NCBI RefSeq assembly: GCF_001316005.1
Contig: NZ_BBBJ01000001.1
Span: 248,001-312,000 of the forward strand
Length of the DNA stretch: 64,000 nucleotides
Direction of reading: 5' to 3'
From: Vulcanisaeta distributa JCM 11217
GTDB lineage: Archaea > Thermoproteota > Thermoprotei > Thermoproteales > Thermocladiaceae
This document shows positions 1 to 64,000 of the stretch, piece by piece. Within the stretch, counting starts at the first letter, position 1; each line of letters opens with the position of its first letter. A program made the position numbers and the translations under genes. Under the pieces are notes generated by a model that did no database searches, was not told where the DNA came from, and saw nothing but the letters and a program-made list of their open reading frames with translations.

Positions 1-399
1 AGGCTCCTCCCTTATGTAATTACCTATCCTGCCCGAAGCCGCTGATGCACTTATGTGTATGAACTTTATTGATTTATCAACGTTGAGTATTGCCCTCGCG
101 ATATTGCGAGGAACCTCAACATGGGCATTCCATAATTCATTCCATGAGCCGTTTAACAAACCAACCGTATTAAATACGTAATTCGGCCTAACACTACTGA
201 TTAGCTTCACTACCTCATCGTAATTACCTGGGTCTAACCTATGCGGTTTAACGTTCAATTCAAGTATGTCCCTCATCATGAACGCCTTACTGCCGTGAAT
301 GGACCTGTAGGTTATATGTACATCAAAGCCTTTATCAACTAAGTGCTTAGCCAGGTTGGTAGCAATGAACCCAAGACCTATAATCAGTGCCTTCTCCAC
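1..399 (-). CDS. NAD-dependent epimerase/reductase, partial
   Basis: The reading frame is open from a GTG at 399 down to base 1, so 133 codons are visible and the C-terminus lies outside the window. The N-terminus has the nucleotide-binding pattern of extended short-chain dehydrogenases (ALIIGLGFIATNLAKHL: beta strand, GxGF loop, helix), followed by a second strand ending VHITYRS. A later FIHISASA segment fits the strand carrying the family's catalytic Ser. Substrate cannot be told. It is divergent from the MFS gene at 513, with the 113-base gap holding promoter-like AT-rich sequence. Confidence 0.7.
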   Translation of the reverse strand, partial: MEKALIIGLGFIATNLAKHLVDKGFDVHITYRSIHGSKAFMMRDILELNVKPHRLDPGNYDEVVKLISSVRPNYVFNTVGLLNGSWNELWNAHVEVPRNIARAILNVDKSIKFIHISASAASGRIGNYIREEP

Positions 400-512
400 A
401 GTGTCTTATTTATGACAAATAGTAATTAAGTCTTTCCCTAAATAGAGAAAATAGCCGATATCACTAACAAAGAAGGTTTTATAAATGCTGGGCTTCCGAA
501 TGCCATAATCGT

Positions 513-2620
513 ATGCAGAGGGAATTGTGGGTATCAATAAGTGAGGGTCAGAGAAGGGCTGTATTGATAAATGCATTTCTTGGGGCGTTGCTTGGATCAA
601 TAAATATCTCATCAGTCGTTATTGCATTACCTGCAATACTCAGGGGTATTGGGCTAAGCATTAATTCATCAATAGGCTTCATGATAATGGCTTGGATAAT
701 GTTTGCATATCCATTGATAATGGCAATAACCGTGGCGCTCATTGGCAGGTTATCTGACATGTATGGCAGGGGGGGTAGAGTATTCACGATAGGCGATGTC
801 GTATTCACCACAGCATCGTTACTACTGGGATTAACGCCAGGTTATGGAGCCATTGCCGGGATTCAAATGGTCATTTATAGATTCGTGCAAGGCTTAGGTG
901 GATCAATGATGTTCGGAAATAGCGCCGCTATAATAACTGATGTCTTTCCGCCAGAGCGTAGGGGGGGCGTGGCTCAGGGAATCGTTGGTATATCATTCAG
1001 TGCCGGTAGTATATTAGGCTGGTAATTGGCGGATTATTAGCAACTATTGATTGGAGGTGGGTATTTCTATTCAACGTACCAATAGGCGTTATCAGCATTG
1101 TATGGGCATATAAGAGTGTCTATAGGTTACCCACAGGGTATGTAAAGGCTAGGATTGATTGGGTTGGGGGCGTCATTACTAACAATATCATTAGTATTAT
1201 TACTCATGGGGGGGTTGATGCTGTCTATGATGCCCTATGGAGGCTCATCACTTGGTTGGGGGGCAATCCAATGGTTTGGGTATTACTCGGCGTTGGTGGC
1301 GCTTTATTTGCATTATTATTCGTTATTGAGTCCAGGGTCAGCGAACCAATGCTTAGGGTTAGGCTATTCAGGATTAGGCAGTTCACCTACGGCGTAGTGA
1401 GCAGTCTCTTCCTATTTCTTGCGCAGGGAGCTAACGTCTTTGTCCTATCACTACTCCTACAGGCGATTTACCTGCCGCTTCACGGCATTCCATACGCCGA
1501 TACACCACTTTGGGCTGGTATATACCTAATACCAAGCAGTATCACCAACGCGGTCTTCGCACCAATAGGCGGTAAACTGCTAAATAGGTTTGGCGCCAGG
1601 GTAGTATCTACATTAGGTGCAGTATTACTTGCAGTAAGTTTTGAATTATTAACATTACTACCGATAACTAACTTCAATTACATATGGTTTGCAGCAATAC
1701 TACTACTAATGGGTTCTGGTTCGGGGCTCTTCATGTCGCCAAACCTAGTATCAATACTAAGTGCCGTGCCACCGACGGAGAGGTCAGCCGCCTCTGGACT
1801 AAGGTCAGCAATGCAAAACATAGGATTACTGATGAGCTTCGCGATATTCCTAACGCTTATCTTAACCGGAGCCTCGACAGTACTGACTCAATCGATATAT
1901 AAGGCATTATTAAGCGCCGGGGGGGTCCCCATAGCAGATGCGGAGAAATTGGTATCAATACCACCCGTCTACGCGCTATTTGCTGCATTCCTGGGCTACG
2001 ACCCAATACAAACCTTAATTCAGCAGGCTGGAATATCGCTACCAAGCAACGTATTCTATAATATAGATAAGTTAACATTCTTCCCAAGTGCAATAGCGCC
2101 TGCAATGTCCGTGGGCTTCTATTATGCGTACCACGCAGCCGCGATACTAGCCTTACTAGCAGCCGTATTCTCATACCTAAGAGGTAAGGAGGCATTTCAC
2201 CATAACCAAATCCCCCCCGAGATTGCCCATGTAAGCGTGAAAGGCACTACGAAGGTTATAGAGCAGGCAAACACCATCGACCCATTAAATAATAAACCCA
2301 TTAGTGATACCAGCAATACCGCCAACATCGATATTAAATCAGATCCAATATTGAGAAAGGCCTATGCGGCCTATTTATTGATGAATACGGAACTTGGCGA
2401 AACTGTGTTGAATAGTATAACTGGTAGGGAGCTTGTTTATGCCGTAGCCGTGACCTCGGGACTACCTGAGTGGTTTATAAGCTTTGTAAATAATATTGAT
2501 AATTGCCAAATCACCAATTCAGCTCTAGAGACATTAATTAAGTACGTAAACATACCAGATTGGCTAAGTGAGGTCATTAATGGTTGGTTTAAAATAAGGG
2601 GGGGTTCAAGTAAAACGTAA
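513..2620 (+). CDS. MFS transporter, 14-TM drug:H+ antiporter type (frame-broken)
   Basis: Proton-coupled export protein of the inner membrane, DHA2-like. Three pieces in three frames join: 513 to about 1018, 1019 to about 1257, and 1257 to 2620. The first break fits loss of one G in TTAGG(G)CTGG. The second fits a G4 written as G6 after SLGW. MFS motif A is visible as GRLSDMYGR near residue 85, and PPERRG follows TM4. The last 110 residues after the final TM are hydrophilic, an extension not typical of the family. A TATA-like TTTATAAA at about 479-486 sits close enough for a leaderless ATG at 513. Substrate unknown. A second transporter of the type is at 59217-60624. Confidence 0.8.
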
Positions 2621-2675
2621 AATTATTTTAAGTAAGTTAATCATTTTAATAAGATCTAATTTTCAATTTTTAAAC

Positions 2676-2819
2676 TTATAGATATAGTATGTATGACCTA
2701 TTTCCACTCCACAAAACAGCCCTACCATCCCTTAGGTACTCAACAGCCGTATAGCCTCTGTATATCCTCCTTTCGGTATTCACGTGGTTATTCTTTGATC
2801 CTTCTTTGCTCATGAACAT
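2676..2819 (-). CDS. Small hypothetical protein (47 aa)
   Basis: Short frame on the minus strand beginning MFMSKEGSKNNHVN and ending SYILYL. It is preceded by GGTGAT six bases before the ATG and by an AT-rich TATA-like stretch (AATATAAATTTATT) about 45 bases upstream. That is more start context than chance would give. It fills most of the 350-base gap between the MFS gene and the IPP isomerase. No family is recognised. The gap otherwise holds only AT-rich sequence, including the probable promoter of the isomerase at 2944-2952. Confidence 0.4.
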   Translation of the reverse strand: MFMSKEGSKNNHVNTERRIYRGYTAVEYLRDGRAVLWSGNRSYILYL

Positions 2820-2974
2820 TTTCTTATCACCGAAACAAGGATAGAGTTTCTCTGTTAATAAATTTATATTGTGAAATGGGTTTAATCAATATATTAACTC
2901 TTGATAACTATATAGATTATAAATCACACAGAGCCTAGGATAAATTTTTATTTCGTTGATCAAATCATGTTTGA

Positions 2975-4058
2975 ATGATTGAGAGCAGGAAGGATGATCA
3001 TATTAGGATTGCATCGGAGCAAAATGTTGAGGAGGGCAACAACCTATTTAATGAAGTGCATCTCATACACATCGCATTGCCTGAGATCGACCTTGATGAT
3101 GTCGACACGGAAATCACGATTTTTAATAAGAAGTTATCATTTCCATTCATTATTGGCGCAATGACTGGCGGTACAGAGACTGCTGAAAGAATTAATGCCA
3201 CACTCGCTAGATGCGCTGAGGAGTTTGGTATTGGCATGTACGTTGCTCCCAGAGAGTCGCCATTGTTAAGCCTGAGACGGCTAGGAGCTTTAGGGTCGTT
3301 GCTGAGAATGCCCCCCCAACGGCCCTTAAGATAGCCAACCTAGGCGCCCCCCCACAGGTCTCTAGGCTTGATGAGAAGGTTCTCAGTGATTGGGTCTCAC
3401 AGGCGATAGACATGATTAATGCCGACGCAATAGCCATACACTTGAACCCTGCCCAGGAGGTTTTTCAACCTGAGGGTGAGCCCTGGTTTAGAGGCGTCAT
3501 TGATAAGCTTAGGTTCATTAAGAAGGTGGCTAATAGGCCGCTAATCGTTAAGGAGGTTGGTAATGGAATATCCATGGAGGTTGCAAAGGCACTTGCTTCT
3601 AAGGTAAGCCCTGATGCAATTGATGTTGCTGGCACTGGAGGTACGTCATTCATAAGGATTGAGAGCATAAGGCTGGAACTATTGATGAGGCCAATGTATT
3701 CAGTGGATGGGGAATACCAACTGCATTATCTATATGTGAGGTAAGGAGTGTCTATGACGGTATAGTGATCGCCTCAGGCGGTATTAGAAATGGTCTTGAC
3801 GGCGCTAAGGCAATAGCCATTGGCGCTAATGCCTTCTCCATGTCTAGACCACTCCTGCTTGCCGCACTCAAGGGATATGATGAAACCAGGAAGTTCATTA
3901 GTAAGTTACAGAGGGAGTTTAGGATTGCCATGTTCCTTACCGGTTCTAGGAGCATTAATGACCTCAGTAAGGCACCCATTGTTTTTGGCCCAACGATAAT
4001 CTCCTGGCTTAGCCAAAGGGGGGGTGTGCAATGCAGGCACATTAACCGTAGTGAATAA
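2975..4058 (+). CDS. fni: Isopentenyl-diphosphate isomerase type 2 (frame-broken)
   Basis: FMN- and NADPH-dependent isomerase converting IPP and DMAPP, feeding archaeal lipid synthesis. Family landmarks in order: RKDDHIRIA at the N-terminus, [12 protein letters not shown], then the reconstructed [53 protein letters not shown] and [13 protein letters not shown]. Two one-base losses break the frame, at about 3254 (GTTG(G)CTCCC) and about 3671 (ATAAGG(G)CTGG). Two C7 runs at 3311 and 3346 each add a codon beside A-P in conserved segments. Reconstructed length is near the usual 350 to 360. Start is ATG 2975. Confidence 0.9.
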
Positions 4059-4131
4059 TATAGTTATTGCTGTAGCTCCTGAGGGCGAGCATAAGCATTT
4101 TATAGATAATGAATTAACTTACCTATGAGTT

Positions 4132-4554
4132 ATGTCTATTCAGGGTATTTCATGCCCAAGATGCGGCTCAAGGAGGATAGCCATCGTTGTTTCGGAAACA
4201 TTGACATTTAAGTGCCTGGACTGTGGTTACACCTGGTCGCCAAACCTACCTGCCCAGGGCCTTGTTCACACTAAGGCCGGTGATGTTCACTGGACCGAGA
4301 TTAAGAAGATAATGGAGGATGCCATAAACTACGTCATAGGCCTACTAAATGAGGGTGTGGTTAATTGTGATGACGTTATTGGTAGGGTTCAGGAGAAGTA
4401 TGGTAATTACCTTTCATCGCGTGAAATCCTTAGAACCATAATAAATGGGGTTAAAAGGTATCTTGAAGAAATTAGATACAAGGACGTCAATAAATATTCA
4501 GCACTAAGTACCGAGCTGGCTAAGTGCAGGGAATTAATGAATAAGGGTGGCTGA
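4132..4554 (+). CDS. Zinc-ribbon protein of unknown function
   Basis: A 140-residue protein with an N-terminal zinc ribbon: CPRC at residues 8-11 and CLDC at 28-31, a TFIIS/TFIIB-like CxxC...CxxC spacing of 16. The remaining hundred residues are helical and charged (EIKKIMEDAINYVIGLL, then VKRYLEEIRYKD). Zinc binding and a nucleic-acid role are inferences from the ribbon only. A TATA-like TTTTATAG at about 4098-4105 lies some 27 bases before the ATG, consistent with a leaderless transcript. It converges on the ribosomal L2 gene with a 2-base gap. Confidence 0.65.
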   Translation: MSIQGISCPRCGSRRIAIVVSETLTFKCLDCGYTWSPNLPAQGLVHTKAGDVHWTEIKKIMEDAINYVIGLLNEGVVNCDDVIGRVQEKYGNYLSSREILRTIINGVKRYLEEIRYKDVNKYSALSTELAKCRELMNKGG

Positions 4555-4556
4555 TC

Positions 4557-5375
4557 TTATTCTGACGGCATAGCACTTGTCCTCTTATTCTTAAGTCTCG
4601 TCTTCTTCGAATAGCCAGATGCCCAGACCCTCTTACCCCTAGGCACGATCTGTGGACACCTCCTGCCAGTACACCTTGGCGCTATTATACCAACCTTCTG
4701 ACCAGGCGGTGCAGTCCTTGGCACCGGCGTCTCACCCTTCTGGTGACTACCACCACCATGTGGGTGAGCATATGCATTCATTGCCTTACCCCTAACTGTT
4801 GGGTACTTCCAGGACTTAGCCAGTGACCTGTAGTACTTGGCCCCAGCCTTAACCATCGGCTTCTCAATCCTGCCACCACCAGCCACTATGCCCACCGTTG
4901 CCCTGGCCCTCGAGTCTATCTCCATAACCTTACCACTGGGTAATTGAACAACAGTAGTGCTATCCTTATGGATGAGAACAACGGCGTAAGTACCGCCTGA
5001 CCTAACGAATTTGCCACCATCATTAACCCTCTTCTCAATGTTATAAATCATAGAGCCCTCAGGAATCTTGCCAAGCGGCAGTATATTGCCTGGCGTTGGC
5101 TTGGCCGCTGCGCCAATCTCTATGATCTGCCCAACGTACATGCCCTCAGCCGCGTAATTGAGGAATTCCCTACCATCCTCAAGCACTATCCTAGCTACGG
5201 GAGCATTAAGACCAGGCACATGCATCAACTCCTTAACAACGCCCCCCCTAATTACGCTATTAAGCTCGGCATCACTCATTGGTAAATACCTAACGGGACC
5301 CTCCCTAATCCAGCTTGGGCTTCTGAACTGCGAACCGCCTCTCCCTCGTCTCTGCACTAGTATTCTCTTGCCCAC
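4557..5375 (-). CDS. rpl2: 50S ribosomal protein L2
   Basis: Primary rRNA-binding protein next to the peptidyl-transferase centre. The 272 residues are intact in one frame. Archaeal landmarks: MGKRILVQRRGRG at the start, VPGLNAPVARI, PEGSMIYNIE, and the invariant NAYAHPHGGGSHQ near residue 212, followed by a basic tail. The VIRGGVV segment near residue 41 carries one more Gly than expected and sits exactly on a C7 run at 5242. The gene is divergent from 5441, sharing an AT-rich promoter zone (TTTTTAAATATTTA at about 5408-5421) that lies 25-45 bases from both starts. Confidence 0.95.
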   Translation of the reverse strand: MGKRILVQRRGRGGSQFRSPSWIREGPVRYLPMSDAELNSVIRGGVVKELMHVPGLNAPVARIVLEDGREFLNYAAEGMYVGQIIEIGAAAKPTPGNILPLGKIPEGSMIYNIEKRVNDGGKFVRSGGTYAVVLIHKDSTTVVQLPSGKVMEIDSRARATVGIVAGGGRIEKPMVKAGAKYYRSLAKSWKYPTVRGKAMNAYAHPHGGGSHQKGETPVPRTAPPGQKVGIIAPRCTGRRCPQIVPRGKRVWASGYSKKTRLKNKRTSAMPSE

Positions 5376-5440
5376 GGTTAATCCCGTTAATGGTGATGGG
5401 TAGTGGGTTTTTAAATATTTACATTAATGGGTAATGCAGG

Positions 5441-5994
5441 ATGAGGAATTCGAAGAATCAGGAGAAGACTATAGTCGTTAGGAAGGCGGGGGGGACTGAT
5501 GAGTATAGTCTTATAGAGATTAATAATGGTGATGTTCATGAATTTGAGGAGAAGGGTATTGGCGATGTGAGGGATGGGACCATGGTTCTAAGGCCCATTG
5601 AGCTTGTGTACCTGTCCATTATCGGGTACAGGGTGATGATTGATGGTAATGAGGTTGGTGTGAATGAGTTGATAAGGGAGGTTAAGAATCCGCACGCCTT
5701 AACGGTGTACCTGGACATGAGGAAGAGGGGGGGTTACTTCATAAAGCCCGTGGTTAATGGCCCAGTGGACTTCCTGGTGTGGGATAAGGGTAAGAGCCCG
5801 GTGAATTCGAGCCCGAGGTACATGATTAAGATAGTCACTGAGGGGGGGTTGGGCATACAAGTAATGGAATTACTAAATGTGCTGAAGTACAGTGAGAGTA
5901 TGGGTGCGCAGTTGGTCCTTGCGCTCGTGAGTTCTGAGGGGGGGTTATCACTTATTATAAGGCATTCACATTTAAGCCTGTTAAGGGTGGTTGA
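5441..5994 (+). CDS. tRNA-splicing endonuclease, non-catalytic-type subunit
   Basis: Reconstructed to 184 residues, it shows the archaeal EndA layout: an N-terminal alpha/beta domain, then YLDMRKRGYFIKP, DFLVW, and a final strand EGVITYYKAFTF. The catalytic His and Lys expected after the DF(x)V(Y) strand and in the helix before the last strand are not visible (SSPRYMIKI and MGAQLVLALV stand there). It therefore resembles the structural subunit of crenarchaeal heterotetrameric endonucleases. The frame breaks at 5938, where a G5 is written as G7. Three other G7 runs at 5488, 5727 and 5842 add Gly in frame. Intron-bearing tRNAs in this window are plausible substrates. Confidence 0.7.
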
Positions 5995-5997
5995 TTC

Positions 5998-6299
5998 ATG
6001 GTCACGATTAAGGACATAGAGCAGGTATTAACTATGGTTAGGAACAAGGGGGGGCTTAGGGTCATCATTAGGCTGAGGAAGTCAAGGAACATGATCGCCC
6101 TCGAGAAGGAGATTAGGGCCTTGAGCCTGAGGGTAATTACGTGGCCTGGGCTTCGGCATTTCCAGCACCGCCTCACCAGATCATTGATGCGTATGGGATA
6201 GCCTCGATAGAGATCTACTGCAGGAATGAATTAATTAAGCAGTTAAGTGATTGGAAGGAACTCGTCAGAGAGCTTCAGTTACTAAATGAGTGCCATTAA
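5998..6299 (+). CDS. Hypothetical protein (frame-broken)
   Basis: Starts three bases after the endonuclease subunit (MVTIKDIEQVLTMVRNKG), so the two are likely co-transcribed. The frame shifts at about 6135, after which it reads WASAFPAPPHQIIDAYG and ends ELVRELQLLNECH. About 99 residues in all. The first half is an alpha/beta segment with basic residues. No family is recognised. A role linked to the endonuclease is suggested only by the operon. It overlaps the convergent radical SAM gene by four bases. Confidence 0.55.
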
Positions 6300-7261
6300 C
6301 TGCTCTCAACTGTGTATTCCTTACCGCCAATCCTCAGCTTAATGACAACGCCACTCTCGCTCTTGCTCTCCACAGTACCGTCATCAAGCACAACCTCATT
6401 CCCACCACTAACCCTCATATTAATCCTAAATAGCCTAGCGCCGATTTGGGCTAAGTCCTTATAGCGGGATGTACATACGTTAACGTTTATCCAAGGCCAC
6501 CTCCTCCTAATCTCACTGGCTATTTTAACGCCGGCATCAATACTGCCTATAACGCTACCGTCGGGCCCCCGGTTTATAGCCCATACTTATCAAGTTACTT
6601 ATGTTTGCGGGGCTTACGTCAAGTTCGTTCAAGTTCACAAAGCTTATCAGGCCATTATTAATGAGTAGTTCAGCAACCTTAACAATATCATCCTCGAACC
6701 TGGGCAGGCAGGTACCTCAAGGCCAAGCTCAATACCCGCGTCCTTAAGTATCTTAAGTAGACCAAGCTTACCATTTAACTGGGTCGGGTTTATTGCGTGT
6801 ATTCTGACCTCATCAATACCACTGCCGGCCAACTTCTTAATTGCCTCCTCATTAATGTTTAGGGCGTGGGTATACATGTGTATGTGAAAGCCCTGTCCAT
6901 AAATGTCCTTGAGTAGTTTCACTAACGTAACTACCCTATCAACAACCATTATTGGATCACCACCCGTGATCGCCAATCCATTTGACCCAGCCCTATCCAA
7001 CTCATCAATTATATCATCAGGGAACTTATTGACTGGTCTATCGTTAATGAACATAACGTCCCTGCCAAACCTATCCCTACTCACTGGGCAGTAGAAGCAA
7101 TTAAGTGGGCATATCCCAGTTATGAAGAGCACGCTTTTAATGCCCAGTTGGCACTGCCTACATCCCTTCGCAAACTCCCCCCCAAACACTATGTTGAGTC
7201 GTCTCATTACTCGGGAGGCTATAACGTACCCCCCCCTTATAAATGCATGTGCGTTAAGCAT
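6296..7261 (-). CDS. Radical SAM protein (COG2108-like)
   Basis: Radical SAM enzyme with the cluster-binding motif CPLNCFYC (C-x3-C-x2-C), preceded by an extra Cys pair, GCRQCQLG. Further core elements: GLAITGGDP, where the SAM-binding GGDP follows the second strand, and HIHMYTHAL. The layout matches the archaeal family resembling pyruvate formate-lyase activating enzyme whose reaction is unknown. The frame breaks near 6708 and at the C5 run at 6568. The C-terminal hundred residues (ELDVSPANIS to GGKEYTVESS) follow in another frame and include a beta-rich tail. Two more runs (7178, 7232) add Gly. Start is ATG 7261, divergent from the rhomboid gene. Confidence 0.8.
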
Positions 7262-7288
7262 TTTAATGAATTAGAACCGTAATGAACG

Positions 7289-7885
7289 ATGTATAGATTC
7301 AGAAACACGTTGATCGCCTTCATAGTCTCAACGGCATTTACAATACCCATATTCATAGCCATGGGCATTAACCAGGCAACCTACGAAACCGTAGTAGCAT
7401 TGCTGGGTAGTACATGGCCCCCAATAACTCCCTGGGGGGGCTTCCTAACAGCCATATTCGCACACCCAACATATACGGACTACCTCTTTGATATGTTAAC
7501 CCTATGGATGATTGGGCCATACTTCGAGACAATGTTCGGAACCAGGAACTTCTGGCTAACCTTCATGCTCAGTGGCGTAGCTCAGCACTCTCGCCAATAC
7601 TCTACTACGCAATGGGGACCCCCCCAGTCCTCGTTGGTGGCTCCTCAGGCGCGTTATTTGGCTTAGTCGGCTTCATAATAGCCACGCCGCATAGGGGGCG
7701 TGATACTGGCAAATCCAATAAATATAATAGCGATAATATTCTTACTATCACCACTGGCCTTCGCCTTCGGCATAGCATATCTAGGTCACTTGCTCGGCTT
7801 TATCGTGGGCATAATAATTGGTTACTTATACGTGAAGAGAGAACAGCGTTTTAGTTATGTAAAGTACCTCGGCTTTGCTAATTAA
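7289..7885 (+). CDS. Rhomboid-family intramembrane serine protease (frame-broken)
   Basis: Six-helix membrane protein with the catalytic serine in GSSGALFG and the partner histidine in YLGHLLGFIVG, the Ser-His dyad of rhomboids. The N-terminal half has ITPW followed by LTAIFAHP, the usual amphipathic loop before TM2. Two breaks: one C lost at about 7583 (GTAG(C)CTCAGC) and a G4 written as G5 at 7692. The C7 run at 7619 and the G7 run at 7435 each add a codon. Reconstructed length is about 197, normal for archaeal rhomboids. Substrates unknown. Confidence 0.85.
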
Positions 7886-7919
7886 TGAATCTACTTGGAA
7901 TAGAAACAATAATACTTAA

Positions 7920-7942
7920 TAATATACTAAGTTAGTATATTA
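7920..7942. promoter_or_regulatory. 23-bp perfect palindrome at a start codon
   Basis: Arms AATATACTAA and TTAGTATATT flank a single central G, and one further T/A pair extends it to 23 bp. It ends two bases before the ATG at 7945. The AT-rich arms could include the TATA element, so a dimeric regulator bound here would block initiation. It could also be a remnant repeat end, because a patch of gene fragments begins here. Confidence 0.5.
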
Positions 7943-7944
7943 GT

Positions 7945-8148
7945 ATGCCAGGGATAGGCCTTAAATACGTAATACTTGCATCAATAATAATCCTGCTGGC
8001 AATAACAATAACAGCCAGTGCAAGTCAGGTGGAACACCCATGGATCTACAACATGACGATACCCCTCGGTAAGGATCCGTTCGTTACATACAACGGCTTT
8101 TACTCCTTCGAGCATACCAACCACTACCACCGAGTGTTAAGCCCATAG
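7945..8148 (+). pseudogene. Truncated secreted-protein N-terminus
   Basis: Codes for 67 residues beginning with a clear signal peptide or anchor (MPGIGLKYVILASIIILLAITITA), then an extracellular-looking stretch (VEHPWIYNMTIPLGKDPF) that stops after HTNHYHRVLSP. It ends just before a PaREP2b fragment on the other strand, so the original gene was probably cut by that insertion. An alternative is a true short secreted peptide. Promoter-like sequence and a long palindrome precede it. Confidence 0.45.
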
Positions 8149-8160
8149 TAATTCATGTAT

Positions 8161-8409
8161 TCACAAATGCCGTATTCCCATACCAAACCAATTAAATAAT
8201 GCATATGCGGTTATACCACAGAACATCTCATTACTAAGCAATACGCTTTTGTGTTTCTTGACTCGGTTTAGGAACTCGTTAATCAGCTTCATGACTTCCT
8301 CAATTACTCTAGGATCATTGACTGGTTCGCCGCATTTAAGTCTCCTCGAGTTCTTAGCCTTGACGCCCCAGCAAATCCTTGAGCCGTTAAGAGACATGGA
8401 GACATCCAT
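8161..8409 (-). pseudogene. PaREP2b N-terminal fragment
   Basis: Eighty-two residues matching the beginnings of the two longer PaREP2b genes in this window (24976-26540 and 35828-37385): ICWGVKAKNSRRLKCGEP aligns with VCWGVKARGNKRLKCGNE, and LINEFLNRVKKHKSVLLS aligns with LINVFLNRVEKHKDILLS. After about 60 residues the similarity ends and the frame closes, so only the first fifth of the gene remains. PaREP2b proteins are a lineage-specific repeated family of Thermoproteales with no established function. Confidence 0.7.
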
Positions 8410-8502
8410 AGATTAACTCCCAACAAAGCTAATAAATCACTACCAGGGAGGTACTGAACAGACTTAAGTAAGCAATTGAAGGAGGGCTGTATTTTAATTA
8501 GG

Positions 8503-8619
8503 TTATGGGTGCACTCTTTGTCCTCCCACGTATGTTTCTATTATCTTTATGTTTCTTAATTCCTTACCGTTTATGCTTAGTGGGTCTTTATCAATTATTA
8601 TGAAGTCGGCCAGGTAGCC
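8503..8619 (-). pseudogene. Amidohydrolase C-terminal remnant
   Basis: Thirty-eight codons reading GYLADFIIIDKDPLSING then KELRNIKIIETYVGGQRVHP and a stop. This is the characteristic end of YtcJ/imidazolonepropionase-like metal-dependent hydrolases (ADFVVLDxDPL...I.V..T.VGG..V). A stop codon directly precedes GYL in this frame, so the metal-binding barrel is gone. Position 8619 marks a junction with unrelated sequence. Confidence 0.65.
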
Positions 8620-8627
8620 TCATACCC

Positions 8628-8987
8628 ATGCTCAGCCGCGTATATTCAATATGCACAGTTAACCTGGGAATGGATGCGCATGAGCACTACTCATTGCCGG
8701 GTATGGACTACAAGACAGATGTACTCGAATACCTCAACTCCTACGGTTTCATGAACCTGACGCTACAAATAATTAATCCATACGGCGGCGCAGTGGTCAC
8801 AGGAATATCCGGAAACTACGCTAGAACAAGTAAGGAGTTAACGGCAGTGCATACCTACTCATACCCAACTGGTATACCCGGCTACCTGGAGAAGTTCTGT
8901 GCATTGGCAATATCGCCAAACGCCACAGACCTAATTGGTTATTACCAATACGTAATGCTGAGACTAATGAGGCTAGGCAGTGGCTGA
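8628..8987 (+). pseudogene. Orphan fragment, probable C-terminal part of a secreted protein
   Basis: A 119-residue frame (DYKTDVLEYLNSYGFMNLT, then GGAVVTGISGNYARTSKEL) with no signal peptide and no promoter, starting immediately beyond the junction at 8619. The composition (Tyr, Asn, Gly rich) fits extracytoplasmic proteins of this lineage. It might be the distal part of the gene whose N-terminus is at 7945, but the frames cannot be joined by sight. No family is recognised. Confidence 0.4.
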
Positions 8988-9100
8988 TGAATTAGTTAGG
9001 GATAGAAACTTAAAAATCACCATGAATTAAAATAATCCTAACTCGAAAACTGGTTAATTAACATATATAAAGACATTGTTGTATGAGTATAATATAGAGT

Positions 9101-9814
9101 ATGAATAAGCCATTAGTCATTACAATAATGTCAGTTGCTGTATTGGCAGTAATTCTGGTCATACTAATGCTCATCTACGGTATACCAACAAAGACGCTAC
9201 AATTGCTTGACCTCATTAGAATTCAAGCGGAGGCTCAACAAGTACCTCAATCAAGTATGCCATTATGCTCTAACGGCAGTAATTCGTGGTTTGCCAATGA
9301 ATTTAATGTTGACATGACTCTGCGTCAGGGAAACAATTCAATAACCATTAATAAGGGGGGGTCCATAGTGTATATGGAGATTCCGTACTACTCAAATATA
9401 AAATATACCTTCATAATTCATAAGCCTAAGAATGTCTTTATACTGATGTTCCTTCTTGGAGAAACTTGCTCCCCAGTTATAATGCCCAATGCTGGTGGTG
9501 TAATCGAGATAGAGCTTAGGGACTTAACATGGTACATAATGGTTAATTCTAGCGGATTTGCGGAGATAGTGTATCCGTCATGCTTTTTACAGACTAAAAC
9601 GATAAATATACGTGTAGACTCTATGGGATGCATACCAGTATATAATCTATATGATGATTATATATACGTATTCGTATATCCACCAGTAGCTCAACCACCA
9701 GGTTGGAAACCAACACTGAACATATACCTAATGTCTAATTGCACATTTTACGACTTAAGTAATTGTAATTACCTCAGCGAGACCGTCTACATATACTTCA
9801 GGGAGAGCGGTTAA
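9101..9814 (+). CDS. Membrane-anchored extracellular protein, unknown
   Basis: A 237-residue protein with one N-terminal TM helix (residues 5-26, ITIMSVAVLAVILVILMLIY) and a long beta-rich exterior domain holding seven Cys (CSNG, GETCSPV, PSCFLQ, MGCIPV, SNCTF, SNCNY) that could pair. The tail is rich in Tyr and Pro (YVFVYPPVAQPPGW). Nothing identifies a function. A TATA-like ATATATAAAG at 9063-9072 lies about 30 bases before the ATG, so the transcript is probably leaderless. A G7 at 9354 adds a Gly. Confidence 0.65.
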   Translation: MNKPLVITIMSVAVLAVILVILMLIYGIPTKTLQLLDLIRIQAEAQQVPQSSMPLCSNGSNSWFANEFNVDMTLRQGNNSITINKGGSIVYMEIPYYSNIKYTFIIHKPKNVFILMFLLGETCSPVIMPNAGGVIEIELRDLTWYIMVNSSGFAEIVYPSCFLQTKTINIRVDSMGCIPVYNLYDDYIYVFVYPPVAQPPGWKPTLNIYLMSNCTFYDLSNCNYLSETVYIYFRESG

Positions 9815-9868
9815 GGTCATTCGTGACCCCATCATCACCAGGTCAGTGGCGGCACAACCCAATCACTA
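9815..9868 (-). ncRNA. Candidate C/D box guide RNA
   Basis: On the minus strand: box C-like GTGATTG (9860-9866), 13-nt guide, box D' CTGA (9843-9846), 4-nt spacer, box C' GTGATGA (9832-9838), 11-nt guide, then only a weak box D (ATGA, 9817-9820). Spacing is right for an archaeal 2'-O-methylation guide but two of four boxes are degenerate. It lies between a secreted-protein gene and a HEPN-like gene. Confidence 0.4.
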
Positions 9869-9906
9869 AAGTAAACCAACGTACTGGGTACTTAATCCTT
9901 AAGTCG

Positions 9907-10281
9907 TTACCCACTCATTAGCTCTCTAATTAGGTTCTCGATCTTATTAATGGCGTAACTAACCTCGCCTGGTTCATAAACGCCTTCGTAAAATGACTCA
10001 TCATGAAGTGTCCTCATTAAATCACTATAAAGGCCCTTAAGTCCTCGCGGCCAATCTCTATGAGAATTCTCCTGCGCTCACTGTAGTTCTTAGGGATTGT
10101 TCCAGTCTTCCCGTAAATGAATGCGTTAATTGCTATTATTAATGCGAGGAATGCCCTATCCGCCGCATTTCTGTATAGAAGTATATCCCTTTAACTTAAG
10201 GGCTTTATCAAGCTCCTCCTTAGCGTAATTCAGAACCTCCAGTGCGCTCATGAACATGGCACTTAAGGCGTTACTTGGCAT
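9907..10281 (-). CDS. Small alpha-helical protein, HEPN/PaREP1-like (frame-broken)
   Basis: Reconstructed to about 125 residues: MPSNALSAMFMSALEVLNYA, then RNAADRAFLALIIAINAFIYG, and a C-terminal helix YAINKIENLIRELMSG. The AADRAFLALIIAIN helix and the overall helical bundle resemble small HEPN-type proteins, but no Rx4-6H RNase motif is clear. Two G4 runs are written as G3 (near 10187 and 10043) and break the frame. Function is not assignable. The gene is flanked by guide RNA candidates on the same strand. Confidence 0.5.
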
Positions 10282-10311
10282 CCTAAGGCAAGTTACTCGT
10301 TGTGGCTTAAT

Positions 10312-10367
10312 TATCAGCCCTCCAGGTGGTCATCACCGATCTGGTGTCCCGACAGCCATCATCACTC
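10312..10367 (-). ncRNA. C/D box guide RNA
   Basis: Minus strand: box C GTGATGA (10359-10365), box C' GTGATGA (10330-10336), an exact 12-nt guide CCACCTGGAGGG, and box D CTGA (10314-10317). Box D' is degenerate (CAGA). The two perfect C-type boxes and exact D-guide spacing make this a convincing archaeal methylation guide. The modified base in the target would pair five positions from box D. I could not identify the target by eye. Confidence 0.6.
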
Positions 10368-10416
10368 ATTAATTCAGTGCGTGGTAGCTTTATAAGGCGT
10401 TAGTGATGATTACTCC

Positions 10417-11131
10417 GTGGTTAAGGTCTTTGTTGGCACGTCGGGATGGCTCTATGACTGGAACCTGGACTCAACCTTTGACTGGTACGTAAGGAACTCC
10501 GGACTTAATGCCGTTGAATTAAACGCATCCTTCTATAGGTTCCCATTTAGGAACCAGGTGACTTCCTGGACTAGGAAGGGCTCTGGCCTTAGGTGGGCCG
10601 TTAAGGTTCATAGGTACATAACCCACGTTAAGAGGCTCAGAGGATGCCTTGAGCGCTTGGCATAGGTTCAGGGAGTTGTTTCAACCGCTCGATCCATACA
10701 TAGACTTTTACCTATTTCAAATGCCTCCATCCTTCGCATATAATGATGAGAGCATGGAGAGAATAAGGACGTTCGCCAGAGAGACAGGGCTTGGCCCTAG
10801 GCTTGCCATTGAGTTTCGCCACGATAGCTGGTTTAATAGTGAGGATGCCATTAATGAATTGAGGAACTTAGGCATCACCGTAGTGTCTGTTGACGAGCCT
10901 GGGGGGGTTACGTGGATCAGGAGCACAAGTGGCATTGTTTATTTGAGACTTCACGGTAGGACTGATTGGTACATGTATGACTATGGTGAGGATGAGCTTA
11001 GGGACCTAGCGATTAAGGCCGTTTCCCTTAATCCCAATGCAATCTACGTGTTCTTCAACAATGACCACTGGATGCTTGAAAATGCCAGGAAAATGCTGGA
11101 AATACTAAGGAGCTTAATAGGGGGGGAGTGA
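10417..11131 (+). CDS. DUF72 (YecE-like) protein (frame-broken)
   Basis: TIM-barrel DUF72 family of unknown reaction. It opens with the family signature FVGTSGWLYDW, then NASFYRFP, LRWAVKVHRYITH, YLFQMPPSF, LAIEFRHDSWF and YLRLHGR. One extra G at about 10640 (AGAG(G)ATGCC) splits it. With that removed it is about 238 residues, close to the family's usual length. Start is GTG 10417 with no upstream alternative in frame. The G7 at 10901 adds a Gly before VTWIR. Confidence 0.85.
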
Positions 11132-11173
11132 TTTACCTACCAGTCCTTGACAGCATTAACAGTCCGGTGATTG

Positions 11174-12348
11174 TTAAGCTACGCCGACAGCCATCATAAT
11201 CACCATGCCCAAGCCCATGGGACTTATCAAACCAACAATCATCGGCGCCCAACCACCAATCAACAAGCCCCCCAATTATAGGAGACCCCCCCAAGCCCAC
11301 TCGCCCTATACTGAACGTCGAATTTATCGATTAGTACGTATGGCACGAGTCCCATTGCGAAGTTCTCGATAAACGCCAACACCACTAAGTTTGTGAAGTT
11401 TGGATACAGCAATAGTGCAATTGGCGCGTAAGCCAGTGACACAACTAACGTGCCTATTATGAACCACCTATAATTAATTGCCAGGGCCAATGGACCTGCA
11501 AGGAGCACCGCTATGACTGCCGCTATAGTCGAGATGAGCATGACGCTAGGTATTATATTTGCCATGCCAATTACCTTTAGGAAGTCTGAGTATATTAGGT
11601 ATGTGGAGTAGTAAATGGTTAATAACCCACCCGTAAATAATACGCCAAACCCAAGCCAAACACCACCATACCTAAACAATAGTGTTAATGGGTTCACCCT
11701 GGGTCTCGACCACATTGGCGACTCAATGAGCTACTCCTTATTATGAAGGGCTAGAACCGCCACTATGGCTCCCGTGCCCATGTATATCCTCCAACCATAG
11801 GCACTAAATGCGTTGAACCCATGTAAGTTAGGAATAGTACGTTAACGATAGTTGCTACGACAACCCCCCCTATTGGGTAACCACTCTGTATGAACGCCGA
11901 GGTTACCTCCTTCCTCCACCTACTCCACTCCATGATCATTGCCCGTACCAGGACCCCCCCACTCACCGCCCAGGAATATTCCCTGCAGAAACCTTAGCGC
12001 CAGTAGGGTCATTGGTGCGAGTAGGCCTATGACCGCGTACGTCGGCAACAGCGCTATCACTAGTGCTGATAGGCTATAACCGAGGACCGTCGTTAATAGT
12101 CCGATCCTCCTACCAAATCTATCACCTACGTAGCCCATGATTACGGAGCCAAGCGGCCTACCAATAAGTGTAGCCACAAGTGTTGATAAGCCACCAAGCA
12201 GGGAGTATGAACCAGGGAAGAATAATTCACCGAGTAATGGCATTATTGGCGTGACCAGGAGCGCGTCATAACCATCCATGACCCAGCCAAGGTAGGCACT
12301 AATGATGGCCCTACGCCTAATGGACTCAAGGCTTCCCTGAATGCTCAT
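11174..12348 (-). CDS. MFS metabolite:H+ symporter-like transporter (frame-broken)
   Basis: Twelve-TM major facilitator of the sugar/organic-acid symporter type. Motif A is GYVGDRFGRRIG near residue 75, and the sugar-porter-like RFLQGIFLGGEWGG stands at the end of TM4. The C-terminal half (FRYGGVWLGFGVLF to PMGLGMVIMMAVGVA) follows in other frames. Breaks lie near 11955, 11820, 11745-11735 (including AGTAG(C)CTCATT) and at the C6 run at 11269. Start ATG 12348 reads MSIQGSLESIRRRAIISAYLGWVMDGYDALL, a typical symporter N-terminus with an Asp in TM1. Substrate unknown. Confidence 0.8.
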
Positions 12349-12389
12349 ACGCTAATCAGGTACGTATCGACTATTTAAGCTATTTCATA

Positions 12390-13344
12390 CTATGTATTAT
12401 ATTGAGAGAGGTGGTATATTCGAGCAATTATCATCGAGGCTATGAAGATCATTAGGAGTAGCAACCTAACACTGAAGGGACCAGCCCATAAGTTCCTAAG
12501 CTCCCTCCACCTACCCCCCCTGACCACACTCTCATCACCGCTGAGCAACGGACCGGCCAACCTCAATGTGCGTGGAATGAGTAATAATGATACCAGTGAA
12601 ATGTAGGTAGGTAATGCAGAGCTGTTGAAATGATGATTGATAGATACATAATGGCTATCGACGCATAAACCACGTACTTCGTATTCTTAATACCCACGAG
12701 TAGTACGAGCGTTATCTTACCCACCGCCCTACATGCGTCAATCTCTAAGGCACCTGAACCAATGAGTATTAGTAATGTGAATAATCCGTTTGGTATGCCA
12801 ACGATTAATGGCGCGGGGGGGTTTGTGTAAATGCCCGTTTGGACAATGTATGAGCCCCCCCATGTAACGAGAGGACCCATGCGAGTGCCGCAAGTACCTC
12901 GCCGTAGCCTCTATAGTGGAATTTCAATGGTGGTATGCTGTAGCCAACGCCAATTATTAAGCCTGCCATGGCTAGTATCAACACGGGCCAGCCCACCAGG
13001 GTGAATAAGTAAACCCCCCCCGCCATGAAGGCTATCGCCAGGAATACGTAACCTACGGTAATCACATCCCTAGGACTTAACTTAAGGTCTATTATTGGGT
13101 GTGGCCTATGGGAGAAGCCACTGGCCCTATACAGTATGTCCACGCCACTTAGGTAATCGTAGTAGTCATGCACTAGGTTAACCCCTGCCTGAGCCAGTAA
13201 TAGGGCTGCCAGCGTTATTACGTAGATTATTGGATTGAACTTATTATTTAAGTACCAAGCCAATGCCGTGCCTAGGGTCACGGATGAGAAGGCGCTCGTC
13301 AATGTTGTCGGACTGAATGAAATCAACCAGTTTCTAATGCTCAT
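12390..13344 (-). CDS. UbiA-family prenyltransferase (frame-broken)
   Basis: Membrane enzyme that prenylates an aromatic ring or other acceptor. First Asp-rich motif: NLVHDYYDYLSGVD, the form seen in MenA-like 1,4-dihydroxy-2-naphthoate prenyltransferases. The second is ALEIDACRAVGKITLVLLVG. Eight or nine TM helices are visible. Breaks: a G4 written as G3 at about 12880, ACAG(G)CTCTGC near 12616, and G7 runs at 12816, 12855 and 12512. C8 at 13014 adds a Gly. It is divergent from a UbiD gene, which supports quinone synthesis. DGGGP synthase is the main alternative. Confidence 0.8.
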
Positions 13345-13423
13345 TATGTCATGATAACCACGAGTGTGTTTTAAGGATTTCCATGGAGGAAACCGTTATT
13401 TGCTTAATACACATTGGTTCTCC

Positions 13424-14863
13424 GTGGTTATTAAAGACCTTAGGTCATTCGTTAAGGCTCTGGAGGATAGGAGGGACCTTATCAGGATAAATGAACCACT
13501 CAGTGTTGACCTTGAGGTTGCCGCATTACTGAGGGAGTTAATGTATAGGGGTGGGCCTGCCGTAATAATCGAGAGGACTAGGGAAGGCACATTGCCGATA
13601 ATTGGTAATCTATTTGGCAAGTGGGATAGGGTTATGCTGGCCATGGAGGGTAACGACCCGGAGACCATGGCCTCCAAATTAACGGACCTAGTAAATCTGA
13701 GGATTCCCCCCCAGGGACTGTTTGATGCCTTGAAATCCCTGAATGAGCTGAGAAGGTTTTCACAATACTTCCCAAGGAGTGTCAATGATGGGCCAGTTAG
13801 GGAGGTTGAGTGGAGTACCATTGATTTAACGAAGATACCAGCCATTAGGCAGTGGGCTCATGAACCTGGTAGGTTCGTCACCTTTGGGATAACGTTTGTT
13901 AAATACGGTAATTACAGGAACTTTGGCTACTATAGGCTGCAGGTGATTGGTAGGGATAGGTTTGTGATGCATTGGCAACCCTGGCGCAGGAGTGCGATGT
14001 ACGGAGAGCTCAGTGGGAGGGCTGAGGTGGCCGTTGTCTTCGGTCCTGACCCAGTGACGATGCTTATGGCGGGTGTTTCAATACCACACCCACTGGATAA
14101 GCTCCTAGTCACTGGTGTGCTTAGGGGGGGCGAGGGTGTTGAGTTGGTGAGGGGGGGTTCGACTGTGGATGTTGAGTACCCGGCAAATGCGGAGTTGGTT
14201 ATTGAGGGTGAATTGACCGGTGAATACGTTAGGGAGGGACCATTTGGTGATCACGTGGGTGTTTACTCAATAGCTAAGGAATATCCAGTAGTTAGGGTTA
14301 AGGCCATTTACTCAAGGAGGGACCCAATAATACCGGTGACTGTGACCGGGAAGCCTGTGCTCGAGGATGGGAACATAATTAGGTTTGGAACGAGGGTTGT
14401 GAAGCCCCTCCTAAAGCTAATACTCCCTGAATTGGTGGATCTCGAAATACCGCCTGAGGGCTTGGGCTACGTAATCATCGCATCCATTAGGAAGAGGTAC
14501 CCTGGTCATGCCAGGAGGGTTATGGCGACACTATGGGGCTTGGTACCCGTCCTGGGTAAGGTGGTGATTGTGGTGGATCATGATGTGGATATCAGGGATT
14601 GGGGGGGCCAGGTAATGTATGCGGTGGCTGCCCACGTTAATCCGTCGAGGGACATGCTCGTAATTGATAATTACCCTGTGGAAGAACTTGATCCATCAAC
14701 GTCGATTCCAAACCTTGGTAGTAAGGTTGGCATTGATGCGACGAGGAAGCTTCCTGAGGAGTACGGCGGTAGGGAGTACCCGATGGATGTTACGGCACCC
14801 GGCGACGTAATTGATAGGGTTAGGAGGATTGTGAATTCCATTATGGGCAAGTCAAGGAATTGA
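13424..14863 (+). CDS. UbiD-family (de)carboxylase
   Basis: Prenylated-FMN-dependent decarboxylase family acting on aromatic or alpha,beta-unsaturated acids. Intact, about 480 residues. Signature segments: EWSTIDLTKIPAIRQW, TGEYVREGPFGDHVGVYS (catalytic acid plus metal/prFMN region), IIPVTVTGKP, and VVVDHDVDIRDWGGQVMYAV followed by HVNPSRDMLVID. G7 runs at 13707, 14127, 14152 and 14600 each add one residue in frame, for example DWGGQV. An in-frame upstream start at 13364 exists, but GTG 13424 gives the family-like MVIKDLRSFV. Divergent pairing with UbiA suggests quinone synthesis. Confidence 0.9.
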   Translation: MVIKDLRSFVKALEDRRDLIRINEPLSVDLEVAALLRELMYRGGPAVIIERTREGTLPIIGNLFGKWDRVMLAMEGNDPETMASKLTDLVNLRIPPQGLFDALKSLNELRRFSQYFPRSVNDGPVREVEWSTIDLTKIPAIRQWAHEPGRFVTFGITFVKYGNYRNFGYYRLQVIGRDRFVMHWQPWRRSAMYGELSGRAEVAVVFGPDPVTMLMAGVSIPHPLDKLLVTGVLRGGEGVELVRGGSTVDVEYPANAELVIEGELTGEYVREGPFGDHVGVYSIAKEYPVVRVKAIYSRRDPIIPVTVTGKPVLEDGNIIRFGTRVVKPLLKLILPELVDLEIPPEGLGYVIIASIRKRYPGHARRVMATLWGLVPVLGKVVIVVDHDVDIRDWGGQVMYAVAAHVNPSRDMLVIDNYPVEELDPSTSIPNLGSKVGIDATRKLPEEYGGREYPMDVTAPGDVIDRVRRIVNSIMGKSRN

Positions 14864-14899
14864 CAATAAGCATATTAGGCTTAAGCCATTAACTGGGTA

Positions 14900-15732
14900 A
14901 TGAGGGCATGCATAATTGGTTTGGGTAGGATGGGTAGGGGGGGGTATGGCCGTAAATCTCGTTAATAGGGGCCACGTGGTCTATGGGTATGACGTTAATA
15001 AATCCGTGTACGCGGCATTAAATAATGTTGGTGTGAAGACGGTAGATAACGTGGAACAATGTGGTGATACAGATTATGTGGTGCTTGCATTGCCCACGGG
15101 TAGGGAGTCAGCCCAGGTACTAAGTGAGTTGAGCACTAACGCCGTGGTAATAGACACAACCACAATGAGCATTACGGAGCTTGAGCAGGTGCTCTCCATA
15201 GTCCGCAGTAAGGAGCTTAAGTACATAACCGCCAGGCTCGAGGGTGGGCCGAAGCAGGCCGAGAGTGGATCCCTCGTGTTGTTCATAGGTGGTGATGAGC
15301 AGTTATATAGGCAATCCGAGGAATTCCTTAAGCAATTAGGCACGCCAATCTACATAGGCACCCACGAGCAGGCCACACTACTCAAGTTAATAAGTACGTC
15401 AATAATCATAGCCAACACCATGATACTGGCTGAACTATCGCCATTAATGAGGGAGCTTGGTTTAGACGTAAATACTGGTTAAGGCACTCAGCATGAGCGG
15501 AGCCGACTCAGCACAATTAAGGACTAGGCTACCCTGGATACTGAGCGGTAACTACCCAGAGTCTTTCTCAATAGACCTGGCCAAGTACGTGATTGATGAA
15601 ACAATTAAGCACTCAATGAGCGAGGGCAAGCCATTACCGGTAATGTCTATAATCGGGAAATTACTTGAGATTGCAAGAAACGAAGGCAAAGGAAAAAGGG
15701 ACTTCTCAGAGGTTGCTGAGATACTGAAATAG
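14900..15732 (+). CDS. 3-hydroxyisobutyrate dehydrogenase-family protein (frame-broken)
   Basis: NAD(P)-dependent beta-hydroxyacid dehydrogenase. Rossmann start MRACIIGLGRMG, then VVYGYDVNKS, VVLALPTGRE, and the substrate-loop variant LEGGPKQAESGSLVLFIGG. The catalytic Lys is in LLKLISTSI, but the Asn that usually follows (KxxNN) is replaced by Ser, so activity may differ. The G8 at 14938 shifts the frame just after the Rossmann motif, and an extra G at about 15477 shifts it again before ALSMSGADSAQLR. Reconstructed length about 276, normal. Thirty-seven bases downstream of the UbiD gene, possibly one operon. Confidence 0.8.
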
Positions 15733-15865
15733 TATAATTAAGGATTGCATTAAGGCTTAGGACCATAAGCAAAGACTTACTCAAACTCATTACTCACCTT
15801 AGTACGCGGAGATTTTCATTCACTTCTCATAAGAAATGAATAATGAAAGTGATAATCGTTGCTGG

Positions 15866-15980
15866 TGCCGGGGCCGGGATTTGAACCCGGGCCCCCCCCT
15901 TGCGGGGGACAGGATCTCAAGTTTCGCACCGCGGAATCCGCGGACCTGCGCCTTGGACCTGGCTCGGCCACCCCCCCGGC
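15866..15980 (-). tRNA. Class II tRNA, Leu(GAG) or Ser(UGA), with small intron
   Basis: Acceptor arms GCCGGGG and CCCCGGC pair if the 5' G7 is read as G4. The T-arm is CCGGG-TTCAAAT-CCCGG. A long variable arm pairs C5 with a G run written as 8, and ACCA is encoded at the 3' end. The anticodon arm holds an insertion with a CCGCGG/CCGCGG hairpin of about 22-24 nt, in a non-canonical position in the 5' stem. Read one way, TTGAGAT gives GAG (Leu). Read the other way, CTTGAGA gives UGA (Ser). The A discriminator favours Leu. Confidence 0.85.
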
Positions 15981-16020
15981 GTGTCAATAAGCCATTAACT
16001 GCGATTTAAAGCTTTTCTTA

Positions 16021-16554
16021 TTACTCTTCCTCAAGTAGTGTTGTTAGTGTTACCTGGATTGTCTTTAACTTCTCGTATTCCTCCTCCATTCCGTACTTAA
16101 GGGCCTTTACCATGTATTTAACGGCCTTATTCCTTAGTCTCCTTATATACTCGTTGCCCCCCCTTGGGTTTATTACACCCTTCTTTACCTTATTTATTAC
16201 GTCCATGGACTCCTTTATTAATTCATCAATCTCCATCTTCAGGCCTATCTGAGTCATGTCCGTGTGTTCCTCAATCGCCTTTTTGTTTATGTTTACATTT
16301 AGGAATATGGGCTGTGTAATTACTTTAGGCTCTGGCTTGATTAATTTGTACTTACCCATTATGTAGCCAGCTACGAGATACCTAAGCAATTCTGAAACAC
16401 CATCGAGCCCCTCCTTCTCAGCCAATTTCGTTAGCAACTCCTTAACTGATTTATGTACCCTGACCGAAACCACCGCGCCGTCCTTTTCCGGCGCCCTGAA
16501 TAGGTCCTCGTACCTCACCGGTACGTCATCGATTATGAAGACCTCGCTCATCAA
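16021..16554 (-). CDS. Ribbon-helix-helix-like protein with helical tail
   Basis: A 177-residue protein. Residues 28-65 (VVSVRVHKSVKELLTKLAEK, then VSELLRYLVAGYI) have the strand-helix-helix pattern of CopG/Arc-type DNA-binding domains. The rest is two long charged helices. DNA binding and a regulatory role are inferred from this pattern only. The gene is in one frame, with a G7 at 16156 inside NPRGGNEYI. It stands between a tRNA gene and GGPP synthase, all on the minus strand, with its own AT-rich upstream region. Confidence 0.55.
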   Translation of the reverse strand: MMSEVFIIDDVPVRYEDLFRAPEKDGAVVSVRVHKSVKELLTKLAEKEGLDGVSELLRYLVAGYIMGKYKLIKPEPKVITQPIFLNVNINKKAIEEHTDMTQIGLKMEIDELIKESMDVINKVKKGVINPRGGNEYIRRLRNKAVKYMVKALKYGMEEEYEKLKTIQVTLTTLLEEE

Positions 16555-16644
16555 TTGATTGTAATTTGCGATTTAAATTTAGAGATAACTTATTTTGCGA
16601 TGTATTATGTGACTTATTACAGCTCTTTCTTAACTAATCAATTC

Positions 16645-17542
16645 TTAAATCCTCAGTAGGTTTATGTAGTTAACGAGAACCTCATTATTCACGACCTCCC
16701 TAACCACCTTAACCGCATTATCAAGCATTTCATTAAGTAATCCCCCCCTCGCCTTATCAATGGCACTCCTTACATCTCCATTGCCTTTACTCATTATCCT
16801 CACGATATTAATCTCATCGGTGTTAACCCCCCCAGGGTTCCTACTATCAATGTTCAAGTAATCAATTACGTCATCCCTAACCTGAAACGCAATACCCACA
16901 AACCTACCCACATCCCTAATCCTGCTTATCACCTCATTATCCTTAACATTGACTGAGTAAGCGCCAACGACCATTGAGGACTCAATGAGCGAGGCGGTCT
17001 TATAGTAAATAAGGCGTAGGTAATCATCTATTGTGACGTCAGCCTACCACTTAACTCCGACTCAAAGCTTTGCCCAATGGCTAGCTTAATGGATGAGTTT
17101 AGTAGTTCGAATACTATATCATTATCACCACTCCTTATGGCATACTCCACGGCCTTAGCAATTATCAGATCACTGGCGAGCATCGCAGTGTGCGGACCAT
17201 AGATACTATACGGGGTTTCCACACCCCCCTCCTAATCCTCTGCTGATCCATTATGTCATCCTGAAGCAGAGACGCCGTATGTATCAACTCAACCGATGCG
17301 GCGGGTAGTATTGCCTTTTCTAGGCCACTGCCATTACCTAAGGCGTAAGCCATTAATAGGACTAGGGTCGGCCTAATGAGCTTTCCCCTATTCCTTATGT
17401 AGTGGTATGTGGCATTTAGTAGGTTATTGGGCATCCATAGACCAGTGAAGGACTCCTCGAGCACCTGGATGACCTTATTAATGGCTGACCTAACCTCGGC
17501 TGGCAGTAATTCCATGTACTTGCTCGGGTTCAATACGGCCAT
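16645..17542 (-). CDS. Polyprenyl (geranylgeranyl) diphosphate synthase (frame-broken)
   Basis: Trans-prenyl chain-elongating enzyme supplying the C20 chains of archaeal lipids. First Asp-rich motif LLQDDIMDQQRIRRG, second FQVRDDVIDYL, both complete, with RGKLIRPTLVLL upstream. Breaks: RIRRG(V) at 17222, where a G4 is written as G6, and about 17040, where a G is lost before DVTIDDYLR. G7 runs at 16742 and 16829 add Gly. Product length cannot be set by eye. C20 is likely from context, since the next gene upstream is a geranylgeranyl reductase. Confidence 0.9.
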
Positions 17543-17591
17543 TTACTTCATAATTCCCTAAACTTATGCCTTAATAAATACTACATGCACG

Positions 17592-18813
17592 TTAAGCCAG
17601 ACTTGAGATTAACCTAATGAGAAAATCGCCAATTAGAAACTTAATGAAGGTGCTAATCCTCATTGATGACAATGTGGCCTCGTAAATGGAACCAGCCATG
17701 TACCCCCCCTCGAGACCCTTAGCGCCAACTCCATGGCATCCCTACTCATCAGTAGTGGATCTCCGATCCTCCTAAACATGACCATCCTATCCATTAGGGG
17801 GGGCCTAAACACCTTATCCATAAGCACTGAGTAATCACCGCCATGTACCAGGGATTTACCGAGTAGGTGCGCCGTTATCATGGCTGGGTTTATGCCGGCG
17901 CCATTCGTTGGTATCACGGAGCCAACAGCATCACCGATTAAGTAGGCATTGCCAATGCCATACCTATTCAATAAACCACCAACCGGCAATGTCTTCATAA
18001 GCACTGATCTCTGAATACCCTCGAGACCGTACCTACTGACGAAGAGCATGTGATAATTAAGCGGATTACCACCCCCCCTCCACGCTATGTTATTCCTAAC
18101 CCCCCCAACACCAATGTTGTGCGTACCATCACCCCCCCTCGGGAATACCCAGGCAAAGCTCCCGGTGCTACCCCCCCCGGATCCATCACGATCACCGCCT
18201 CATCATCCACGTACTTCCCCCCCTAGCCCTCGCACTCGTCGCTATTATTAGGTCCTCAGCCCTGAAGCCCTTAGTTATGCCTAAGCTTAAGTCAACAATT
18301 GATGGATAAGCATCCGCACCAATTAATGCCCTGGCATTAATCACGTACTCACCGCCATCTCTATCATGAACGAGGCATTCATAACCATCACCCTTAACTG
18401 CGCACTTAATGGCCGTAACGCCAAAACGAACCTTGGCGCCCCCCATTAATCGCATCCTCAATAATATTCCTAATCATCGCCGCCTTATCAATTACGTAGG
18501 TCCTAAAGGGCATCCTGCCCACATCATGGCCATTAATCATGAGCCTCAACCACCTAATCTCATTAACAATGAATTCCCTGCGCAGGGTTTCCCGGAGCGT
18601 CGTGAGTAGGACCTCGTACAAATCCTTATTAATCCAGGGCTTAAGGAGGTCCTCACTGGGTAATAACTCGCCGCATATTATTGGTGCGTATATCACGGAC
18701 TTCTTATCAATGAGCATAACATCTCCGTTAAAGCCATTCCTAACAAGGTAACGGGCTAGGTAGGAACCCGCTGGTCCACCACCAATTATTAATACATCGG
18801 TCTTAACAACCAC
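17592..18813 (-). CDS. Geranylgeranyl reductase family flavoprotein (frame-broken)
   Basis: FAD-dependent reductase saturating geranylgeranyl chains of archaeal glycerolipids. FAD-binding start VLIIGGGPAGSYLARYL, then the C-x4-C-less IICGELLP loop, SFAWVFPRG, NIGVGV, and the second FAD motif AYLIGDAVGSVIPTNGAGI. It is split into at least four pieces by runs at 18438 (C6), 18216, 18171 (C8), 18100 and 17702, where G5 is written as G7 before YMAGSIYEATLSSMR. The final reconstructed residues are FLIRLISSLA. Same strand and adjacent to GGPP synthase, so likely one lipid unit. Confidence 0.85.
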
Positions 18814-18891
18814 GCTGATACCGATTATTTAGGCTTAATTATTTTCTTCTGTAGAAATCCTTAAAAAATCCCCCCCTGAATCGACAATGAC

Positions 18892-19095
18892 GTGCCTAGG
18901 GAGATATTCCTTGTGGAGTTATGGCGGAGGTATGCAGACGCTGCGGAGGAGATCAGGGTTAAGAGGTATCCTGATTATGTGAAGTTGAAGGCTAGACTTA
19001 AGCATTACCTATACACAATTAGGGTTCCTCCTGATGTCGCTGATCAATTAATTAAGGAGTATAAGTCAAAGAACAAGACTGTTAATGAGTATTAA
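18892..19095 (+). CDS. rpl38e: 50S ribosomal protein L38e
   Basis: Sixty-seven residues starting at GTG 18892 (MPREIFLVELWRRYAD). The central KLKARLKHYLYTIRV matches the VKFKVRCSRYLYTL core of eukaryotic L38e, and the length agrees. L38e is known in eukaryotes and in some crenarchaea, mainly Thermoproteales, so it also supports the host assignment. A C7 run at 18871 and TTAAAAAA sit just upstream. The transcript is likely leaderless. Confidence 0.8.
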   Translation: MPREIFLVELWRRYADAAEEIRVKRYPDYVKLKARLKHYLYTIRVPPDVADQLIKEYKSKNKTVNEY

Positions 19096-19143
19096 TTCGG
19101 GCTCACCACTCATCAACGCTCAGTGCTCCAGACCCTAATCATT
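19094..19143 (-). ncRNA. Weak candidate C/D box guide RNA
   Basis: Minus strand: box C-like ATGATTA (19136-19142), exact 12-nt guide GGGTCTGGAGCA, box D' CTGA (19120-19123), 3-nt spacer, box C' TTGATGA (19110-19116). A proper box D is missing (CCGA at 19097-19100 is the nearest and too close). Spacing matches the better candidates at 10312 and 22171. It overlaps the proposed TTG start at 19142. Confidence 0.3.
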
Positions 19144-19471
19144 GGCTCATGCGATTATCGAGTATAATTACCAACTAATAAACCTTATTAAGGGGCTGGA
19201 CTTCGCTGTCCCGATGTCGAGTGAAGAAATAATCAATAAGGCCAGGGAATTAGTAATTAAGTTGAGGACTGCGGAGGAATTGATAAGAAGTGGGAAGCTT
19301 GACGATGGCGTTAAACTATTCAAGGAGGCCACGAAGGAGGCTAAGGAGGCGAAGCTCTTCGATAATTACATAGCAATTATTAGGAAGGTCAGGAAACTAA
19401 TTAATGAGGAGAGGGCAAGGCAGGCTAGGAAGTCGGTCCGCGAAGCCAAGGCTGAGGAGGGCAAGGCATAA
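19142..19471 (+). CDS. Small coiled-coil protein, unknown
   Basis: About 109 residues, entirely helical and highly charged (KARELVIKLRTAEELIRSGK, then LFKEATKEAKEAKLFDNYI), with a Lys/Glu/Arg tail. Helix spacing resembles TPR-like repeats. The start is uncertain: TTG 19142 is the longest, while the Met at codon 25 (MSSEEI) would avoid the overlapping guide RNA candidate. It resembles the next gene in composition and helix pattern, suggesting a paralogous pair. Function unknown. Confidence 0.6.
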   Translation: MAHAIIEYNYQLINLIKGLDFAVPMSSEEIINKARELVIKLRTAEELIRSGKLDDGVKLFKEATKEAKEAKLFDNYIAIIRKVRKLINEERARQARKSVREAKAEEGKA

Positions 19472-19516
19472 TTTTTAAATTAACCCGCAATAACGCACTA
19501 CGGCTTGGTGGTAATA

Positions 19517-19819
19517 ATGGCAATAACCTGCTCAAGGTGGGAGAAACTAATTGAGAAGGCGGAGAGGGAGGGCAATAAGGAAAAGGCGCTGGAGTTTAGG
19601 GAGAAGTTCGTGGAATGCGTGGTGTACACGGCTCAGGAATTAATAGCCAGGGGTAGGTCTAGGGACTTAGACGAGGCCGAGGAGTTGCTTAAATACGGTG
19701 AGGACGTTGGTAATAAGCTTGGCATTAATGAGCTTTTATTCCACGTAAACCTACTCAGGAAGAGGATTGAGGAGAAGCGTGAGAGGAGGAGACCGAAGGA
19801 GACCGAGGCGAGGCAGTAA
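19517..19819 (+). CDS. Small helical (TPR-like) protein, unknown
   Basis: A 100-residue helical protein: WEKLIEKAEREGNKEKALEF, then DLDEAEELLKYGEDVGNK, and a basic C-terminus. GGTGGT five bases before ATG 19517 favours this start over the TTG at 19505. The AEREGNKEKALEFREK and DEAEELLKYGEDV pieces read like two TPR helices. The gene is unbroken and contains no G7. TTTTTAAATTAA at about 19472-19483 is a plausible TATA box. Confidence 0.6.
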   Translation: MAITCSRWEKLIEKAEREGNKEKALEFREKFVECVVYTAQELIARGRSRDLDEAEELLKYGEDVGNKLGINELLFHVNLLRKRIEEKRERRRPKETEARQ

Positions 19820-19987
19820 TTTATAATCATGTCAGTTTTGGTTTCTCATTATTTATAGGGAATGCCATCTCCATGCTGCTGTTCATAGTGGGTGGTGTTT
19901 GGTTTATTTAGAATTGAAACTAAGTAGTTCCCTTAAAATAAATTAACTGAAGACCCTTTTATTGAGTGTGTTAATCCTGTTAATTGC

Positions 19988-20425
19988 ATGTCAATACTAG
20001 ATATAGAATTCACAGTGAGTAGGAAAGTAAACCCAGGCGATCTGGAGAGAGTATGGCAGGTATTGAGCGATGTTAGGAACATGCCAAGGTATTGGAGGGG
20101 GGGCCATAGAGAGGTAGAAATATTGAGCAAGGACGGCAATACGTACATGGTCAGGATAAGGTTCGCATTCCCAGGACCAGGTAATGAGGGTGTTGCCAGG
20201 ATTGAGGTACATGATTTAGAGAAAATTGTGCTAATTAATTACCTGAATGGACCGATAAGGGGCTACGTAAGGAATTACATAAGTGGGAATCAATTAATTA
20301 GTCAGTGGGACGTAAGGATATCTCCATTATTCTTAGTGATGAAGCCCTGGATAAGGAAGCACTTCATGAGTGGAACGATAAATGCATTAACGCGAATATT
20401 GAATGAAGTAACAAACATTAAATAA
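19988..20425 (+). CDS. SRPBCC (START-like) domain protein
   Basis: A 145-residue protein with the polyketide-cyclase/START layout: an N-terminal strand with V-W-x-x-L-S-D-x-x-x-x-P-x-Y-W (ERVWQVLSDVRNMPRYWRG), several beta strands (TYMVRIRFAF, KIVLINYLNG, QLISQWDVRI) and a long C-terminal helix (MSGTINALTRILNEV). The fold binds hydrophobic ligands. The actual ligand is unknown. A G7 at 20098 adds a Gly after YWRG. Confidence 0.75.
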   Translation: MSILDIEFTVSRKVNPGDLERVWQVLSDVRNMPRYWRGGHREVEILSKDGNTYMVRIRFAFPGPGNEGVARIEVHDLEKIVLINYLNGPIRGYVRNYISGNQLISQWDVRISPLFLVMKPWIRKHFMSGTINALTRILNEVTNIK

Positions 20426-20496
20426 TGGTCAGGGTGGAAATTCCGTAAAACCAACGCAACATAAAAACTTAAAAGCCAAGAAAATAAATCATAACC

Positions 20497-20575
20497 GGCC
20501 CCCGTAGCTCAGCCAGGATAGAGCGGCGGCCTCCTAAGCCGTAGGTCGTGGGTTCGAATCCCACCGGGGGGGCCG
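20497..20575 (+). tRNA. tRNA-Arg(CCU)
   Basis: Anticodon loop CTCCTAA gives CCU (Arg). D-arm TAGCTCAGCCAGGATAGAGC and T-arm GTGGG-TTCGAAT-CCCAC are canonical, and no intron is seen. The acceptor pairs as GGCCCCG with CGGGGCC only if the 5' C5 is read as C4 and the 3' G7 as G4. TTAAAA at about 20469-20474 is a promoter candidate roughly 27 bases upstream. Confidence 0.9.
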
Positions 20576-20679
20576 CTAATTGTTTTTCATTATGGTATTG
20601 AATCATCGTTTATAATGTAATTATCTGCAATGCTGCACATAGGAATGCTTATCTGGGGGGCCTTCTTTATTGTTGATTA

Positions 20680-21464
20680 ATGGGTAAGTTGGATGGTAGG
20701 GTTTCTATAGTGACTGGGGGGGCTGGTAGTGGTATTGGTAGGGCTATTGCATTGTTATTTGCCAGTGAGGGTTCCAGGGTGGTCGTCGTTGATGTGAATG
20801 ATGTTGGTGGTAGGGAGACTGTGGATATGATTAGGGGGGGTAATGGTGGTGATGCCATTTTTGTACATGCCGATGTTTCCAAGGCGTCTGATTGTGAAAA
20901 TGCTGTTAGGGAGGCGGTAAAGCGATACGGTCAGTTGGACATTTTGGTTAATAACGCTGGTATTGACTTACCTAGGCTAAGCCCTCGGTTGACTTCACTG
21001 AGGATGAGTTTGATAGGGTTATTAACGTGAATTTGAAGGGTGCGTGGCTCATGAGTAAGTATGCAGTACCTGAAATGCTGAGGCGTGGTAGGGGGGGTGT
21101 CATTGTTAACATAGCGTCGGTGGCTGGTATAAGACCACTACCGCTGGCAATGCCCTACTCGGTGTCCAAGGCCGGTTTGATAATGCTCACGAAGAGTATG
21201 GCTGTGGAGTACGGCAGTAGGGGGGGCATTAGGGTTAACGCTGTGGCGCCTGGGTGGGTTAGTACGCCGATGGCTGTTAGGGCCGCGTCTGCCTATGGAA
21301 CAACGTATGAGGAGTTTACAAAGCTATTCCTACAGAGAATACCATTGGGTAGGTTTGCTGACCCAATGGAGATAGCCAGGGTTGTGCTGTTCCTCGCGTC
21401 TGACGATTCATCATACATGAATGGTGCCGTCGTAGTAGTTGATGGTGCGATAACCCTAGCGTAA
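20680..21464 (+). CDS. Short-chain dehydrogenase/reductase (frame-broken)
   Basis: NAD(P)-dependent SDR related to 3-oxoacyl-ACP reductases and glucose dehydrogenases. Elements: nucleotide-binding TGxxxGIG, ILVNNAGID, NIASVAG, and the catalytic pair Y-x-x-x-K in YSVSKAG, then VNAVAPGWVSTPM. One C is lost at about 20983 (AGCCC(C)TCGG), splitting the gene before FTEDEF. The G7 at 20717 turns TGAGSGIG into TGGAGSGIG, which would disturb the glycine motif. G7 runs at 21091 and 21221 add Gly in GRGVIVN and RGIRVN, strong signs that the insertions are errors. Substrate unknown. Confidence 0.85.
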
Positions 21465-21560
21465 TGATTACTTAATAACATGTACCTATTAAAATTAATT
21501 TGTATTTTTGCCTAATCATGTTAGTAAGGTTTTTATATTCTGGAATAGAAAGTATTACGA

Positions 21561-22034
21561 ATGCCGACACAGGCATTATTTGCACCGGGATACTCCGTGG
21601 TTATTTACTACCCATACAATGGTAATTCGCCAAGGAAGAAGATCCCTGAGGGTGTGAGAACCTTCGAGAGGAGGTATTACGACCTTGGCTCACTCCTTTG
21701 GTTCGTTGAGGCCTGGTACTGGGAACCCAGAAACGGCGACTTCTACCTTGAGAGAAGTAATGATATTCACCCCAAGGCACCCGCCATATACCTAATAATA
21801 CCGCCTGGACAGGGAGTGGCGACTGATGGCGGTTCTGAGGAAGGTGGTGAGAGGAGACACTTCATTATTCTACCATTCATGCTAGCCCCAATACTATACC
21901 TATTAAGTCCCGTGATGATTAATGTCAACGTGAAGTTAGGTGATCACGCAATTACCTCCGGCAATAACGACGTAGTGGATCCCCCCCAGGCGGTGCCTGC
22001 CACGGTTAATTGGGCTGGATACGAAGTTAAGTAG
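21561..22034 (+). CDS. Hypothetical protein
   Basis: A 157-residue protein, MPTQALFAPGYSVVIYYPYN, with aromatic-rich segments (SLLWFVEAWYWEPRNGDFYL) and one hydrophobic stretch (FIILPFMLAPILYLLSPVMI, about residues 102-121) that could be a TM helix. No family is recognised. TTTTTATAT at 21530-21538 lies about 25 bases before the ATG, so a leaderless transcript is likely. The C7 at 21979 adds a Pro. Confidence 0.6.
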   Translation: MPTQALFAPGYSVVIYYPYNGNSPRKKIPEGVRTFERRYYDLGSLLWFVEAWYWEPRNGDFYLERSNDIHPKAPAIYLIIPPGQGVATDGGSEEGGERRHFIILPFMLAPILYLLSPVMINVNVKLGDHAITSGNNDVVDPPQAVPATVNWAGYEVK

Positions 22035-22170
22035 CGCGGTCATAGGCAATACGTGGGAGTTGCTACGATGTAGTGGTTTGGCTCAGTGGTCGGTCTTCTC
22101 GTCACCCGATCCGTCCTGGAAGGAGTCAGCACCAAGGGGGGGTTATTAAGCCCGGTCCCTATTAAGTGTT

Positions 22171-22223
22171 TAGTGATGATTAGTGACACGACTGAGCAGT
22201 GAGGAGCGAGGGCGTGACTGATC
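22171..22223 (+). ncRNA. C/D box guide RNA
   Basis: All four boxes are present in order: C GTGATGA (22173-22179), 12-nt guide TTAGTGACACGA, D' CTGA (22192-22195), 3-nt spacer, C' GTGAGGA (22199-22205), 12-nt guide GCGAGGGCGTGA, D CTGA (22218-22221). Both guides are exactly 12 nt, the archaeal standard. It would direct 2'-O-methylation in rRNA or tRNA. The targets complementary to the guides were not identified. It ends at the stop codon of the opposite-strand Nudix gene. Confidence 0.8.
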
Positions 22224-22697
22224 ACGCACTCCTGACAAGCTCAAAGACCTGCCCACCAATGAGCCTCCAGTGGTCGAAGTCGAACCTAGCATAGACCTTT
22301 TTACCGTTCAGGACCTTTGGCAACCACATCACATCATCACCCACATGTTATCATAAGGAACCTCATTAACACTAAACCAAATGGGTTCAGCCTCATCAGA
22401 CTCCCTAGGCACTCCATCAAAGTCCCTGGCAAGGAAAACATGAACAAAGTGCACAGACTCCACCCTACCATCCTCATAATTCCAAAACTCAAGCAACCCC
22501 CCCATCCACTCCAGATTCTTCGGCATGATACCAACCTCCTCCCTACACTCCCTAACCGCGGCCGAGACCACGTCCTCACCCTCCTCCACCTTACCACCAA
22601 TGCCATTGTAATAGCCAGCGCCAAGACCACGCTTCTTCCTTATTAGAAGGACCTTACCATCCTTAACCACGTAAACCAGGGTCTCAATGAAGAGCAT
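22222..22697 (-). CDS. Nudix hydrolase, 8-oxo-dGTPase-like (frame-broken)
   Basis: Nudix box is visible as GIGGKVEEGEDVVSAAVREC followed at once by REEVGI (G-x5-E-x7-R-E-U-x-E-E-x-G-U). After the box come LEFWNYEDG and, in the next frame, MWLPKVLNGKKVYARFDFDH. The W-D-D-x-x-W-L-P-x-x-L layout resembles MTH1-type oxidised nucleotide hydrolases. A G4 written as G3 at about 22336 breaks the frame. Start chosen at ATG 22697 (MLFIETLVYVV), with TTATTCATATAC about 20 bases upstream. An upstream in-frame ATG at 22763 gives an unlikely extension. Confidence 0.8.
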
Positions 22698-22759
22698 TGA
22701 GCAATAGTATATGAATAAAATTAAAGGGTATTCCCAATACGTAGTGCCGTGCATCACCA

Positions 22760-23823
22760 TCAACTATGCAAAACCTTAATAATGCCAGGCTCACCCTCCT
22801 TACCGCTAACCTCAAACCTCACGCCAAGCACTCTCTCGACTATGTATATATTCGTTAGTGCGTGCAGGGTTATTTTAGAAACACCAACCACACCACCGCC
22901 GGCGAGGGCCATGTACGGTATAACCATGTCACCCATGTGCTCATCAAGCGCCATACCACTCCTCAAATTCTCGAGTAAATTCCTGGCTGCTTCCTCACCA
23001 ACCACCTCCGCAGGCTTACCCCCCCTCTCACCAAGCGCGTCCGCACCCTTTATCAAGCCCTTACTTGACACGGCCCACAGGACAATGCCACTGCCAGGGC
23101 CTAGATGCGGGTCCCTGCCCTGCTCGTAAGTCTCCACTGCAATGTCAATTGGAACCTTAACCCCCCCAGCCTTAACCAGGTACTCTCTGGCCGAGTTGGC
23201 CTGTCTATGAGCCACGTGGGCCGGCAACCTAACCGCGTGAGAAATACCCCCCCTGACCTCCCTCAAATCACCAAACTCAATAACCTCAACAGGCCTTAAC
23301 TTACTCGGCTCCACCGTAAGCACAACCTCACCACCACCCTTGGGTAATGGCCTCGCCTAACCAACCTCACCTCCGCCTTAACACCGAATAAGCTCAGCAT
23401 TGGAAGCATAACGAACCTCACGTAGTCAATTGGTGGTGACCAGGGCACGTCAGTTCCGCCGGTTATCGTAACCGTACTCCTACACGGAGCAAACACAAGT
23501 ATTGGCAATATGGTCTGAATAACAAGCGTAACAGCACCTGCCGTGCCAATGTCAAACCTAAACTCACCACAGCCAATCCTCCCCCCCGGCCTAAACACAA
23601 GCTCTGTGGAACCCTTCACGGCACCTGTCACCTGGGCATTGGATATTTTAGCCGCGGCCAGAACACCAGTCAAATGCTGCTGCTGAAGCCCTGGATTACT
23701 CCTCTTGGCCCTAATGTTGTATATCCTAACCGGCCTACCCGTGATCGCCGACAGCGCTAATGCGGTCCTAAGTATCTGCCCACCACCCTCAAGCACCGAA
23801 CCATCAATCTCCACAAGACTCAT
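22760..23823 (-). CDS. rtcA: RNA 3'-terminal phosphate cyclase (frame-broken)
   Basis: ATP-dependent conversion of RNA 3'-phosphate ends to 2',3'-cyclic phosphates. Signature parts: [20 protein letters not shown] at the N-terminus, [10 protein letters not shown]-like [12 protein letters not shown], the family motif in [18 protein letters not shown], and RGHYPKGGG reconstructed at the break. The C-terminal half has the adenylation His region in [19 protein letters not shown]. One C is lost at about 23341. Reconstructed length about 350, normal. Confidence 0.9.
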
Positions 23824-23846
23824 CACGTGAACAACCAACAAGGACT

Positions 23847-24365
23847 TTAATACTTAACGCAATCACCATTAAGTCTCCTAAGCGAATCAACAACATCACC
23901 ACCAACCACCCTAGCATCAACATAATCAACAAATACGGAGAAGACACAACAGAGAAGCTTAATGACTGCCGTAACTCCGTCCCTACCCACAGAGGATTTA
24001 TCACCAGACTCAACGGCATCCCTCGTAAGGTGAAGTACGTACTTATTAACATCCCTAATAATCCTCTGGGCATCATCATAACCAGGGCACTCCTTGACCC
24101 TGCGCCTAAACTCCCTGGCACTCCCGCGTTTTAGGTATGGTAGGTAGTAAATTACGTCTTTATACCTCCTGCCCCTGACAATCTTGAAGAACTGAATTAA
24201 ACTACGGGAATGGGTGAGTATGGACTCAATGAGCGCCATCTCAATAACGCCCACGTACTCACTCGAATCACATGCAGTGCCTAGGTTCATCAATACCCTA
24301 TACATGCTCAGTATCCTTTCATACTCACGGATAACCTCCATTAGGTAGCTCCTAAGTGAGCTCAT
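23847..24365 (-). CDS. Hypothetical helical protein
   Basis: A 172-residue protein in one frame and without any G7 run. It is mostly helical ([19 protein letters not shown], then [19 protein letters not shown]), basic in the middle ([20 protein letters not shown]), with five Cys. Helix-rich small proteins of this kind in archaea are often HEPN-like, but no catalytic motif is apparent. The gene lies 23 bases upstream of rtcA on the same strand and may share its transcript. Confidence 0.5.
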
Positions 24366-24443
24366 GTGATTAAGTACCTGGGACCAGTTATATTAATTTA
24401 ATTCAAACCAAACATAGAAAAGCCCAATCGCAGTGGTGACTTG

Positions 24444-24891
24444 ATGGTTAACGAGGGTGAGGAGGCTCCCGACTTCGAATTGCAAAGCCACGATGGGGGG
24501 GAGGTAATAAAGCTATCGAATTACAGGGGGGGTAAGTGGGTGGTGCTCTACTTCTTCCCAAAGGCCTTCACCAGCGGCTGCACAAGGGAGACCCAGGAAT
24601 TCGCCAGGCTCTGGATGAATTCGAGAAGCTGGGCGTGGTGGTCCTGGGCATAAGCACAGACTCCGTAAGCACCCAGAGAAGGTTTGCGGAGAAGTACGGC
24701 GTGAAATTCAAACTACTAAGCGACAGCGAGAAACGCGCATCACAAGCATACGGCGTGCTAAGGCCAACAGGGACTGCGGAGAGGGTCACATTCATAATAA
24801 ACCCGGAGGCAAGGTGGCCAAGGTAATTAGGAGGGTTAAGCCGGAGGAACACCCTGTAAGGACTCTTGAATTCCTGAGACAAAGTATGTAA
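24444..24891 (+). CDS. Peroxiredoxin, BCP/PrxQ-like (frame-broken)
   Basis: Thiol peroxidase. APDFELQSHDGGEVIKLS is the family N-terminus. The peroxidatic Cys is in PKAFTSGCTRET, and the partner Cys five residues later, typical of many BCP proteins, is replaced (TRET), suggesting a one-Cys mechanism. Two breaks: about 24612 (GGCT region before LDEFEKLG) and about 24811 (GAGG(G)CAAG). The end reads KVIRRVKPEEHPVRTLEFL. GTGGTGA nine bases before ATG 24444 supports the start. Confidence 0.85.
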
Positions 24892-24975
24892 AACAATGCA
24901 AGAATCAATAATATTTATTTCAATATAATTAAAAATAATAATAAATAATATAAGAATAGATTATGATATAAAACA

Positions 24976-26540
24976 TTAATTATTAAAGTTTAATTTTGAT
25001 AATGCCCTAGCTATTCTCCAAGCTCTCTCAACCTTGCCCTCGCTTACTGCCTCCTCATACATCCTTCTGAGTATATCACGTACCTTTATCGCAAGCTCTG
25101 GATGACTTAATACTTCACTTCCTTTTATATAGACGGCGAATCTCTTGCCCCCCCTCCTGCCTAATTTAGCATTATAACCAGCTATTTGTAATCTTTCCCA
25201 AATTTCCATAGCATCTTTAAACTCTTTACGATAAGATATGAGTTCAATACTGCCTTTGGTAGTAATGTTTACTGTCATTTTAATGCCATTAATCACATTA
25301 ATAGATGAATCACCCTTAGCCCTGCCCTTCATATTTGCTAAGATAATTAATCGTTTAAGTTTATTTGCATCTGGTAAAGCGCTTAGATATTCAATGATTA
25401 TTTTAATCATAATATTACTAAACCATTTCTTAGCTATAGCAATGGCCTTGGAGGTAGAAATCATTATCTCCTTTACAGTCTTTATGCTATATTCCTTAAA
25501 GCCGTAATTATACATCCTACCAATTATTGGCTTCCATAAATTATACTTTCTATCACCTATCGTAAGTGCAATTGATTTGTTCTTAATTCTTATGCTACCA
25601 TCACCGAGAATAGCAAATAATAAAAATATTAAAAATCGTCATCACTAAACTTAATGGCTCTTTCAACTACCTCCTTTTTATTCTTAACACCATGATTCAT
25701 GGTTGTTAGAACCCATGCGACACTAACATTATCGTCATTGATACTTATACCACTTACATATATATGGACCTTACCTGGATAACTCAGTATCCAGATTATT
25801 GCTTGCCAAAGATTGTGCGTATTCATTCTCGGATATCCAGCCCTATCTATGGTACCATCAGTTAAGAGCAAACCATATTCCATAGCATTTAATATAATAT
25901 CATCAAATAATTTAGGAATGGTTATATGAATACCCTTAAGCTTAGTCAATGTCAACGCTATTGTCCTGCTTCCATTTGCCTTTCTACTTATCGTGATTGC
26001 TATATGCCTTGTATATAAATGAACTGCAAAGCTCTTATTTTCTTTATTCGGCTCTCCACTAACTAATATTCTTGCTTCGCCCCCCCTTATTAACTCATTT
26101 ATTAATTGTTCAAGCTCATGTTTGCCTACTCTTAACCATCTTTTTCTTACACGTTTCAAAAGACCAAGCATTGATTCGGCTATCCTAACCATTGATTTCT
26201 TAGTTTCTATAATTACTTTAGTTAGATCTTTATTTGCTTCATTACTATAATGATTACTACCTTTTTCGACAATACTCTGATTACCATTTTCACCTAACTT
26301 AAACTCTAGATTATTAATAAACTCGTCTAATGCAATTATATATCTATCAAATGGTGTTCTTGAATCACTTAACAAAATATCCCTATATTTTTCGACTTTG
26401 TTCAGAAATTCATTGATAAGTTTCAGGGCTTCTTTCCTAGTAATATTATCAACAAGTTCGCCAGGAATTAAACGTCGATTTCCTTTAACCTTTATACCCC
26501 CCCAATATATCTTATTCATTTCGGAAGCTAGCAGAACCAT
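24976..26540 (-). CDS. PaREP2b family protein, copy 1 (frame-broken)
   Basis: N-terminal half starts MVLLASEMNKIYWG, then VKGNRRLIPGELVDN, LINEFLNKVEKYRDILLS and a conserved middle (YTRHIAITISRKANGS, LLLTDGTIDRAGYPRMNTH). After SDDDF a T6 appears written as T5 at about 25629. Restoring it gives FLIFLLFAILGDGSIRIKN, DRKYNLWKPIIGRMYNYGF and a C-terminal DNA-binding-like region to SKLNFNN. FAILGDGSI resembles a LAGLIDADG motif. The family is repeated in Thermoproteales and its function is not established. AT-rich codons differ from neighbouring genes. About 520 residues. Confidence 0.75.
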
Positions 26541-26627
26541 GGGATCTTCATAAGTTATTTTATCAGCATGAGTAATAAATTACTTACACTGCTTAGGTTG
26601 AAATAACTTAAGCTGGAAGTAAAAATA

Positions 26628-27101
26628 ATGCATGATAGTAAGAAACATTTTCTGTACGAATTTTACCCATCACCCTCCGTGGAGATAAGCAGGTTCACAG
26701 TCAGGCCTGGCGATGTGATATACGTGAACGTGACATACATAGGAGGTAATTCGTTCCAGGTAACCATTAAGGACCTAACAAGGAACGAGGCATACACAGT
26801 GACAGGTAGTGTAAGCGGCGCATTACTATCGTCCGCCGAGTGCATACTAGAGAGGCCTACCGTTAATGGCCAGTTAACGGCGCTGGCTAACTTCGGAACT
26901 GCGTACTTTGGGCAGGACTACACGGACGTAATGGGCACGTGCTACGCGACGGTGAGCGGTAGCACCGCCGCCTTCGGAACCTTCTCATCAACCGTAGAAA
27001 TAGTGATGACTGCATACAACGGTAAGATCCTGGCACAACCAAGCTCATTAACCAGCGACGGATCAAGCTTCACAGTAACATACGTAAGCAGCGGTAAGTA
27101 A
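26628..27101 (+). pseudogene. Glutamic-peptidase (G1, eqolisin-like) C-terminal part
   Basis: A 157-residue fragment. YEFYPSPSVEISRFTVRPGDVI parallels the YEWYPAPS...VSPGD segment of eqolisins. The later SSAECILERPTVNGQLTALA parallels the AEWIVEDP strand that carries the catalytic Glu, here with Trp replaced by Cys. The usual upstream half with the catalytic Gln and Trp-rich core is absent, and there is no signal peptide, so the gene is probably truncated next to the PaREP2b insertion. These enzymes work outside the cell at low pH, fitting an acidophile. Confidence 0.6.
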
Positions 27102-27224
27102 GATAATAATTCCACCCTAAAAATCAAAATAATCAAATACCTATGAAATGCCTTAATACACGCGTTAACGCATGACAACTCCTTAAAATCATCAGTAAAG
27201 TCCTAATCCCCCCCAACAACCCAG

Positions 27225-27718
27225 TTATGGATTAAGCATTGGTTTCAACCTCTCCTTCAAACATTCCTCAAGCCTAATCCTTAACTTATTCCTGGCCTTT
27301 CTATCGCCTTGCTCCTCATCTCTTAATTTCTCGCATGTGACCACGTATATCTTTAAACTATTAATCTTCTCACCCAGAACCTTCTTAACGAATTTCTCTC
27401 TACCCACGCATCAAGCCCAACCCATTTACCACTATTGGCGCAGATTTCCTCGAGGTAATGCATTAGGAACTTAACAACGCCCTCGGAACCACCTATATGA
27501 ACTGAGCAATGCTCCTTCAATAACCTACGGGCTACATCATTAGCTTCACCAACGTAATAAACCCCCCCGGAGTCATCAAAGAAGACGTAAGCACCAGCCC
27601 CCCCATGAACATCAATGCTCCCACAATTATAGATACCAAACACGCAATCACCAGCAGAAACACCAATAATATTCAAGCAACCCCTAATGACCCGTTCAAT
27701 ATCACCAACCTGAACCAT
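27225..27718 (-). CDS. GIY-YIG-like nuclease-domain protein (frame-broken)
   Basis: N-terminal 30 residues, then GAYVFFDDSGGVYYVGEANDVARRL and a later His: the strand-turn-strand of GIY-YIG domains with the Arg of the following helix. The rest (GREKFVKKVLGEKINSLKIY to LKERLKPMLNP) is helical and basic. A G4 written as G3 near 27406 joins the pieces. The second Tyr of the motif is kept, but the usual catalytic Glu is not obvious. Function could be a nuclease or only the fold. C7 runs at 27561 and 27598 add residues. Confidence 0.55.
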
Positions 27719-28062
27719 TAATAATCCTTGGTATTTACCATCTTTACTTATTTAGATTAACTGCCTTAAGCATGGGCATTGCTAAGGGTCTTGATCATGA
27801 GTATTCCCTACCAATAACCAACACTACATCAAATCCACACCAACACATAAACCACACCTAACAATCAACGATCAACAACTCTAATGCCTCGCTGGGATTC
27901 ATAATTCCGAAATTCTCTAAAGAGAATAGAAGGGTTGAGTATTGCTCTACGTCTTTTGCTACGCTGATTTGATAACACGGATATGAGTAGGTGTTTATTT
28001 TTGTCTTGGTTTGATTTTGGGTTGAAAGTTAGTTTAATATAGTTGTTTGTGGTTGTTGGTTG
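27719..28062. other. Intergenic region with a short inverted repeat
   Basis: No gene seen. ATTCTC-TAAA-GAGAAT (27912-27927) forms a 6-bp hairpin and resembles CRISPR repeat cores of this order, but it occurs once. The right end (from about 28005) turns strongly G/T rich on the plus strand, the same composition as the mcrB gene that follows, so the compositional boundary lies here. Confidence 0.4.
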
Positions 28063-29860
28063 ATGGATTGGTTTGTTTATAGGTCGGTGTTTAGTGGTTT
28101 TAATGATTTAGGGGAGGGTCATTGATTGGGTTAGGGATAGGGGGGGTAGTAAAGTATTGCCTTTTGTTTGTGTTTTTCCTGGTAATGCTGAGCATTGGTT
28201 TTGGTCCCTTAGGTATTCTGTTGAGGGTGAGGTTGGTTATGTGCTTTGGGGGGGGTGATAGGGTTAGTGGTCCCGTAAGTATTAAAGGCCCTAGTGAGGG
28301 TACTGGGTTTCCGTTTAAGGGCCTTGTTGATAGGTACATTGATGCCTTATTTAGGGTTGAGAGGGAGGGTGGTAGTGTTAGGCTGTTGTTGAGGGGGGGT
28401 CCTGATGAGGCAACGCCTATTATTGCTCTTTTTCACGTAATTGATGTTGGGGGGGGTTGTTGGGATTGGTTTGGTGACTGATATTACTCTTGATGCCTTT
28501 AGGAACTTTAGGTATTGGAGGGAGGATCAAGGTCATTGGATTATTAGGTGGAGGATGAGGGTTCTATGGCTTGATCCTGGTGTTAGAGCCTTCTGTTGAA
28601 TCCCAGCTTTAGATGGGAAAGTGAGGGGGGGGAATTGATTAAGGTGTTGAAGGATAGAATTACCAATAGGCTTGAGATTAATGTGCCAAGGCAGGGAAAT
28701 ACGTGCTTTACGAATGAGAATCTGCGTAGGGAGGTTTGGCAGAAGATAAGTGGTGTACTTTACAATGATGGTGAGGTTAAATCCATGGTTGAATTTTACG
28801 GGCATACAAAACCCTCTGCATCACCTAAGCAGGTTCTTGTCAGTGTTTCTGAATTTAATGTTAATGAGATCGTTAAGAGGGTATCTGAGGATTTTTACTT
28901 TGATGAGGGTTTCATTCGTAGGTTCATTAGTGCTGTGTGGTTTGGTAATGTTCTTCTTGTTGGTCCTCCTGGTGTTGGTAAGACTAGTCTTGCTGTTAAA
29001 GTTGCCAGGTTGTTGGGTGGTGATGATGGTTATATGATTAGGGTTGCCAATGCCCTTTGGTTTAGGCGTGATGTTATTGGTGGTGAGACTCTTGAGGAGG
29101 GCTCTGTTAAGTGGAGGGCTGGCATGCTTATTCAGGCCTATAATAGGGTTGTTGAGAGACTTGTTAATGGTGATAATAGGCTATTTTTCGTTATAATTGA
29201 TGAGCTTAATAGGGCTGATGTTGATAAGGCCTTTGGTGAGTTCTTTGCGATATTTAGGTCGCCAATCCCAGCGATTGGGAGTTTCCTATTAATTTTATTA
29301 ATGAGATTGAGGGGGGGTATGGAGAGAGGATTGATAGGGAGGCTAAAGATTTTCTTGAAACTTTAAGTTAGCTAGGGATAAGTATGGTGATCCTAGTTAT
29401 CCCCTGAGGTATATTAGGATAATAGGTACTATGAACGTTGTTGATATTAGGAATTTATTCATTGTTGGTGAGGCGGCGCTTAGGCGATTTATATTGATGA
29501 GTATTAAATGCCCTGAGGGTAATGATGATGTCGATAAATTCCTGGGTAAAACTAAGTATTTGAATGAGGGGGTCTAGGAAGCTTATTGTCGACTTTGTTA
29601 AGGAGGTTCGTGGTAAACTTCGTGATAAGCCGCCCTGTGTTTCTCCGGGTGCTGTTAAGTTGGCTGTTGAGTTGTTAGATAACGCTGTTGGTCAGGGGTT
29701 GTTGAATGTTAATGATAGGGGGGGGAGCCTGCTTGAGTATTTCGTGAGTTATCTTGAGTCGTCGTTGGGGGGGATTATTATTGGTGAGCCTGTTAAGAGG
29801 TTTAGGAGGGTTGTTGATGAGGTTAAGAAGGGGGGGCTTATAAGTGCTAGTGGGAAGTAA
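28063..29860 (+). CDS. mcrB: McrB-like GTPase/AAA+ with EVE-like N-terminal domain (frame-broken)
   Basis: Motor and DNA-recognition subunit of a modification-dependent restriction system. N-terminal part (to about residue 170): [20 protein letters not shown], a later [15 protein letters not shown], then [19 protein letters not shown], the pattern of EVE/YTH-superfamily modified-base readers. AAA+ part: Walker [12 protein letters not shown], Walker [21 protein letters not shown], and [10 protein letters not shown] in place of McrB's usual MNTxDR. Then comes AALRRF. Breaks at about 28113, 28450-28626, 29265 and 29569. Reading the G5 at 29570 as G4 carries the frame on into the helical lid ([16 protein letters not shown]) to 29860. 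G/T-rich codon use is unlike its neighbours. Confidence 0.75.
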
Positions 29861-29865
29861 TTGAT

Positions 29866-31188
29866 ATGAGTGAGAGAGTTTCTAGAAGGGTAAGGAGGAT
29901 TAGAAATTTGTCGATTCTTGTTGGTAAGTATTACTTGGAGCATTATGGTTTACGTAGGTCCTCTAGGATCTTGCGTGTGTTGCTTGGTCGTATTTCCAGT
30001 GGTGAAGGTGTGCTTGTCGATGAATTAACGAGGAATTACCTATTTACGTCGATGGGTAATGTCGCCGTTAATGACGCCATTAGCGCGATAAGGAGGGCTA
30101 TCAATGACTATATTAGGTATAGGGAATTCAATGCAGTTGTTGATAACCAGGTATGGGGGGGTGTTCTCGATGTTCCGCGTACGGTAATTACGTACCCTGC
30201 CAAGCTTTATTCATCATTAACCTACCTACCAACTACTAGGTCGCCGGAGTATCTGTTGCTTAGGGAGATGGCGATGAGGATACTTAGGTCCACTAAATAC
30301 GTAATTGATTGGTACGAAAGTGCGGTGAAGAATAGTACTAGCGATGAATTGAGTAGGGAATTAGGTAATGAGGTTGACGGCTTGCGAAGAAAACGATTGA
30401 GGTTGAGGCAGTTAGTTATGAGGTTACCAGCGGCAAATGTTAAATATGGACATGAGGATATTGTGATGGAGGTTGAGAGGTTAATGCCTTATGCGCCATC
30501 ATGGCTGTTAGAGACTTATGATGCCTACTTACTAAGCAGGTTTATACCTGGTGGGAGGATTTACGCATCGTTGAAGCGCAGAGTTAGTAACCGTGACATG
30601 GTACTGCTTGGTTGGAGACTTTATGAAATATTCATTTACATGCTTGTACTCGATATATTCATAAACATGGGCTACAGGATAATCAAGAGAAGGGCTAGGG
30701 TGTTAGAACTAGCGAAGGATGGAATTACCGTAGATATTATCTTTAATAGGCCGTTGGAAAATTCGATCATAAACTCCGTTAATTTGAATAAGGATTTAGC
30801 TAGTAAGGTAAGGGGGGGTCGACCTGATGTTTCATTAGTTAATGGTAATAGGAAAACAATAGTTATTGAATGTAAGTTCTCTGAATTACCCATGTACATA
30901 ACCGCCGGTAGATATAAGGTCATGGCCTACATGTACGAGTACAACGCCGAGCTCGGAATATTAGTATTCCCAGGCTTAAACACGAAAAGGATATATGACG
31001 AAGAGGATAGGGCAACCGTAAGGCTTTGGGACTTAATTAAGGTCAACGGTTTTGCTGAGATCTCGCTGAATAATGGTAGGAGATTATTCATGGTTAGGGT
31101 AGATCCAGGTGAATCTAATGATATTGATGAGGTGCAGAGAATAGCCATGGGAAGATTGGCTAATGTACTTAACTCAGTGCTTCATTAG
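29866..31188 (+). CDS. mcrC: McrC-like nuclease subunit
   Basis: Endonuclease partner of McrB, starting five bases after it. Intact, 440 residues. The C-terminal PD-(D/E)XK domain shows [10 protein letters not shown] and, one strand later, IVIECKFS (Glu-x-Lys), then [21 protein letters not shown], a typical conserved helix and strand. The N-terminal 250 residues are helical with a DUF2357-like feel ([16 protein letters not shown]). G7 at 30157 and 30811 each add a Gly, the second just before RPDV. With McrB it would cut DNA carrying modified bases. Targets unknown. Confidence 0.75.
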
Positions 31189-31196
31189 GGAGCTTA

Positions 31197-31648
31197 TGGA
31201 GAGGAGGATTGACGTTAATGAGGTGTCGCTTGATGCCTTGGGTATGAAGGATCCTAGTGAGAGTTCTAGGGAGAGGATGAGGCTTGCCGAGGTTTACCTA
31301 AGAGTGTGAGGAGTACCTTGCTAAGGGTGATGCTGTTCAGGCATCGGAAAGGGCGTATAGGGCGGCCGAGGAGGTTGTTAAGGCACTTGCTGAGAGGTTT
31401 AGGACGCCGGAGTATCAAAGGGCCTTGGAGGAGGATAGGTGGCACACGTACTTGCTTAGTATGGCTAGTAAGACCTTGGCGAAGAGCTTAGGTGATTGGG
31501 TGGTTGATGGTTGGAATGCCGCATATGATCTTCATGTGTGGGGGGGTTTCATGAGGGTAGACTTACGGTGGATTATGTGAGGGTTGATGTGGATAGGGTT
31601 AAGGCGATGTTCGGTGAAGCTAGGAAATTATTTGAAGAGAGTCATTAA
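31197..31648 (+). CDS. PaREP1 family protein (frame-broken)
   Basis: Begins MERRIDVNEVSLDALGMK eight bases after mcrC. After a short break near 31303 it reads CEEYLAKGDAVQASERAYRA, then AEEVVKALAERF, the PaREP1 signature helix pair, followed by a second break at the G7 at 31540 and EGRLTVDYVRVDVDRVKAMF. PaREP1 proteins are small helical repeats-in-genome proteins of Thermoproteales that resemble HEPN-type toxins in size and fold, with function unproven. The position directly after mcrBC on the same strand suggests co-transcription. About 148 residues. Confidence 0.7.
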
Positions 31649-31960
31649 ATTATGATTAATCATATACCGGTATTGAACCTATGCCCGGGAAGTAAGGGGG
31701 GGTTTTAAGGCTTTGTAATGGAGAAATGAGACCATAGGTTATCAAGGTAGTTTGTTAAGACAGTGGCCTGTTTAATTGCTATGATGTATTGTCATGACTA
31801 TAACGTAGTAAGTACGGACGTGTATTGATAATGCTAGTTCGTGATGTTGTGAGTGATTATCGTTCAATCCTCTGTTTAATCCTCCATATACTTCTGCTTA
31901 ATCGCTGTATTTGGTGGGGGGGTGGAATTAATTTTTATACCTGGTTGTGTTTAGTTTTTG
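31649..31960. other. Intergenic region with promoter near its right end
   Basis: No gene or RNA recognised in about 310 bases. G7 tracts at 31697 and 31916 show that the run anomaly also affects non-coding sequence. AATTTTTATACC at about 31928-31939 is a TATA-like element 22-33 bases before ATG 31961. Confidence 0.5.
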
Positions 31961-32470
31961 ATGGGTAGGTCGAGGTTTGTTGTTGCCCTTGGTGATTTCA
32001 TTATTGAGGCTCCGATTAGTAAGAGGCAGGCTGGGGGGGCTTTGTTGAGTTTGTTGAGGGTTTTGTATATTGATTACTTGGGTGCCTACCGTAATTACCG
32101 TGGTGTTATCCTTAACATTGGTAGGTTTGTCCGTAGGTTGGCCCTTGGGATTGTTAGGGAGTTTGGCATTGAGTGTGATGAGAGTGCGGTGTTTCGTGAT
32201 CCCTGCCTCATTATTTATGATGTTGGCCTGGACATACCACCCATGGCCTTTAGGGTGAGCAGTGATGCCTCCTTTGAGGACATACTGCGTGAGGTCCTTA
32301 GGAGGGGGGGCTTCATTGATGTTGCTGGTGATTTGCATGTGGAGGTGACCTACGTGTATAGGGATGGTGGTAGGTTGAGGGTTGGTGATGATTACTTTAA
32401 GGTTGTTGTTAATGGGCTTGATAACATATACATTGAGTATAGGGATCCTGACGAGGAGGACGGTGTGTAA
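31961..32470 (+). CDS. Hypothetical protein
   Basis: A 169-residue protein, MGRSRFVVALGDFIIEAPIS, then RQAGGALLSLLRVLYIDYLG, and an acidic C-terminus (NIYIEYRDPDEEDGV). A beta-rich second half (HVEVTYVYRDGGRLRVGDD) suggests a compact alpha/beta domain. No family is recognised. Composition is G/T rich like mcrB, unlike genes outside the island. G7 at 32034 and 32303 each add a Gly. A TATA-like box precedes it. Confidence 0.55.
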   Translation: MGRSRFVVALGDFIIEAPISKRQAGGALLSLLRVLYIDYLGAYRNYRGVILNIGRFVRRLALGIVREFGIECDESAVFRDPCLIIYDVGLDIPPMAFRVSSDASFEDILREVLRRGGFIDVAGDLHVEVTYVYRDGGRLRVGDDYFKVVVNGLDNIYIEYRDPDEEDGV

Positions 32471-32565
32471 TGCTTTACTAAGTCCCTGCACCTTATTGTA
32501 TATGTCTGTGCTTAATGTGTAATTGAACGTGAAAAGACAACATTTATATAACTGGGCTGTAGTCA

Positions 32566-32946
32566 ATGCCAATGAGCGCTAGTACTGGATTAGGGAACAG
32601 CGAGCCTCCTGGTAAGGAGCCATTCTACTTCAAGTCCTTTGATAGGGTCATTGGCGTTGCCCACAATGTCAATGAGTTGAGGAGTGAGTTTGGGAGACTT
32701 CTTAGCGTTGATCCTAAGGCCCTTGAGTACCACCTTAGGGAGGGGGGGCACATTGTTCAGTGGCTTGAGTACATAGGTGAGGTTGAATTGGCTAGGAGAC
32801 TTATCGGTATTAGTGATCCAGGTATGGCCTATGAAGTAATGAATAACTACCTCACAGGTAGTAAGGATGCCACGACTGAGGAGAAGACCTCCGCAAAACA
32901 GGGTAGAAGACCCAGTAGAAGGTCTAGGAATTCGAGGAAGACCTAG
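32566..32946 (+). CDS. DUF5752-like protein
   Basis: A 126-residue protein. FYFKSFDRVIGVAHNVNELR, then DPKALEYHLREGHIVQWLEY and ELARRLIGI match the small archaeal family in which Phe-Tyr-Phe, E-(Y/F)-H and W-(I/L) are conserved. The last 30 residues are basic and Ser/Arg rich (RRPSRRSRNSRKT). Role unknown. CATTTATATAAC at 32539-32550 gives a promoter about 20-27 bases before ATG 32566 or 32572. G7 at 32743 sits in the E-G-H turn. Confidence 0.55.
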   Translation: MPMSASTGLGNSEPPGKEPFYFKSFDRVIGVAHNVNELRSEFGRLLSVDPKALEYHLREGGHIVQWLEYIGEVELARRLIGISDPGMAYEVMNNYLTGSKDATTEEKTSAKQGRRPSRRSRNSRKT

Positions 32947-32978
32947 CCACATCAACCCACCCTTTACCCTTAAAATCA

Positions 32979-33273
32979 CTAGGACCTTGACGAGGTACCT
33001 AGCATCCCCCCCGCGCCTTGTTTAGGTGTTCCTGGAGCCCCCCCATGGCTATTAATGCCAATCCCATAGCCGTTATCACACTCCCTCGCTGCACTTGACC
33101 AAGTGAGCATTAGGAGCATGCCCAGGGATACCGCGATTATTCCCATGTTCAGCATGGCTGTTGTACCTAGTCCATGGCTCATCATAATGGTATATAAACA
33201 CAATTAATATAATGATTACTAGGATTATTATGTAACCCATAGCCAGCCCCCATGAGCATTCCAGGTAGCGCAC
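32979..33273 (-). CDS. Small two-helix membrane protein (frame-broken)
   Basis: Two hydrophobic segments in neighbouring frames: MGYIIILVIIILIVFIYHY and, after a shift near 33180, MLNMGIIAVSLGMLLMLTW. A Gly/Ser tail with two C7-affected sites follows. The start at GTG 33273 is a guess. No family is recognised. It could be a tiny accessory or a degenerate fragment. The 33274-33560 gap to the next gene holds only AT-rich sequence and a promoter (CTTATAAAC near 33530). Confidence 0.35.
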
Positions 33274-33568
33274 CAATGGCAATTGCAGTGACTGGTAGGG
33301 CAGGTTAGCCAAGGTAAATGCACTACTTAGTGACCGCTTGCGCAGGCATGATAAGCTTTTACTTAAGATAATTAACGGCAATATTCAGTGCATACTCTGA
33401 GAGTATAGTAAGATGGAGACGCGTCCTTGCTGAGAGCCGTTTAGAATTAGCTTGATGCGTTTCACTTACCCTTCGTTCATTATAACACCATTGATGGCTT
33501 TAACATGAATTAAGCAATTACGAAATACTCTTATAAACTTCTGGGGGCAGAAGTTACTTCCGGGGGGG

Positions 33569-34665
33569 GTGGAAGTGCTCTTTGATTTACGGCCGAAGGA
33601 TACCAAGTCTGATCTCTTCGATAGGGAGATCGAGCTTAGCAAGGTCATTGAATATGTCGGTAGGTTGGGTTTACCCATTACCCTAGTTCTTGGTTTTCGT
33701 AGGGTCGGTAAGTCCTCCTTAATACTCGTAGCTATCAGGGAACTGGGTCTACCGTCGATATATATCGACTTAAGGAAGTTTGAGGAGAGGCAGTACCTGT
33801 CATATAGGGACTTCGTCCTTGAGCTTCAACGTGAGGTTAACAATCTCACCAGTAGATTTCCTGGGTTGATCGACTTCCTTAGGAACATAAGTGGCGTTAG
33901 TATTATGGGTAATCAAGTCCTCTTCTCCTGGAAGGGCAGTGGCAGAGTTTCCCTTGCCTCATTACTTGATGCCTTAAATGATTGGGCTAGTAATGGCGTT
34001 GTTATCGTATTTGACGAGGCCCAGGAGTTGGTTAAGGCGAGGGGGGGCTTCAACGTATTGCCGGTCCTCGCCTACGCATACGATAATTTGAGGAGGATTA
34101 GGTTCATAGTAAGTGGCTCAAAAATGGGACTCCTATATAGGTTCCTTAGGATTAGGGATCCTGAGTCGCCACTCTTTGGTCGGGCGATGGGTGTTGTGGA
34201 GTTATCGCCTTTCACCAGGGACCAGGCGGTTGAATTCCTGAGGCGGGTTTCGAGGAGTTGGGTATTGAGTTTAGGGATTTTGATGCTGTGTATGAGAGGC
34301 TTGGCGGCATCCCAGGTTGGCTCACGTACTTTGGCCTTAGGTACTATGAATATAGGGACCTAAATAAGGCGATTAATGAGACCGTGAGCTACGCGATAGC
34401 GTTGATAAGGCAGGAATTCAATAACTTCCTAACCGATAAGGTGGCTGCGAGGGATAGGTACTTGACGATAATGAGGATCGTGGCGAGGGAATGCGCGGGT
34501 TGGAGTGAGATTAAGAATGGGCTTGAGGTGGAGCTCGGCATGGAGATTAGTGACTCAAGGATAAGCGAGTACTTAAGGCAATTACTTGATTCAGCCTGGA
34601 TAGTCAAGGTTGACAATAAGTACTGCCCAGCCGAGCCACTGATAGGTGCGGCATTCAGAACCTAA
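33569..34665 (+). CDS. Archaeal STAND/AAA ATPase, PF01637 type (frame-broken)
   Basis: Walker A GFRRVGKSSLILVA at about residue 43, Walker B GVVIVFDEAQEL near 147, then a sensor-like RFIVSGSKMGLLYR and the ELSPF(T)RDQAVEFL motif of archaeal ATPases. The C-terminal winged-helix part is RIVARECAGWSEIKNGL, then ISDSRISEYLRQLLDS. One G is lost at about 34250, where the reconstructed join is FEELGIEFRDFDAVYERLGG. The family is common near mobile and defence loci. Function unproven. Start GTG 33569 follows a G8, TTATAAAC lies about 32 bases before it, and a G-rich Shine-Dalgarno is possible. Confidence 0.85.
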
Positions 34666-34725
34666 AGATTAAGTAAGAGCTAAAAAATAAATAAACGATG
34701 GAAATAATAAGTGACCGAGTCAGCC

Positions 34726-35115
34726 ATGGGCGTATTCAGCGTTAAGGCGCGCATTTGGAACGTTAGGGAACCAGCGAGGTCAACCACGGTTGACCTACTC
34801 GTGGATACCGGCTCAACGTACACCGTAATACCCGCAGGGTACTCGAGGATTTAGGCATCAAGCCCATTAGGACGGTTAGGCTTAGGCTGGCTGACGGTAG
34901 GATTGTCGAGAGACCGTTGGGTGAGGTGGGCATTGAGATTGATGGATTCACGGCATCAGCAACGCCAGCCATCTTCAGTGACGAGGGCATATACCTACTG
35001 GGTTCAGTAACCATGGAACAACTCGGCCTAGCACCAGACCCCCATTGAAAAGAGGCTAAAGCCCACCGAGGCATTACTAATGATTATGCAAACCAATGCC
35101 CTATTTAGTCATTAA
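34726..35115 (+). CDS. Retropepsin-like aspartic protease domain, copy 1 (frame-broken)
   Basis: Single-domain clan AA protein: VDLLVDTGSTYTVIP holds the catalytic DTGS, followed by LEDLGIKPIRTVRLRLADGR and a hydrophobic-Gly near the end (IYLLGSVTMEQLGL), as in dimeric retropepsins. A G4 written as G3 at about 34840 and a C4 written as C5 at about 35040 break it. Start could be ATG 34726 or GTG 34711. About 130 residues, right for a homodimeric half-enzyme. Substrate unknown. A second copy follows directly. Confidence 0.75.
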
Positions 35116-35148
35116 ATCCTTATTAACTTCCAACAGCATTAATCATTA

Positions 35149-35511
35149 ATGGGCAACACCATGGCCAAGGTTAGGCTCTGCAATCCACGGGACACGGGCA
35201 AGTGCCTAGAGCTTGAATTACTTGTTGACACAGGCAGCACCTACACGTGGATCAAGTCCTCAAGGCTCAGGGAACTGGGCATTGAACCAACGACCAGGTG
35301 GAGATTCAGGACGATCGAGGGCAGGATAATCGAGAGAGACATTGGCGAAGCATTAATCGAGTGCATGGGCGAAAGGGCAACAACAATCGTAGTCTTCGCC
35401 CAGGAAAACGACGCAGAAGTCCTCGGCGTATACTCATTAGAAGGCCTCAGGTTAGAAGTAGACCCAATAACAAAGCAATTAAAGAAAACCGAAGCACTAC
35501 TCGCAGTATAA
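35149..35511 (+). CDS. Retropepsin-like aspartic protease domain, copy 2
   Basis: Intact 120 residues (or 116 from MAKVRL at 35161). LELELLVDTGSTYTWI carries DTGS, LRELGIEPTTRWRFRTIEGR matches the flap region of copy 1, and EVLGVYSLEGLRLEVDP matches its C-terminal strand. Both end KPTEALL/KTEALLAV, so the genes are tandem duplicates that have diverged. No signal peptide, so it is probably cytosolic. It ends 9 bases before a tRNA gene on the other strand. Confidence 0.8.
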   Translation: MGNTMAKVRLCNPRDTGKCLELELLVDTGSTYTWIKSSRLRELGIEPTTRWRFRTIEGRIIERDIGEALIECMGERATTIVVFAQENDAEVLGVYSLEGLRLEVDPITKQLKKTEALLAV

Positions 35512-35519
35512 ATGGATGG

Positions 35520-35648
35520 TGGGGGGGCCGCCGGGATTTGAACCCGGGATCACTCGGGCATACCCCCCCGCCACCACCGGTCTCAAGCAATGTCCCGGTG
35601 GTGGACATCCAAGCCGAGCATCCTAGCCAGGCTAGACTACGGCCCCCC
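35520..35648 (-). tRNA. tRNA-Pro(UGG) with intron
   Basis: Acceptor halves GGGGCCG and CGGCCCC pair if the G6 and C7 runs are read as four. The 3' end then becomes A plus encoded CCA. The anticodon stem CTCGG/CCGAG encloses C-T-TGG-A, giving UGG (Pro). An intron of about 49 nt sits at the canonical 37/38 position and folds into a perfect 10-bp stem, CCACCACCGG with CCGGTGGTGG. The T-arm is CCGGG-TTCAAAT-CCCGG. It needs tRNA endonuclease, of which a subunit is at 5441. Confidence 0.85.
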
Positions 35649-35827
35649 GGTAATGATGGTGACCTAAGTGATTTTTAAGTTTTTATTAATGACTTGCTTA
35701 ACGATTATGCGTAGGTTTTGAGCATCGATAAAGTAATACGTATCTGTTTGAAATTAATTGACGACTTTCAGCTCAAACTATGAAAGTAATTTATTAATCA
35801 GGTTGAGAATAGGCTTATAGATGCCTA

Positions 35828-37385
35828 ATGGCTCTTCAGGTCTCTGATAAGATTAGAGTATGTTGGGGGGCGTAAAAGCTAGGGGTAATAAACGTCTAAA
35901 GTGTGGTAATGAGACCGATGAAACCACGAGAAAGGAAGCTTTGAAACTTATTAATGTATTTCTGAACCGAGTCGAGAAGCATAAAGACATTTTATTAAGT
36001 GATGAGAAATCACCATTCGACGTCTACATTAATGACTTGTCAAAATTCATTGAATATTTAAGGATTGAGATGTCTGAAGGAGGTAATGAAAAGGTTTCTG
36101 AAGCTAGGAATGCTATGCTCAGAATAGCAGAAATAATGCTTAAGCTCTCAAGGAAAGCAAGAAAAAGATGGTTAAAATTATATAAGGTAGAGCTTGAGGA
36201 ACTAATTGTCAAGCTAACTAAAGGCGAAATGACAATACCGGTAACTGGAGATATAAATAATAAAAATAGGAGTTTTATAGTACATATGTATACTAATCAT
36301 ATAGCAATAAATGCATGCAGGATTGCTAGGAATGGCAACATAACGGTGAAGTTTACATTCACAGGTCTCAAAGGTGAGCATATTGAATCGCCAAAATTAT
36401 TTAATGATAGTATATTGAAGGCCATGCAGTATGGATTACTTTTGACTGATGGATCGATTTACCAAGGCTATCCAGGAATGGCCACACATCAAATGTGGCA
36501 AAGCATCGTGTGGCACCTAGTGTTTCCAGGTAAAAATTACATAGCTATAGATGGTATCAGTATCAATGATAATATAAGCACCGTATGGCAATTGACATCC
36601 CTTAACTACAAGTTTGAAGGTAAGAGTGCAGTTAATATTAAGCGTGGTTTTGTTGGGGGGGAGGTTGTTGGTTTTGATGATTGGTTGTTTTTGTGGTTTT
36701 TGTTGTTTGCTGTGTTTGGTGATGGTAATGTTGATGTTCAGGATGAGTATGATGTGAGGGAGATTCGGTTGTTCATGGGTGGTGGTAAGTACGTGTTGTG
36801 GAGGCCGATTATTGAGAGGTTGAGTGGGTTGGGTTTTAGGGGGGGTGGTGAGTATGGGTGGGAGTGGGTTGTTAGGGGTTAGGTCTTCGAGGGCTGTTAA
36901 GTTGGCTAGGGAGTGGTTGGGTGATCCCGTGTTTGGGGGGGTTATTATTGGGGGGGGATTTGGCTCGATTGAGCGATGCTGTTAAGCTTAGGCAATTGAT
37001 TGGACTGGCTGGCGTGGGTTATAGGCCGAAGGGTAGGTCCTCCGTGATTATTGGCGGTGTGAAAATGACGGTAAGGGTTCGTGACGGTTATGTGGAGTTA
37101 GTGGCCGTTCACAAGGATGGAGCCGAAATCACGAAGGTTTTAGAGAGTCTTAAGGCCCTGGGGGGGATTAATGCGAGTGTTACTCCGTGGGGGGGTGGTG
37201 GCATGAGCGCCGTGCGTGTAAGGCAGGGTGAGGTGATGAGGCATGATTGGGTTAGGGCCGTGGTATGTGGAAAACTGACTGAAATGCTGAGGGAGGCCGT
37301 GGGTAATGGTGATGATGGGAGATCGCGAAGTATTAATGGCGCCATGCTAGGCTCGGCTGCCAAACCACTACCCCCCCGGATTTAA
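35828..37385 (+). CDS. PaREP2b family protein, copy 2, mosaic (frame-broken)
   Basis: Start ATG 35828 gives MALQVSDKIRVCWG, joined across a G4 written as G6 at 35862 to VKARGNKRLKCGNE. N-terminal and middle regions parallel copy 1 (LLLTDGSIYQGYPGMATHQM, IAIDGISINDNIS). From about 36640 the codons change abruptly from A/T rich to G/T rich, and the C-terminal part (FLLFAVFGDGN, KYVLWRPIIERLSGLGFRG, VKMTVRVRDGYVELVAV) parallels the other copy's end. An extra G at about 36875 breaks the frame. It looks like a recombinant of two family members. Confidence 0.7.
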
Positions 37386-37546
37386 TGGGAACCGATAGGT
37401 GAATAGGTCTTACAATTAATCATCGCCACCCTGTTCTCAGCCCGACCCTTCCTTTCCTTTTGCTCCAGTATTTCCACCCATGTTAGGAAGCAGTCGGTGA
37501 TAGTGTTCCCAGTCCACCTTTGCTCCTTTTCACCACCCATGCCCAT
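37382..37546 (-). CDS. Small hypothetical protein coupled to a hydrolase gene
   Basis: Fifty-four residues: MGMGGEKEQRWTGNTITDCF, then LTWVEILEQKERKGRAENRV. Its ATG overlaps the stop of the dienelactone hydrolase as TGATG, the usual sign of coupled translation. A plausible coding composition and the overlap are the only support. No family is known. It ends within the 3' end of the convergent PaREP2b gene. Confidence 0.35.
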   Translation of the reverse strand: MGMGGEKEQRWTGNTITDCFLTWVEILEQKERKGRAENRVAMINCKTYSPIGSH

Positions 37547-38335
37547 CAACCCAGGTACTTCCTGAAGAAGTTAACTGTCCTCTCCCAAGCGTCTTTCGCG
37601 GCCGCCTCATTATATACCGGCCCACCCTCAGTGGCGAAGGCGTGGTACGTGCCTGGGTAGAAGGCCATCTCGAACCTTGGTTTGTAGGTTAGTACAGCCT
37701 TTATTAGGTCTGGTATTCCCTGGTTTATGGCTGGGTCCTCGCTGGCGTAAATAGCCAGTATCGCCCCCCCTTGATCCTGGCTATGTCATTTATATTCTTC
37801 GGATTCCTACCGTAGTAAATCACCGACGCGTCAAAGGGCACCCTAGTCGATGCCTCAAAGGCCAGGCCAGCACCCATGCAAAAGCCTATTATGCCCATCC
37901 TCTCCACCCTGTACGTACTCTTTACGTAGTTGTACGTGACCACTATGTCCCTGACCATCCTCTCTTCAGTAGCATCCCTATTAACGACCAGCTCCTGCAC
38001 TATCTCCCTCTCTATCGGCGATAACGAACTCATTAACTCACCGATTGCCTTTGGATCAGCCCTCCTCTCCGGCGGTAGAGACCAAAACCTCCTCATTACA
38101 CCTGCGATGTTTTGCTCAGTAAATACGTCAGCCCTCCTAGAGTATAGGTTTGGTGCGATAGCCAGGTAGCCAAGACCTGCCAATCTCCTGGCTACATTCC
38201 TTATGAATTCCGTGATGCCGAATATCTCGTGTATCACAATCACGGCCGACCTATACGCCGTATCCGGCGTTACCTGGAAGCTGCTAATTCGCTACCGTCG
38301 CTCGCCCTATACCTTATGTACTCCTCCCTTGGCAT
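37546..38335 (-). CDS. Dienelactone hydrolase family protein (frame-broken)
   Basis: Alpha/beta hydrolase with a Cys nucleophile in GIIGFCMGAGLA, Asp in YASEDPAINQG and His in GTYHAFA. Early motif VIVIHEIFGITEFIRNVARRLA is typical. Two breaks: G2 written as G1 at about 38283 before SFQVTPDTAYRSAV, and a G5 written as G7 at 37763 before AILAIYASED. Reconstructed start ATG 38335 reads MPREEYIRYRASDGSELGS. About 262 residues, normal. Natural substrate is unknown; carboxymethylenebutenolidase activity should not be assumed. Confidence 0.85.
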
Positions 38336-38479
38336 ATCTATGGGTTTTACTTGCCGTCTTATTAGGTTTTCGTTATCGGATTTCCGAGACGCGGTGCTTG
38401 TTATTTCCCATGCTTCTTTAGAGATAATTTTTTAAGTGCCTGCGATACTCGTTCCCCCCCAGTTCTCGAGGTTTTAAGT

Positions 38480-40423
38480 ATGGCATCCTTAAAGGAGGAG
38501 ATGGAGAAGAAGATTATGGAGATCCTACCGCCCGAAGCCAAGTTTTCTAAGGTGGATTTTGAGGGGGGGCCTAACGTAATTATTTACGTGATGAACCCAA
38601 GGTATGTGATGGAGCATAGCGAGTACATAAAGACCCTGGCTAAGGAGTTGAAGAAGTACATAATCATTAGGGGGGGTGATCCGAAGGTTAGGATTAGGGA
38701 GGTTGATAAGTTGAAGAGGGTCATAACGGATATGGTAACTAAGAGCGTGGGCTCGAACATAATTGATGATATTGTCGTTGATGAACCAACAGGTGAGGTC
38801 TATGTCTACCTGAAGAAGCCCGTTAGGGAGAGGAGCAAGTTGGAGAAGGAGATACTGGCTGAGACTGGTTGGAAGCCCTGGATAATACCCACGGCGCTTG
38901 AGATGGGTAGGGACTTGCCTAGGTCGGACATAGATGCCGTTAAGCAGATACAAATAGCCACTGCGAAGGATAGGCTCGAGTTCCTTAGGAGGCTTGGCAT
39001 GAGGATTCATAGGGAGCCCATTTACAGGGATGCCAGGATAACCGTTACCGGCCTAGGCGCTCAGATGGAGGTTGGCAGGAGTGCCATACTCGTCAGGACA
39101 AAGGAAAGCTCAATACTCCTGGACTGCGGCGTTAAACCATCAAGCTCGGGAGATGAGGCACCGCTACTTGATGAGTTAGACCTGGACGCACTAGACGCCG
39201 TAGTCATAACCCACGCGCACATGGACCACATTGGCTATGTACCATACCTATTCAAGTATGGCTATAAGGGCCCGGTCTACATGACTGAGCCGACCAAGTA
39301 CCTAATGGAGGTACTACTCACTGACTATATTGAGCAGGCGGAGTCTGAGGGTAGGGTTCCACCGTATAGTAGGCAGGACCTCGCACAAGCCCTTTACCAC
39401 ACGATAACCCTTAACTACGCTGATCACCCAACGGACATATCACCAGACACGAAGTTAATGCTCTTTGACGCAGGTCATGAGGTTGGCTCAGCCGTGGTGC
39501 ACCTACACATTGGTAATGGCCTTTACAACATCATTTACACGGGAGACATGAAGTACGGACCAACGAGGCTCCTGAACCCAGCCCATAATAAGTTCAAGAG
39601 GGCTGAGCTGCTCATTATGGAGAGTACCTACGGTGGTAAGGAGGATGTTCAACCGCCGAGGCAGGAAAGTGAGCAGAAGCTTGTTGACTTGGTTAAGCAT
39701 ACCGTCGAGCATGAGGGTAAGGTGTTGATACCCGTGTTCAGTACGGGTAGGGCCCAGGAAATACTCCTGGTACTTAATGAAGCCATTAACAATAAGCAGC
39801 TACCAAAGATACCGATCTACGTTGATGGGATGGTGCTGGAGACACTAAACGTACACCTAATGTTCCCCGACTACCTGAATAGGACCCTCAGGGAGATGAT
39901 ATACGACGGCGTGAACCCATTCCTGAGCGAGTACGTTAAGCCAATCGAGAGGGCCAGGGACCCTGAGAAGCGTAAGGAGCAGGTCATGGAGATACTCCAG
40001 GGACCACCAGCAGTCATACTGGCCCCACACGGCATGCTCAATGGAGGACCAATAATGGACTACTTCGTGCATGCTGCCGAGGATGAGAAGAACATGCTCA
40101 TATTCGTGTCGTACCAGGCGGAGAACACGATTGGCAGGAGGATTCAGCAGGGCGAGAGGAAGTTGACTGTTAGGTATTACTCGGATAGGGTGACGCTTGA
40201 TATTAAGATGAAGGTTGAGTCGATACCGGGCTTCTCGGGGGGGCATAGTGATAGGAGGCAATTGATTAATTACGTGAGAAACATGGAACCAAAGCCTCAT
40301 AAAATAATGCTTGTCCACGGCGAACCAAGCAAGATAATGAACCTAGCCCTAACCCTGGAGCTTCAGCTGAAGATACCAACGGTGTTCATGAATAATGGGG
40401 GGGAGACCCTAAGGCTTGTCTAG
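38480..40423 (+). CDS. aCPSF1 (KH plus metallo-beta-lactamase/beta-CASP RNase, FttA)
   Basis: Archaeal RNA endonuclease for mRNA 3'-end formation and factor-dependent termination. Two N-terminal KH domains (to about 180), then metallo-beta-lactamase motif THAHMDHIGYVP (HxHxDH), DAGHEVGSA, IYTGDMKYG, and the beta-CASP part with FSTGRAQE and HGMLNGGP. The 647 residues are in one frame. The motif FSGHSDRRQL reads FSGGHSDRRQL because a G7 stands at 40236. FEGGPNV and IRGGDP carry the same extra Gly at 38562 and 38670. ATAATTTTTTAAG is at about 38421-38433. Confidence 0.95.
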   Translation: MASLKEEMEKKIMEILPPEAKFSKVDFEGGPNVIIYVMNPRYVMEHSEYIKTLAKELKKYIIIRGGDPKVRIREVDKLKRVITDMVTKSVGSNIIDDIVVDEPTGEVYVYLKKPVRERSKLEKEILAETGWKPWIIPTALEMGRDLPRSDIDAVKQIQIATAKDRLEFLRRLGMRIHREPIYRDARITVTGLGAQMEVGRSAILVRTKESSILLDCGVKPSSSGDEAPLLDELDLDALDAVVITHAHMDHIGYVPYLFKYGYKGPVYMTEPTKYLMEVLLTDYIEQAESEGRVPPYSRQDLAQALYHTITLNYADHPTDISPDTKLMLFDAGHEVGSAVVHLHIGNGLYNIIYTGDMKYGPTRLLNPAHNKFKRAELLIMESTYGGKEDVQPPRQESEQKLVDLVKHTVEHEGKVLIPVFSTGRAQEILLVLNEAINNKQLPKIPIYVDGMVLETLNVHLMFPDYLNRTLREMIYDGVNPFLSEYVKPIERARDPEKRKEQVMEILQGPPAVILAPHGMLNGGPIMDYFVHAAEDEKNMLIFVSYQAENTIGRRIQQGERKLTVRYYSDRVTLDIKMKVESIPGFSGGHSDRRQLINYVRNMEPKPHKIMLVHGEPSKIMNLALTLELQLKIPTVFMNNGGETLRLV

Positions 40424-42303
40424 TCTCTGCTCTTCCGTAAACCACAAACATAACTATTGCCAATAGGATCACCACAATCGCCACTAAAACCAGGGTAATG
40501 ATCACGGGTTTTTGAGGCGGTTTATAACCAAGGGCTGTGAGCACGTACATGGCTGCCGACCAGGTTAGTGGCGATGTCGTTGGTAATGGATAGCCAAGCC
40601 TTGGGTCTATGGCCTCGGGCAGTAGGCCGTGCTGTGAATGTTCAACACACCATGCTAATATATTATATACACCCGTGTAGTTTCCAATGTCCTCGTAGTA
40701 CATTGCCAGGAACAACGTGGTTATTAACCAGGGTGGGTCTGGCGCCGTACTGTCATAGAGGCTTGAATCGTAGTGATAATCATCGCCAGGGAACCTTGCT
40801 AACCCTCCATTAACCGTTAATACGCGCGTTATTGTTTCGACCGTGCTTACCGCCCTAACACTACGTGGGTTCACAAGTCCCATGGCTATGGGTAGAATTG
40901 CCGACGAGTCGGGTATTCCATTCGGTACGTAGGTCACCTGTGATCCGCTGCTTGTGTATACTACCGTGCTCGTGATCGCTTGTGAGTAGAACTTGCCGGT
41001 GTAGAAGTAGCTCTGTATCGTGGAGTTTAATTCATCGGCTGCCCTGAGTATCTCCGTGTTGTTAAGACCTAATACCCTATATATCTGTGCTGAGGCGTAT
41101 AGGCCCAGGTCGTCAATTGCCTGGGTCCAGAAGTTGTAGGCGTAGTTGCTCTCCCAAATGCTTAGGTCCTTGGGTATCAAGCCATTATCCTCACTAATAC
41201 TCCTCAATTCCCAGTTAAGGGACTTGTTGATGCAGGGTAGCACCGCCAGTAAAAACGACTTATTGTGGGTGTACTCATAGAATTGCCAAACACCTATTTG
41301 GAACAGGCCAACACTATCGTACTCAGGAATACCGAAGGTTTTATCCGGTATTCCATACCAGAAGTCATAGCGTGTGTACCAGGTGCCACTTGAATTCTGG
41401 GCGCTACACATCCATAGCCAGTACTTCATTGCCGGTCCATAATAACCAGCGGCCTGAAGCGCCATTGCCGCGAATGACGAGTCCCTAACCCAGCTGTAGA
41501 AGTATACGGGTTCTGGCGATGCAACGAATTCCCCAGTGACTGGGTTTTGATCGTCCATCAATAGTAGGAGACTTAGGTAATACTCAGTTAGTAATGCACC
41601 GCTTAACCTGGGCTTTCTCGCAAGTCCCAGCCAATTACTGACCTCGTTATTGTTAATACTCATTAATTCATTAATTGGAATTATTGATGCGCCACCGAGG
41701 TTTAGGACCACGTATGTGTAGTTACCACTAACGCTGAGTATGGTCCACCCATCCACGTTCCTCACCGTAATCCCACTACCTGAGTATATGCTGAATAGAA
41801 GTGGTGATTTGATAATCACGAATGTATCATTAATCACCTGGTACGTATAAGACGCAGGCATAAAAACCTCAATAGTCAGTAAGTCTCTAGACCTAGCGAT
41901 AACGGCTATGGTTGTGTAATTCGGAGGGATGAACATCGACACCTCGCCATTACTGCCCCCTGATAATGACCGTATTATTAAGCGCCAGGTAAGCTTCACT
42001 GGTGTTTCCTAAATTCGTGATGGTCACGTTAATGCCGAGTAACCCGTATTGTCCATAAAAAACCTGGAGGATTGATGGAGGCTTGGAGGATTCACCATTT
42101 AGTATGGGCTTCGGTATTGGGTATCCAGTGGATATGTAAATGCTAAGGTTCCTCCAATTACTCAGGAGTAGGTATGTGGGTGATGAGGTATTTGTTGGTA
42201 TTTGTACAGTGACTTGTCGCTGAGTTAATGATAAAGCAATTATTGACGCACCAATTACCAATAATGCAATTCCAATTACTAGGAAGATAACTCTCCAATT
42301 CAT
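40386..42303 (-). CDS. Membrane-anchored GH15 glucoamylase-like glycosidase (frame-broken)
   Basis: Inverting alpha-glucosidase family. N-terminal TM (VIFLVIGIALLVIGASIIAL), a beta-sandwich region, then the (alpha/alpha)6 catalytic domain: PVYFYSWVRDSSFAAMALQA, IWESNYAYNFWTQA (general acid region) and HGLLPEAIDPRLGYPLP then LTWSAAMYVLTAL. A C-terminal TM (VIITLVLVAIVVILLAIVMF) anchors it outside the cell. A G4 written as G5 at about 41958 breaks the frame after NNTVIIRG. Length about 635. Many Asn-x-Ser/Thr sites suit glycosylation. It converges on aCPSF1 with 38 bases overlapping. Confidence 0.85.
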
Positions 42304-42415
42304 TGGCTATCAAATCCATGAAGAACTTTAATACTTTATCTAGAGTCAATGTTCAATTAATCAATCAGCAGTACACCTTTTAATGCCTAGTCTATACCTT
42401 CCATGAAGTAAGGAT

Positions 42416-43253
42416 ATGCTAGCGTACATGCTTGGTATCGTATTAGCCGTGGCTGCATCACTCACCTGGGCAGTATCGCCGATACTTTACAGGGTAGGCG
42501 CAACGGACAGCGCGCTTGATGACTTGATATCGAATTCCCTAGGTGCATTCGTACTTGCTGTACCATTTATACTACTCAAGCCACCATTAAATTATGGCGC
42601 CTGGCTCTACGGGACCCTCTTTGCAGTGCTTGGACCAGTATTTGGAACATACGTGTTCCTAATCTCACTTAGGTATGCAGATGTGGGTATTGCAAACGTA
42701 ATCTCCTACGCCTACGTAGTCTTACTCCCAATAATACTGCTCGTGATTAGCCCATCATACCTGGCATACACGTGGCCCGCCGTATTAATAATGATCGGTC
42801 TCTACCTAATAATGGGTTCCGGCAAGGGTACACTTTACGGATACCTAATGGCACTACTCTCAGCCATACTCTACGCCTTCTCCTTCCTGGCGCTTTACAG
42901 GGCCTATGAGTACACAAATCCCTGGGGGCATAATATTCGTTAGGGGCATTACGCTGATGATGGGTGCATTAATACTAAAGATCGTGATTGAGGGCTTTAG
43001 GTTTAAAGTTAGTGGTAAGGTCTTCCTCGCTGGGTTAATTAGTTATGGTATTGGAGGTCCCCCCCTCTATGTCTTGTCCGTGAATTACGCGGGAATCGCC
43101 GTACCAACACTAATAACGGCATTATCGCCCGTTATTACCGAGGTCCTGGCGATAATTGAGCTTAAAGAGAGACTGAACCTAAAATCGGCACTCGGTTTCA
43201 TAGCCGTAATAATAGGCATAATAATAGCATCACTAATCGGCATTCAGATTTAA
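42416..43253 (+). CDS. EamA/DMT-family transporter (frame-broken)
   Basis: Ten-TM permease made of two EamA repeats. The first repeat begins MLGIVLAVAASLTWAVSPILY, the second at YGYLMALLSAILYAFSFLALYR. The repeat-ending ALSPVITEVLAIIELKERLN is the family's usual TM-loop-TM with Glu. A G4 written as G5 at 42923 breaks the frame at NPWGIIFVRG. C7 at 43061 adds a Pro. The substrate of such transporters cannot be read from sequence. About 278 residues. Confidence 0.8.
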
Positions 43254-43278
43254 AATCTAGGCACAATAATTTACTCTG

Positions 43279-43332
43279 GTGATGATGGGTCGATGATAAG
43301 GATGATAGGTGATTTAGGAAGAGACGAGCTGA
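43279..43332 (+). ncRNA. Doubtful C/D box guide RNA
   Basis: Box C GTGATGA (43279-43285) and box D CTGA (43329-43332) are perfect, with a C'-like GTGATTT at 43309-43315 and a 13-nt guide before box D. No proper D' box exists and the stretch contains repeated GATGAT, so chance is possible. Confidence 0.25.
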
Positions 43333-43354
43333 TTGCTAATTCTTATTTTTGACA

Positions 43355-43387
43355 AAATTATAGCATTATCGCATAATGCTATAATTT
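43355..43387. repeat. Perfect 15-bp inverted repeat
   Basis: Arms AAATTATAGCATTAT and ATAATGCTATAATTT are exact reverse complements around CGC. It lies 100 bases after the EamA stop and 68 bases before the acyl-CoA synthetase start, upstream of that gene's AT-rich promoter. It could be an operator for a dimeric regulator, a transcript hairpin, or a small mobile-element remnant. Confidence 0.75.
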
Positions 43388-43454
43388 ACTTTAACAAATA
43401 TATTATTAAAATAATAAGATAAAATTTATTAACATCAAGAAACATAAAACTACA

Positions 43455-45214
43455 ATGGCTAGCACAGTTCTTGATGAGTTCCTTAAACAGAGAAACATGC
43501 TCTTAAATGCGGGTAGTTATGAGGAGGCTAAGGCGAACTTCCGGTGGCCGCCGCCTGGCGAATTTAATTGGGCTGTGGATTATTTTGATAAGTATCTCGC
43601 TGAGGCCGCCACTAACCCTGCCCTTGTGTACATAAATGATGAACTATTCAAGACCGGCGATTCTAGGGTCTTCAGTTATCCAGAGCTTAGGGCTAGGTCT
43701 AATAGGTTAGCTAATGCACTCACTGAGTTGGGTATTGGACGTGGGGGGGATGTAGTCATGGTAATGCTCAATAACAGGCCTGAGCTCTTTGAGGCCTTCC
43801 TGGCGCTAATGAAGATGGGCGCTATAATAGCGCCGGCAACAACATTGTTGCTGCCAGCGGACATTGAGGATAGGGCCGCGAGGGCTCACTTCAAGGCCAT
43901 AATTGCGGATCCTGAGGTCGTCAGCAGGATCGACCAAATTAGGGATAGGCTTGAGAAGCTTGGTGTTAAGTACTTTATAACCCTCGGTAAGCCAGGACCT
44001 GGCTGGATTGATTACTACGAATTAACTAGCGGTAAGTCAGAGAACTTCCAGGGGACTAGGACTAGGACTGATGAATTACTACTGATCTACTTCACGTCTG
44101 GAACAACGGCTAAGCCGAAGATGGTCATGCACACCCACTCAAGCTACCCAATTGGCCATCTAACGACAATGTATTGGGTCGGTGCTAAGCCAGGTTATAG
44201 GCACATGAATATATCGAGCCCAGGTTGGGCAAAGTGGGCTTGGTCGACATTCTTCGCAGCATTTAACGCTGGCGCAACCACCGTTGTCTATGATTATAGC
44301 GGCAGGTTCAGCGCGGCTAATCACCTAAAGGTTCTTGAGAATTACGGCGTTGACACGCTGTGCGCACCACCAACAGTCTGGCGCATGATAATACTTGAGG
44401 ATTTAACGAAGTACAATCTCGAGAAGATTAAGAGCTTCGTGAGCGCCGGCGAGCCTCTGAATCCAGAGGTCATTGAGCGTGTCTATAAAGCCACGGGTAA
44501 GTACATACGTGATGGGTATGGACAGACGGAGACTACGCTCATGGTTGGTAACTTCCCAGGCATGAAGATTAAGCCTGGCTCAATGGGTAAGCCAGCCCCT
44601 GGCTATGACGTAGTCCTCGTCGATGAGGATGGAAACCCAGTGGGCACTAATAAGGATGGTCACATAACCGTTAAGACAAGCCCGAGGCCCATTGGTCTAA
44701 TGGTTGGTTATGATGATGAGAATAAGAATAAGGAGGTGTTTAGGCTTGGCCTTTACTTCACGGGTGATGTCGCCTTCATGGATGAGGAGGGCTACCTATA
44801 CTTCGTTGGTCGCGCAGATGATGTATTCAAGTCAAGTGACTATAGGATTAGCCCGTTTGAACTGGAAAGTGACTTATTGAAGCATCCAGCCGTTGCTGAG
44901 GCTGCGTGGTCCCAAGCCCAGACCCCCCCATAAGGGGCTTCATACCAAAGGCATACATAGTGTTAAAGCCTGGCTACACGCCAAGTAGGGACTTGGCCCA
45001 TGAAATCTTTAAGTTCATTAGGCTTAACATAGCGCCATATAAGAGGCCTAGGGCCATTGAGTTCGTGCCTGAGTTACCCAAGACCATTAGTGGCAAGATT
45101 AGGCGTGTTGAGCTTAGAGGCCTTGAACGTGAGAAGAGGAGTAAGGGCATTAGGGGGGGTGAGCATGAGTATTTTGAGGATGACTTCCCAGACATTAAGC
45201 AGATGAGGGTGTAA
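43455..45214 (+). CDS. AMP-forming acyl-CoA synthetase, medium-chain type (frame-broken)
   Basis: Activates a carboxylic acid to its CoA thioester with ATP. N-terminal ACS-like FNWAVDYFDKYLAE, AMP-binding motif LLIYFTSGTTAKPKMV, then RDGYGQTETT, YFTGDVAFMDEEGY and VFKSSDYRISPFELE. The C-terminal catalytic Lys is in PKTISGKIRRVELR. One G is lost at about 44905 (GCG(G)TGGTC) and a C7 stands at 44924, joining as AVVPSPDPIRGFIPKAYIVL. About 585 residues. TAATAAGATAAAATTTATT around 43413-43431 serves as promoter. Acid substrate unknown. Confidence 0.9.
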
Positions 45215-45268
45215 TATTGCTAGATCATTATAAAATGATTTTTAAATTTAGTATTGTCTTTTTCCTCA

Positions 45269-46170
45269 ATGTCTAGCGCGATAAGGAGGATTAGCCTTGG
45301 GGGGGTTGATTGGCTTGATTACGCAATGCTTGGTGGTGTGCCAAGGGGGGGTAATTGGCTACTGGTGACTGGTGAACCTGGCGTTGGTAAGTCAATACTC
45401 ACGATACAGGCGGCTGGGGGGGCCAATGTGGATGCCATGCCCGTGGTCTTCGTCTCCACGGAGACCAGGTTTTTCGACGTTGTTAGGCAGGCTAGGCAGT
45501 TCGGTATTGACCTCAGCGACGCTGTTAGCCTTGCCGATGTATTGGCTGGTAAGGTTAAGGACGTCAAGACGAACCTAGTCGTTATTGACTTATTCGGACT
45601 TGCCAGGCAATACAGGGAACTACTCAAGGCGAGTGAGGAAGAGGAGGGTAAGTCCAAGGCTAAGTCACCACTGAGTATGGAGGTTGTAATGGCCTCAATA
45701 GAGAAGGCTTACGAGGTCCTTGGCGTGAGTGAGGAGGGCAAGGTGACTAAGGATGTCCTAGTCATTATTGATTCCCTGGCTCCCATGTGGCTCATGCGCC
45801 GGCAATGGCTAGGCTCATCACGTATCGATTAAGGCAGAGGCTGTATAGGAGTAATGTTACTGTAATAATGACTAATCAATTTGCACCAACCACGGGCATG
45901 ACCTTCGGGTTCGGCGCAGAGCACATCGCCGATGCAATAATACACATGTGGATTGAACAGCCTGAGAAGAAGAAGGAGATTGAGAGGTGGCTCATCATTA
46001 AGAAAGCTAGGCTCACGAATCATTATAGGAAGGCAATGAGGTATGAGATAGAGCCTGGCAGAGGATTAACACTTATAGAGCCTAGCATTGAGGAGTTGAA
46101 GAAGTGGTTTGATGAGTATGCAGGTAAGCAGGAATCAAGTGGGGGAGGAATAACTGTAGCCAAGAAGTAA
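45269..46170 (+). CDS. RecA-superfamily (RadA/KaiC-like) ATPase (frame-broken)
   Basis: Single RecA domain: LDYAMLGGVPRGNWLLVTGE leading into Walker A GEPGVGKSIL, Walker B VLVIIDSLAP, then ITYRLRQRLYRSNVTVIMTN, similar to RadB/RadA-type core and L2 regions, with an extended C-terminus ending in Lys. A G3 written as G2 at about 45790 (TGTGG(G)CTCATG) joins PMW to AHAPAMARL. G7 at 45299, 45345 and 45418 each add a Gly. DNA repair and KaiC-type signalling are both possible. ATG 45269 chosen, with TTTTTAAATTTAG about 25 bases before. Confidence 0.75.
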
Positions 46171-46172
46171 TA

Positions 46173-46618
46173 ATGGCAATGGAGGAGTTTCTATGGACCT
46201 TATTAAACGGTGGTAGCAGGGAGAACGTGGTAAATAGATTAATGCATGCGGTGAGTATGCCAAGCCCTACTTAGATGTGGTCAATGGTAATGACCCAGGT
46301 AGCACGATATCTGCTGCGGTGTCGTATTACCAATACGTTAGGCTCGCCAGAGGAGATCTGCATATAAATGGGAATTACCTAATGGGTATTGACGAAGATC
46401 TCGTAAGGCCTGATTCTACGTATTCAGTGATTATTGATAACATGACCCGCGCATTGAAGGCTCAGGATTACGTAACGGCAAGCTTTCTGGCGGACCTGGC
46501 ATTTATCGCCAGGTCATACATACTCTGTGTGGAGAATAATAATGAGGATTCGTGTGATTGGATTAGGAGGGCGTTTAATGTGAGGGTTTTGATCCTTAGA
46601 AGATTTAGCAATTATTGA
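46173..46618 (+). CDS. Hypothetical helical protein (frame-broken)
   Basis: About 147 residues: MAMEEFLWTLLNGGSRENVV, then MHAVEYAKPYLDVVNGND, DNMTRALKAQDYVTASFLAD and LAFIARSYILCVENN. A G is missing at about 46251 (GTG(G)AGTATG). The helical pattern with regularly spaced Tyr/Ala is TPR- or HEPN-like, but no motif identifies it. It starts two bases after the RecA-like gene's stop and is probably in its operon. Confidence 0.5.
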
Positions 46619-47012
46619 GCGGCCTGAACTTATAGCCGTAGTTTATCAGGCCGTACGTGCCATCCATCTTAACCATTCTAAACACGACCTCAACATCAAT
46701 GCCAGGACTTAACTTATCAGTCCATGCAATCCACTATCTGACCAACAACCTTAACGCCACCAAGATCCACTATGCCTATTACCAACGGCTTCATCTTCTC
46801 AAACTCGACAGGCACTGAGTAAAGTACTGTGAAGTTTACGAGCTTGCCCGTGCTTGGTAATGGGTATGGCTTAAACTCCCTGGAACCGCACTCACACACA
46901 GCCTTGGCGGGAAGTATATGCGCCCGCACTTAACGCATTGGACACCCTCGAGCCTATAGTACTGAGGCATCCTTCTCCAGTACCTTGGTATGGATAGTCT
47001 CTGGTCAACCAT
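46605..47012 (-). CDS. DUF35 OB-fold/zinc-ribbon protein (frame-broken)
   Basis: Acyl-CoA-binding partner of thiolases. N-terminal helix RYWRRMPQYYRLEGVQC, rubredoxin-like ribbon CVKCGRIYFPP then CECGSREF, and an OB-fold (LVNFTVLYSVPVEFEKMKPL, VVFRMVKMDG, YGYKFRP). A G3 written as G2 at about 46912 (CCAAGG(G)CTGTG) and a shift at about 46727 break the frame. In archaea DUF35 bridges thiolase and HMG-CoA synthase. Here it lies one base from a thiolase-like gene, which supports the same role. About 134 residues. Confidence 0.8.
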
Positions 47013-47013
47013 G

Positions 47014-48177
47014 TCAGCTCACCCTCCTGAGGATTATCGATGTTGATACTAAATCGAAGCCAGCCATGTCTTGAACAATTCCCAACTCAGCCCTGCCCAG
47101 CGATTCAAAGGGCTTCGCATTCATTAGCTCCATAACCATTAATGCCAATTCATACATACCCGACGCACCCCCCCCTGGAAATCCCATGGATTTAAGTCCA
47201 CCACCTGCATTAACAACTAATTTATTACCCGCGTCTAAGGCACCCGTAGATAGAAGTCTCGGCGTCTCACCAGGCCTCACGAGACCCATGGACTCCAGCG
47301 CCAGCATGCCGAGTATGCTGTATGTGTCGTGAACCTCAGCAAGGTTTATGTCGCTTATTGAAACGTGAGCCATCCTAAGGGCCATATTGGTGGCATCCCT
47401 AACAGAGTAAAGCTCGGTTAATGAATCCCTCTGGCCTAGGTATGTCCCGTAGGCGCCAACGCCAATACCATCAATCCTAATCACAGCGTCACTCTTAATT
47501 GGTTTATTGCATAGTATGACTGCGGCTGAACCATCCACGGCAGGTGCAACATCATAAAGTCTCAGTGGGTCGGCAACGACCTCCGATTCAAGTACATCCT
47601 TAAGCGATGCTTGCTTCTTCATGTACGCGAGTGGGTTCTTGCTGCCTCGCTCATGCATCTTTATTGGCCATATCGCCAGATCCTCATAGTCATAGCCATA
47701 CTTAATCATGTACTCCTTCATCGCCATCGCCGCCTGGGCGGCTGGCGTTACGCCAAAGAAGCCCTCATACTCGTAGTCAGTGATTGTTGATAATGCCTTA
47801 TTCAACTTAACATTAACCACATCATGCATCTTCTCAACACCGACAACTGCGACGCAATCATAAATGCCCGCCTTAACCATGTTATAGGCCTCTAGGACAG
47901 CAATGCCGCTTGATCCATCACCACTCTCAATCCTAATGGCAGGTATTCTCCTGAGCCCAACATAATCCGCCAGATAGGCACCTAACACACTTTGGTCCTG
48001 GAGCACCTCTGAGAAGGCATTGGCCACGTATATGGCGCCAAGGTTAGTATTGCCTACTTGATCAAGGACCTTTAGGAAGGCCTCAGCGAATAGCTCCTTC
48101 AACCCCCCCTTCTCATAATGCCTACCGCCAGGTACCAGGGAGTGCGCTACGACATATACTTCTGTCGTATTAAACAC
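47014..48177 (-). CDS. Thiolase-like protein lacking Cys and His of the active site
   Basis: Archaeal thiolase/SCP-x fold, 388 residues from GTG 48177 (MFNTTEVYVVAHSLVPGG). The nucleophile region reads IPAIRIESGDGSSGIAVLEA where VEAACASGG is expected, and the NxxGGxxxxGHPxGA region reads NAGGGLKSMGFPGG, so Cys and the second His are replaced. EVHDTYSILG keeps the first His. It may be a scaffold or use different chemistry. C8 at 47168 and C7 at 48104 add residues. It is adjacent to DUF35 and divergent from HMG-CoA reductase. An upstream frame extension to 48474 runs through the divergent gene and is rejected. Confidence 0.75.
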   Translation of the reverse strand: MFNTTEVYVVAHSLVPGGRHYEKGGLKELFAEAFLKVLDQVGNTNLGAIYVANAFSEVLQDQSVLGAYLADYVGLRRIPAIRIESGDGSSGIAVLEAYNMVKAGIYDCVAVVGVEKMHDVVNVKLNKALSTITDYEYEGFFGVTPAAQAAMAMKEYMIKYGYDYEDLAIWPIKMHERGSKNPLAYMKKQASLKDVLESEVVADPLRLYDVAPAVDGSAAVILCNKPIKSDAVIRIDGIGVGAYGTYLGQRDSLTELYSVRDATNMALRMAHVSISDINLAEVHDTYSILGMLALESMGLVRPGETPRLLSTGALDAGNKLVVNAGGGLKSMGFPGGGASGMYELALMVMELMNAKPFESLGRAELGIVQDMAGFDLVSTSIILRRVS

Positions 48178-48232
48178 CAGCAGTTGCCATAAATGTGAAG
48201 TTTTTAAATATTCCCTGGATATAGCCCATATA

Positions 48233-49490
48233 ATGGTTGAGGAAATAAGCCTTGAGGACGTATTCGCAAAGATTGATAGAGGCGAATTGAAACTCCACGA
48301 ACTAGACAAACTCTTCAATGATTCAAACAAAGCAACGGAGATTAGGAGGAGATACATCGAGAGCAAGGTCAATGTGAAGCTTGAGAATGTGGGTAAGACA
48401 GTCATAGACTTTAACACTGTGGTTGGTAGAAATATAGAAAATACGATAGGTGCTGCGCAGGTACCAATAGGCATCGCTGGACCACTGCGCGTGATTGGTG
48501 ATTACGCCAATGGACTTTACTACATACCGCTGGCGACCACGGAGGGCGCACTAGTGGCTTCCGTGAATAGAGGTGCTAAGATCGTCACTGAGTCAGGTGG
48601 TGCTAGGAGTAAGGTCATTAATGATGGCATGACTAGGGCCCCCCCCGTAATAGCCGTACCAAGCATTATTGATGCTGTTGAACTCGTTAACTGGGTTAAT
48701 GAGCATTTTAATGAGGTGAAGAGCGTGGCTGAATCCACCAGTAGGCATGCAAGACTGGTTAGTATTCAGCCATTCATTGTTGGTAATAATGTTTGGCTTA
48801 GGTTTAAGTTCACGACGGGGGATGCAATGGGCATGAACATGGTTACAATAGCCACCGACAAGGCCGTTAAGTACATACTCAGCAACTTCCCAAGGGCGCG
48901 CCTAGTCGCACTTAGTGGCAATATGTGCGTAGATAAGAAGGCCAACGCTGTAAACTTCCTACTCGGTAGGGGGTAAGACCGTGATCAGCGAGGTCGTAAT
49001 ACCGAGAAGCACCCTGGAGAAGTGGGGGGGTGTCACTGCGGAGGATGTGGCCGAGGTCAATAATAGGAAAAACCTGCTTGGTTCCGCGTTAGCTCACTCA
49101 TATGGCTTCAACGCCCACTTCGCTAATATAATTGCAGCTATATTCATAGCCACGGGTCAGGACGTGGCTCAGGTCGTTGAGTCTAGCATGGGTATTACCT
49201 GGATGGAACCTCTCGATAATGGTGACCTCTACGTATCAGTCACATTGCCGAGTCTCGAGGTTGGCACCGTCGGCGGCGGCACCGGATTACCAACACAGAG
49301 GGAGGTTCTTCAAATGCTTGGTGTTTATGGCTCAGGGAATCCTCCCGGTACGAACGCACTTAAGTTTGCAGAGATAGTGGCTGCAGCCGTACTTGCTGGC
49401 GAGGTTAACCTGGTGCTTGCCTTAGCGAGGGATGAGTTAGCTAGAGCTCATGAAATGCTTGGTAGGGCTGGCAAGAGAAGTAGTGCGTAG
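48233..49490 (+). CDS. hmgA: 3-hydroxy-3-methylglutaryl-CoA reductase (frame-broken)
   Basis: NADPH-dependent step committing carbon to mevalonate. Class I landmarks: [17 protein letters not shown], catalytic Glu in [22 protein letters not shown], the Lys in [25 protein letters not shown], and the His in [12 protein letters not shown]4 written as G5 at about 48970 splits it after LLGRG, and the second piece continues [11 protein letters not shown]8 at 48643 gives TRAPPV for TRAPV. About 418 residues, normal for archaea. Divergent promoter shared with the thiolase-like gene, TTTTTAAATATTCC at 48202-48215. Confidence 0.95.
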
Positions 49491-49595
49491 GGTTTTAGGT
49501 ATTATAAATCTATTTTTATCTACATATTCCTACGTACTCTCTATAGTACATAAATTGAAGCGATAAGGCTTATAAAGAGTTGCGCTAGCAATACT

Positions 49596-50021
49596 GTGGG
49601 GATTAGTTTGGTAATTTATGTTTCTCCCGATAAAAAGGTCGTTGAGAAGACGCTTCAAACCGAGCTTAAGCGGATAATGCTTAGCGAGCTAATAGACGGT
49701 GAAGTAATTATTGGCGCCGCTATTATTGATTCAAATGGCATCCCCCCCATCATTTATCACATCCCAAACACCCTCACCGTTAAATCCCTTAAAAACCTCC
49801 TCTCCCTCATAGAGTTCGTCGATCATACCGCTAAAATCAATGATGACCTCCTTGGTTCATATCAATACCTCATAATTCGCTTCTCAAACTTCAAAATTGC
49901 CTTCTTCGAAATGGGGGGGTCTAAGGGCTGGTTGATGGTTTTCGTAAACCCTGTTTGGCACGTTGAGAACGTGATGTCAAAGATTAAGCAGTTCATGCTT
50001 AAAGTTCAAAGGATGATTTAA
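49596..50021 (+). CDS. Roadblock/LC7-like protein
   Basis: A 141-residue alpha/beta protein in which GAAIIDSNGIPPIIYHIPNT, SLIEFVDHTAKINDDLLGSY, YLIIRFSNFKIAFFEMG and WLMVFVNP follow the strand-helix-strand order of roadblock/LC7 domains, which in archaea partner small GTPases. No GTPase is in the window. The GTG start at 49596 lies 27 bases after the TATA box CTTATAAAG (49569-49577), so the transcript is leaderless or nearly so. C7 (49742) and G7 (49910) add residues. Confidence 0.6.
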   Translation: MGISLVIYVSPDKKVVEKTLQTELKRIMLSELIDGEVIIGAAIIDSNGIPPIIYHIPNTLTVKSLKNLLSLIEFVDHTAKINDDLLGSYQYLIIRFSNFKIAFFEMGGSKGWLMVFVNPVWHVENVMSKIKQFMLKVQRMI

Positions 50022-50090
50022 AATCAACGCAGTATTTTGGTAAAAAATTGCCGCCTCAAATATATAAGGGTATTAATCCATCCTGGATTG

Positions 50091-50702
50091 ATGTCGAAGG
50101 TAACAGCTACGGTTAAAGTACCTGAAATAGAGATTAAGGAGGAGGTCTCATTACCGGCCTCAAGCACCGCCGTTATAGTTGTTGATATGCAGAATGACTT
50201 CGTAAAACCAAATGGGAAGCTTTACGTGCCGACGGCGCAAGCCACAGTACCTGCGATAAGGAAGCTACTTATGAAGGCTAGGGATGCCAATGTACCCATA
50301 ATATACACCCAGGACTGGCACTTCAAAAATGACCCAGAGTTTAGGATTTGGGGTGAGCACTGCGTAATGGATACGTGGGGTGCCGAGATAATTGACGAGC
50401 TTAAGCCCATGCCTGATGACATAGTAATAAGGAAGCGTAGATATGATGCATTCTTTGGCACAGACCTCGATTATGTGCTTAGGAATGTCGTTCATGCGAC
50501 TAACCTCGTGATAGTGGGTACCGTAGCTAACATATGCGTACTACACACTGCAGGTAGTGCCGCACTTAATTGGTACAACGTAGTCGTACCAATCGACGGA
50601 ATCTCCGCACTAAATGAGTTTGATTACTACGCTGCGCTCAGGCAAGTATCATTCCTATATAATGGCACACTCACTAAGGTTGATGGCATTAAATTCGCGT
50701 GA
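50091..50702 (+). CDS. Isochorismatase-family hydrolase (nicotinamidase-like)
   Basis: Cysteine hydrolase. Asp in AVIVVDMQNDF, His/Asp metal-binding region in YTQDWHFKNDPEF, catalytic Lys in IVIRKRRYDAFFGTDL, and Cys in VGTVANICVLHTA. The pattern D-K-C with QDWH is nicotinamidase-like, so nicotinamide salvage to nicotinate is likely. One unbroken frame of about 203 residues from ATG 50091, with ATATATAAGG at 50058-50067 as TATA box and no G7. An upstream GTG at 50037 precedes the promoter and is rejected. Confidence 0.8.
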   Translation: MSKVTATVKVPEIEIKEEVSLPASSTAVIVVDMQNDFVKPNGKLYVPTAQATVPAIRKLLMKARDANVPIIYTQDWHFKNDPEFRIWGEHCVMDTWGAEIIDELKPMPDDIVIRKRRYDAFFGTDLDYVLRNVVHATNLVIVGTVANICVLHTAGSAALNWYNVVVPIDGISALNEFDYYAALRQVSFLYNGTLTKVDGIKFA

Positions 50703-50840
50703 ACAAATATAGTCGATGTAAATCCTAATTAATTTTTAATATTATTACCCAATATCGAGAATTCACTTTGATTTATAACTTTAATTTACGTTCTTTATTT
50801 TGAGAAAAATTTAAATAGAGGTAAAAATAAGGAGAAATAG

Positions 50841-51107
50841 ATGAATAAGGAGTCTGACGTTAAGATTGAGGATATAATTAAGTTCCTGCTTTACAGCGAC
50901 TCCCACTGGATTAATTCCTTAAGGAGTATTGACTTTGGTGAGAGAATAAAGATAATTCACGACGCCGTAAATGCCATTCCTCCCGACTTCGTTGATTGCG
51001 TTAATAAATCACTGGACAGTGATGTGCCTAGGTTAATGTTTATTGGGTGTTTCGACATGGTGTGGCAGAGTGTTGAGTCTACTGCTAAGAATTACATTAG
51101 GGATTAG
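50841..51107 (+). CDS. Hypothetical small protein
   Basis: Eighty-eight residues, MNKESDVKIEDIIKFLLYSD, with a helix-rich body and Cys in DFVDCVNK and MFIGCFDMVW. TTTAAATAGAGG at about 50810-50821 gives a promoter roughly 25 bases before the ATG. No family is recognised. Unbroken and free of G7. Confidence 0.55.
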   Translation: MNKESDVKIEDIIKFLLYSDSHWINSLRSIDFGERIKIIHDAVNAIPPDFVDCVNKSLDSDVPRLMFIGCFDMVWQSVESTAKNYIRD

Positions 51108-51156
51108 GTTTTGTGTGAAAGTCTTTAAAACGGTAGGTAATTAATCAAGGATTAGA

Positions 51157-52179
51157 TTGAGAGGGCACAGCAATATTAGTGGTGAGGATTGGCGTAGGGA
51201 TGCGATATTCATAGCGATTTCCATAGTTGTTATAGTGGCAACAATAATTATATTGGTAAGATCAGGGTTAGCAAGTGCCAGGTATGAGTCTCCGAAGTAC
51301 CCACTCTACCTGGTAATTTCCGAGCTCATATACCTAGTCCAATTATCACTTATTGGCCTTAGACTTAGTATAATATTTAATAGGGGGGGCATGGGTTATA
51401 GGGTAGGGACTACGGAACTTATTAAGATAGCTGCTGCGCAAACATTCACGTCACTACTCGTACCAGGATTTTACATAGGTGGTGAGGCGATTTCAATAGC
51501 CTATCTAACATTTAAGGGCTTGCCAACCACCAGGGCTACTGAGGGTATTGTTCTTCGTTATACCGTTGATACGATAACGCTGACATCAATCATAATCATT
51601 CTTTACCTACTCAGTTTAGTGGTGGTTCCCTACATAGCGCTTATAATGGCATTAATACTACTCATAGCATACGTAGTATTATTCATAGCAATAGTGAGCG
51701 CAAGACTTGGCAAATACATAGAGCGATTGTTCAGATTCATTAATTCACGGGTAAATTTCGCGAGCAATTTCATATTAATAAATGAGGGTGAGGTTTACGG
51801 CCTTAAGCTCTCATTAATTGACTACTTAGTGATCTTCATAATATCGATAATTCAATGGATACTGTCAGGACTTAATGTAATGCTGATATTCTACGCCTTT
51901 GGTGTTCGCATAGGCATGTTGACGGGAATCTTAATTTCATCCTCGTATATAGTACTCACATACGTATCAATACTGCCTGGTTCGGCAGGTATTGGGGGGG
52001 AACTCGCGAATTTATATGTGTTGAATAGTCTTGGGCTTGGTAATTATTACCTGGTGTATGATGTTTGGTTTAGGGTGATAACGTACATCATACCATTGAT
52101 AATACTCATGCCGGCCTTCCTCAGTATATCCAGGAAATTAACGATGATAAACACTAATCATAGGACCTCCGGTAGGTAG
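51157..52179 (+). CDS. Flippase-like integral membrane protein (LPG-synthase TM family)
   Basis: About 340 residues and eight or nine TM helices. The repeated layout (AAQTFTSLLVPGFYIGGEAI, and late ILPGSAGIGGELANLYVLNS) matches the UPF0104/lysylphosphatidylglycerol-synthetase membrane family, where P-G-x-x-G-x-x-E is conserved. Here the G7 at 51995 turns GIGE into GIGGE. Members act on lipids or glycolipids, and this one's substrate is unknown. TTG 51157 is the best start. The 3' end overlaps the convergent helicase gene by 42 bases. Confidence 0.75.
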   Translation: MRGHSNISGEDWRRDAIFIAISIVVIVATIIILVRSGLASARYESPKYPLYLVISELIYLVQLSLIGLRLSIIFNRGGMGYRVGTTELIKIAAAQTFTSLLVPGFYIGGEAISIAYLTFKGLPTTRATEGIVLRYTVDTITLTSIIIILYLLSLVVVPYIALIMALILLIAYVVLFIAIVSARLGKYIERLFRFINSRVNFASNFILINEGEVYGLKLSLIDYLVIFIISIIQWILSGLNVMLIFYAFGVRIGMLTGILISSSYIVLTYVSILPGSAGIGGELANLYVLNSLGLGNYYLVYDVWFRVITYIIPLIILMPAFLSISRKLTMINTNHRTSGR

Positions 52180-54470
52180 TTCAGTGACTCTTGACGATGC
52201 ACCCCCCCTGATTATTGCGTCAATGACCTTTATTGCATTCCTCCTTGATAGGTAATGATTGTCATTACCGCAGTAAGGCGAGTAAACGCACTTAGGACAG
52301 CCATCAGTGCATGTACAATGCGTCAATACTTCGAGGGATATTCTAAGTACGTCATCAATCCTCTTAAGGAGCATTCTAGCAGTACCTGAACCGCCTGGGT
52401 ATGAGTCATAGATTATTATATGCCCAGTTGGGTATGAAATGCCGCCAAGATCCGTTGGCCCTGCCCCCCCAACCACATTCTCACCAACCATTATCATTAT
52501 GTGCTCAGCCGCATGGTAAGCCCTCCCCCCCTCTCAACAACATCTACATTCTCGAATGGGCTGAAGGTTATGAAGGGCGCATAAATAACAATGCCCTTTG
52601 TCCTGAATTCATATGTGAATGGCGCATTGAATTCCCTCCTCTCGACAATCTCACCATTGCTGAACCTCTTAACCACGTAGCCATGGACCACCTCCTTAAT
52701 TGCTAACCTGACGTATTGATAAGGCATTGACTTTATGAAACCTTCCTCAAGGACCTCTTCAATCCTAGGTTCAGAGGTATATAGCGCCGTTGTGTAGAAA
52801 TCGTAATCCCCCCGGCAACTTCCTCACTTGGGCAGTCCTACTACCTAAGTCGAGTTTGTAAACCTCGTAGACCCTACCACCATGCAGGTAAATAGCACCA
52901 TCATGAAGCTCCCTCAGCGCCATAGGCAATTCCCTATAACCAATGACTTTTTTACCTTCAATGATTTTCACAACATCGCCAATACCCCTAATACCATGTA
53001 TTGCCTTAACAACCTCGCGTCCCTTATCACTCACGACGTAGTAATTACCCTAACCTCAACCAAGCCCTCACTAACCAGGGACTTAAGAATCTCCTCACAG
53101 TAGATATCCACTGAGCCGCTCCTCACGGGCCTCTCATAAGCCATCAATAGGCAGTGTCTCTTGGCTATCTCGTCATTCCTCCATTCAACGTATAAATCCT
53201 CGGGCCTCCTCATGTAGAATTCACGTGGATTTGAACTATAGTATGTACTCATTGGATCATCTCCAAGGACCTGAATCACATAGGCCCTTTGACCTCTCCT
53301 ACCAACTCTACCACTCCTCTGCAGGTACTTCGAGTAGCTGGGCGGTATTGTGGCCATGACTGCGACGTCGACATCACCAACGTCAATACCCATCTCAAGT
53401 GTTGGTGTTGTTAGGAGCACTAGGTACCTGCCTTCCCTAAACCCATCCTCAACCTCATGCCTCTCCTCGATTGTGAGTCCAGCCCTATGAACCCTAACCC
53501 TATCGCCGAACCCAGCCCTATCAACAAACCTCTTAATCAACTCAACAAACCTGTGGCTATCAGCAAAGACGAGGCACTTCATACCCCTTCTAACACATAC
53601 CCTAGCCAACTCAGCAGCCTCAGCAAGCCTACCCCCCCTACTTATCGGGCTAACTAGGACATGCCTAACCAAGCCCCCCCTCCTACCCTCGGGACCTCTG
53701 ATCAGCCTAACATCATCAACGCCAAGCAACTCCCTGGCAAAATCAACTGGGTTTCCAACAGTGGCCGTGGAAACAATGAATTGGTAATCCCTGGTGAACC
53801 TTCTCATCCTCTTAAGAACATAATGGACGTGAGCGCCAAAGACCCCCCCATTATAGACGTGAAAGTCATCTAACACGATTACCCTGTAATTACGGAGTAA
53901 ATCCCTGAACTTACTGACGTGGGTTAATGCCTCACTAACCATGTCAGGGTTTGTGATGAGTATGTCAGGTGGTGAGGAGTATATCCGAGACCTAATATCA
54001 CTGGGTGTGTCGCCATCATACGGCATTACGGAAACATTGATGGCCGTAAAGTACCTCTGCATCCTTAGTAGTTGGTCTCTGGCAAGGGCCTTTGTTGGGT
54101 ACATAATTATTGCCTTAACACCCTCTTTACTAATCATCGTTATTAACGGCAGTAGGAATGCCTCGGTCTTACCAACGCCGGTACCAGCCATTATGACCGT
54201 GTTATTACCATTGATAATTGATTGATAAGACTCCCATTGAAAGTCGTAAAGTCTATCAATCCCGAGATCCCTCAACCTATTTATTAACTCCCTCGGTAGG
54301 TCCAGGGATTCGACTGATGGGCCGTAATTAGGTTCTGAGGGTTTATCCTCATGCACATAGAGGATAATCCTAGCCCTATCACTACCTAATTCGCCGATGA
54401 AATCATCCTCAAGCATGTACTTGGCAACTACGAGCCTATCGCCCCCCCTAATCATTGCACTAAGTGCCAC
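52138..54470 (-). CDS. SF2 DEAD/DEAH helicase with DUF1998 zinc domain, MrfA/Hrq1-like (frame-broken)
   Basis: DNA repair-type helicase. Motif Q region LYDFQWESYQSI, Walker A VIMAGTGVGKTEAFLLP, IIMYPTKALARDQL, motif II as VIVLDDFH (an unusual DDFH variant), STATVGNP, and motif VI QRSGRVGRRGQ. The C-terminal DUF1998 has CTCTDGCPKCVYSPYCGNDN (four zinc Cys) and YDSYPGGSGTARM. Breaks at about 53031 (G4 written as G3), 52808 (C6) and 52524. Reconstructed length about 775. The family repairs crosslinks in bacteria and yeast; the role in archaea is an inference. Confidence 0.85.
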
Positions 54471-54479
54471 TAAATCGCC

Positions 54480-55357
54480 TTAGTAATTAATAACTTTGGG
54501 TGGGTTTAATCGCATATACTTAATTTCATCACCTGCCTTCAACCTCAACACCTTAGGCTCCATCACGGTAAACTTATCCCAATGCTTAATCACGGGTCTC
54601 AATCTATTACCACACCTGGGGGGCACTTCCTCATCTCATCCTCAGTCTCAAAGTCAATATAGCAATTAACGCATCTAAACACGTTAAACGCTCTGTATTC
54701 ATCAAAGTCCAGCGATACGAGGCTTGGCACCTCCGTAATCACAATGCCATCAGCAACATCCTGCAATTTCTCAATAATCTCCCTCCTTAGTAATGAATTA
54801 TCAAGCATTACCAGGAATTCCCTACTACCATAAATTGACCTAAGCCTATCCCTAACGCGTAATAGCCAGTCAGTATCAATAACCACATCCTTAATGATAA
54901 CGCCATAAGCCCTAACAGACTGTTGATAAGGCTTATCAGGACTCACAATTACGTAGTTCACGGAATCATTACTAACCCTCTGATTGACGTGAATAACATC
55001 AATTAAATCGCTATTGATACTTATGAAATCATCAACTAATATACCATCAGCACCGCCAGCCAACGAAGCCCTAATAAAGTCATTGACCGGGTCAGGCATT
55101 GCTGAACCATAGATAAAGACCCTAAGGCCAACCCTCTTGGCCCATGCAACCGCACTGGCCAATGATATTAACTGCCTAAGCCTACCTAGTAATTGCCTAA
55201 GCACATCACCATTAACATTACTCAACTCAACTATGGGCTCAGGCGGTGCTACCGGCGTGGCATCCCTAACATACTTAACTACATTCAAACCCTCAAATAA
55301 CCAGGAGCCGGCGAACATGCACCATGGCAGTCCACACCACTTAATGAGTATCCTCAC
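54480..55357 (-). CDS. Hypothetical protein with C-terminal zinc ribbon
   Basis: About 292 residues. N-terminal 200 residues alternate strands and helices (RVFIYGSAMPDPVNDFIRAS, GADGILVDDFISINSDLID, GIVITEVPSLVSLDFD), barrel-like. Near the end, CVNCYIDFETEDEMRKC then PRCGNRLRPVIKHW makes a CxxC...CxxC zinc site. The C6 written for C4 at 54617 breaks the frame inside CPRCGN. Upstream neighbour of the helicase on the same strand (10-base gap), so a shared transcript is likely. No family is recognised. Confidence 0.6.
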
Positions 55358-55409
55358 ATGACGAAGTTAGCACCACACCATTATTAACCTTGCTATTAAC
55401 ATTACGGCA

Positions 55410-56834
55410 CTAACCCAGGGACTTTATCAATAAAACCGCGTAATCAATCACCTGCCTCAACCTATCCTCCGAGAATGCCTCCGCGTAAATCCTAATAATA
55501 GGCTCAGTGCCGCTACCCCCCCTGATTAGGACCCAGGAACCATCGTTAAAGACGACCTTAACGCCATCAATGGTTATTACCTGCTTAACACTACCCAGCT
55601 CACGAAGCCTATCAATGATTACCTCCCTATTCCTGCTCACGAACTCCTTACCATCACTAAACGGCACATCAACTCTCCTATAGAATGACCTGCCGTACTC
55701 CCTAATTATTCCGTCAAACACATCAACCAGGTTACCATACTCAGAGGCTATCGCCGTTAATAAAGCCGCTGTGTATATGCCATCCTTGTCAGGCACATGC
55801 CATGAGTAAGCCAAACCACTACTCTCCTCACCAGCAACCTCGGCATCACCGTTAATTAAGTACTTAACTGAGTGCTTGAAGCCCACAGGAACCTCGTAAA
55901 CTCTAACCCCCCCATACTTACCAGCTATGAAGTCAACGATGTGCGTCGTAGACACAGCCCTAACAACGCCCTTCTTAACAAACCCTCTCCTCATTAAGTG
56001 CTCAAGTACGATTGTTATCACGTTATTCGGGCTTAAGTAACCATGCGAAGGGTCAATCGCTGCTATTCTATCAGCATCGCAGTCATGCGCAATACCAATA
56101 TCATAACCCTTACTCATGACCTCCTGAATCGTGTCACGAATATTCTCGGGCTCTGGATTAGGATTCCTACCACCAAAGCTTGGGTCGTAGCTATTATGAA
56201 CCTCAACAACATCCATACCCAACTCCCTAAGTACCTTAGACGTATAGTTAATAGCCGTACCAAATAAGGGATCAACAATAACCCTCAACCTACTTCTCGG
56301 TTTAAACATCCTAAGCACATCATTAATCACGTGATCCACGTAATGAGAACTTGGATCAATTAATTGAGGCTTCATAACCCTAATGCTCGACACAAATCTA
56401 TCAATATCCTGCCATTCCTGGCTATATAACCTCTCTATTTCGTTCGTATCATCATCAGGTGCTGGTGATCCCTTATTCGTTATTACCTTGAAGCCATTGT
56501 ACATTGGCGGGTTGTGGCTCGCGGTAATCTGAATCGTGAGATCAAAACCAAAGCGAGAACCAAACCAGGCAACCACGGGGGGGGTTGGCGTGGGTCTCTC
56601 AGTAATTACCGCGTCAATCCCATGCTCAACAGCTACGCTGGCAACCACATTCGCATAATCCCTGGACTTCCTCCTAACATCATAACCAACTAACAACTTC
56701 TTTAACCCGTACTTACGTGACCAATAACGAAACGTGGACTCCGCGAGTATAGCCACGAGTCTTTCATTAAAATCCTTATCAATTATTCCGCGTACACCAT
56801 CGGTCCCAAATCGAAATGCTGATCCTTGGCCCAT
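55410..56834 (-). CDS. Phosphoglucomutase/phosphomannomutase family (GlmM/ManB-like)
   Basis: Four-domain hexose-phosphate mutase, intact at 474 residues. FGTDGVRGII at the start, the phosphoserine loop ITASHNPPMYNGFKV, metal-binding HDCDADR, sugar-binding GEESSG, and the phosphate-binding RGSGTEPIIRIY, which reads RGGSGTEP because of a G7 at 55516. The C8 at 56578 gives TPTPPV for TPTPV. Which sugar it prefers is not visible. GlcN-6-P, Glc-6-P and Man-6-P are all possible in crenarchaea. Start ATG 56834, divergent from the nucleoside phosphorylase. Confidence 0.9.
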   Translation of the reverse strand: MGQGSAFRFGTDGVRGIIDKDFNERLVAILAESTFRYWSRKYGLKKLLVGYDVRRKSRDYANVVASVAVEHGIDAVITERPTPTPPVVAWFGSRFGFDLTIQITASHNPPMYNGFKVITNKGSPAPDDDTNEIERLYSQEWQDIDRFVSSIRVMKPQLIDPSSHYVDHVINDVLRMFKPRSRLRVIVDPLFGTAINYTSKVLRELGMDVVEVHNSYDPSFGGRNPNPEPENIRDTIQEVMSKGYDIGIAHDCDADRIAAIDPSHGYLSPNNVITIVLEHLMRRGFVKKGVVRAVSTTHIVDFIAGKYGGVRVYEVPVGFKHSVKYLINGDAEVAGEESSGLAYSWHVPDKDGIYTAALLTAIASEYGNLVDVFDGIIREYGRSFYRRVDVPFSDGKEFVSRNREVIIDRLRELGSVKQVITIDGVKVVFNDGSWVLIRGGSGTEPIIRIYAEAFSEDRLRQVIDYAVLLIKSLG

Positions 56835-56886
56835 TTTACTTATATTGGTAGGTAATTCTTTAAAAATTACTATCGCTCATTGATTA

Positions 56887-57722
56887 ATGTCTGCACTAAG
56901 ACCAACGGTGGGTACAAAGGTGTACCACTTAATGGCTGGTCCTGGTGATGTAGCGCCATACGTATTAACACCAGGTGACCCTGACAGGGTACCCAGGATT
57001 GCCAAGTACTGGGATTCTGCCCGTGCCGTGGCAACGCACAGAGAGTACGTAACTTACACAGGAACTTACAAGGGTGCCCCAATATCGGCGGTATCCACTG
57101 GCATTGGCGGACCAGCGGCGGCAATAGCCATTGAGGAATTACTCACCCTTGGTGCAAACACCTTTATTAGGGTTGGCACGACCGGAGCATTACACGAGTG
57201 GATTAGGGTTGGTGATGTCATTATTAACACAGGCGCCGTTAGATTTGACGGAGCGAGTAACGCCTACGCAATGCCCGAGTACCCGGCAGTGGCCAGTTAC
57301 GACGTGGTCTTGGCCCTCATAACAGCCGCAGAAATGCTCGGCGTTAAATATCACGTTGGATTAACGGCATCGACAGCGGACTTCTATGTAGGCCAGGGCA
57401 GACCGGGATTCAGAGACTACCAACCGCCCTGGTCAAGGGACATCATTAATACGTTATCCTCAATGAACGTGCTCAACTTTGAGATGGAGCTGCAACCATT
57501 TACACAATAGCCAATGTACATGGGGGGGCAAGGGCCGGTGGTATTATGGCAGTCATAGCCAATAGGAAGACCAATGAATTTATACCTGATGCAGGAGTTG
57601 ATGATGCGATTAAAGTTGCTAATGAGGCCGTTAGGATACTCTATGAATGGGACACTATCAAGTCTAACATGGGTCTTAAGTACCTAACAATGAATGTGAT
57701 TAAGGAGTGGATTAAGAGGTGA
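56887..57722 (+). CDS. Nucleoside phosphorylase, uridine phosphorylase-like (frame-broken)
   Basis: Phosphorolysis of nucleosides. PNP/UDP family type I: VLTPGDPDRVPRIA, VSTGIGGPAAAIAIEEL, FIRVGTTGALHEWIRVGD, and FEMEAATIYTIANVHG, the nucleoside/ribose-binding M-E pair. One base is lost at about 57493 (GAG(G)CTGC), and the G7 at 57523 adds a Gly before ARAGG. C-terminus: VANEAVRILYEWDTIKSNMG. About 276 residues. The uridine phosphorylase label is by signature order; purine use is possible. It is followed five bases later by a NCS1-type permease, suggesting base or nucleoside salvage as one operon. Confidence 0.85.
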
Positions 57723-57727
57723 TCATC

Positions 57728-59169
57728 ATGGTCCTTGAGGAATTCGATGAGAGGAAACTCGAGGAGTTGGCTAAGGGTTTGCCCGAATTTGGTAGGTTTG
57801 GTAAGGAATTAGAGACCATAGGCGTGCTTCCAATACCATCTAGCTAAGGAGGTATAGAGCCTATAATCTATTTATATTCTGGGCCATGGCATCCGCATCA
57901 GCAGCGACGCCCCTTGCTGGTTACCTACTCTTTAACCTGGGTCTTAGGGGCATGTTGATAGCGATAACCTTCGCCTTCATACTAGGCGTAATACCCACAC
58001 TACTCTTCTCAGAAATGGGTAGGCAAATACCATTGACAGCCCTTGTGTCGCCAGAAAAACCTTTGGTTATGGTACTGCACAGGCACTATCATTATTGTAT
58101 ACCGTGATTAATATTGGGTGGTTCGCCCTTAACAACGCCGTAGGTTCAGAAATACTTTCGGCAGTGACTCACACGCCAATTATGTATTGGTACATAATAA
58201 TGGGCGCAATACAGATATTCTTGGTACTACTCGGATTTAAGTGGCTGGAGTACTTCTACAGGTATACCTCGATAATTCTATTAATAAGTTACGCAGTACT
58301 CACGTATTACCTAGTTACCCAGTACCATGTCTCATGGGCAACCCTTTGGTCAACATCACCAAGCTCAAATGCCCAGTGGGGGCGCCGCCATAGACCTAAT
58401 GCTCGCGTTCGGTGCTTTATCCTGGGCTTACAAGACGTCAACGACGTCCAGGTTTGCTAGACCATCTAATAAAGTCGATATACTCTATGGCTTAGCTACG
58501 CCGATAGGTATCATAGTTCCAATATACCTAATGGGAATCCTGGGCTTCGCCGGCCAATACTATGCCAATAATTGGAATGTTGCGGCCCTATCATTTCCAC
58601 CGTCAACGCCAATCTGGGTTTTAATAGCAGCCCTTGGAGCATCACTGGCGATAATACATACTAATGCGATGAATCTCTATCCATCTGCCATAGACCTGCT
58701 CGTCGCTATAGACCCAGTAATAAGGAGATTCAGAAGTGAGTTTAGGGCTAGGTTAACACAGCCTGTGGCAATATTGATACTTGGTATAGCGTCGATAATA
58801 GTCTCAATATGGATTCTATCACTAATAGAGAGCTTCCTTAACTTTGTAGGGTTAACCATATTTCCATTAACATTTATACTAATCTTTGATTGGTACTTAA
58901 GGTTGAAGAAAAATGTACGTACACTAGATGATGTAAAGAGGTATTTCTATGACATACCGAGGGAACCTCTGAGACATATTGGAATAGCCGCAATAATATC
59001 CTTCATAGTCGGTAGTGTGCTGATGAATTACCTACCCATCGCTATCCCAACGGCATTTCCAAAGTACGTACCGCCAGAGTATACCGGGGCTTTAATAGGC
59101 GGTTTAATATACCTAGTACTGATGTTACTTGCTATCAGGGTTAAGAAATTATCATGGTTATTACCCTGA
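57728..59169 (+). CDS. NCS1-type (cytosine/purine/allantoin) permease (frame-broken)
   Basis: Twelve-TM nucleobase:cation symporter. N-terminal cytosolic MVLEEFDERKLEELAKGLPE, then TIGVLPIPSRLRRYRAYNLF leading into TM1. Later: SEMGRQIPLTALV, ARKTFGYGTAQALSLLYTVI and an amphipathic end IRVKKLSWLLP. Breaks: TCTAG(G)CTAAGG at about 57845, a lost G at about 58047, and a G4 written as G5 at 58377. About 480 residues. The operon with a nucleoside phosphorylase argues for nucleobase uptake. Confidence 0.8.
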
Positions 59170-59216
59170 GTGAATACGTGATTATTATTTAAAACCACCA
59201 TGATAAAATAACGGAC

Positions 59217-60624
59217 TTACTTCTCACGTAACAACGATGTGTATACTCCAATAAAGCTAAGTATTGCGGATATTATTAATACGACTTTTAATCCAGTAAT
59301 GAATGACTGATATACCGTGATATTACCCAACATTATGCCCGTGAATAAGTAAAGACTTGCGTACCTACCCAGGTAACTAACCAGTATCGCGCTGGCCACG
59401 GTAATGCTCAGTAACTGGCCCATAAAGCGCATTGTGCCCAAAACGCCTGAGGCAACTCCGTACTTATCAGGATTGACGGAGCCCATGACAGAGTTTGTGT
59501 TTGGCGCTGAGAAGAAGCCGAAGCCTATTCCCAGGATCATCAGTGAGATAGCTATGTAAATGGCATATTTAATATTTAGTAATAGGAGCATTACGAAGGC
59601 TAGGCCTATCAAGCCCATTCCTAACGCCGCTATCTCCCTAGAGCCGTACTTATCAGAGAGTTTACCGCTGACAGGCGATAATGCAGCCATGAATACAGGC
59701 TCCGAGACTAGGATCAGCCCAGCGACGAATGGGTTATAGCCAAGGACGACCTGTAGGTATAGTGAGAATAGGAATGGTACCGAGTACGTACTAATATAAT
59801 TAAGCAGTGCGGTTACGTTTCCAGCCATAAACGAAACATTTCGTGTGAATAAATTGAGGTCAAGCATTGGATTTACGACCTTTCTCTCAACCACTATAAA
59901 TGCTACAAGGGATGTAACACCAATAATTAATAAGTATATGTAGTATAGCCACCCACTCACTGCCGACAATATTAGGTACATAACAACGGATAAAATAGCC
60001 AGTGTGAAGGTAAGGGCACCCAGGTAATCAACCCTTACAACACGCCTAGGAAGTTCAATGCCCCCCCATCGAGAACCAGGATATTACCAGGCCAATCGCC
60101 GTTAATATTGTCGTTATTACTAGGACAAACCTCCAGCCAAGGAACTGAGTTATTAATCCACCAAAGAATGGAGCCGAGGTTAGGCCGAGGTATACCGCCA
60201 TCGCGTTTATGCCAAGGGCAAATCCACGCTCGCCCTCGGGAAATACCTGGCTTACGATAGCTGCGGAGCCTGGCGATAGTATTGATGAGCCAAAACCCAT
60301 TATTAACGATGCAATTATTAATATGTAAATGTTGGGCGCTATTGAACCAAGTATTGAGCCTATTAGGAATAGTATGAAGCCTATACGAAACATCCTGACC
60401 CTACCGTAAATATCGCTTAACCTGCCGAGAGTTATCATCAATGTTGGTAATGGTATTAGGTATATTATTGGTACGTAAATTAAAACATCCAATGGTACGT
60501 GGAAGTACTTACCCAATACTGGCGTTATGAAGGAAAGCACCGTTGAGTTATATGGCGTTTGAAAGGCGGCCAAGGATGTCGTAAATAATATCAACCTTTT
60601 CCTACCGCTGCTTAATTTTATCAC
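59217..60624 (-). CDS. MFS multidrug exporter, 14-TM type (frame-broken)
   Basis: Proton antiporter similar in type to the one at 513-2620. TLGRLSDIYGRVRMFRIGF is motif A without the extra Gly seen in the first gene, useful as a reference. VFPEGERGFALGIN follows TM4, then FGGLITQFLGWRFVLVI (motif C region). The C-terminal half begins IELPRRVVRVDYLGALTF. The C7 at 60061 breaks the frame at WFSMG. 14 TM helices can be placed. Substrate unknown. Its start (ATG 60624) lies 33 bases from the end of the PIMT gene on the same strand. Confidence 0.85.
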
Positions 60625-60657
60625 GTTAATTCATTTTTCAATATCGGATTAAAAGCA

Positions 60658-61326
<669 letters not shown>

Positions 61327-61370
61327 TTAAAATCCTAATAACTCTTAACCCTTCTCAATAACTTAATCCA

Positions 61371-61754
61371 TTATTGAGGAAACTCCATACTTAGGTTCTT
61401 TGATAATGAAACCTTCATAGCCTTAAAACCAAGCCTCAACCTTACACCCTCAAGCACATCAAGCGAGAATGAGTCATCAACAGCACCATTAAGCGGCTCA
61501 ACCTTAAGCGTGAGTATCCAGCCATTGTAGGACTCGGCTAAGTTACGCTCTATGTAAAATGGCACACCATCAACCCTACCAACCTCAACATAATCACTAC
61601 CAACAATGAAATCACTAGCCCTATATATCTGTGGCTCCGTTGGCGAGCAACAGCCGTGCCCAAGAATTATGATAATATCACCATACTTCTCCTTCATATT
61701 CCTAATCAACTCCTTAACATCATCCCCCCCAAACTCAACACTAACATTCAACAC
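61371..61754 (-). CDS. DUF779 family protein
   Basis: A 127-residue protein with GHGCCSPTEPQIYRASDFIVG, then YVEVGRVDGVPFYIER and DSFSLDVLEGVRLRLGFKAM, the order of DUF779 (a CC motif that may bind metal, then F-S-L-(E/D)). In many genomes it is encoded next to aldehyde dehydrogenases, as here (129 bases upstream on the same strand). Function unproven. A helper of the dehydrogenase is the usual suggestion. Start ATG 61754. C7 at 61725 adds a Gly. Confidence 0.8.
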   Translation of the reverse strand: MLNVSVEFGGDDVKELIRNMKEKYGDIIIILGHGCCSPTEPQIYRASDFIVGSDYVEVGRVDGVPFYIERNLAESYNGWILTLKVEPLNGAVDDSFSLDVLEGVRLRLGFKAMKVSLSKNLSMEFPQ

Positions 61755-61883
61755 ATTTCCGCATATGAATGTCTAACTTAAAAATCTTACTGACCATTTA
61801 ATGGCTGAATTAATAAAATATATTCAATAATTAATCGTGAATAAAGGTAAAATTTTTATTTTGCTCAATTTAAAACTAAATTA

Positions 61884-63430
61884 TCATAACTTATCAATCT
61901 TCATCACAGTCCTCCAGTGCGGCCTATCAAGACTGCCCGTGGTATCGACATATACCTGCTTAATCTCTAGGAACTCCTCAAGGCCATAGAGACCTAGTTC
62001 ACGACCAATACCAGACTGCTTATACCCACCCCCCCAGATGCCTTCTGTTGGTTGTGTGTATGCGTCGTTAATCCATACAGTACCTGCCTGGAGCTTCCTG
62101 GCCACCCTGAGGGCTTTTGCTGGGTCCTTGGTGAATATGGATGCCGTGAGCCCGTAAATCACGTTATTAGCTATATCGATGGCCTCCTGCTCAGTTCTAA
62201 ATGGTATGACCGCAATGACCGGCCCAAATATCTCTTCCTGCGCAAGCCTGCTCTTTGGATCGACATCATCAAAAATCACTGGACTTACGAAGTACCCCCC
62301 CTTGTCATAAATGCCACCGCTTAATTTACCTCCATCAAGCGCCACCTTAAATCCAGCCTTCTTGCCAAAGTCTATGTAACCAAGTACCTTCTCTTCCTGA
62401 GCCTTGGACACCAGTGGTCCCATGTCCGTATTATCGTCAAGTGGATAACCAATGACGAGGCCCCTGGCGACCTCAGCTAACCTATTGACAAGCTTCTCAT
62501 GAACACTCTCATGAACAAGGACCCTACTAATTGCACCACAGGCTTGTCCAGTATTCCTGAGGCCGCCAAACACGATCGCCCTAACGGTCTCCTCAATATT
62601 AGCATCATCAAACACAAGAGCTGGGTTCTTACCGCCGAGCTCAAGCCCTATCCTCTTAATGCCAGCCGCTGCCTGCTGCATGATTAATTTGCCTGTCGTA
62701 GTCTCGCCCGTGAAACTAACGTAATCAATCCTTGGGTGCCTAACTAATTCATTTCCAACCGTGCTCCAGGCCCATAGATCACATTAACAACACCCTTGGG
62801 AAGACCAGCCTTAGCCAATGCCCTGTAAATCTCCATAGCACTCATTGGAGTATAACTAGCTGGCTTCCATACCACGGTACAGCCCGCGGCCAAGGCAGGC
62901 GCTATCTTCCTAGCCGCCTGGGTCATTGGGAAATTCCACGGCGATACGGCAGCGACAACTCCAACGGGCTCCTTAAATATTAATGATACATTACCATTAC
63001 TAAGGACGATGGAGTCGCCATAGACCTTATCCGCAAGGCCTGCGTAGAATTCGAAGATTTCGGCTGCGGCGAGCACGTGAGCCCTTGCCTGCCTAATCGG
63101 CATTCCATTCTCAAGCGCTACCGTGACGGCTATCCTCTCGGCCTCATCCCTAAGTATCTCAGCCGTTTTATATAAAATCCTGAGTCTCTGCCTATAATTC
63201 GTGACCCAACCATACTTATCCTTATCAAATACCTCCCTAGCCAGGTCAACAGCCCTGTTAAGGTCATCCGTGGAGGCCTCCTCAATAATTGCTATTGTTT
63301 GATCAAACTGCGCAGGGTTCTCCCTGGTAAATGTCTTACCCTTGCTTGAGGATACCTCCTCACCATCTATAAACAACTTAACTCTAACAGGTATTTCTAT
63401 GGTGAACTTCCCATAGGATACCGTTGACAT
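61884..63430 (-). CDS. Aldehyde dehydrogenase family protein (frame-broken)
   Basis: NAD(P)-dependent oxidation of aldehydes. VKLFIDGEEVSSSKGKTFTR, SPWNFPMTQAARKIAPALAAGCTVVWKPA (Asn and Lys), LELGGKNPALV (catalytic Glu) and NTGQACGAISRVLV (catalytic Cys). Then EEIFGPVIAVI and the family-terminal WGGYKQSGIGRELG. A G3 written as G2 at about 62766 splits it after VNVIYGPG. About 510 residues, with a start at ATG 63430 after an in-frame upstream TTG. DUF779 downstream. The aldehyde is unknown; GAPN-like roles in crenarchaea are possible. Confidence 0.9.
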
Positions 63431-63553
63431 CAGAAGCAATTAATAATGCACCTATTAATAAGTATTGCCTCTCCATGCCCATTATTTAATGATTTAGTGA
63501 TTTTATATATAACGTTTATCAGTTATAAACCCAAAATATAAATAATTAATTCA

Positions 63554-63889
63554 TTATCTACCATAATTGCACTCAATAATATTCTCCGAGGAAGCTGACG
63601 TATAGTAATTGAATAATGTATCAGCTGGATTTCTCGATACCAGAATAATAACCTCCTCAGAGCCACTCGACAAGTTAATTAGAAAATGTACTAAATGCTC
63701 ATCATTGCCTCGATAAATCCTCGCAGTTATACTCCGATAATTACCCACTGAAAGCACATTATTAATTACGTAGTTAATCAATTGACTTACACCATCGCAC
63801 CCATTATTTATCATTAGTATTACCTGGTTAGGGCTTAGGTCCGAAACCCTCCTATACTCATTACCATGATAAACCCAAACCAAGGACAT
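63554..63889 (-). CDS. Hypothetical protein
   Basis: A 111-residue alpha/beta protein, MSLVWVYHGNEYRRVSDLSP, then LIINGCDGVSQLINYVI-like helix and VHFLINLSSGSEEVIILVSR. No family is recognised. It is an unbroken frame on the same strand as the aldehyde dehydrogenase but separated by 124 AT-rich bases with a likely promoter for the latter. Confidence 0.5.
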   Translation of the reverse strand: MSLVWVYHGNEYRRVSDLSPNQVILMINNGCDGVSQLINYVINNVLSVGNYRSITARIYRGNDEHLVHFLINLSSGSEEVIILVSRNPADTLFNYYTSASSENIIECNYGR

Positions 63890-63922
63890 TGACTCAGCCT
63901 TAATGATTAGTGGAATAAATGT

Positions 63923-64000
63923 TTAACGGGCATTGAGCATGAAATTAACCGCGCCATTAATTAATGAATGCCTACTTGCAATGCTCTGTGACCTCATCAT
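63923..64000 (-). CDS. C-terminal tail of a gene beyond the window
   Basis: The minus-strand frame is open from the window end to a TAA at 63923 (MMRSQSIASRHSLINGAVNF then MLNAR). It could be the last 25 residues of a gene entering from the right. Too short to identify. Confidence 0.35.
   Translation of the reverse strand: MMRSQSIASRHSLINGAVNFMLNAR

Follow-up and report, generated by a model that had tools for sequence, protein, structure and literature searches.

The PaREP2b-type gene in the window (the whole 64,000-nucleotide stretch of Vulcanisaeta distributa JCM 11217 DNA analysed here) belongs to a family that is probably a freestanding, multi-copy mobile gene. Its product has a predicted LAGLIDADG fold of the double-motif type and is most likely a DNA endonuclease that descends from homing endonucleases. 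The parts of this reading differ in strength. The fold and the LAGLIDADG ancestry are close to certain, and the mobility of the gene family is very likely. That the protein is an active nuclease driving its own spread is the favoured reading, somewhat more likely than not. The ancestry is well supported because a strong structural match is combined with clear movement of copies between related genomes.

Three copies are present in the window, and all three are broken (see the table). Copy 1 is one gene in two frames, since the 303-aa N-part hits a stop at the frame change. The C-part frame reads FLIFLLFAILGDGSIRIKNKSIALTIGDRKYNLWKPIIGRM. In the preliminary description, a GDG motif like that of LAGLIDADG proteins was placed in the C-terminal half of this gene. 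The motif, FLLFAILGDGSI, is present there, and it is beyond chance, as its D and second G are invariant in 44 of 44 aligned members. The domain itself is not limited to the C-terminal half. A second motif, GLLLTDGT, sits in the N-part, and because this motif with its invariant D precedes the frameshift, the LAGLIDADG domain spans both halves of the gene. The domain limits given in the table are residues 177-375 of the model of a V. distributa paralogue, transferred by offset with indels ignored. The corresponding stretch FLLFAVFGDGN, also reported for copy 2, is found at its expected place. Copy 2 is an older insertion, since it shares its flanks with a V. distributa copy, L079. By eye, the window contains many C/G runs of six or more and many split frames. 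The frameshifts may be read errors of the assembly, which is 67% complete; the frame change of copy 1 is either such an error or a natural mutation.

Features of the window that bear on the PaREP2b-type copies
Feature	Positions	Strand	Remarks
Copy 3, fragment	8164-8412	-	N-terminal part only
Inserted segment of event W	24935-26653	.	No homology to the orthologous interval elsewhere in Vulcanisaeta
PaREP2b-type gene, copy 1	24976-26540	-	One frameshift
Copy 1, C-part frame	24979-25635	-	219 aa
C-terminal b-b-a-b-b module	25129-25305	-	Approximate limits; related to PF07775 repeated modules
Double-motif LAGLIDADG-fold domain	25327-25916	-	Predicted; approximate limits
LAGLIDADG-like motif 2, FLLFAILGDGSI	25591-25626	-	D and second G invariant in 44/44 members
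Frame change of copy 1	25629-25635	-	Inside a T run
Copy 1, N-part	25629-26540	-	303 aa
Family signature MNTHNLWQ	25803-25826	-	First T and last Q invariant in 44/44 members
LAGLIDADG-like motif 1, GLLLTDGT	25851-25874	-	D invariant in 44/44 members
Promoter-like TTTCAAT..CTTAA..TTATTA box at the family's conserved 5' end	26576-26625	-	Degenerate version
Peptidase_A4 (eqolisin) gene, 3' remnant	26654-27101	+	Pfam E 5.5e-16
Copy 2	35803-37379	+	Frames broken
Copy 2, motif 1, LLLTDG	36436-36453	+	
Copy 2, motif 2, FLLFAVFGDGN	36697-36729	+	

The genome of the window, which is related to V. distributa JCM 11216 and to Vulcanisaeta sp. JCM 16159, yields 38 match rows for the N-part and 23 for the C-part, where rows are pieces rather than copies. 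At E<=1e-4, matches occur in 12 of 41 related genomes: nine of the 12 of the genus, one other of the family and two of the order. With a 13-row profile, 18 of 300 genomes of the phylum are matched, all from one class. Viral contigs contain no relative and phage records no DNA match, and a viral origin is rejected on this basis.

Alignment A5 contains 44 members, the most distant of which is 17% identical to the first row. Its rows are the longest open frames picked from the relatives found, and broken copies are excluded. Six columns are fully invariant: G211, D216, T229, Q234, D302 and G303 in the numbering of L041. D302-G303 belong to the GDG of motif 2, and D216 closes motif 1, so that each motif helix ends in an acid that is present in every member. 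The closed genomes G004, G008 and G010 contain many intact frames, 485-662 aa in length. The dN/dS ratio lies between 0.14 and 0.37 in seven of the eight computed pairs and is 0.77 in the other; a ninth pair is saturated. The proteins are maintained, though many copies are broken; the copy L166:1103-2590, for example, has an internal stop. Some copies (L054/L165, L062/L072, L056) contain long N-terminal extensions (..DPASPGAGE..SSSAPGTAGGVGG..) that are absent from others. The upstream DNA of several copies (in L073, L155, L164, L159, L076, L156 and L161) shares a small divergent frame of about 70-100 aa (e.g. ..DYYLEVLDKEVKVIKQVK..KTVKVRYACGDEVDE..). The one such frame tested has no Pfam match above the cut-off. 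The element may thus contain two genes, with this frame as the second.

The LAGLIDADG signal in sequence comparisons is weak. Both pieces of copy 1 give nothing above the Pfam cut-off, and a PDB sequence search finds no LAGLIDADG match. Among the 44 members, the profiles reached at E<=0.05 are LAGLIDADG_WhiA (four members), LAGLIDADG_3 (two), LAGLIDADG_2 (one) and PaRep2b (two). The best E-value to a LAGLIDADG profile is 0.0014, and every score shown is below the curated cut-off; in the comparison of the 44 members, the scores shown are those of the first member. The hhalign probability against an alignment of LAGLIDADG_3 is 11% for A1 and 6.8% for A5. That alignment is made up of 16 intein-type domains, from 16 of 20 loci, and the four loci without the regular-expression motif are left out. 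Reversed-sequence controls are lower still (0.1-0.2%), so the signal is nonzero and yet no proof. Proof from Pfam, PDB sequence searches and hhalign is therefore rejected, and because of this weakness the LAGLIDADG claim rests on the structural model and the invariant residues.

Since the window gene is broken, AlphaFold2 was applied to an intact paralogue, the 495-residue V. distributa protein L071, using an alignment of 26 rows with the window pieces among them. The model has a mean pLDDT of 89.2 and a pTM of 0.71. Its N-terminal region is helical and is followed by a pseudo-dimeric LAGLIDADG core and a C-terminal module. The order a-b-b-a-b-b occurs twice, at residues 182-248 and 270-343, and the chain as predicted is a two-repeat LAGLIDADG fold. 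In a Foldseek search of the PDB, all 12 matches at E<=0.001 are LAGLIDADG proteins, as are 50 of 50 among the matches listed, with WhiA at rank 6. The same is true of VIA, where 50 of 50 among the matches listed are LAGLIDADG proteins and the coverage is approximately 177-375. The top VIA match is E-DreI (Z 10.4, rmsd 2.7, 169 residues aligned), followed by PI-PfuI (10.2), I-DmoI (10.0, model residues 180-374), WhiA (9.9) and I-SceI (9.5). A VIA Z below 8 can reflect arrangement alone; 67 chains are at Z >=8. The structural check proposed with the preliminary description thus yields a strong fit of the predicted model to LAGLIDADG proteins, and the reading is not refuted by it.

The VIA ranges also suggest where the invariant acids fall, in a way that would suit two acids meeting at the centre of the pseudo-dimer. 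The VIA ranges start at model residue 180 for I-DmoI residue 5 and at model residue 269 for I-CreI residue 5. By these starts, and assuming a gapless helix, model D196 corresponds to I-DmoI residue 21 and D284 to I-CreI residue 20, which are presumably the catalytic aspartates. Modelled alone, the C-terminal module has a pLDDT of 86.5 and forms b-b-a-b-b plus helices. Its matches overall are mostly LAGLIDADG chains and are weak: 50 of 50 among the VIA matches listed are LAGLIDADG-fold chains, at a Z of at most 5.9. Given these low values, the predicted module is at most suggestive of a third, motif-less LAGLIDADG-like half.

The closest likeness is to the archaeal double-motif LAGLIDADG endonucleases of introns and inteins (I-DmoI, I-Tsp061I, PI-PfuI). 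Shared features are the predicted a-b-b-a-b-b order twice per chain, a motif helix with an aspartate in each repeat and a structural Z of about 10. Unlike these endonucleases, the Vulcanisaeta family is freestanding, has an extra N-terminal helical region and a C-terminal module, and occurs as many diverged copies in each genome. A homing site is not found for it. Freestanding homing endonuclease genes of phages and bacteria are self-standing mobile nuclease genes that lie between or inside other genes. The Vulcanisaeta family differs from them in being archaeal and chromosomal, and in forming a large, amplified family of paralogues.

The LAGLIDADG fold is also present in non-nucleases, and WhiA is among the best matches, which is a counterpoint to the nuclease reading. 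The members could be LAGLIDADG-fold DNA-binding proteins without nuclease activity, acting as a regulator or chromatin factor, with a gene that is moved passively by other machinery. WhiA / DUF199 regulators have the same core fold and a similar Z, the Pfam WhiA model is the LAGLIDADG model most often reached below the cut-off (4/44), and purifying selection would also suit a host role. WhiA, however, is a non-nuclease that has lost the catalytic acids, whereas the Vulcanisaeta family keeps both motif aspartates throughout A5. The C-terminal module of the family is presumably unlike the helix-turn-helix of WhiA. High copy number, insertions within host genes and decayed copies also look selfish. 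On this evidence, the non-nuclease explanation is unlikely, and it is the strongest of the alternatives.

Movement of copies is observed at five presence/absence sites between Vulcanisaeta genomes (events W, A, B, C and D), two of which are base-precise. The comparison of strains that was proposed for detecting movement thus finds it clearly, and the reading withstands this comparison as well. Event W is the insertion of copy 1. Its right junction is sharp, at 26653/26654, and its left junction falls at 24924-24985 depending on the genome compared. The site is empty in seven of 11 other genomes (G003, G002, G004, G008, G010, G005 and G006), where the flanks are approximately 350-470 bp apart compared with 1,720 bp in the window. 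In an alignment of seven loci, the right flank is seen in five, all from 26654. Of the other two, one has just the left flank and one has neither. The first ~118 codons of the Peptidase_A4 gene were lost at this insertion. The interval missing at the site is the start of that gene, which is one open frame in three of the five loci read and has frame breaks in two. No match to the lost N-terminus is present elsewhere in the window's genome at E<=0.01, an absence that carries little weight in an assembly that is 67% complete.

In event A, a copy in G008, 1,748 bp are inserted between flanks that are 1-11 bp apart in 10 of 11 other genomes, and a 9-bp direct repeat, CCGAGAATG, is present at both ends. 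In event B, a copy in G004, 2,158 bp are inserted between flanks that are joined with a 1-bp overlap in seven of 11 others. The 3' half of a tRNA-Lys (named by eye) lies downstream, at one end of this segment, which is without a direct repeat. Event B is apparently also present in G006, at a contig end. The place of event C, a second G008 copy, is taken by approximately 480-560 bp in nine of 11 others. Event D, a copy common to G008 and G010, replaces approximately 1.2 kb at the start of a host gene. This gene is present in three compared genomes, and the site is empty in all three loci compared. The host genes are presumably dienelactone-hydrolase-like (C) and oxidase-like (D). Target DNA is lost in three of the five events. 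Separately, G010 contains approximately 2.4 kb of extra DNA (G010:C1:132283-134681) between its matches to window positions 23811 and 23887, beside a gene that is presumably RNA-cyclase-like. This is perhaps another insertion.

Many copies have a common promoter-like 5' box starting with TTTCAAT. A 3' end motif, GCCCAGGGCCCACGGGC, is present with four mismatches or fewer in 19 of 29 copies, and the window copy is without it. As a pattern with three free positions, the motif has 19 exact matches in 12 genomes, only in Vulcanisaeta; the backward control of the pattern has no matches. Several of these motifs stand beyond the stop codon, which indicates that the DNA itself is kept. The inverted motif is present at the 5' end of four of 29 copies (two mismatches or fewer), and with so few copies terminal inverted repeats are rejected as a defining feature. 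No target sequence common to the five events is found. A 10-bp core, GCCCACGGGC, lies exactly at the junction of event B, the one event of five with the 3' motif at the junction. As a general target the 3' motif is rejected: at W, A, C and D, even the best match is 3-5 mismatches away, no better than in random stretches, a background that includes some copies' own ends.

These ends raise the possibility of a transposon-like element that has defined ends and is moved by a transposase in trans, in which case the LAGLIDADG protein would be cargo or an accessory nuclease. The conserved 3' motif, the near-inverted motif at some 5' ends and the direct repeat of event A all point this way, and the 9-bp repeat fits a transposase equally well. 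The inserted segments, however, overrun those ends. The insertion includes approximately 190 bp upstream of the conserved start of the gene in event A and approximately 550 bp in event B, where the tRNA half lies beyond the other end. The element ends of A and B thus differ, and B has no direct repeat. The stretches that were read contain no evident transposase. From this unequal overrun of the end marks and from the tRNA genes near copies, we infer that the segments were captured by break repair rather than cut out by a transposase. The transposon explanation is accordingly rather improbable, a little more so than the non-nuclease one.

Under the preferred reading of a mobile endonuclease gene, the protein would make a double-strand break in chromosomal DNA. 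Repair of the break with a copy of the gene and variable flanking DNA would then insert the gene, often with loss of target DNA. Insertion of this kind would account for the uneven lengths of the elements, for the target DNA lost in three of five events and for the tRNA half that came along in one of them. The preliminary description held that homing-endonuclease ancestry would explain how the family spreads within genomes. LAGLIDADG ancestry and copy movement bear this out in part, whereas self-driven spread is a step that we infer, with no common target among the events. In a bolder and rather doubtful reading, PaREP2b would be a LAGLIDADG-based mobile element that has moved beyond allelic homing and enters many sites unrelated to one another, somewhat favouring tRNA gene ends. 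It would be a single gene equipped with a promoter and a 3' end that is a GC-rich palindrome, and the nuclease would take the role of a transposase, a force reshaping Thermoproteales genomes.

A complete tRNA lies within 220 bp of the 3' end in five of 48 copies compared with 16 of 1,500 random stretches, so that copies are near tRNA genes more often than random DNA is. The random stretches were drawn at other loci, and they are unlike the copies in base composition and in how they were selected. Four complete tRNA genes (Asp, Ser, Asn and Phe) face the 3' ends of copies at 4-23 bp (L069, L155, L189 and L077). The fifth, a tRNA-Val in L164, is 91 bp away and in the other orientation. The tRNA-neighbour locations also include L153:396-439. 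These neighbours, and the bI3 maturase among the VIA matches (Z 8.5), could suit a LAGLIDADG protein acting on RNA, as a maturase or a tRNA-related factor. Such a role is very improbable: neither an intron nor an intein surrounds the gene, those copies that were followed up occupy intergenic or protein-gene sites, and neighbouring tRNAs can be insertion targets. Least probable of all is a chance GDG motif in a protein that is not LAGLIDADG, which would suit the Pfam result for the window protein and is contradicted by the model, the fold searches and the two invariant aspartates.

In Pyrobaculum and Vulcanisaeta, few genes are as highly repeated as those of the PaREP2 type. The one paper found that discusses them, PMC3558965, calls PaREP2b 'putative transposons', without a mechanism. 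In the open-access literature searched, PaREP2b is nowhere described as a LAGLIDADG protein. The predicted LAGLIDADG core with its two invariant aspartates makes PaREP2b a testable enzyme with named residues to mutate, and intact proteins and precise empty sites are now at hand for testing. If the protein cuts DNA, archaeal chromosomes would be home to a LAGLIDADG family that is large, amplified and freestanding.

The name PaREP2b, used in the preliminary description, is not given by Pfam; the two families are joined by a wider profile comparison. PaRep2b (PF07775) has no match in the window's genome or in any of 12 Vulcanisaeta genomes, and it is matched in 10 of 45 genomes of the order. The A5 profile finds the PF07775-type Pyrobaculum protein L088 (E 3.1e-8) in two stretches, one around motif 1 (199-247) and one that runs on from motif 2 (286-473). 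It also finds L087 (E 6.5e-12) and L089 (E 5.7e-11), both in the C-terminal module. The hhalign probability of A5 is 95.7% against five PF07775-type proteins aligned and 1.6 to 71.6% against them singly. Because of these profile and hhalign links, the name is valid for the superfamily. Both families are highly repeated in their genomes. PF07775 differs from the Vulcanisaeta family in that it comprises mainly modules of the C-terminal type, in Pyrobaculum often within very long frames, and it seems to describe mostly C-terminal modules. In four Pyrobaculum/Thermoproteus-type genomes (G025, G036, G038 and G042), the stop-to-stop frames with PF07775 matches are as long as 4,725 aa and are either giant repeat proteins or long frames that are open by chance.

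What the first reader, a model, noticed from the sequence alone, without database searches (positions are those of the whole stretch)
28063..31188. McrBC-type restriction system with an EVE-like reader on McrB
A Walker-motor McrB and an intact PD-(D/E)XK McrC are adjacent. The first about 170 residues of McrB show the Trp-rich pattern of EVE/YTH readers, which recognise modified bases in other archaeal McrB proteins. The McrB signature MNTxDR is replaced by MNVVDI, so nucleotide hydrolysis or coupling may differ. This is the best-supported defence system here.
Basis: partly seen in the sequence, partly recalled or inferred. Interest (0 to 1): 0.7.

Follow-up and report, generated by a model that had tools for sequence, protein, structure and literature searches.

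The report
Divergent archaeal McrBC restriction system
This is a real DNA-cutting defence system (McrB motor plus McrC nuclease) of a hot-spring archaeon, with a domain at its front that probably recognises modified DNA bases; it belongs to a widespread archaeal branch that standard annotation models miss and whose motor control motif differs by one inserted residue from studied McrBCs.

Summary
At 28063-31188 (+) lie adjacent mcrB and mcrC genes in a Vulcanisaeta-like archaeon. mcrC (440 aa, PD-(D/E)xK intact) is whole. mcrB is split into eight reading-frame segments, most likely by homopolymer errors: complete genomes of two congeners carry the pair intact, and this assembly, like a JCM draft of a related genus, shows a systematic excess of 7-base G/C runs. 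The N-terminal ~175 residues are an EVE/PUA-like reader by profile comparison (through other McrB readers to EVE; shuffled controls null); a low-confidence AlphaFold model and fold search did not decide it. MNVVDI is not a peculiarity of this gene: all 41 relatives checked have one extra residue between the signature D and the arginine finger (12 instead of 11), and their McrC has a Trp-centred motif where characterised McrCs place the stimulating Arg/Lys. The McrC family is in 39 of 398 Thermoproteota genomes, against 7 for Pfam McrBC, and no Pfam, NCBIfam or PADLOC McrC model matches the members scanned. Best reading: a modification-dependent (Type IV) restriction system, a new variant of a known kind. 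Target base and nucleotide remain untested.

The parts
28063..29860 (+). mcrB (about 585-606 aa in the intact congener orthologues), broken into eight frame segments in this assembly
28063..28596 (+). N-terminal EVE/PUA-like reader domain of McrB (four frame segments: 28063-28122, 28112-28255, 28248-28454, 28453-28596)
28213..28962 (+). approximate recombinant tract: G016-like, while both flanks are G014-like (137:44 against 115:591 informative sites)
28593..29264 (+). linker and first half of the McrB AAA+ domain
28962..28985 (+). Walker A GPPGVGKT
   Evidence: read; conserved
29199..29213 (+). Walker B DELNR (D, E, N and R as in characterised McrB)
   Evidence: read
29431..29451 (+). signature loop MNVVDIR: NxxD kept, one residue inserted before the Arg
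29482..29490 (+). RRF, trans arginine finger / sensor II pair
   Evidence: read
29866..31188 (+). mcrC, 440 aa: helical/finger part and C-terminal PD-(D/E)xK nuclease
30496..30504 (+). PSW motif of McrC, where canonical McrC has N[R/K]xNxxY with the GTPase-stimulating basic residue
30823..30876 (+). PD...ECK nuclease motif
27910..27933 (+). solitary CRISPR-repeat remnant upstream of mcrB; a CRISPR array with cas genes lies at this position in G014

Best explanation
A two-gene modification-dependent (Type IV) McrBC restriction system. The N-terminal EVE/PUA-like domain of McrB binds DNA carrying a modified base (inferred; probably by flipping the base into an aromatic pocket, as other EVE/YTH readers do). 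The AAA+ part forms a ring and translocates with nucleotide hydrolysis (inferred from intact Walker A, DExNR, NxxD and RRF). McrC docks through its finger domain and cuts with its PD-(D/E)xK domain (inferred). It belongs to a branch, frequent in Thermoproteota, in which the McrB signature loop is one residue longer (mostly MNxxDxR) and McrC lacks a conserved basic residue at the usual stimulating position, so the step by which McrC activates hydrolysis probably uses other contacts. In this assembly mcrB looks broken because of homopolymer sequencing errors.
For: Adjacency of mcrB and mcrC holds across the relatives examined. AAA+ to McrB: PDB hits 6hz4/6ut6, NCBIfam McrB model best match though far below its cut-off. 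McrC family to canonical McrC (E. coli plus archaeal PF10117 members): hhalign E 5e-7 and 1.6e-8 against at least 0.2 for reversed or column-shuffled controls; Cas4-like nuclease match 4ic1, E 0.002. Reader: hhalign E 8e-9 to other McrB readers, these to EVE 4.9e-5, joint profile to EVE 5e-6, controls null; predicted strand/helix order b-a-b-a-b-b-b-b as described for EVE (PMC7641849). Signature spacing 12 in 41 of 41 against 11 in six canonical sequences. PxW at the site in 26 of 30 McrCs, W retained in the other four. Artefact; Ion Torrent PGM was used for the JCM draft of V. souniana, accession series BBBK (PMC9872577).
Against: AlphaFold models were built on shallow alignments and are weak, and Foldseek gave nothing significant. 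No test of binding, nucleotide or cleavage. The mapping of the PxW motif onto the Arg263/Lys157 site rests on low-identity profile alignment. Raw reads were not available, so true frameshifts are not excluded.
Confidence: 0.8

Rival explanations
1. mcrB is truly broken in this strain (a decaying pseudogene), leaving an orphan McrC.
For: Seven frame changes in this assembly; one (near 28590) is not at a long homopolymer.
Against: Excess of 7-base G/C runs across the sampled parts of this assembly and in two other assemblies only; the frame segments together give a protein colinear with intact orthologues; mcrC shows third-position-biased change against G014 (0.11/0.09/0.31 at positions 1/2/3); assembly completeness is only 67% at 2.08 Mb, as expected from many broken genes.
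Confidence: 0.1
2. The N-terminal domain is a reader of unmodified sequence or of modified RNA rather than of modified DNA, so the system acts like LlaJI (site-specific, methyltransferase-partnered) or targets RNA.
For: LlaJI-type McrBC relatives recognise unmodified sites (PMC12707154); YTH-like domains and RNA targeting are proposed for CoCoNuTs (PMC11090510).
Against: No methyltransferase among the neighbouring ORFs scanned; DNA-type PD-(D/E)xK nuclease motif intact; EVE-class homology; NxxD, not the NxD motif of CoCoNuTs.
Confidence: 0.15
3. The pair has a housekeeping role beyond defence.
For: Deleting McrBC systems lowered growth of Thermococcus kodakarensis (PMC13385129).
Against: Patchy distribution (39 of 398 genomes; absent from several congeners), readers that recombine and differ in kind, location beside CRISPR-Cas in G014.
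Confidence: 0.05

Closest known systems
Thermococcus gammatolerans McrBC (YTH-McrB, m6A reader; cryo-EM structures)
   Same: McrB/McrC pair; PUA-class N-terminal reader; Walker A, DExN, NxxD, RR finger; PD-(D/E)xK McrC
   Different: Signature one residue longer (D-12-RRF against 11; MNxxDxR against MNxxDR); no conserved Arg at the Arg263 position of McrC; reader not matched to any PDB entry by sequence
Staphylothermus marinus McrB N-terminal domain (PDB 6n0s; identification from memory)
   Same: Crenarchaeal McrB reader of PUA-like fold. A McrB of this wider branch (L073) with the long signature has a reader that weakly matches 6n0s (E 0.007)
   Different: The window reader itself does not match 6n0s by sequence; different reader subtype
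E. coli K-12 McrBC
   Same: Gene order, AAA+ and nuclease roles; McrC homology by profile
   Different: Reader is DUF3578, not EVE-like; canonical MNTADRS and Lys157
EVE-McrB fusions (Bell et al. 2020, PMC7641849)
   Same: EVE-superfamily domain fused to McrB, reported there as the most common EVE architecture in defence systems
   Different: The window reader is below Pfam EVE detection and is linked only through intermediate readers; McrC lineage not seen by Pfam PF10117

Membership tests
McrBC (Type IV restriction) | McrB AAA+ with Walker A, Walker B and NxxD signature | tested here: met
McrBC (Type IV restriction) | Adjacent McrC with finger domain and PD-(D/E)xK nuclease | tested here: met
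   homology to canonical McrC by hhalign E 5e-7 with null controls, nuclease motif 30 of 30; the fold model did not retrieve McrC structures
McrBC (Type IV restriction) | Modification-dependent, GTP-driven cleavage | not testable with these tools
   needs biochemistry
Pfam PF10117 McrC family | Match above the curated cut-off | tested here: not met
   none at these loci
Canonical MNxxDRS McrB / Arg- or Lys-finger McrC | MNxxDR with 11 residues to RRF; N[R/K]xNxxY in McrC | tested here: not met
   12 residues in 41 of 41; PxW in 26 of 30, W in the rest
EVE / PUA-like reader superfamily | Profile homology to EVE | tested here: met
   transitive: A8-A7 8e-9, A7-EVE 4.9e-5, joint 5e-6, controls null; the direct match alone is not significant
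EVE / PUA-like reader superfamily | Five-stranded PUA barrel | tested here: inconclusive
   model pLDDT 56.5, element order as in EVE, no significant Foldseek match
YTH m6A readers (TgMcrB type) | m6A-binding aromatic cage | not testable with these tools
   no YTH profile or sequence at hand; needs structure and binding assay
CoCoNuT | NxD signature and coiled coils | tested here: not met
   NxxD; coiled coils were not tested

The most novel reading that the evidence does not exclude
Thermoproteota McrBCs form a mechanistically distinct branch: the basic residue that McrC inserts to trigger hydrolysis in studied systems is absent, and activation runs through the lengthened McrB loop (MNxxDxR, its Arg acting within McrB) together with the McrC tryptophan motif.
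Probability: 0.3. Interest if true: 0.65.

Novelty: new variant of a known kind. Interest (0 to 1): 0.45.

Why it matters
It points to a McrBC branch common in Thermoproteota (39 of 398 genomes) that current protein-family and defence models fail to name, so defence inventories of these archaea probably under-count it. The paired changes in the McrB signature loop and in the McrC stimulating site make the general model of McrC-triggered GTP hydrolysis testable in a natural variant. The recombinant reader suggests how specificity is exchanged between species. It is also a warning: an assembly artefact makes the gene look dead.

Tried and rejected
Direct Pfam EVE match: none. Viral contigs: one distant hit (L041); plasmids: none. 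Host methyltransferases as a clue to the target: a PF00145 (C5 type) hit in all nine genomes tested whether or not they carry this McrBC, and no N6/N4 hits in this error-prone assembly, so no inference. A PaREP1-like ORF (name from memory) just after mcrC is not found beside mcrC in relatives and was dropped. CoCoNuT membership rejected by the NxxD motif.

Full report
WHAT IS THERE. The window is C1:248001-312000 of an assembly of 2.08 Mb in 19 contigs, 67% complete. Its nearest relatives include complete genomes of 2,374,137 bp (G014), 2,298,983 bp (G016) and 2,432,148 bp (G017); from memory of their sizes these are V. distributa, V. moutnovskia and V. souniana, so the window is a Vulcanisaeta species (inference). 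mcrC is one ORF, 29866-31188. mcrB spans 28063-29860 in eight frame segments. Intact adjacent orthologues exist in G014 (L021) and G016 (L022); McrC identity is 82% and 59%.

WHY THE GENE LOOKS BROKEN. G/C runs in the window number 54, 16, 9, 121 and 14 for lengths 4 to 8, while A/T runs fall off smoothly; 240 kb of G014 has no G/C run of 7 or more. The same peak at 7 appears in G015 and in G011 (the Thermocladium modestius JCM 10088 contig, same length as). Other relatives sampled show none, except four single runs in G013 and one in G002. Where aligned, window runs of 7 most often face runs of 4 in G014 (30 of 69), so three bases are added and the frame is often kept, which explains extra glycines such as VRGGRPD in an intact ORF. 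Runs of 8 and other miscounts break frames. The JCM draft of V. souniana (BBBK series) was made with Ion Torrent PGM (PMC9872577), a platform known for homopolymer errors; that this assembly is of the same kind is inference. I read the breaks as sequencing error, without raw reads to prove it.

THE READER DOMAIN. An alignment of 21 N-terminal domains from the same branch (A8) has invariant or near-invariant Trp positions and the pattern EHW..SlrYs..gE.GY.lWGd ... G.vGfGlVTDi...RNF..W.E...w..R.rm.vLwl. Members scanned match no Pfam family in this region. hhalign links A8 to the readers of other McrBs of the branch (A7; E 8e-9, 111 columns) and A7 to Pfam-EVE proteins of Thermoproteota (E 4.9e-5); a joint A7+A8 profile reaches EVE at 5e-6. 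Reversed and column-shuffled controls gave E 0.025 or worse throughout. The direct A8-EVE comparison alone (0.012) is not significant. The AlphaFold model (pLDDT 56.5) gives, after an N-terminal extension, the order b-a-b-a-b-b-b-b reported for EVE (PMC7641849), but Foldseek found nothing significant. So EVE-like is supported by sequence profiles and not yet by structure. Which base it reads is unknown.

READER EXCHANGE. Over mcrBC the window is G014-like except for about 28213-28962, where it is G016-like: 137 against 44 informative sites inside, 115 against 591 outside (Fisher p about 1e-51, ignoring linkage and that the tract was chosen by eye). Whether the window or G014 is the recombinant cannot be told. 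On a larger scale, Caldivirga MU80 (L023) has an AAA+ domain 54% identical to that of G016 but a reader of the other type. Both fit selection for new specificity.

THE MOTOR. Walker A, DExNR and NxxD are present in nearly all relatives (35, 34 and 35 of 36). In characterised McrB the consensus MNxxDR has catalytic Asn and Asp (TgMcrB N410, D413), and its Arg stacks at subunit interfaces (PMC7680126). In all 41 matched sequences of this branch (a few near-duplicates) 12 residues separate D from RRF; in E. coli and five archaeal canonical McrBs it is 11. Most of the 41 have Arg at D+2. MNVVDI is thus within the branch norm and the catalytic pair is intact.

THE NUCLEASE PARTNER. The McrC family was found in 39 of 398 Thermoproteota genomes and 20 of 163 genera; PF10117 passed its cut-off in 7 of 398 and at none of these loci. 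No NCBIfam or PADLOC McrC model matched. It is nevertheless McrC: hhalign to E. coli plus canonical archaeal McrC gives E 5e-7 over 284 columns, and 1.6e-8 for its more distant archaeal cousins, with null controls. At the place where canonical McrC has N[R/K]xNxxY, with the basic residue (TgMcrC Arg263, EcMcrC Lys157) that reorients the McrB signature loop, 26 of 30 family members have PxW[LFI] and the other four keep the W; in the window (PSWLLETY) there is no basic residue in that stretch. The equivalence of the sites is an inference from low-identity alignment.

MECHANISM. Shown: gene pair, domain make-up, motif conservation, divergence, mosaic reader. Inferred: recognition of modified DNA, hexamer formation, nucleotide-driven translocation, cleavage by McrC, and altered activation chemistry. 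The patchy distribution, reader turnover and, in G014, position directly beside a CRISPR array with cas6 and cas3 genes fit defence; the window keeps one CRISPR-like repeat at the matching place.

VERDICT. Main novelty: the branch-wide loop insertion paired with loss of the canonical McrC basic residue, and its invisibility to standard models.

Noticed in passing
whole window; L112 (G015); L025 (G011): Systematic excess of G/C homopolymers of exactly 7 (121 in the window), mostly facing shorter runs (most often 4) in a complete congener; likely a sequencing artefact that adds codons and frameshifts to many genes. Other findings from this window that rest on broken ORFs or G runs should be viewed with this in mind.
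   Followed up: yes
window 27910-27933: Lone CRISPR-repeat-like sequence upstream of mcrB, the only copy found in the assembly; G014 has a 21-repeat array and cas genes at this position.
   Followed up: partly
window 27353-27718 (-): Small ORF with a GIY-YIG nuclease domain (Pfam E 7e-5) upstream of mcrB on the other strand.
   Followed up: no
window 26628-27101 (+): Peptidase A4 family protein (E 5.5e-16), perhaps cut short.
   Followed up: no
window 25629-26540 (-) and 35860-36882 (+): Two copies of a similar protein (KVKGNRR / KARGNKR ... TRKEALKLIN) flank the region; a relative lies near mcrBC in L021 (1489-3006). Possibly a repeated family of these archaea.
   Followed up: no
G110:C1:2582842-2583297 and G104:C1:1763911-1764372: Relatives of the reader domain in open frames of only about 220 aa, apparently not fused to an AAA+ domain.
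   Followed up: no
L090, L071, L082: Some relatives carry two mcrBC pairs of this branch close together.
   Followed up: no
window 35523-35646 (-): tRNA match of 124 bases, long enough to hold an intron.
   Followed up: no
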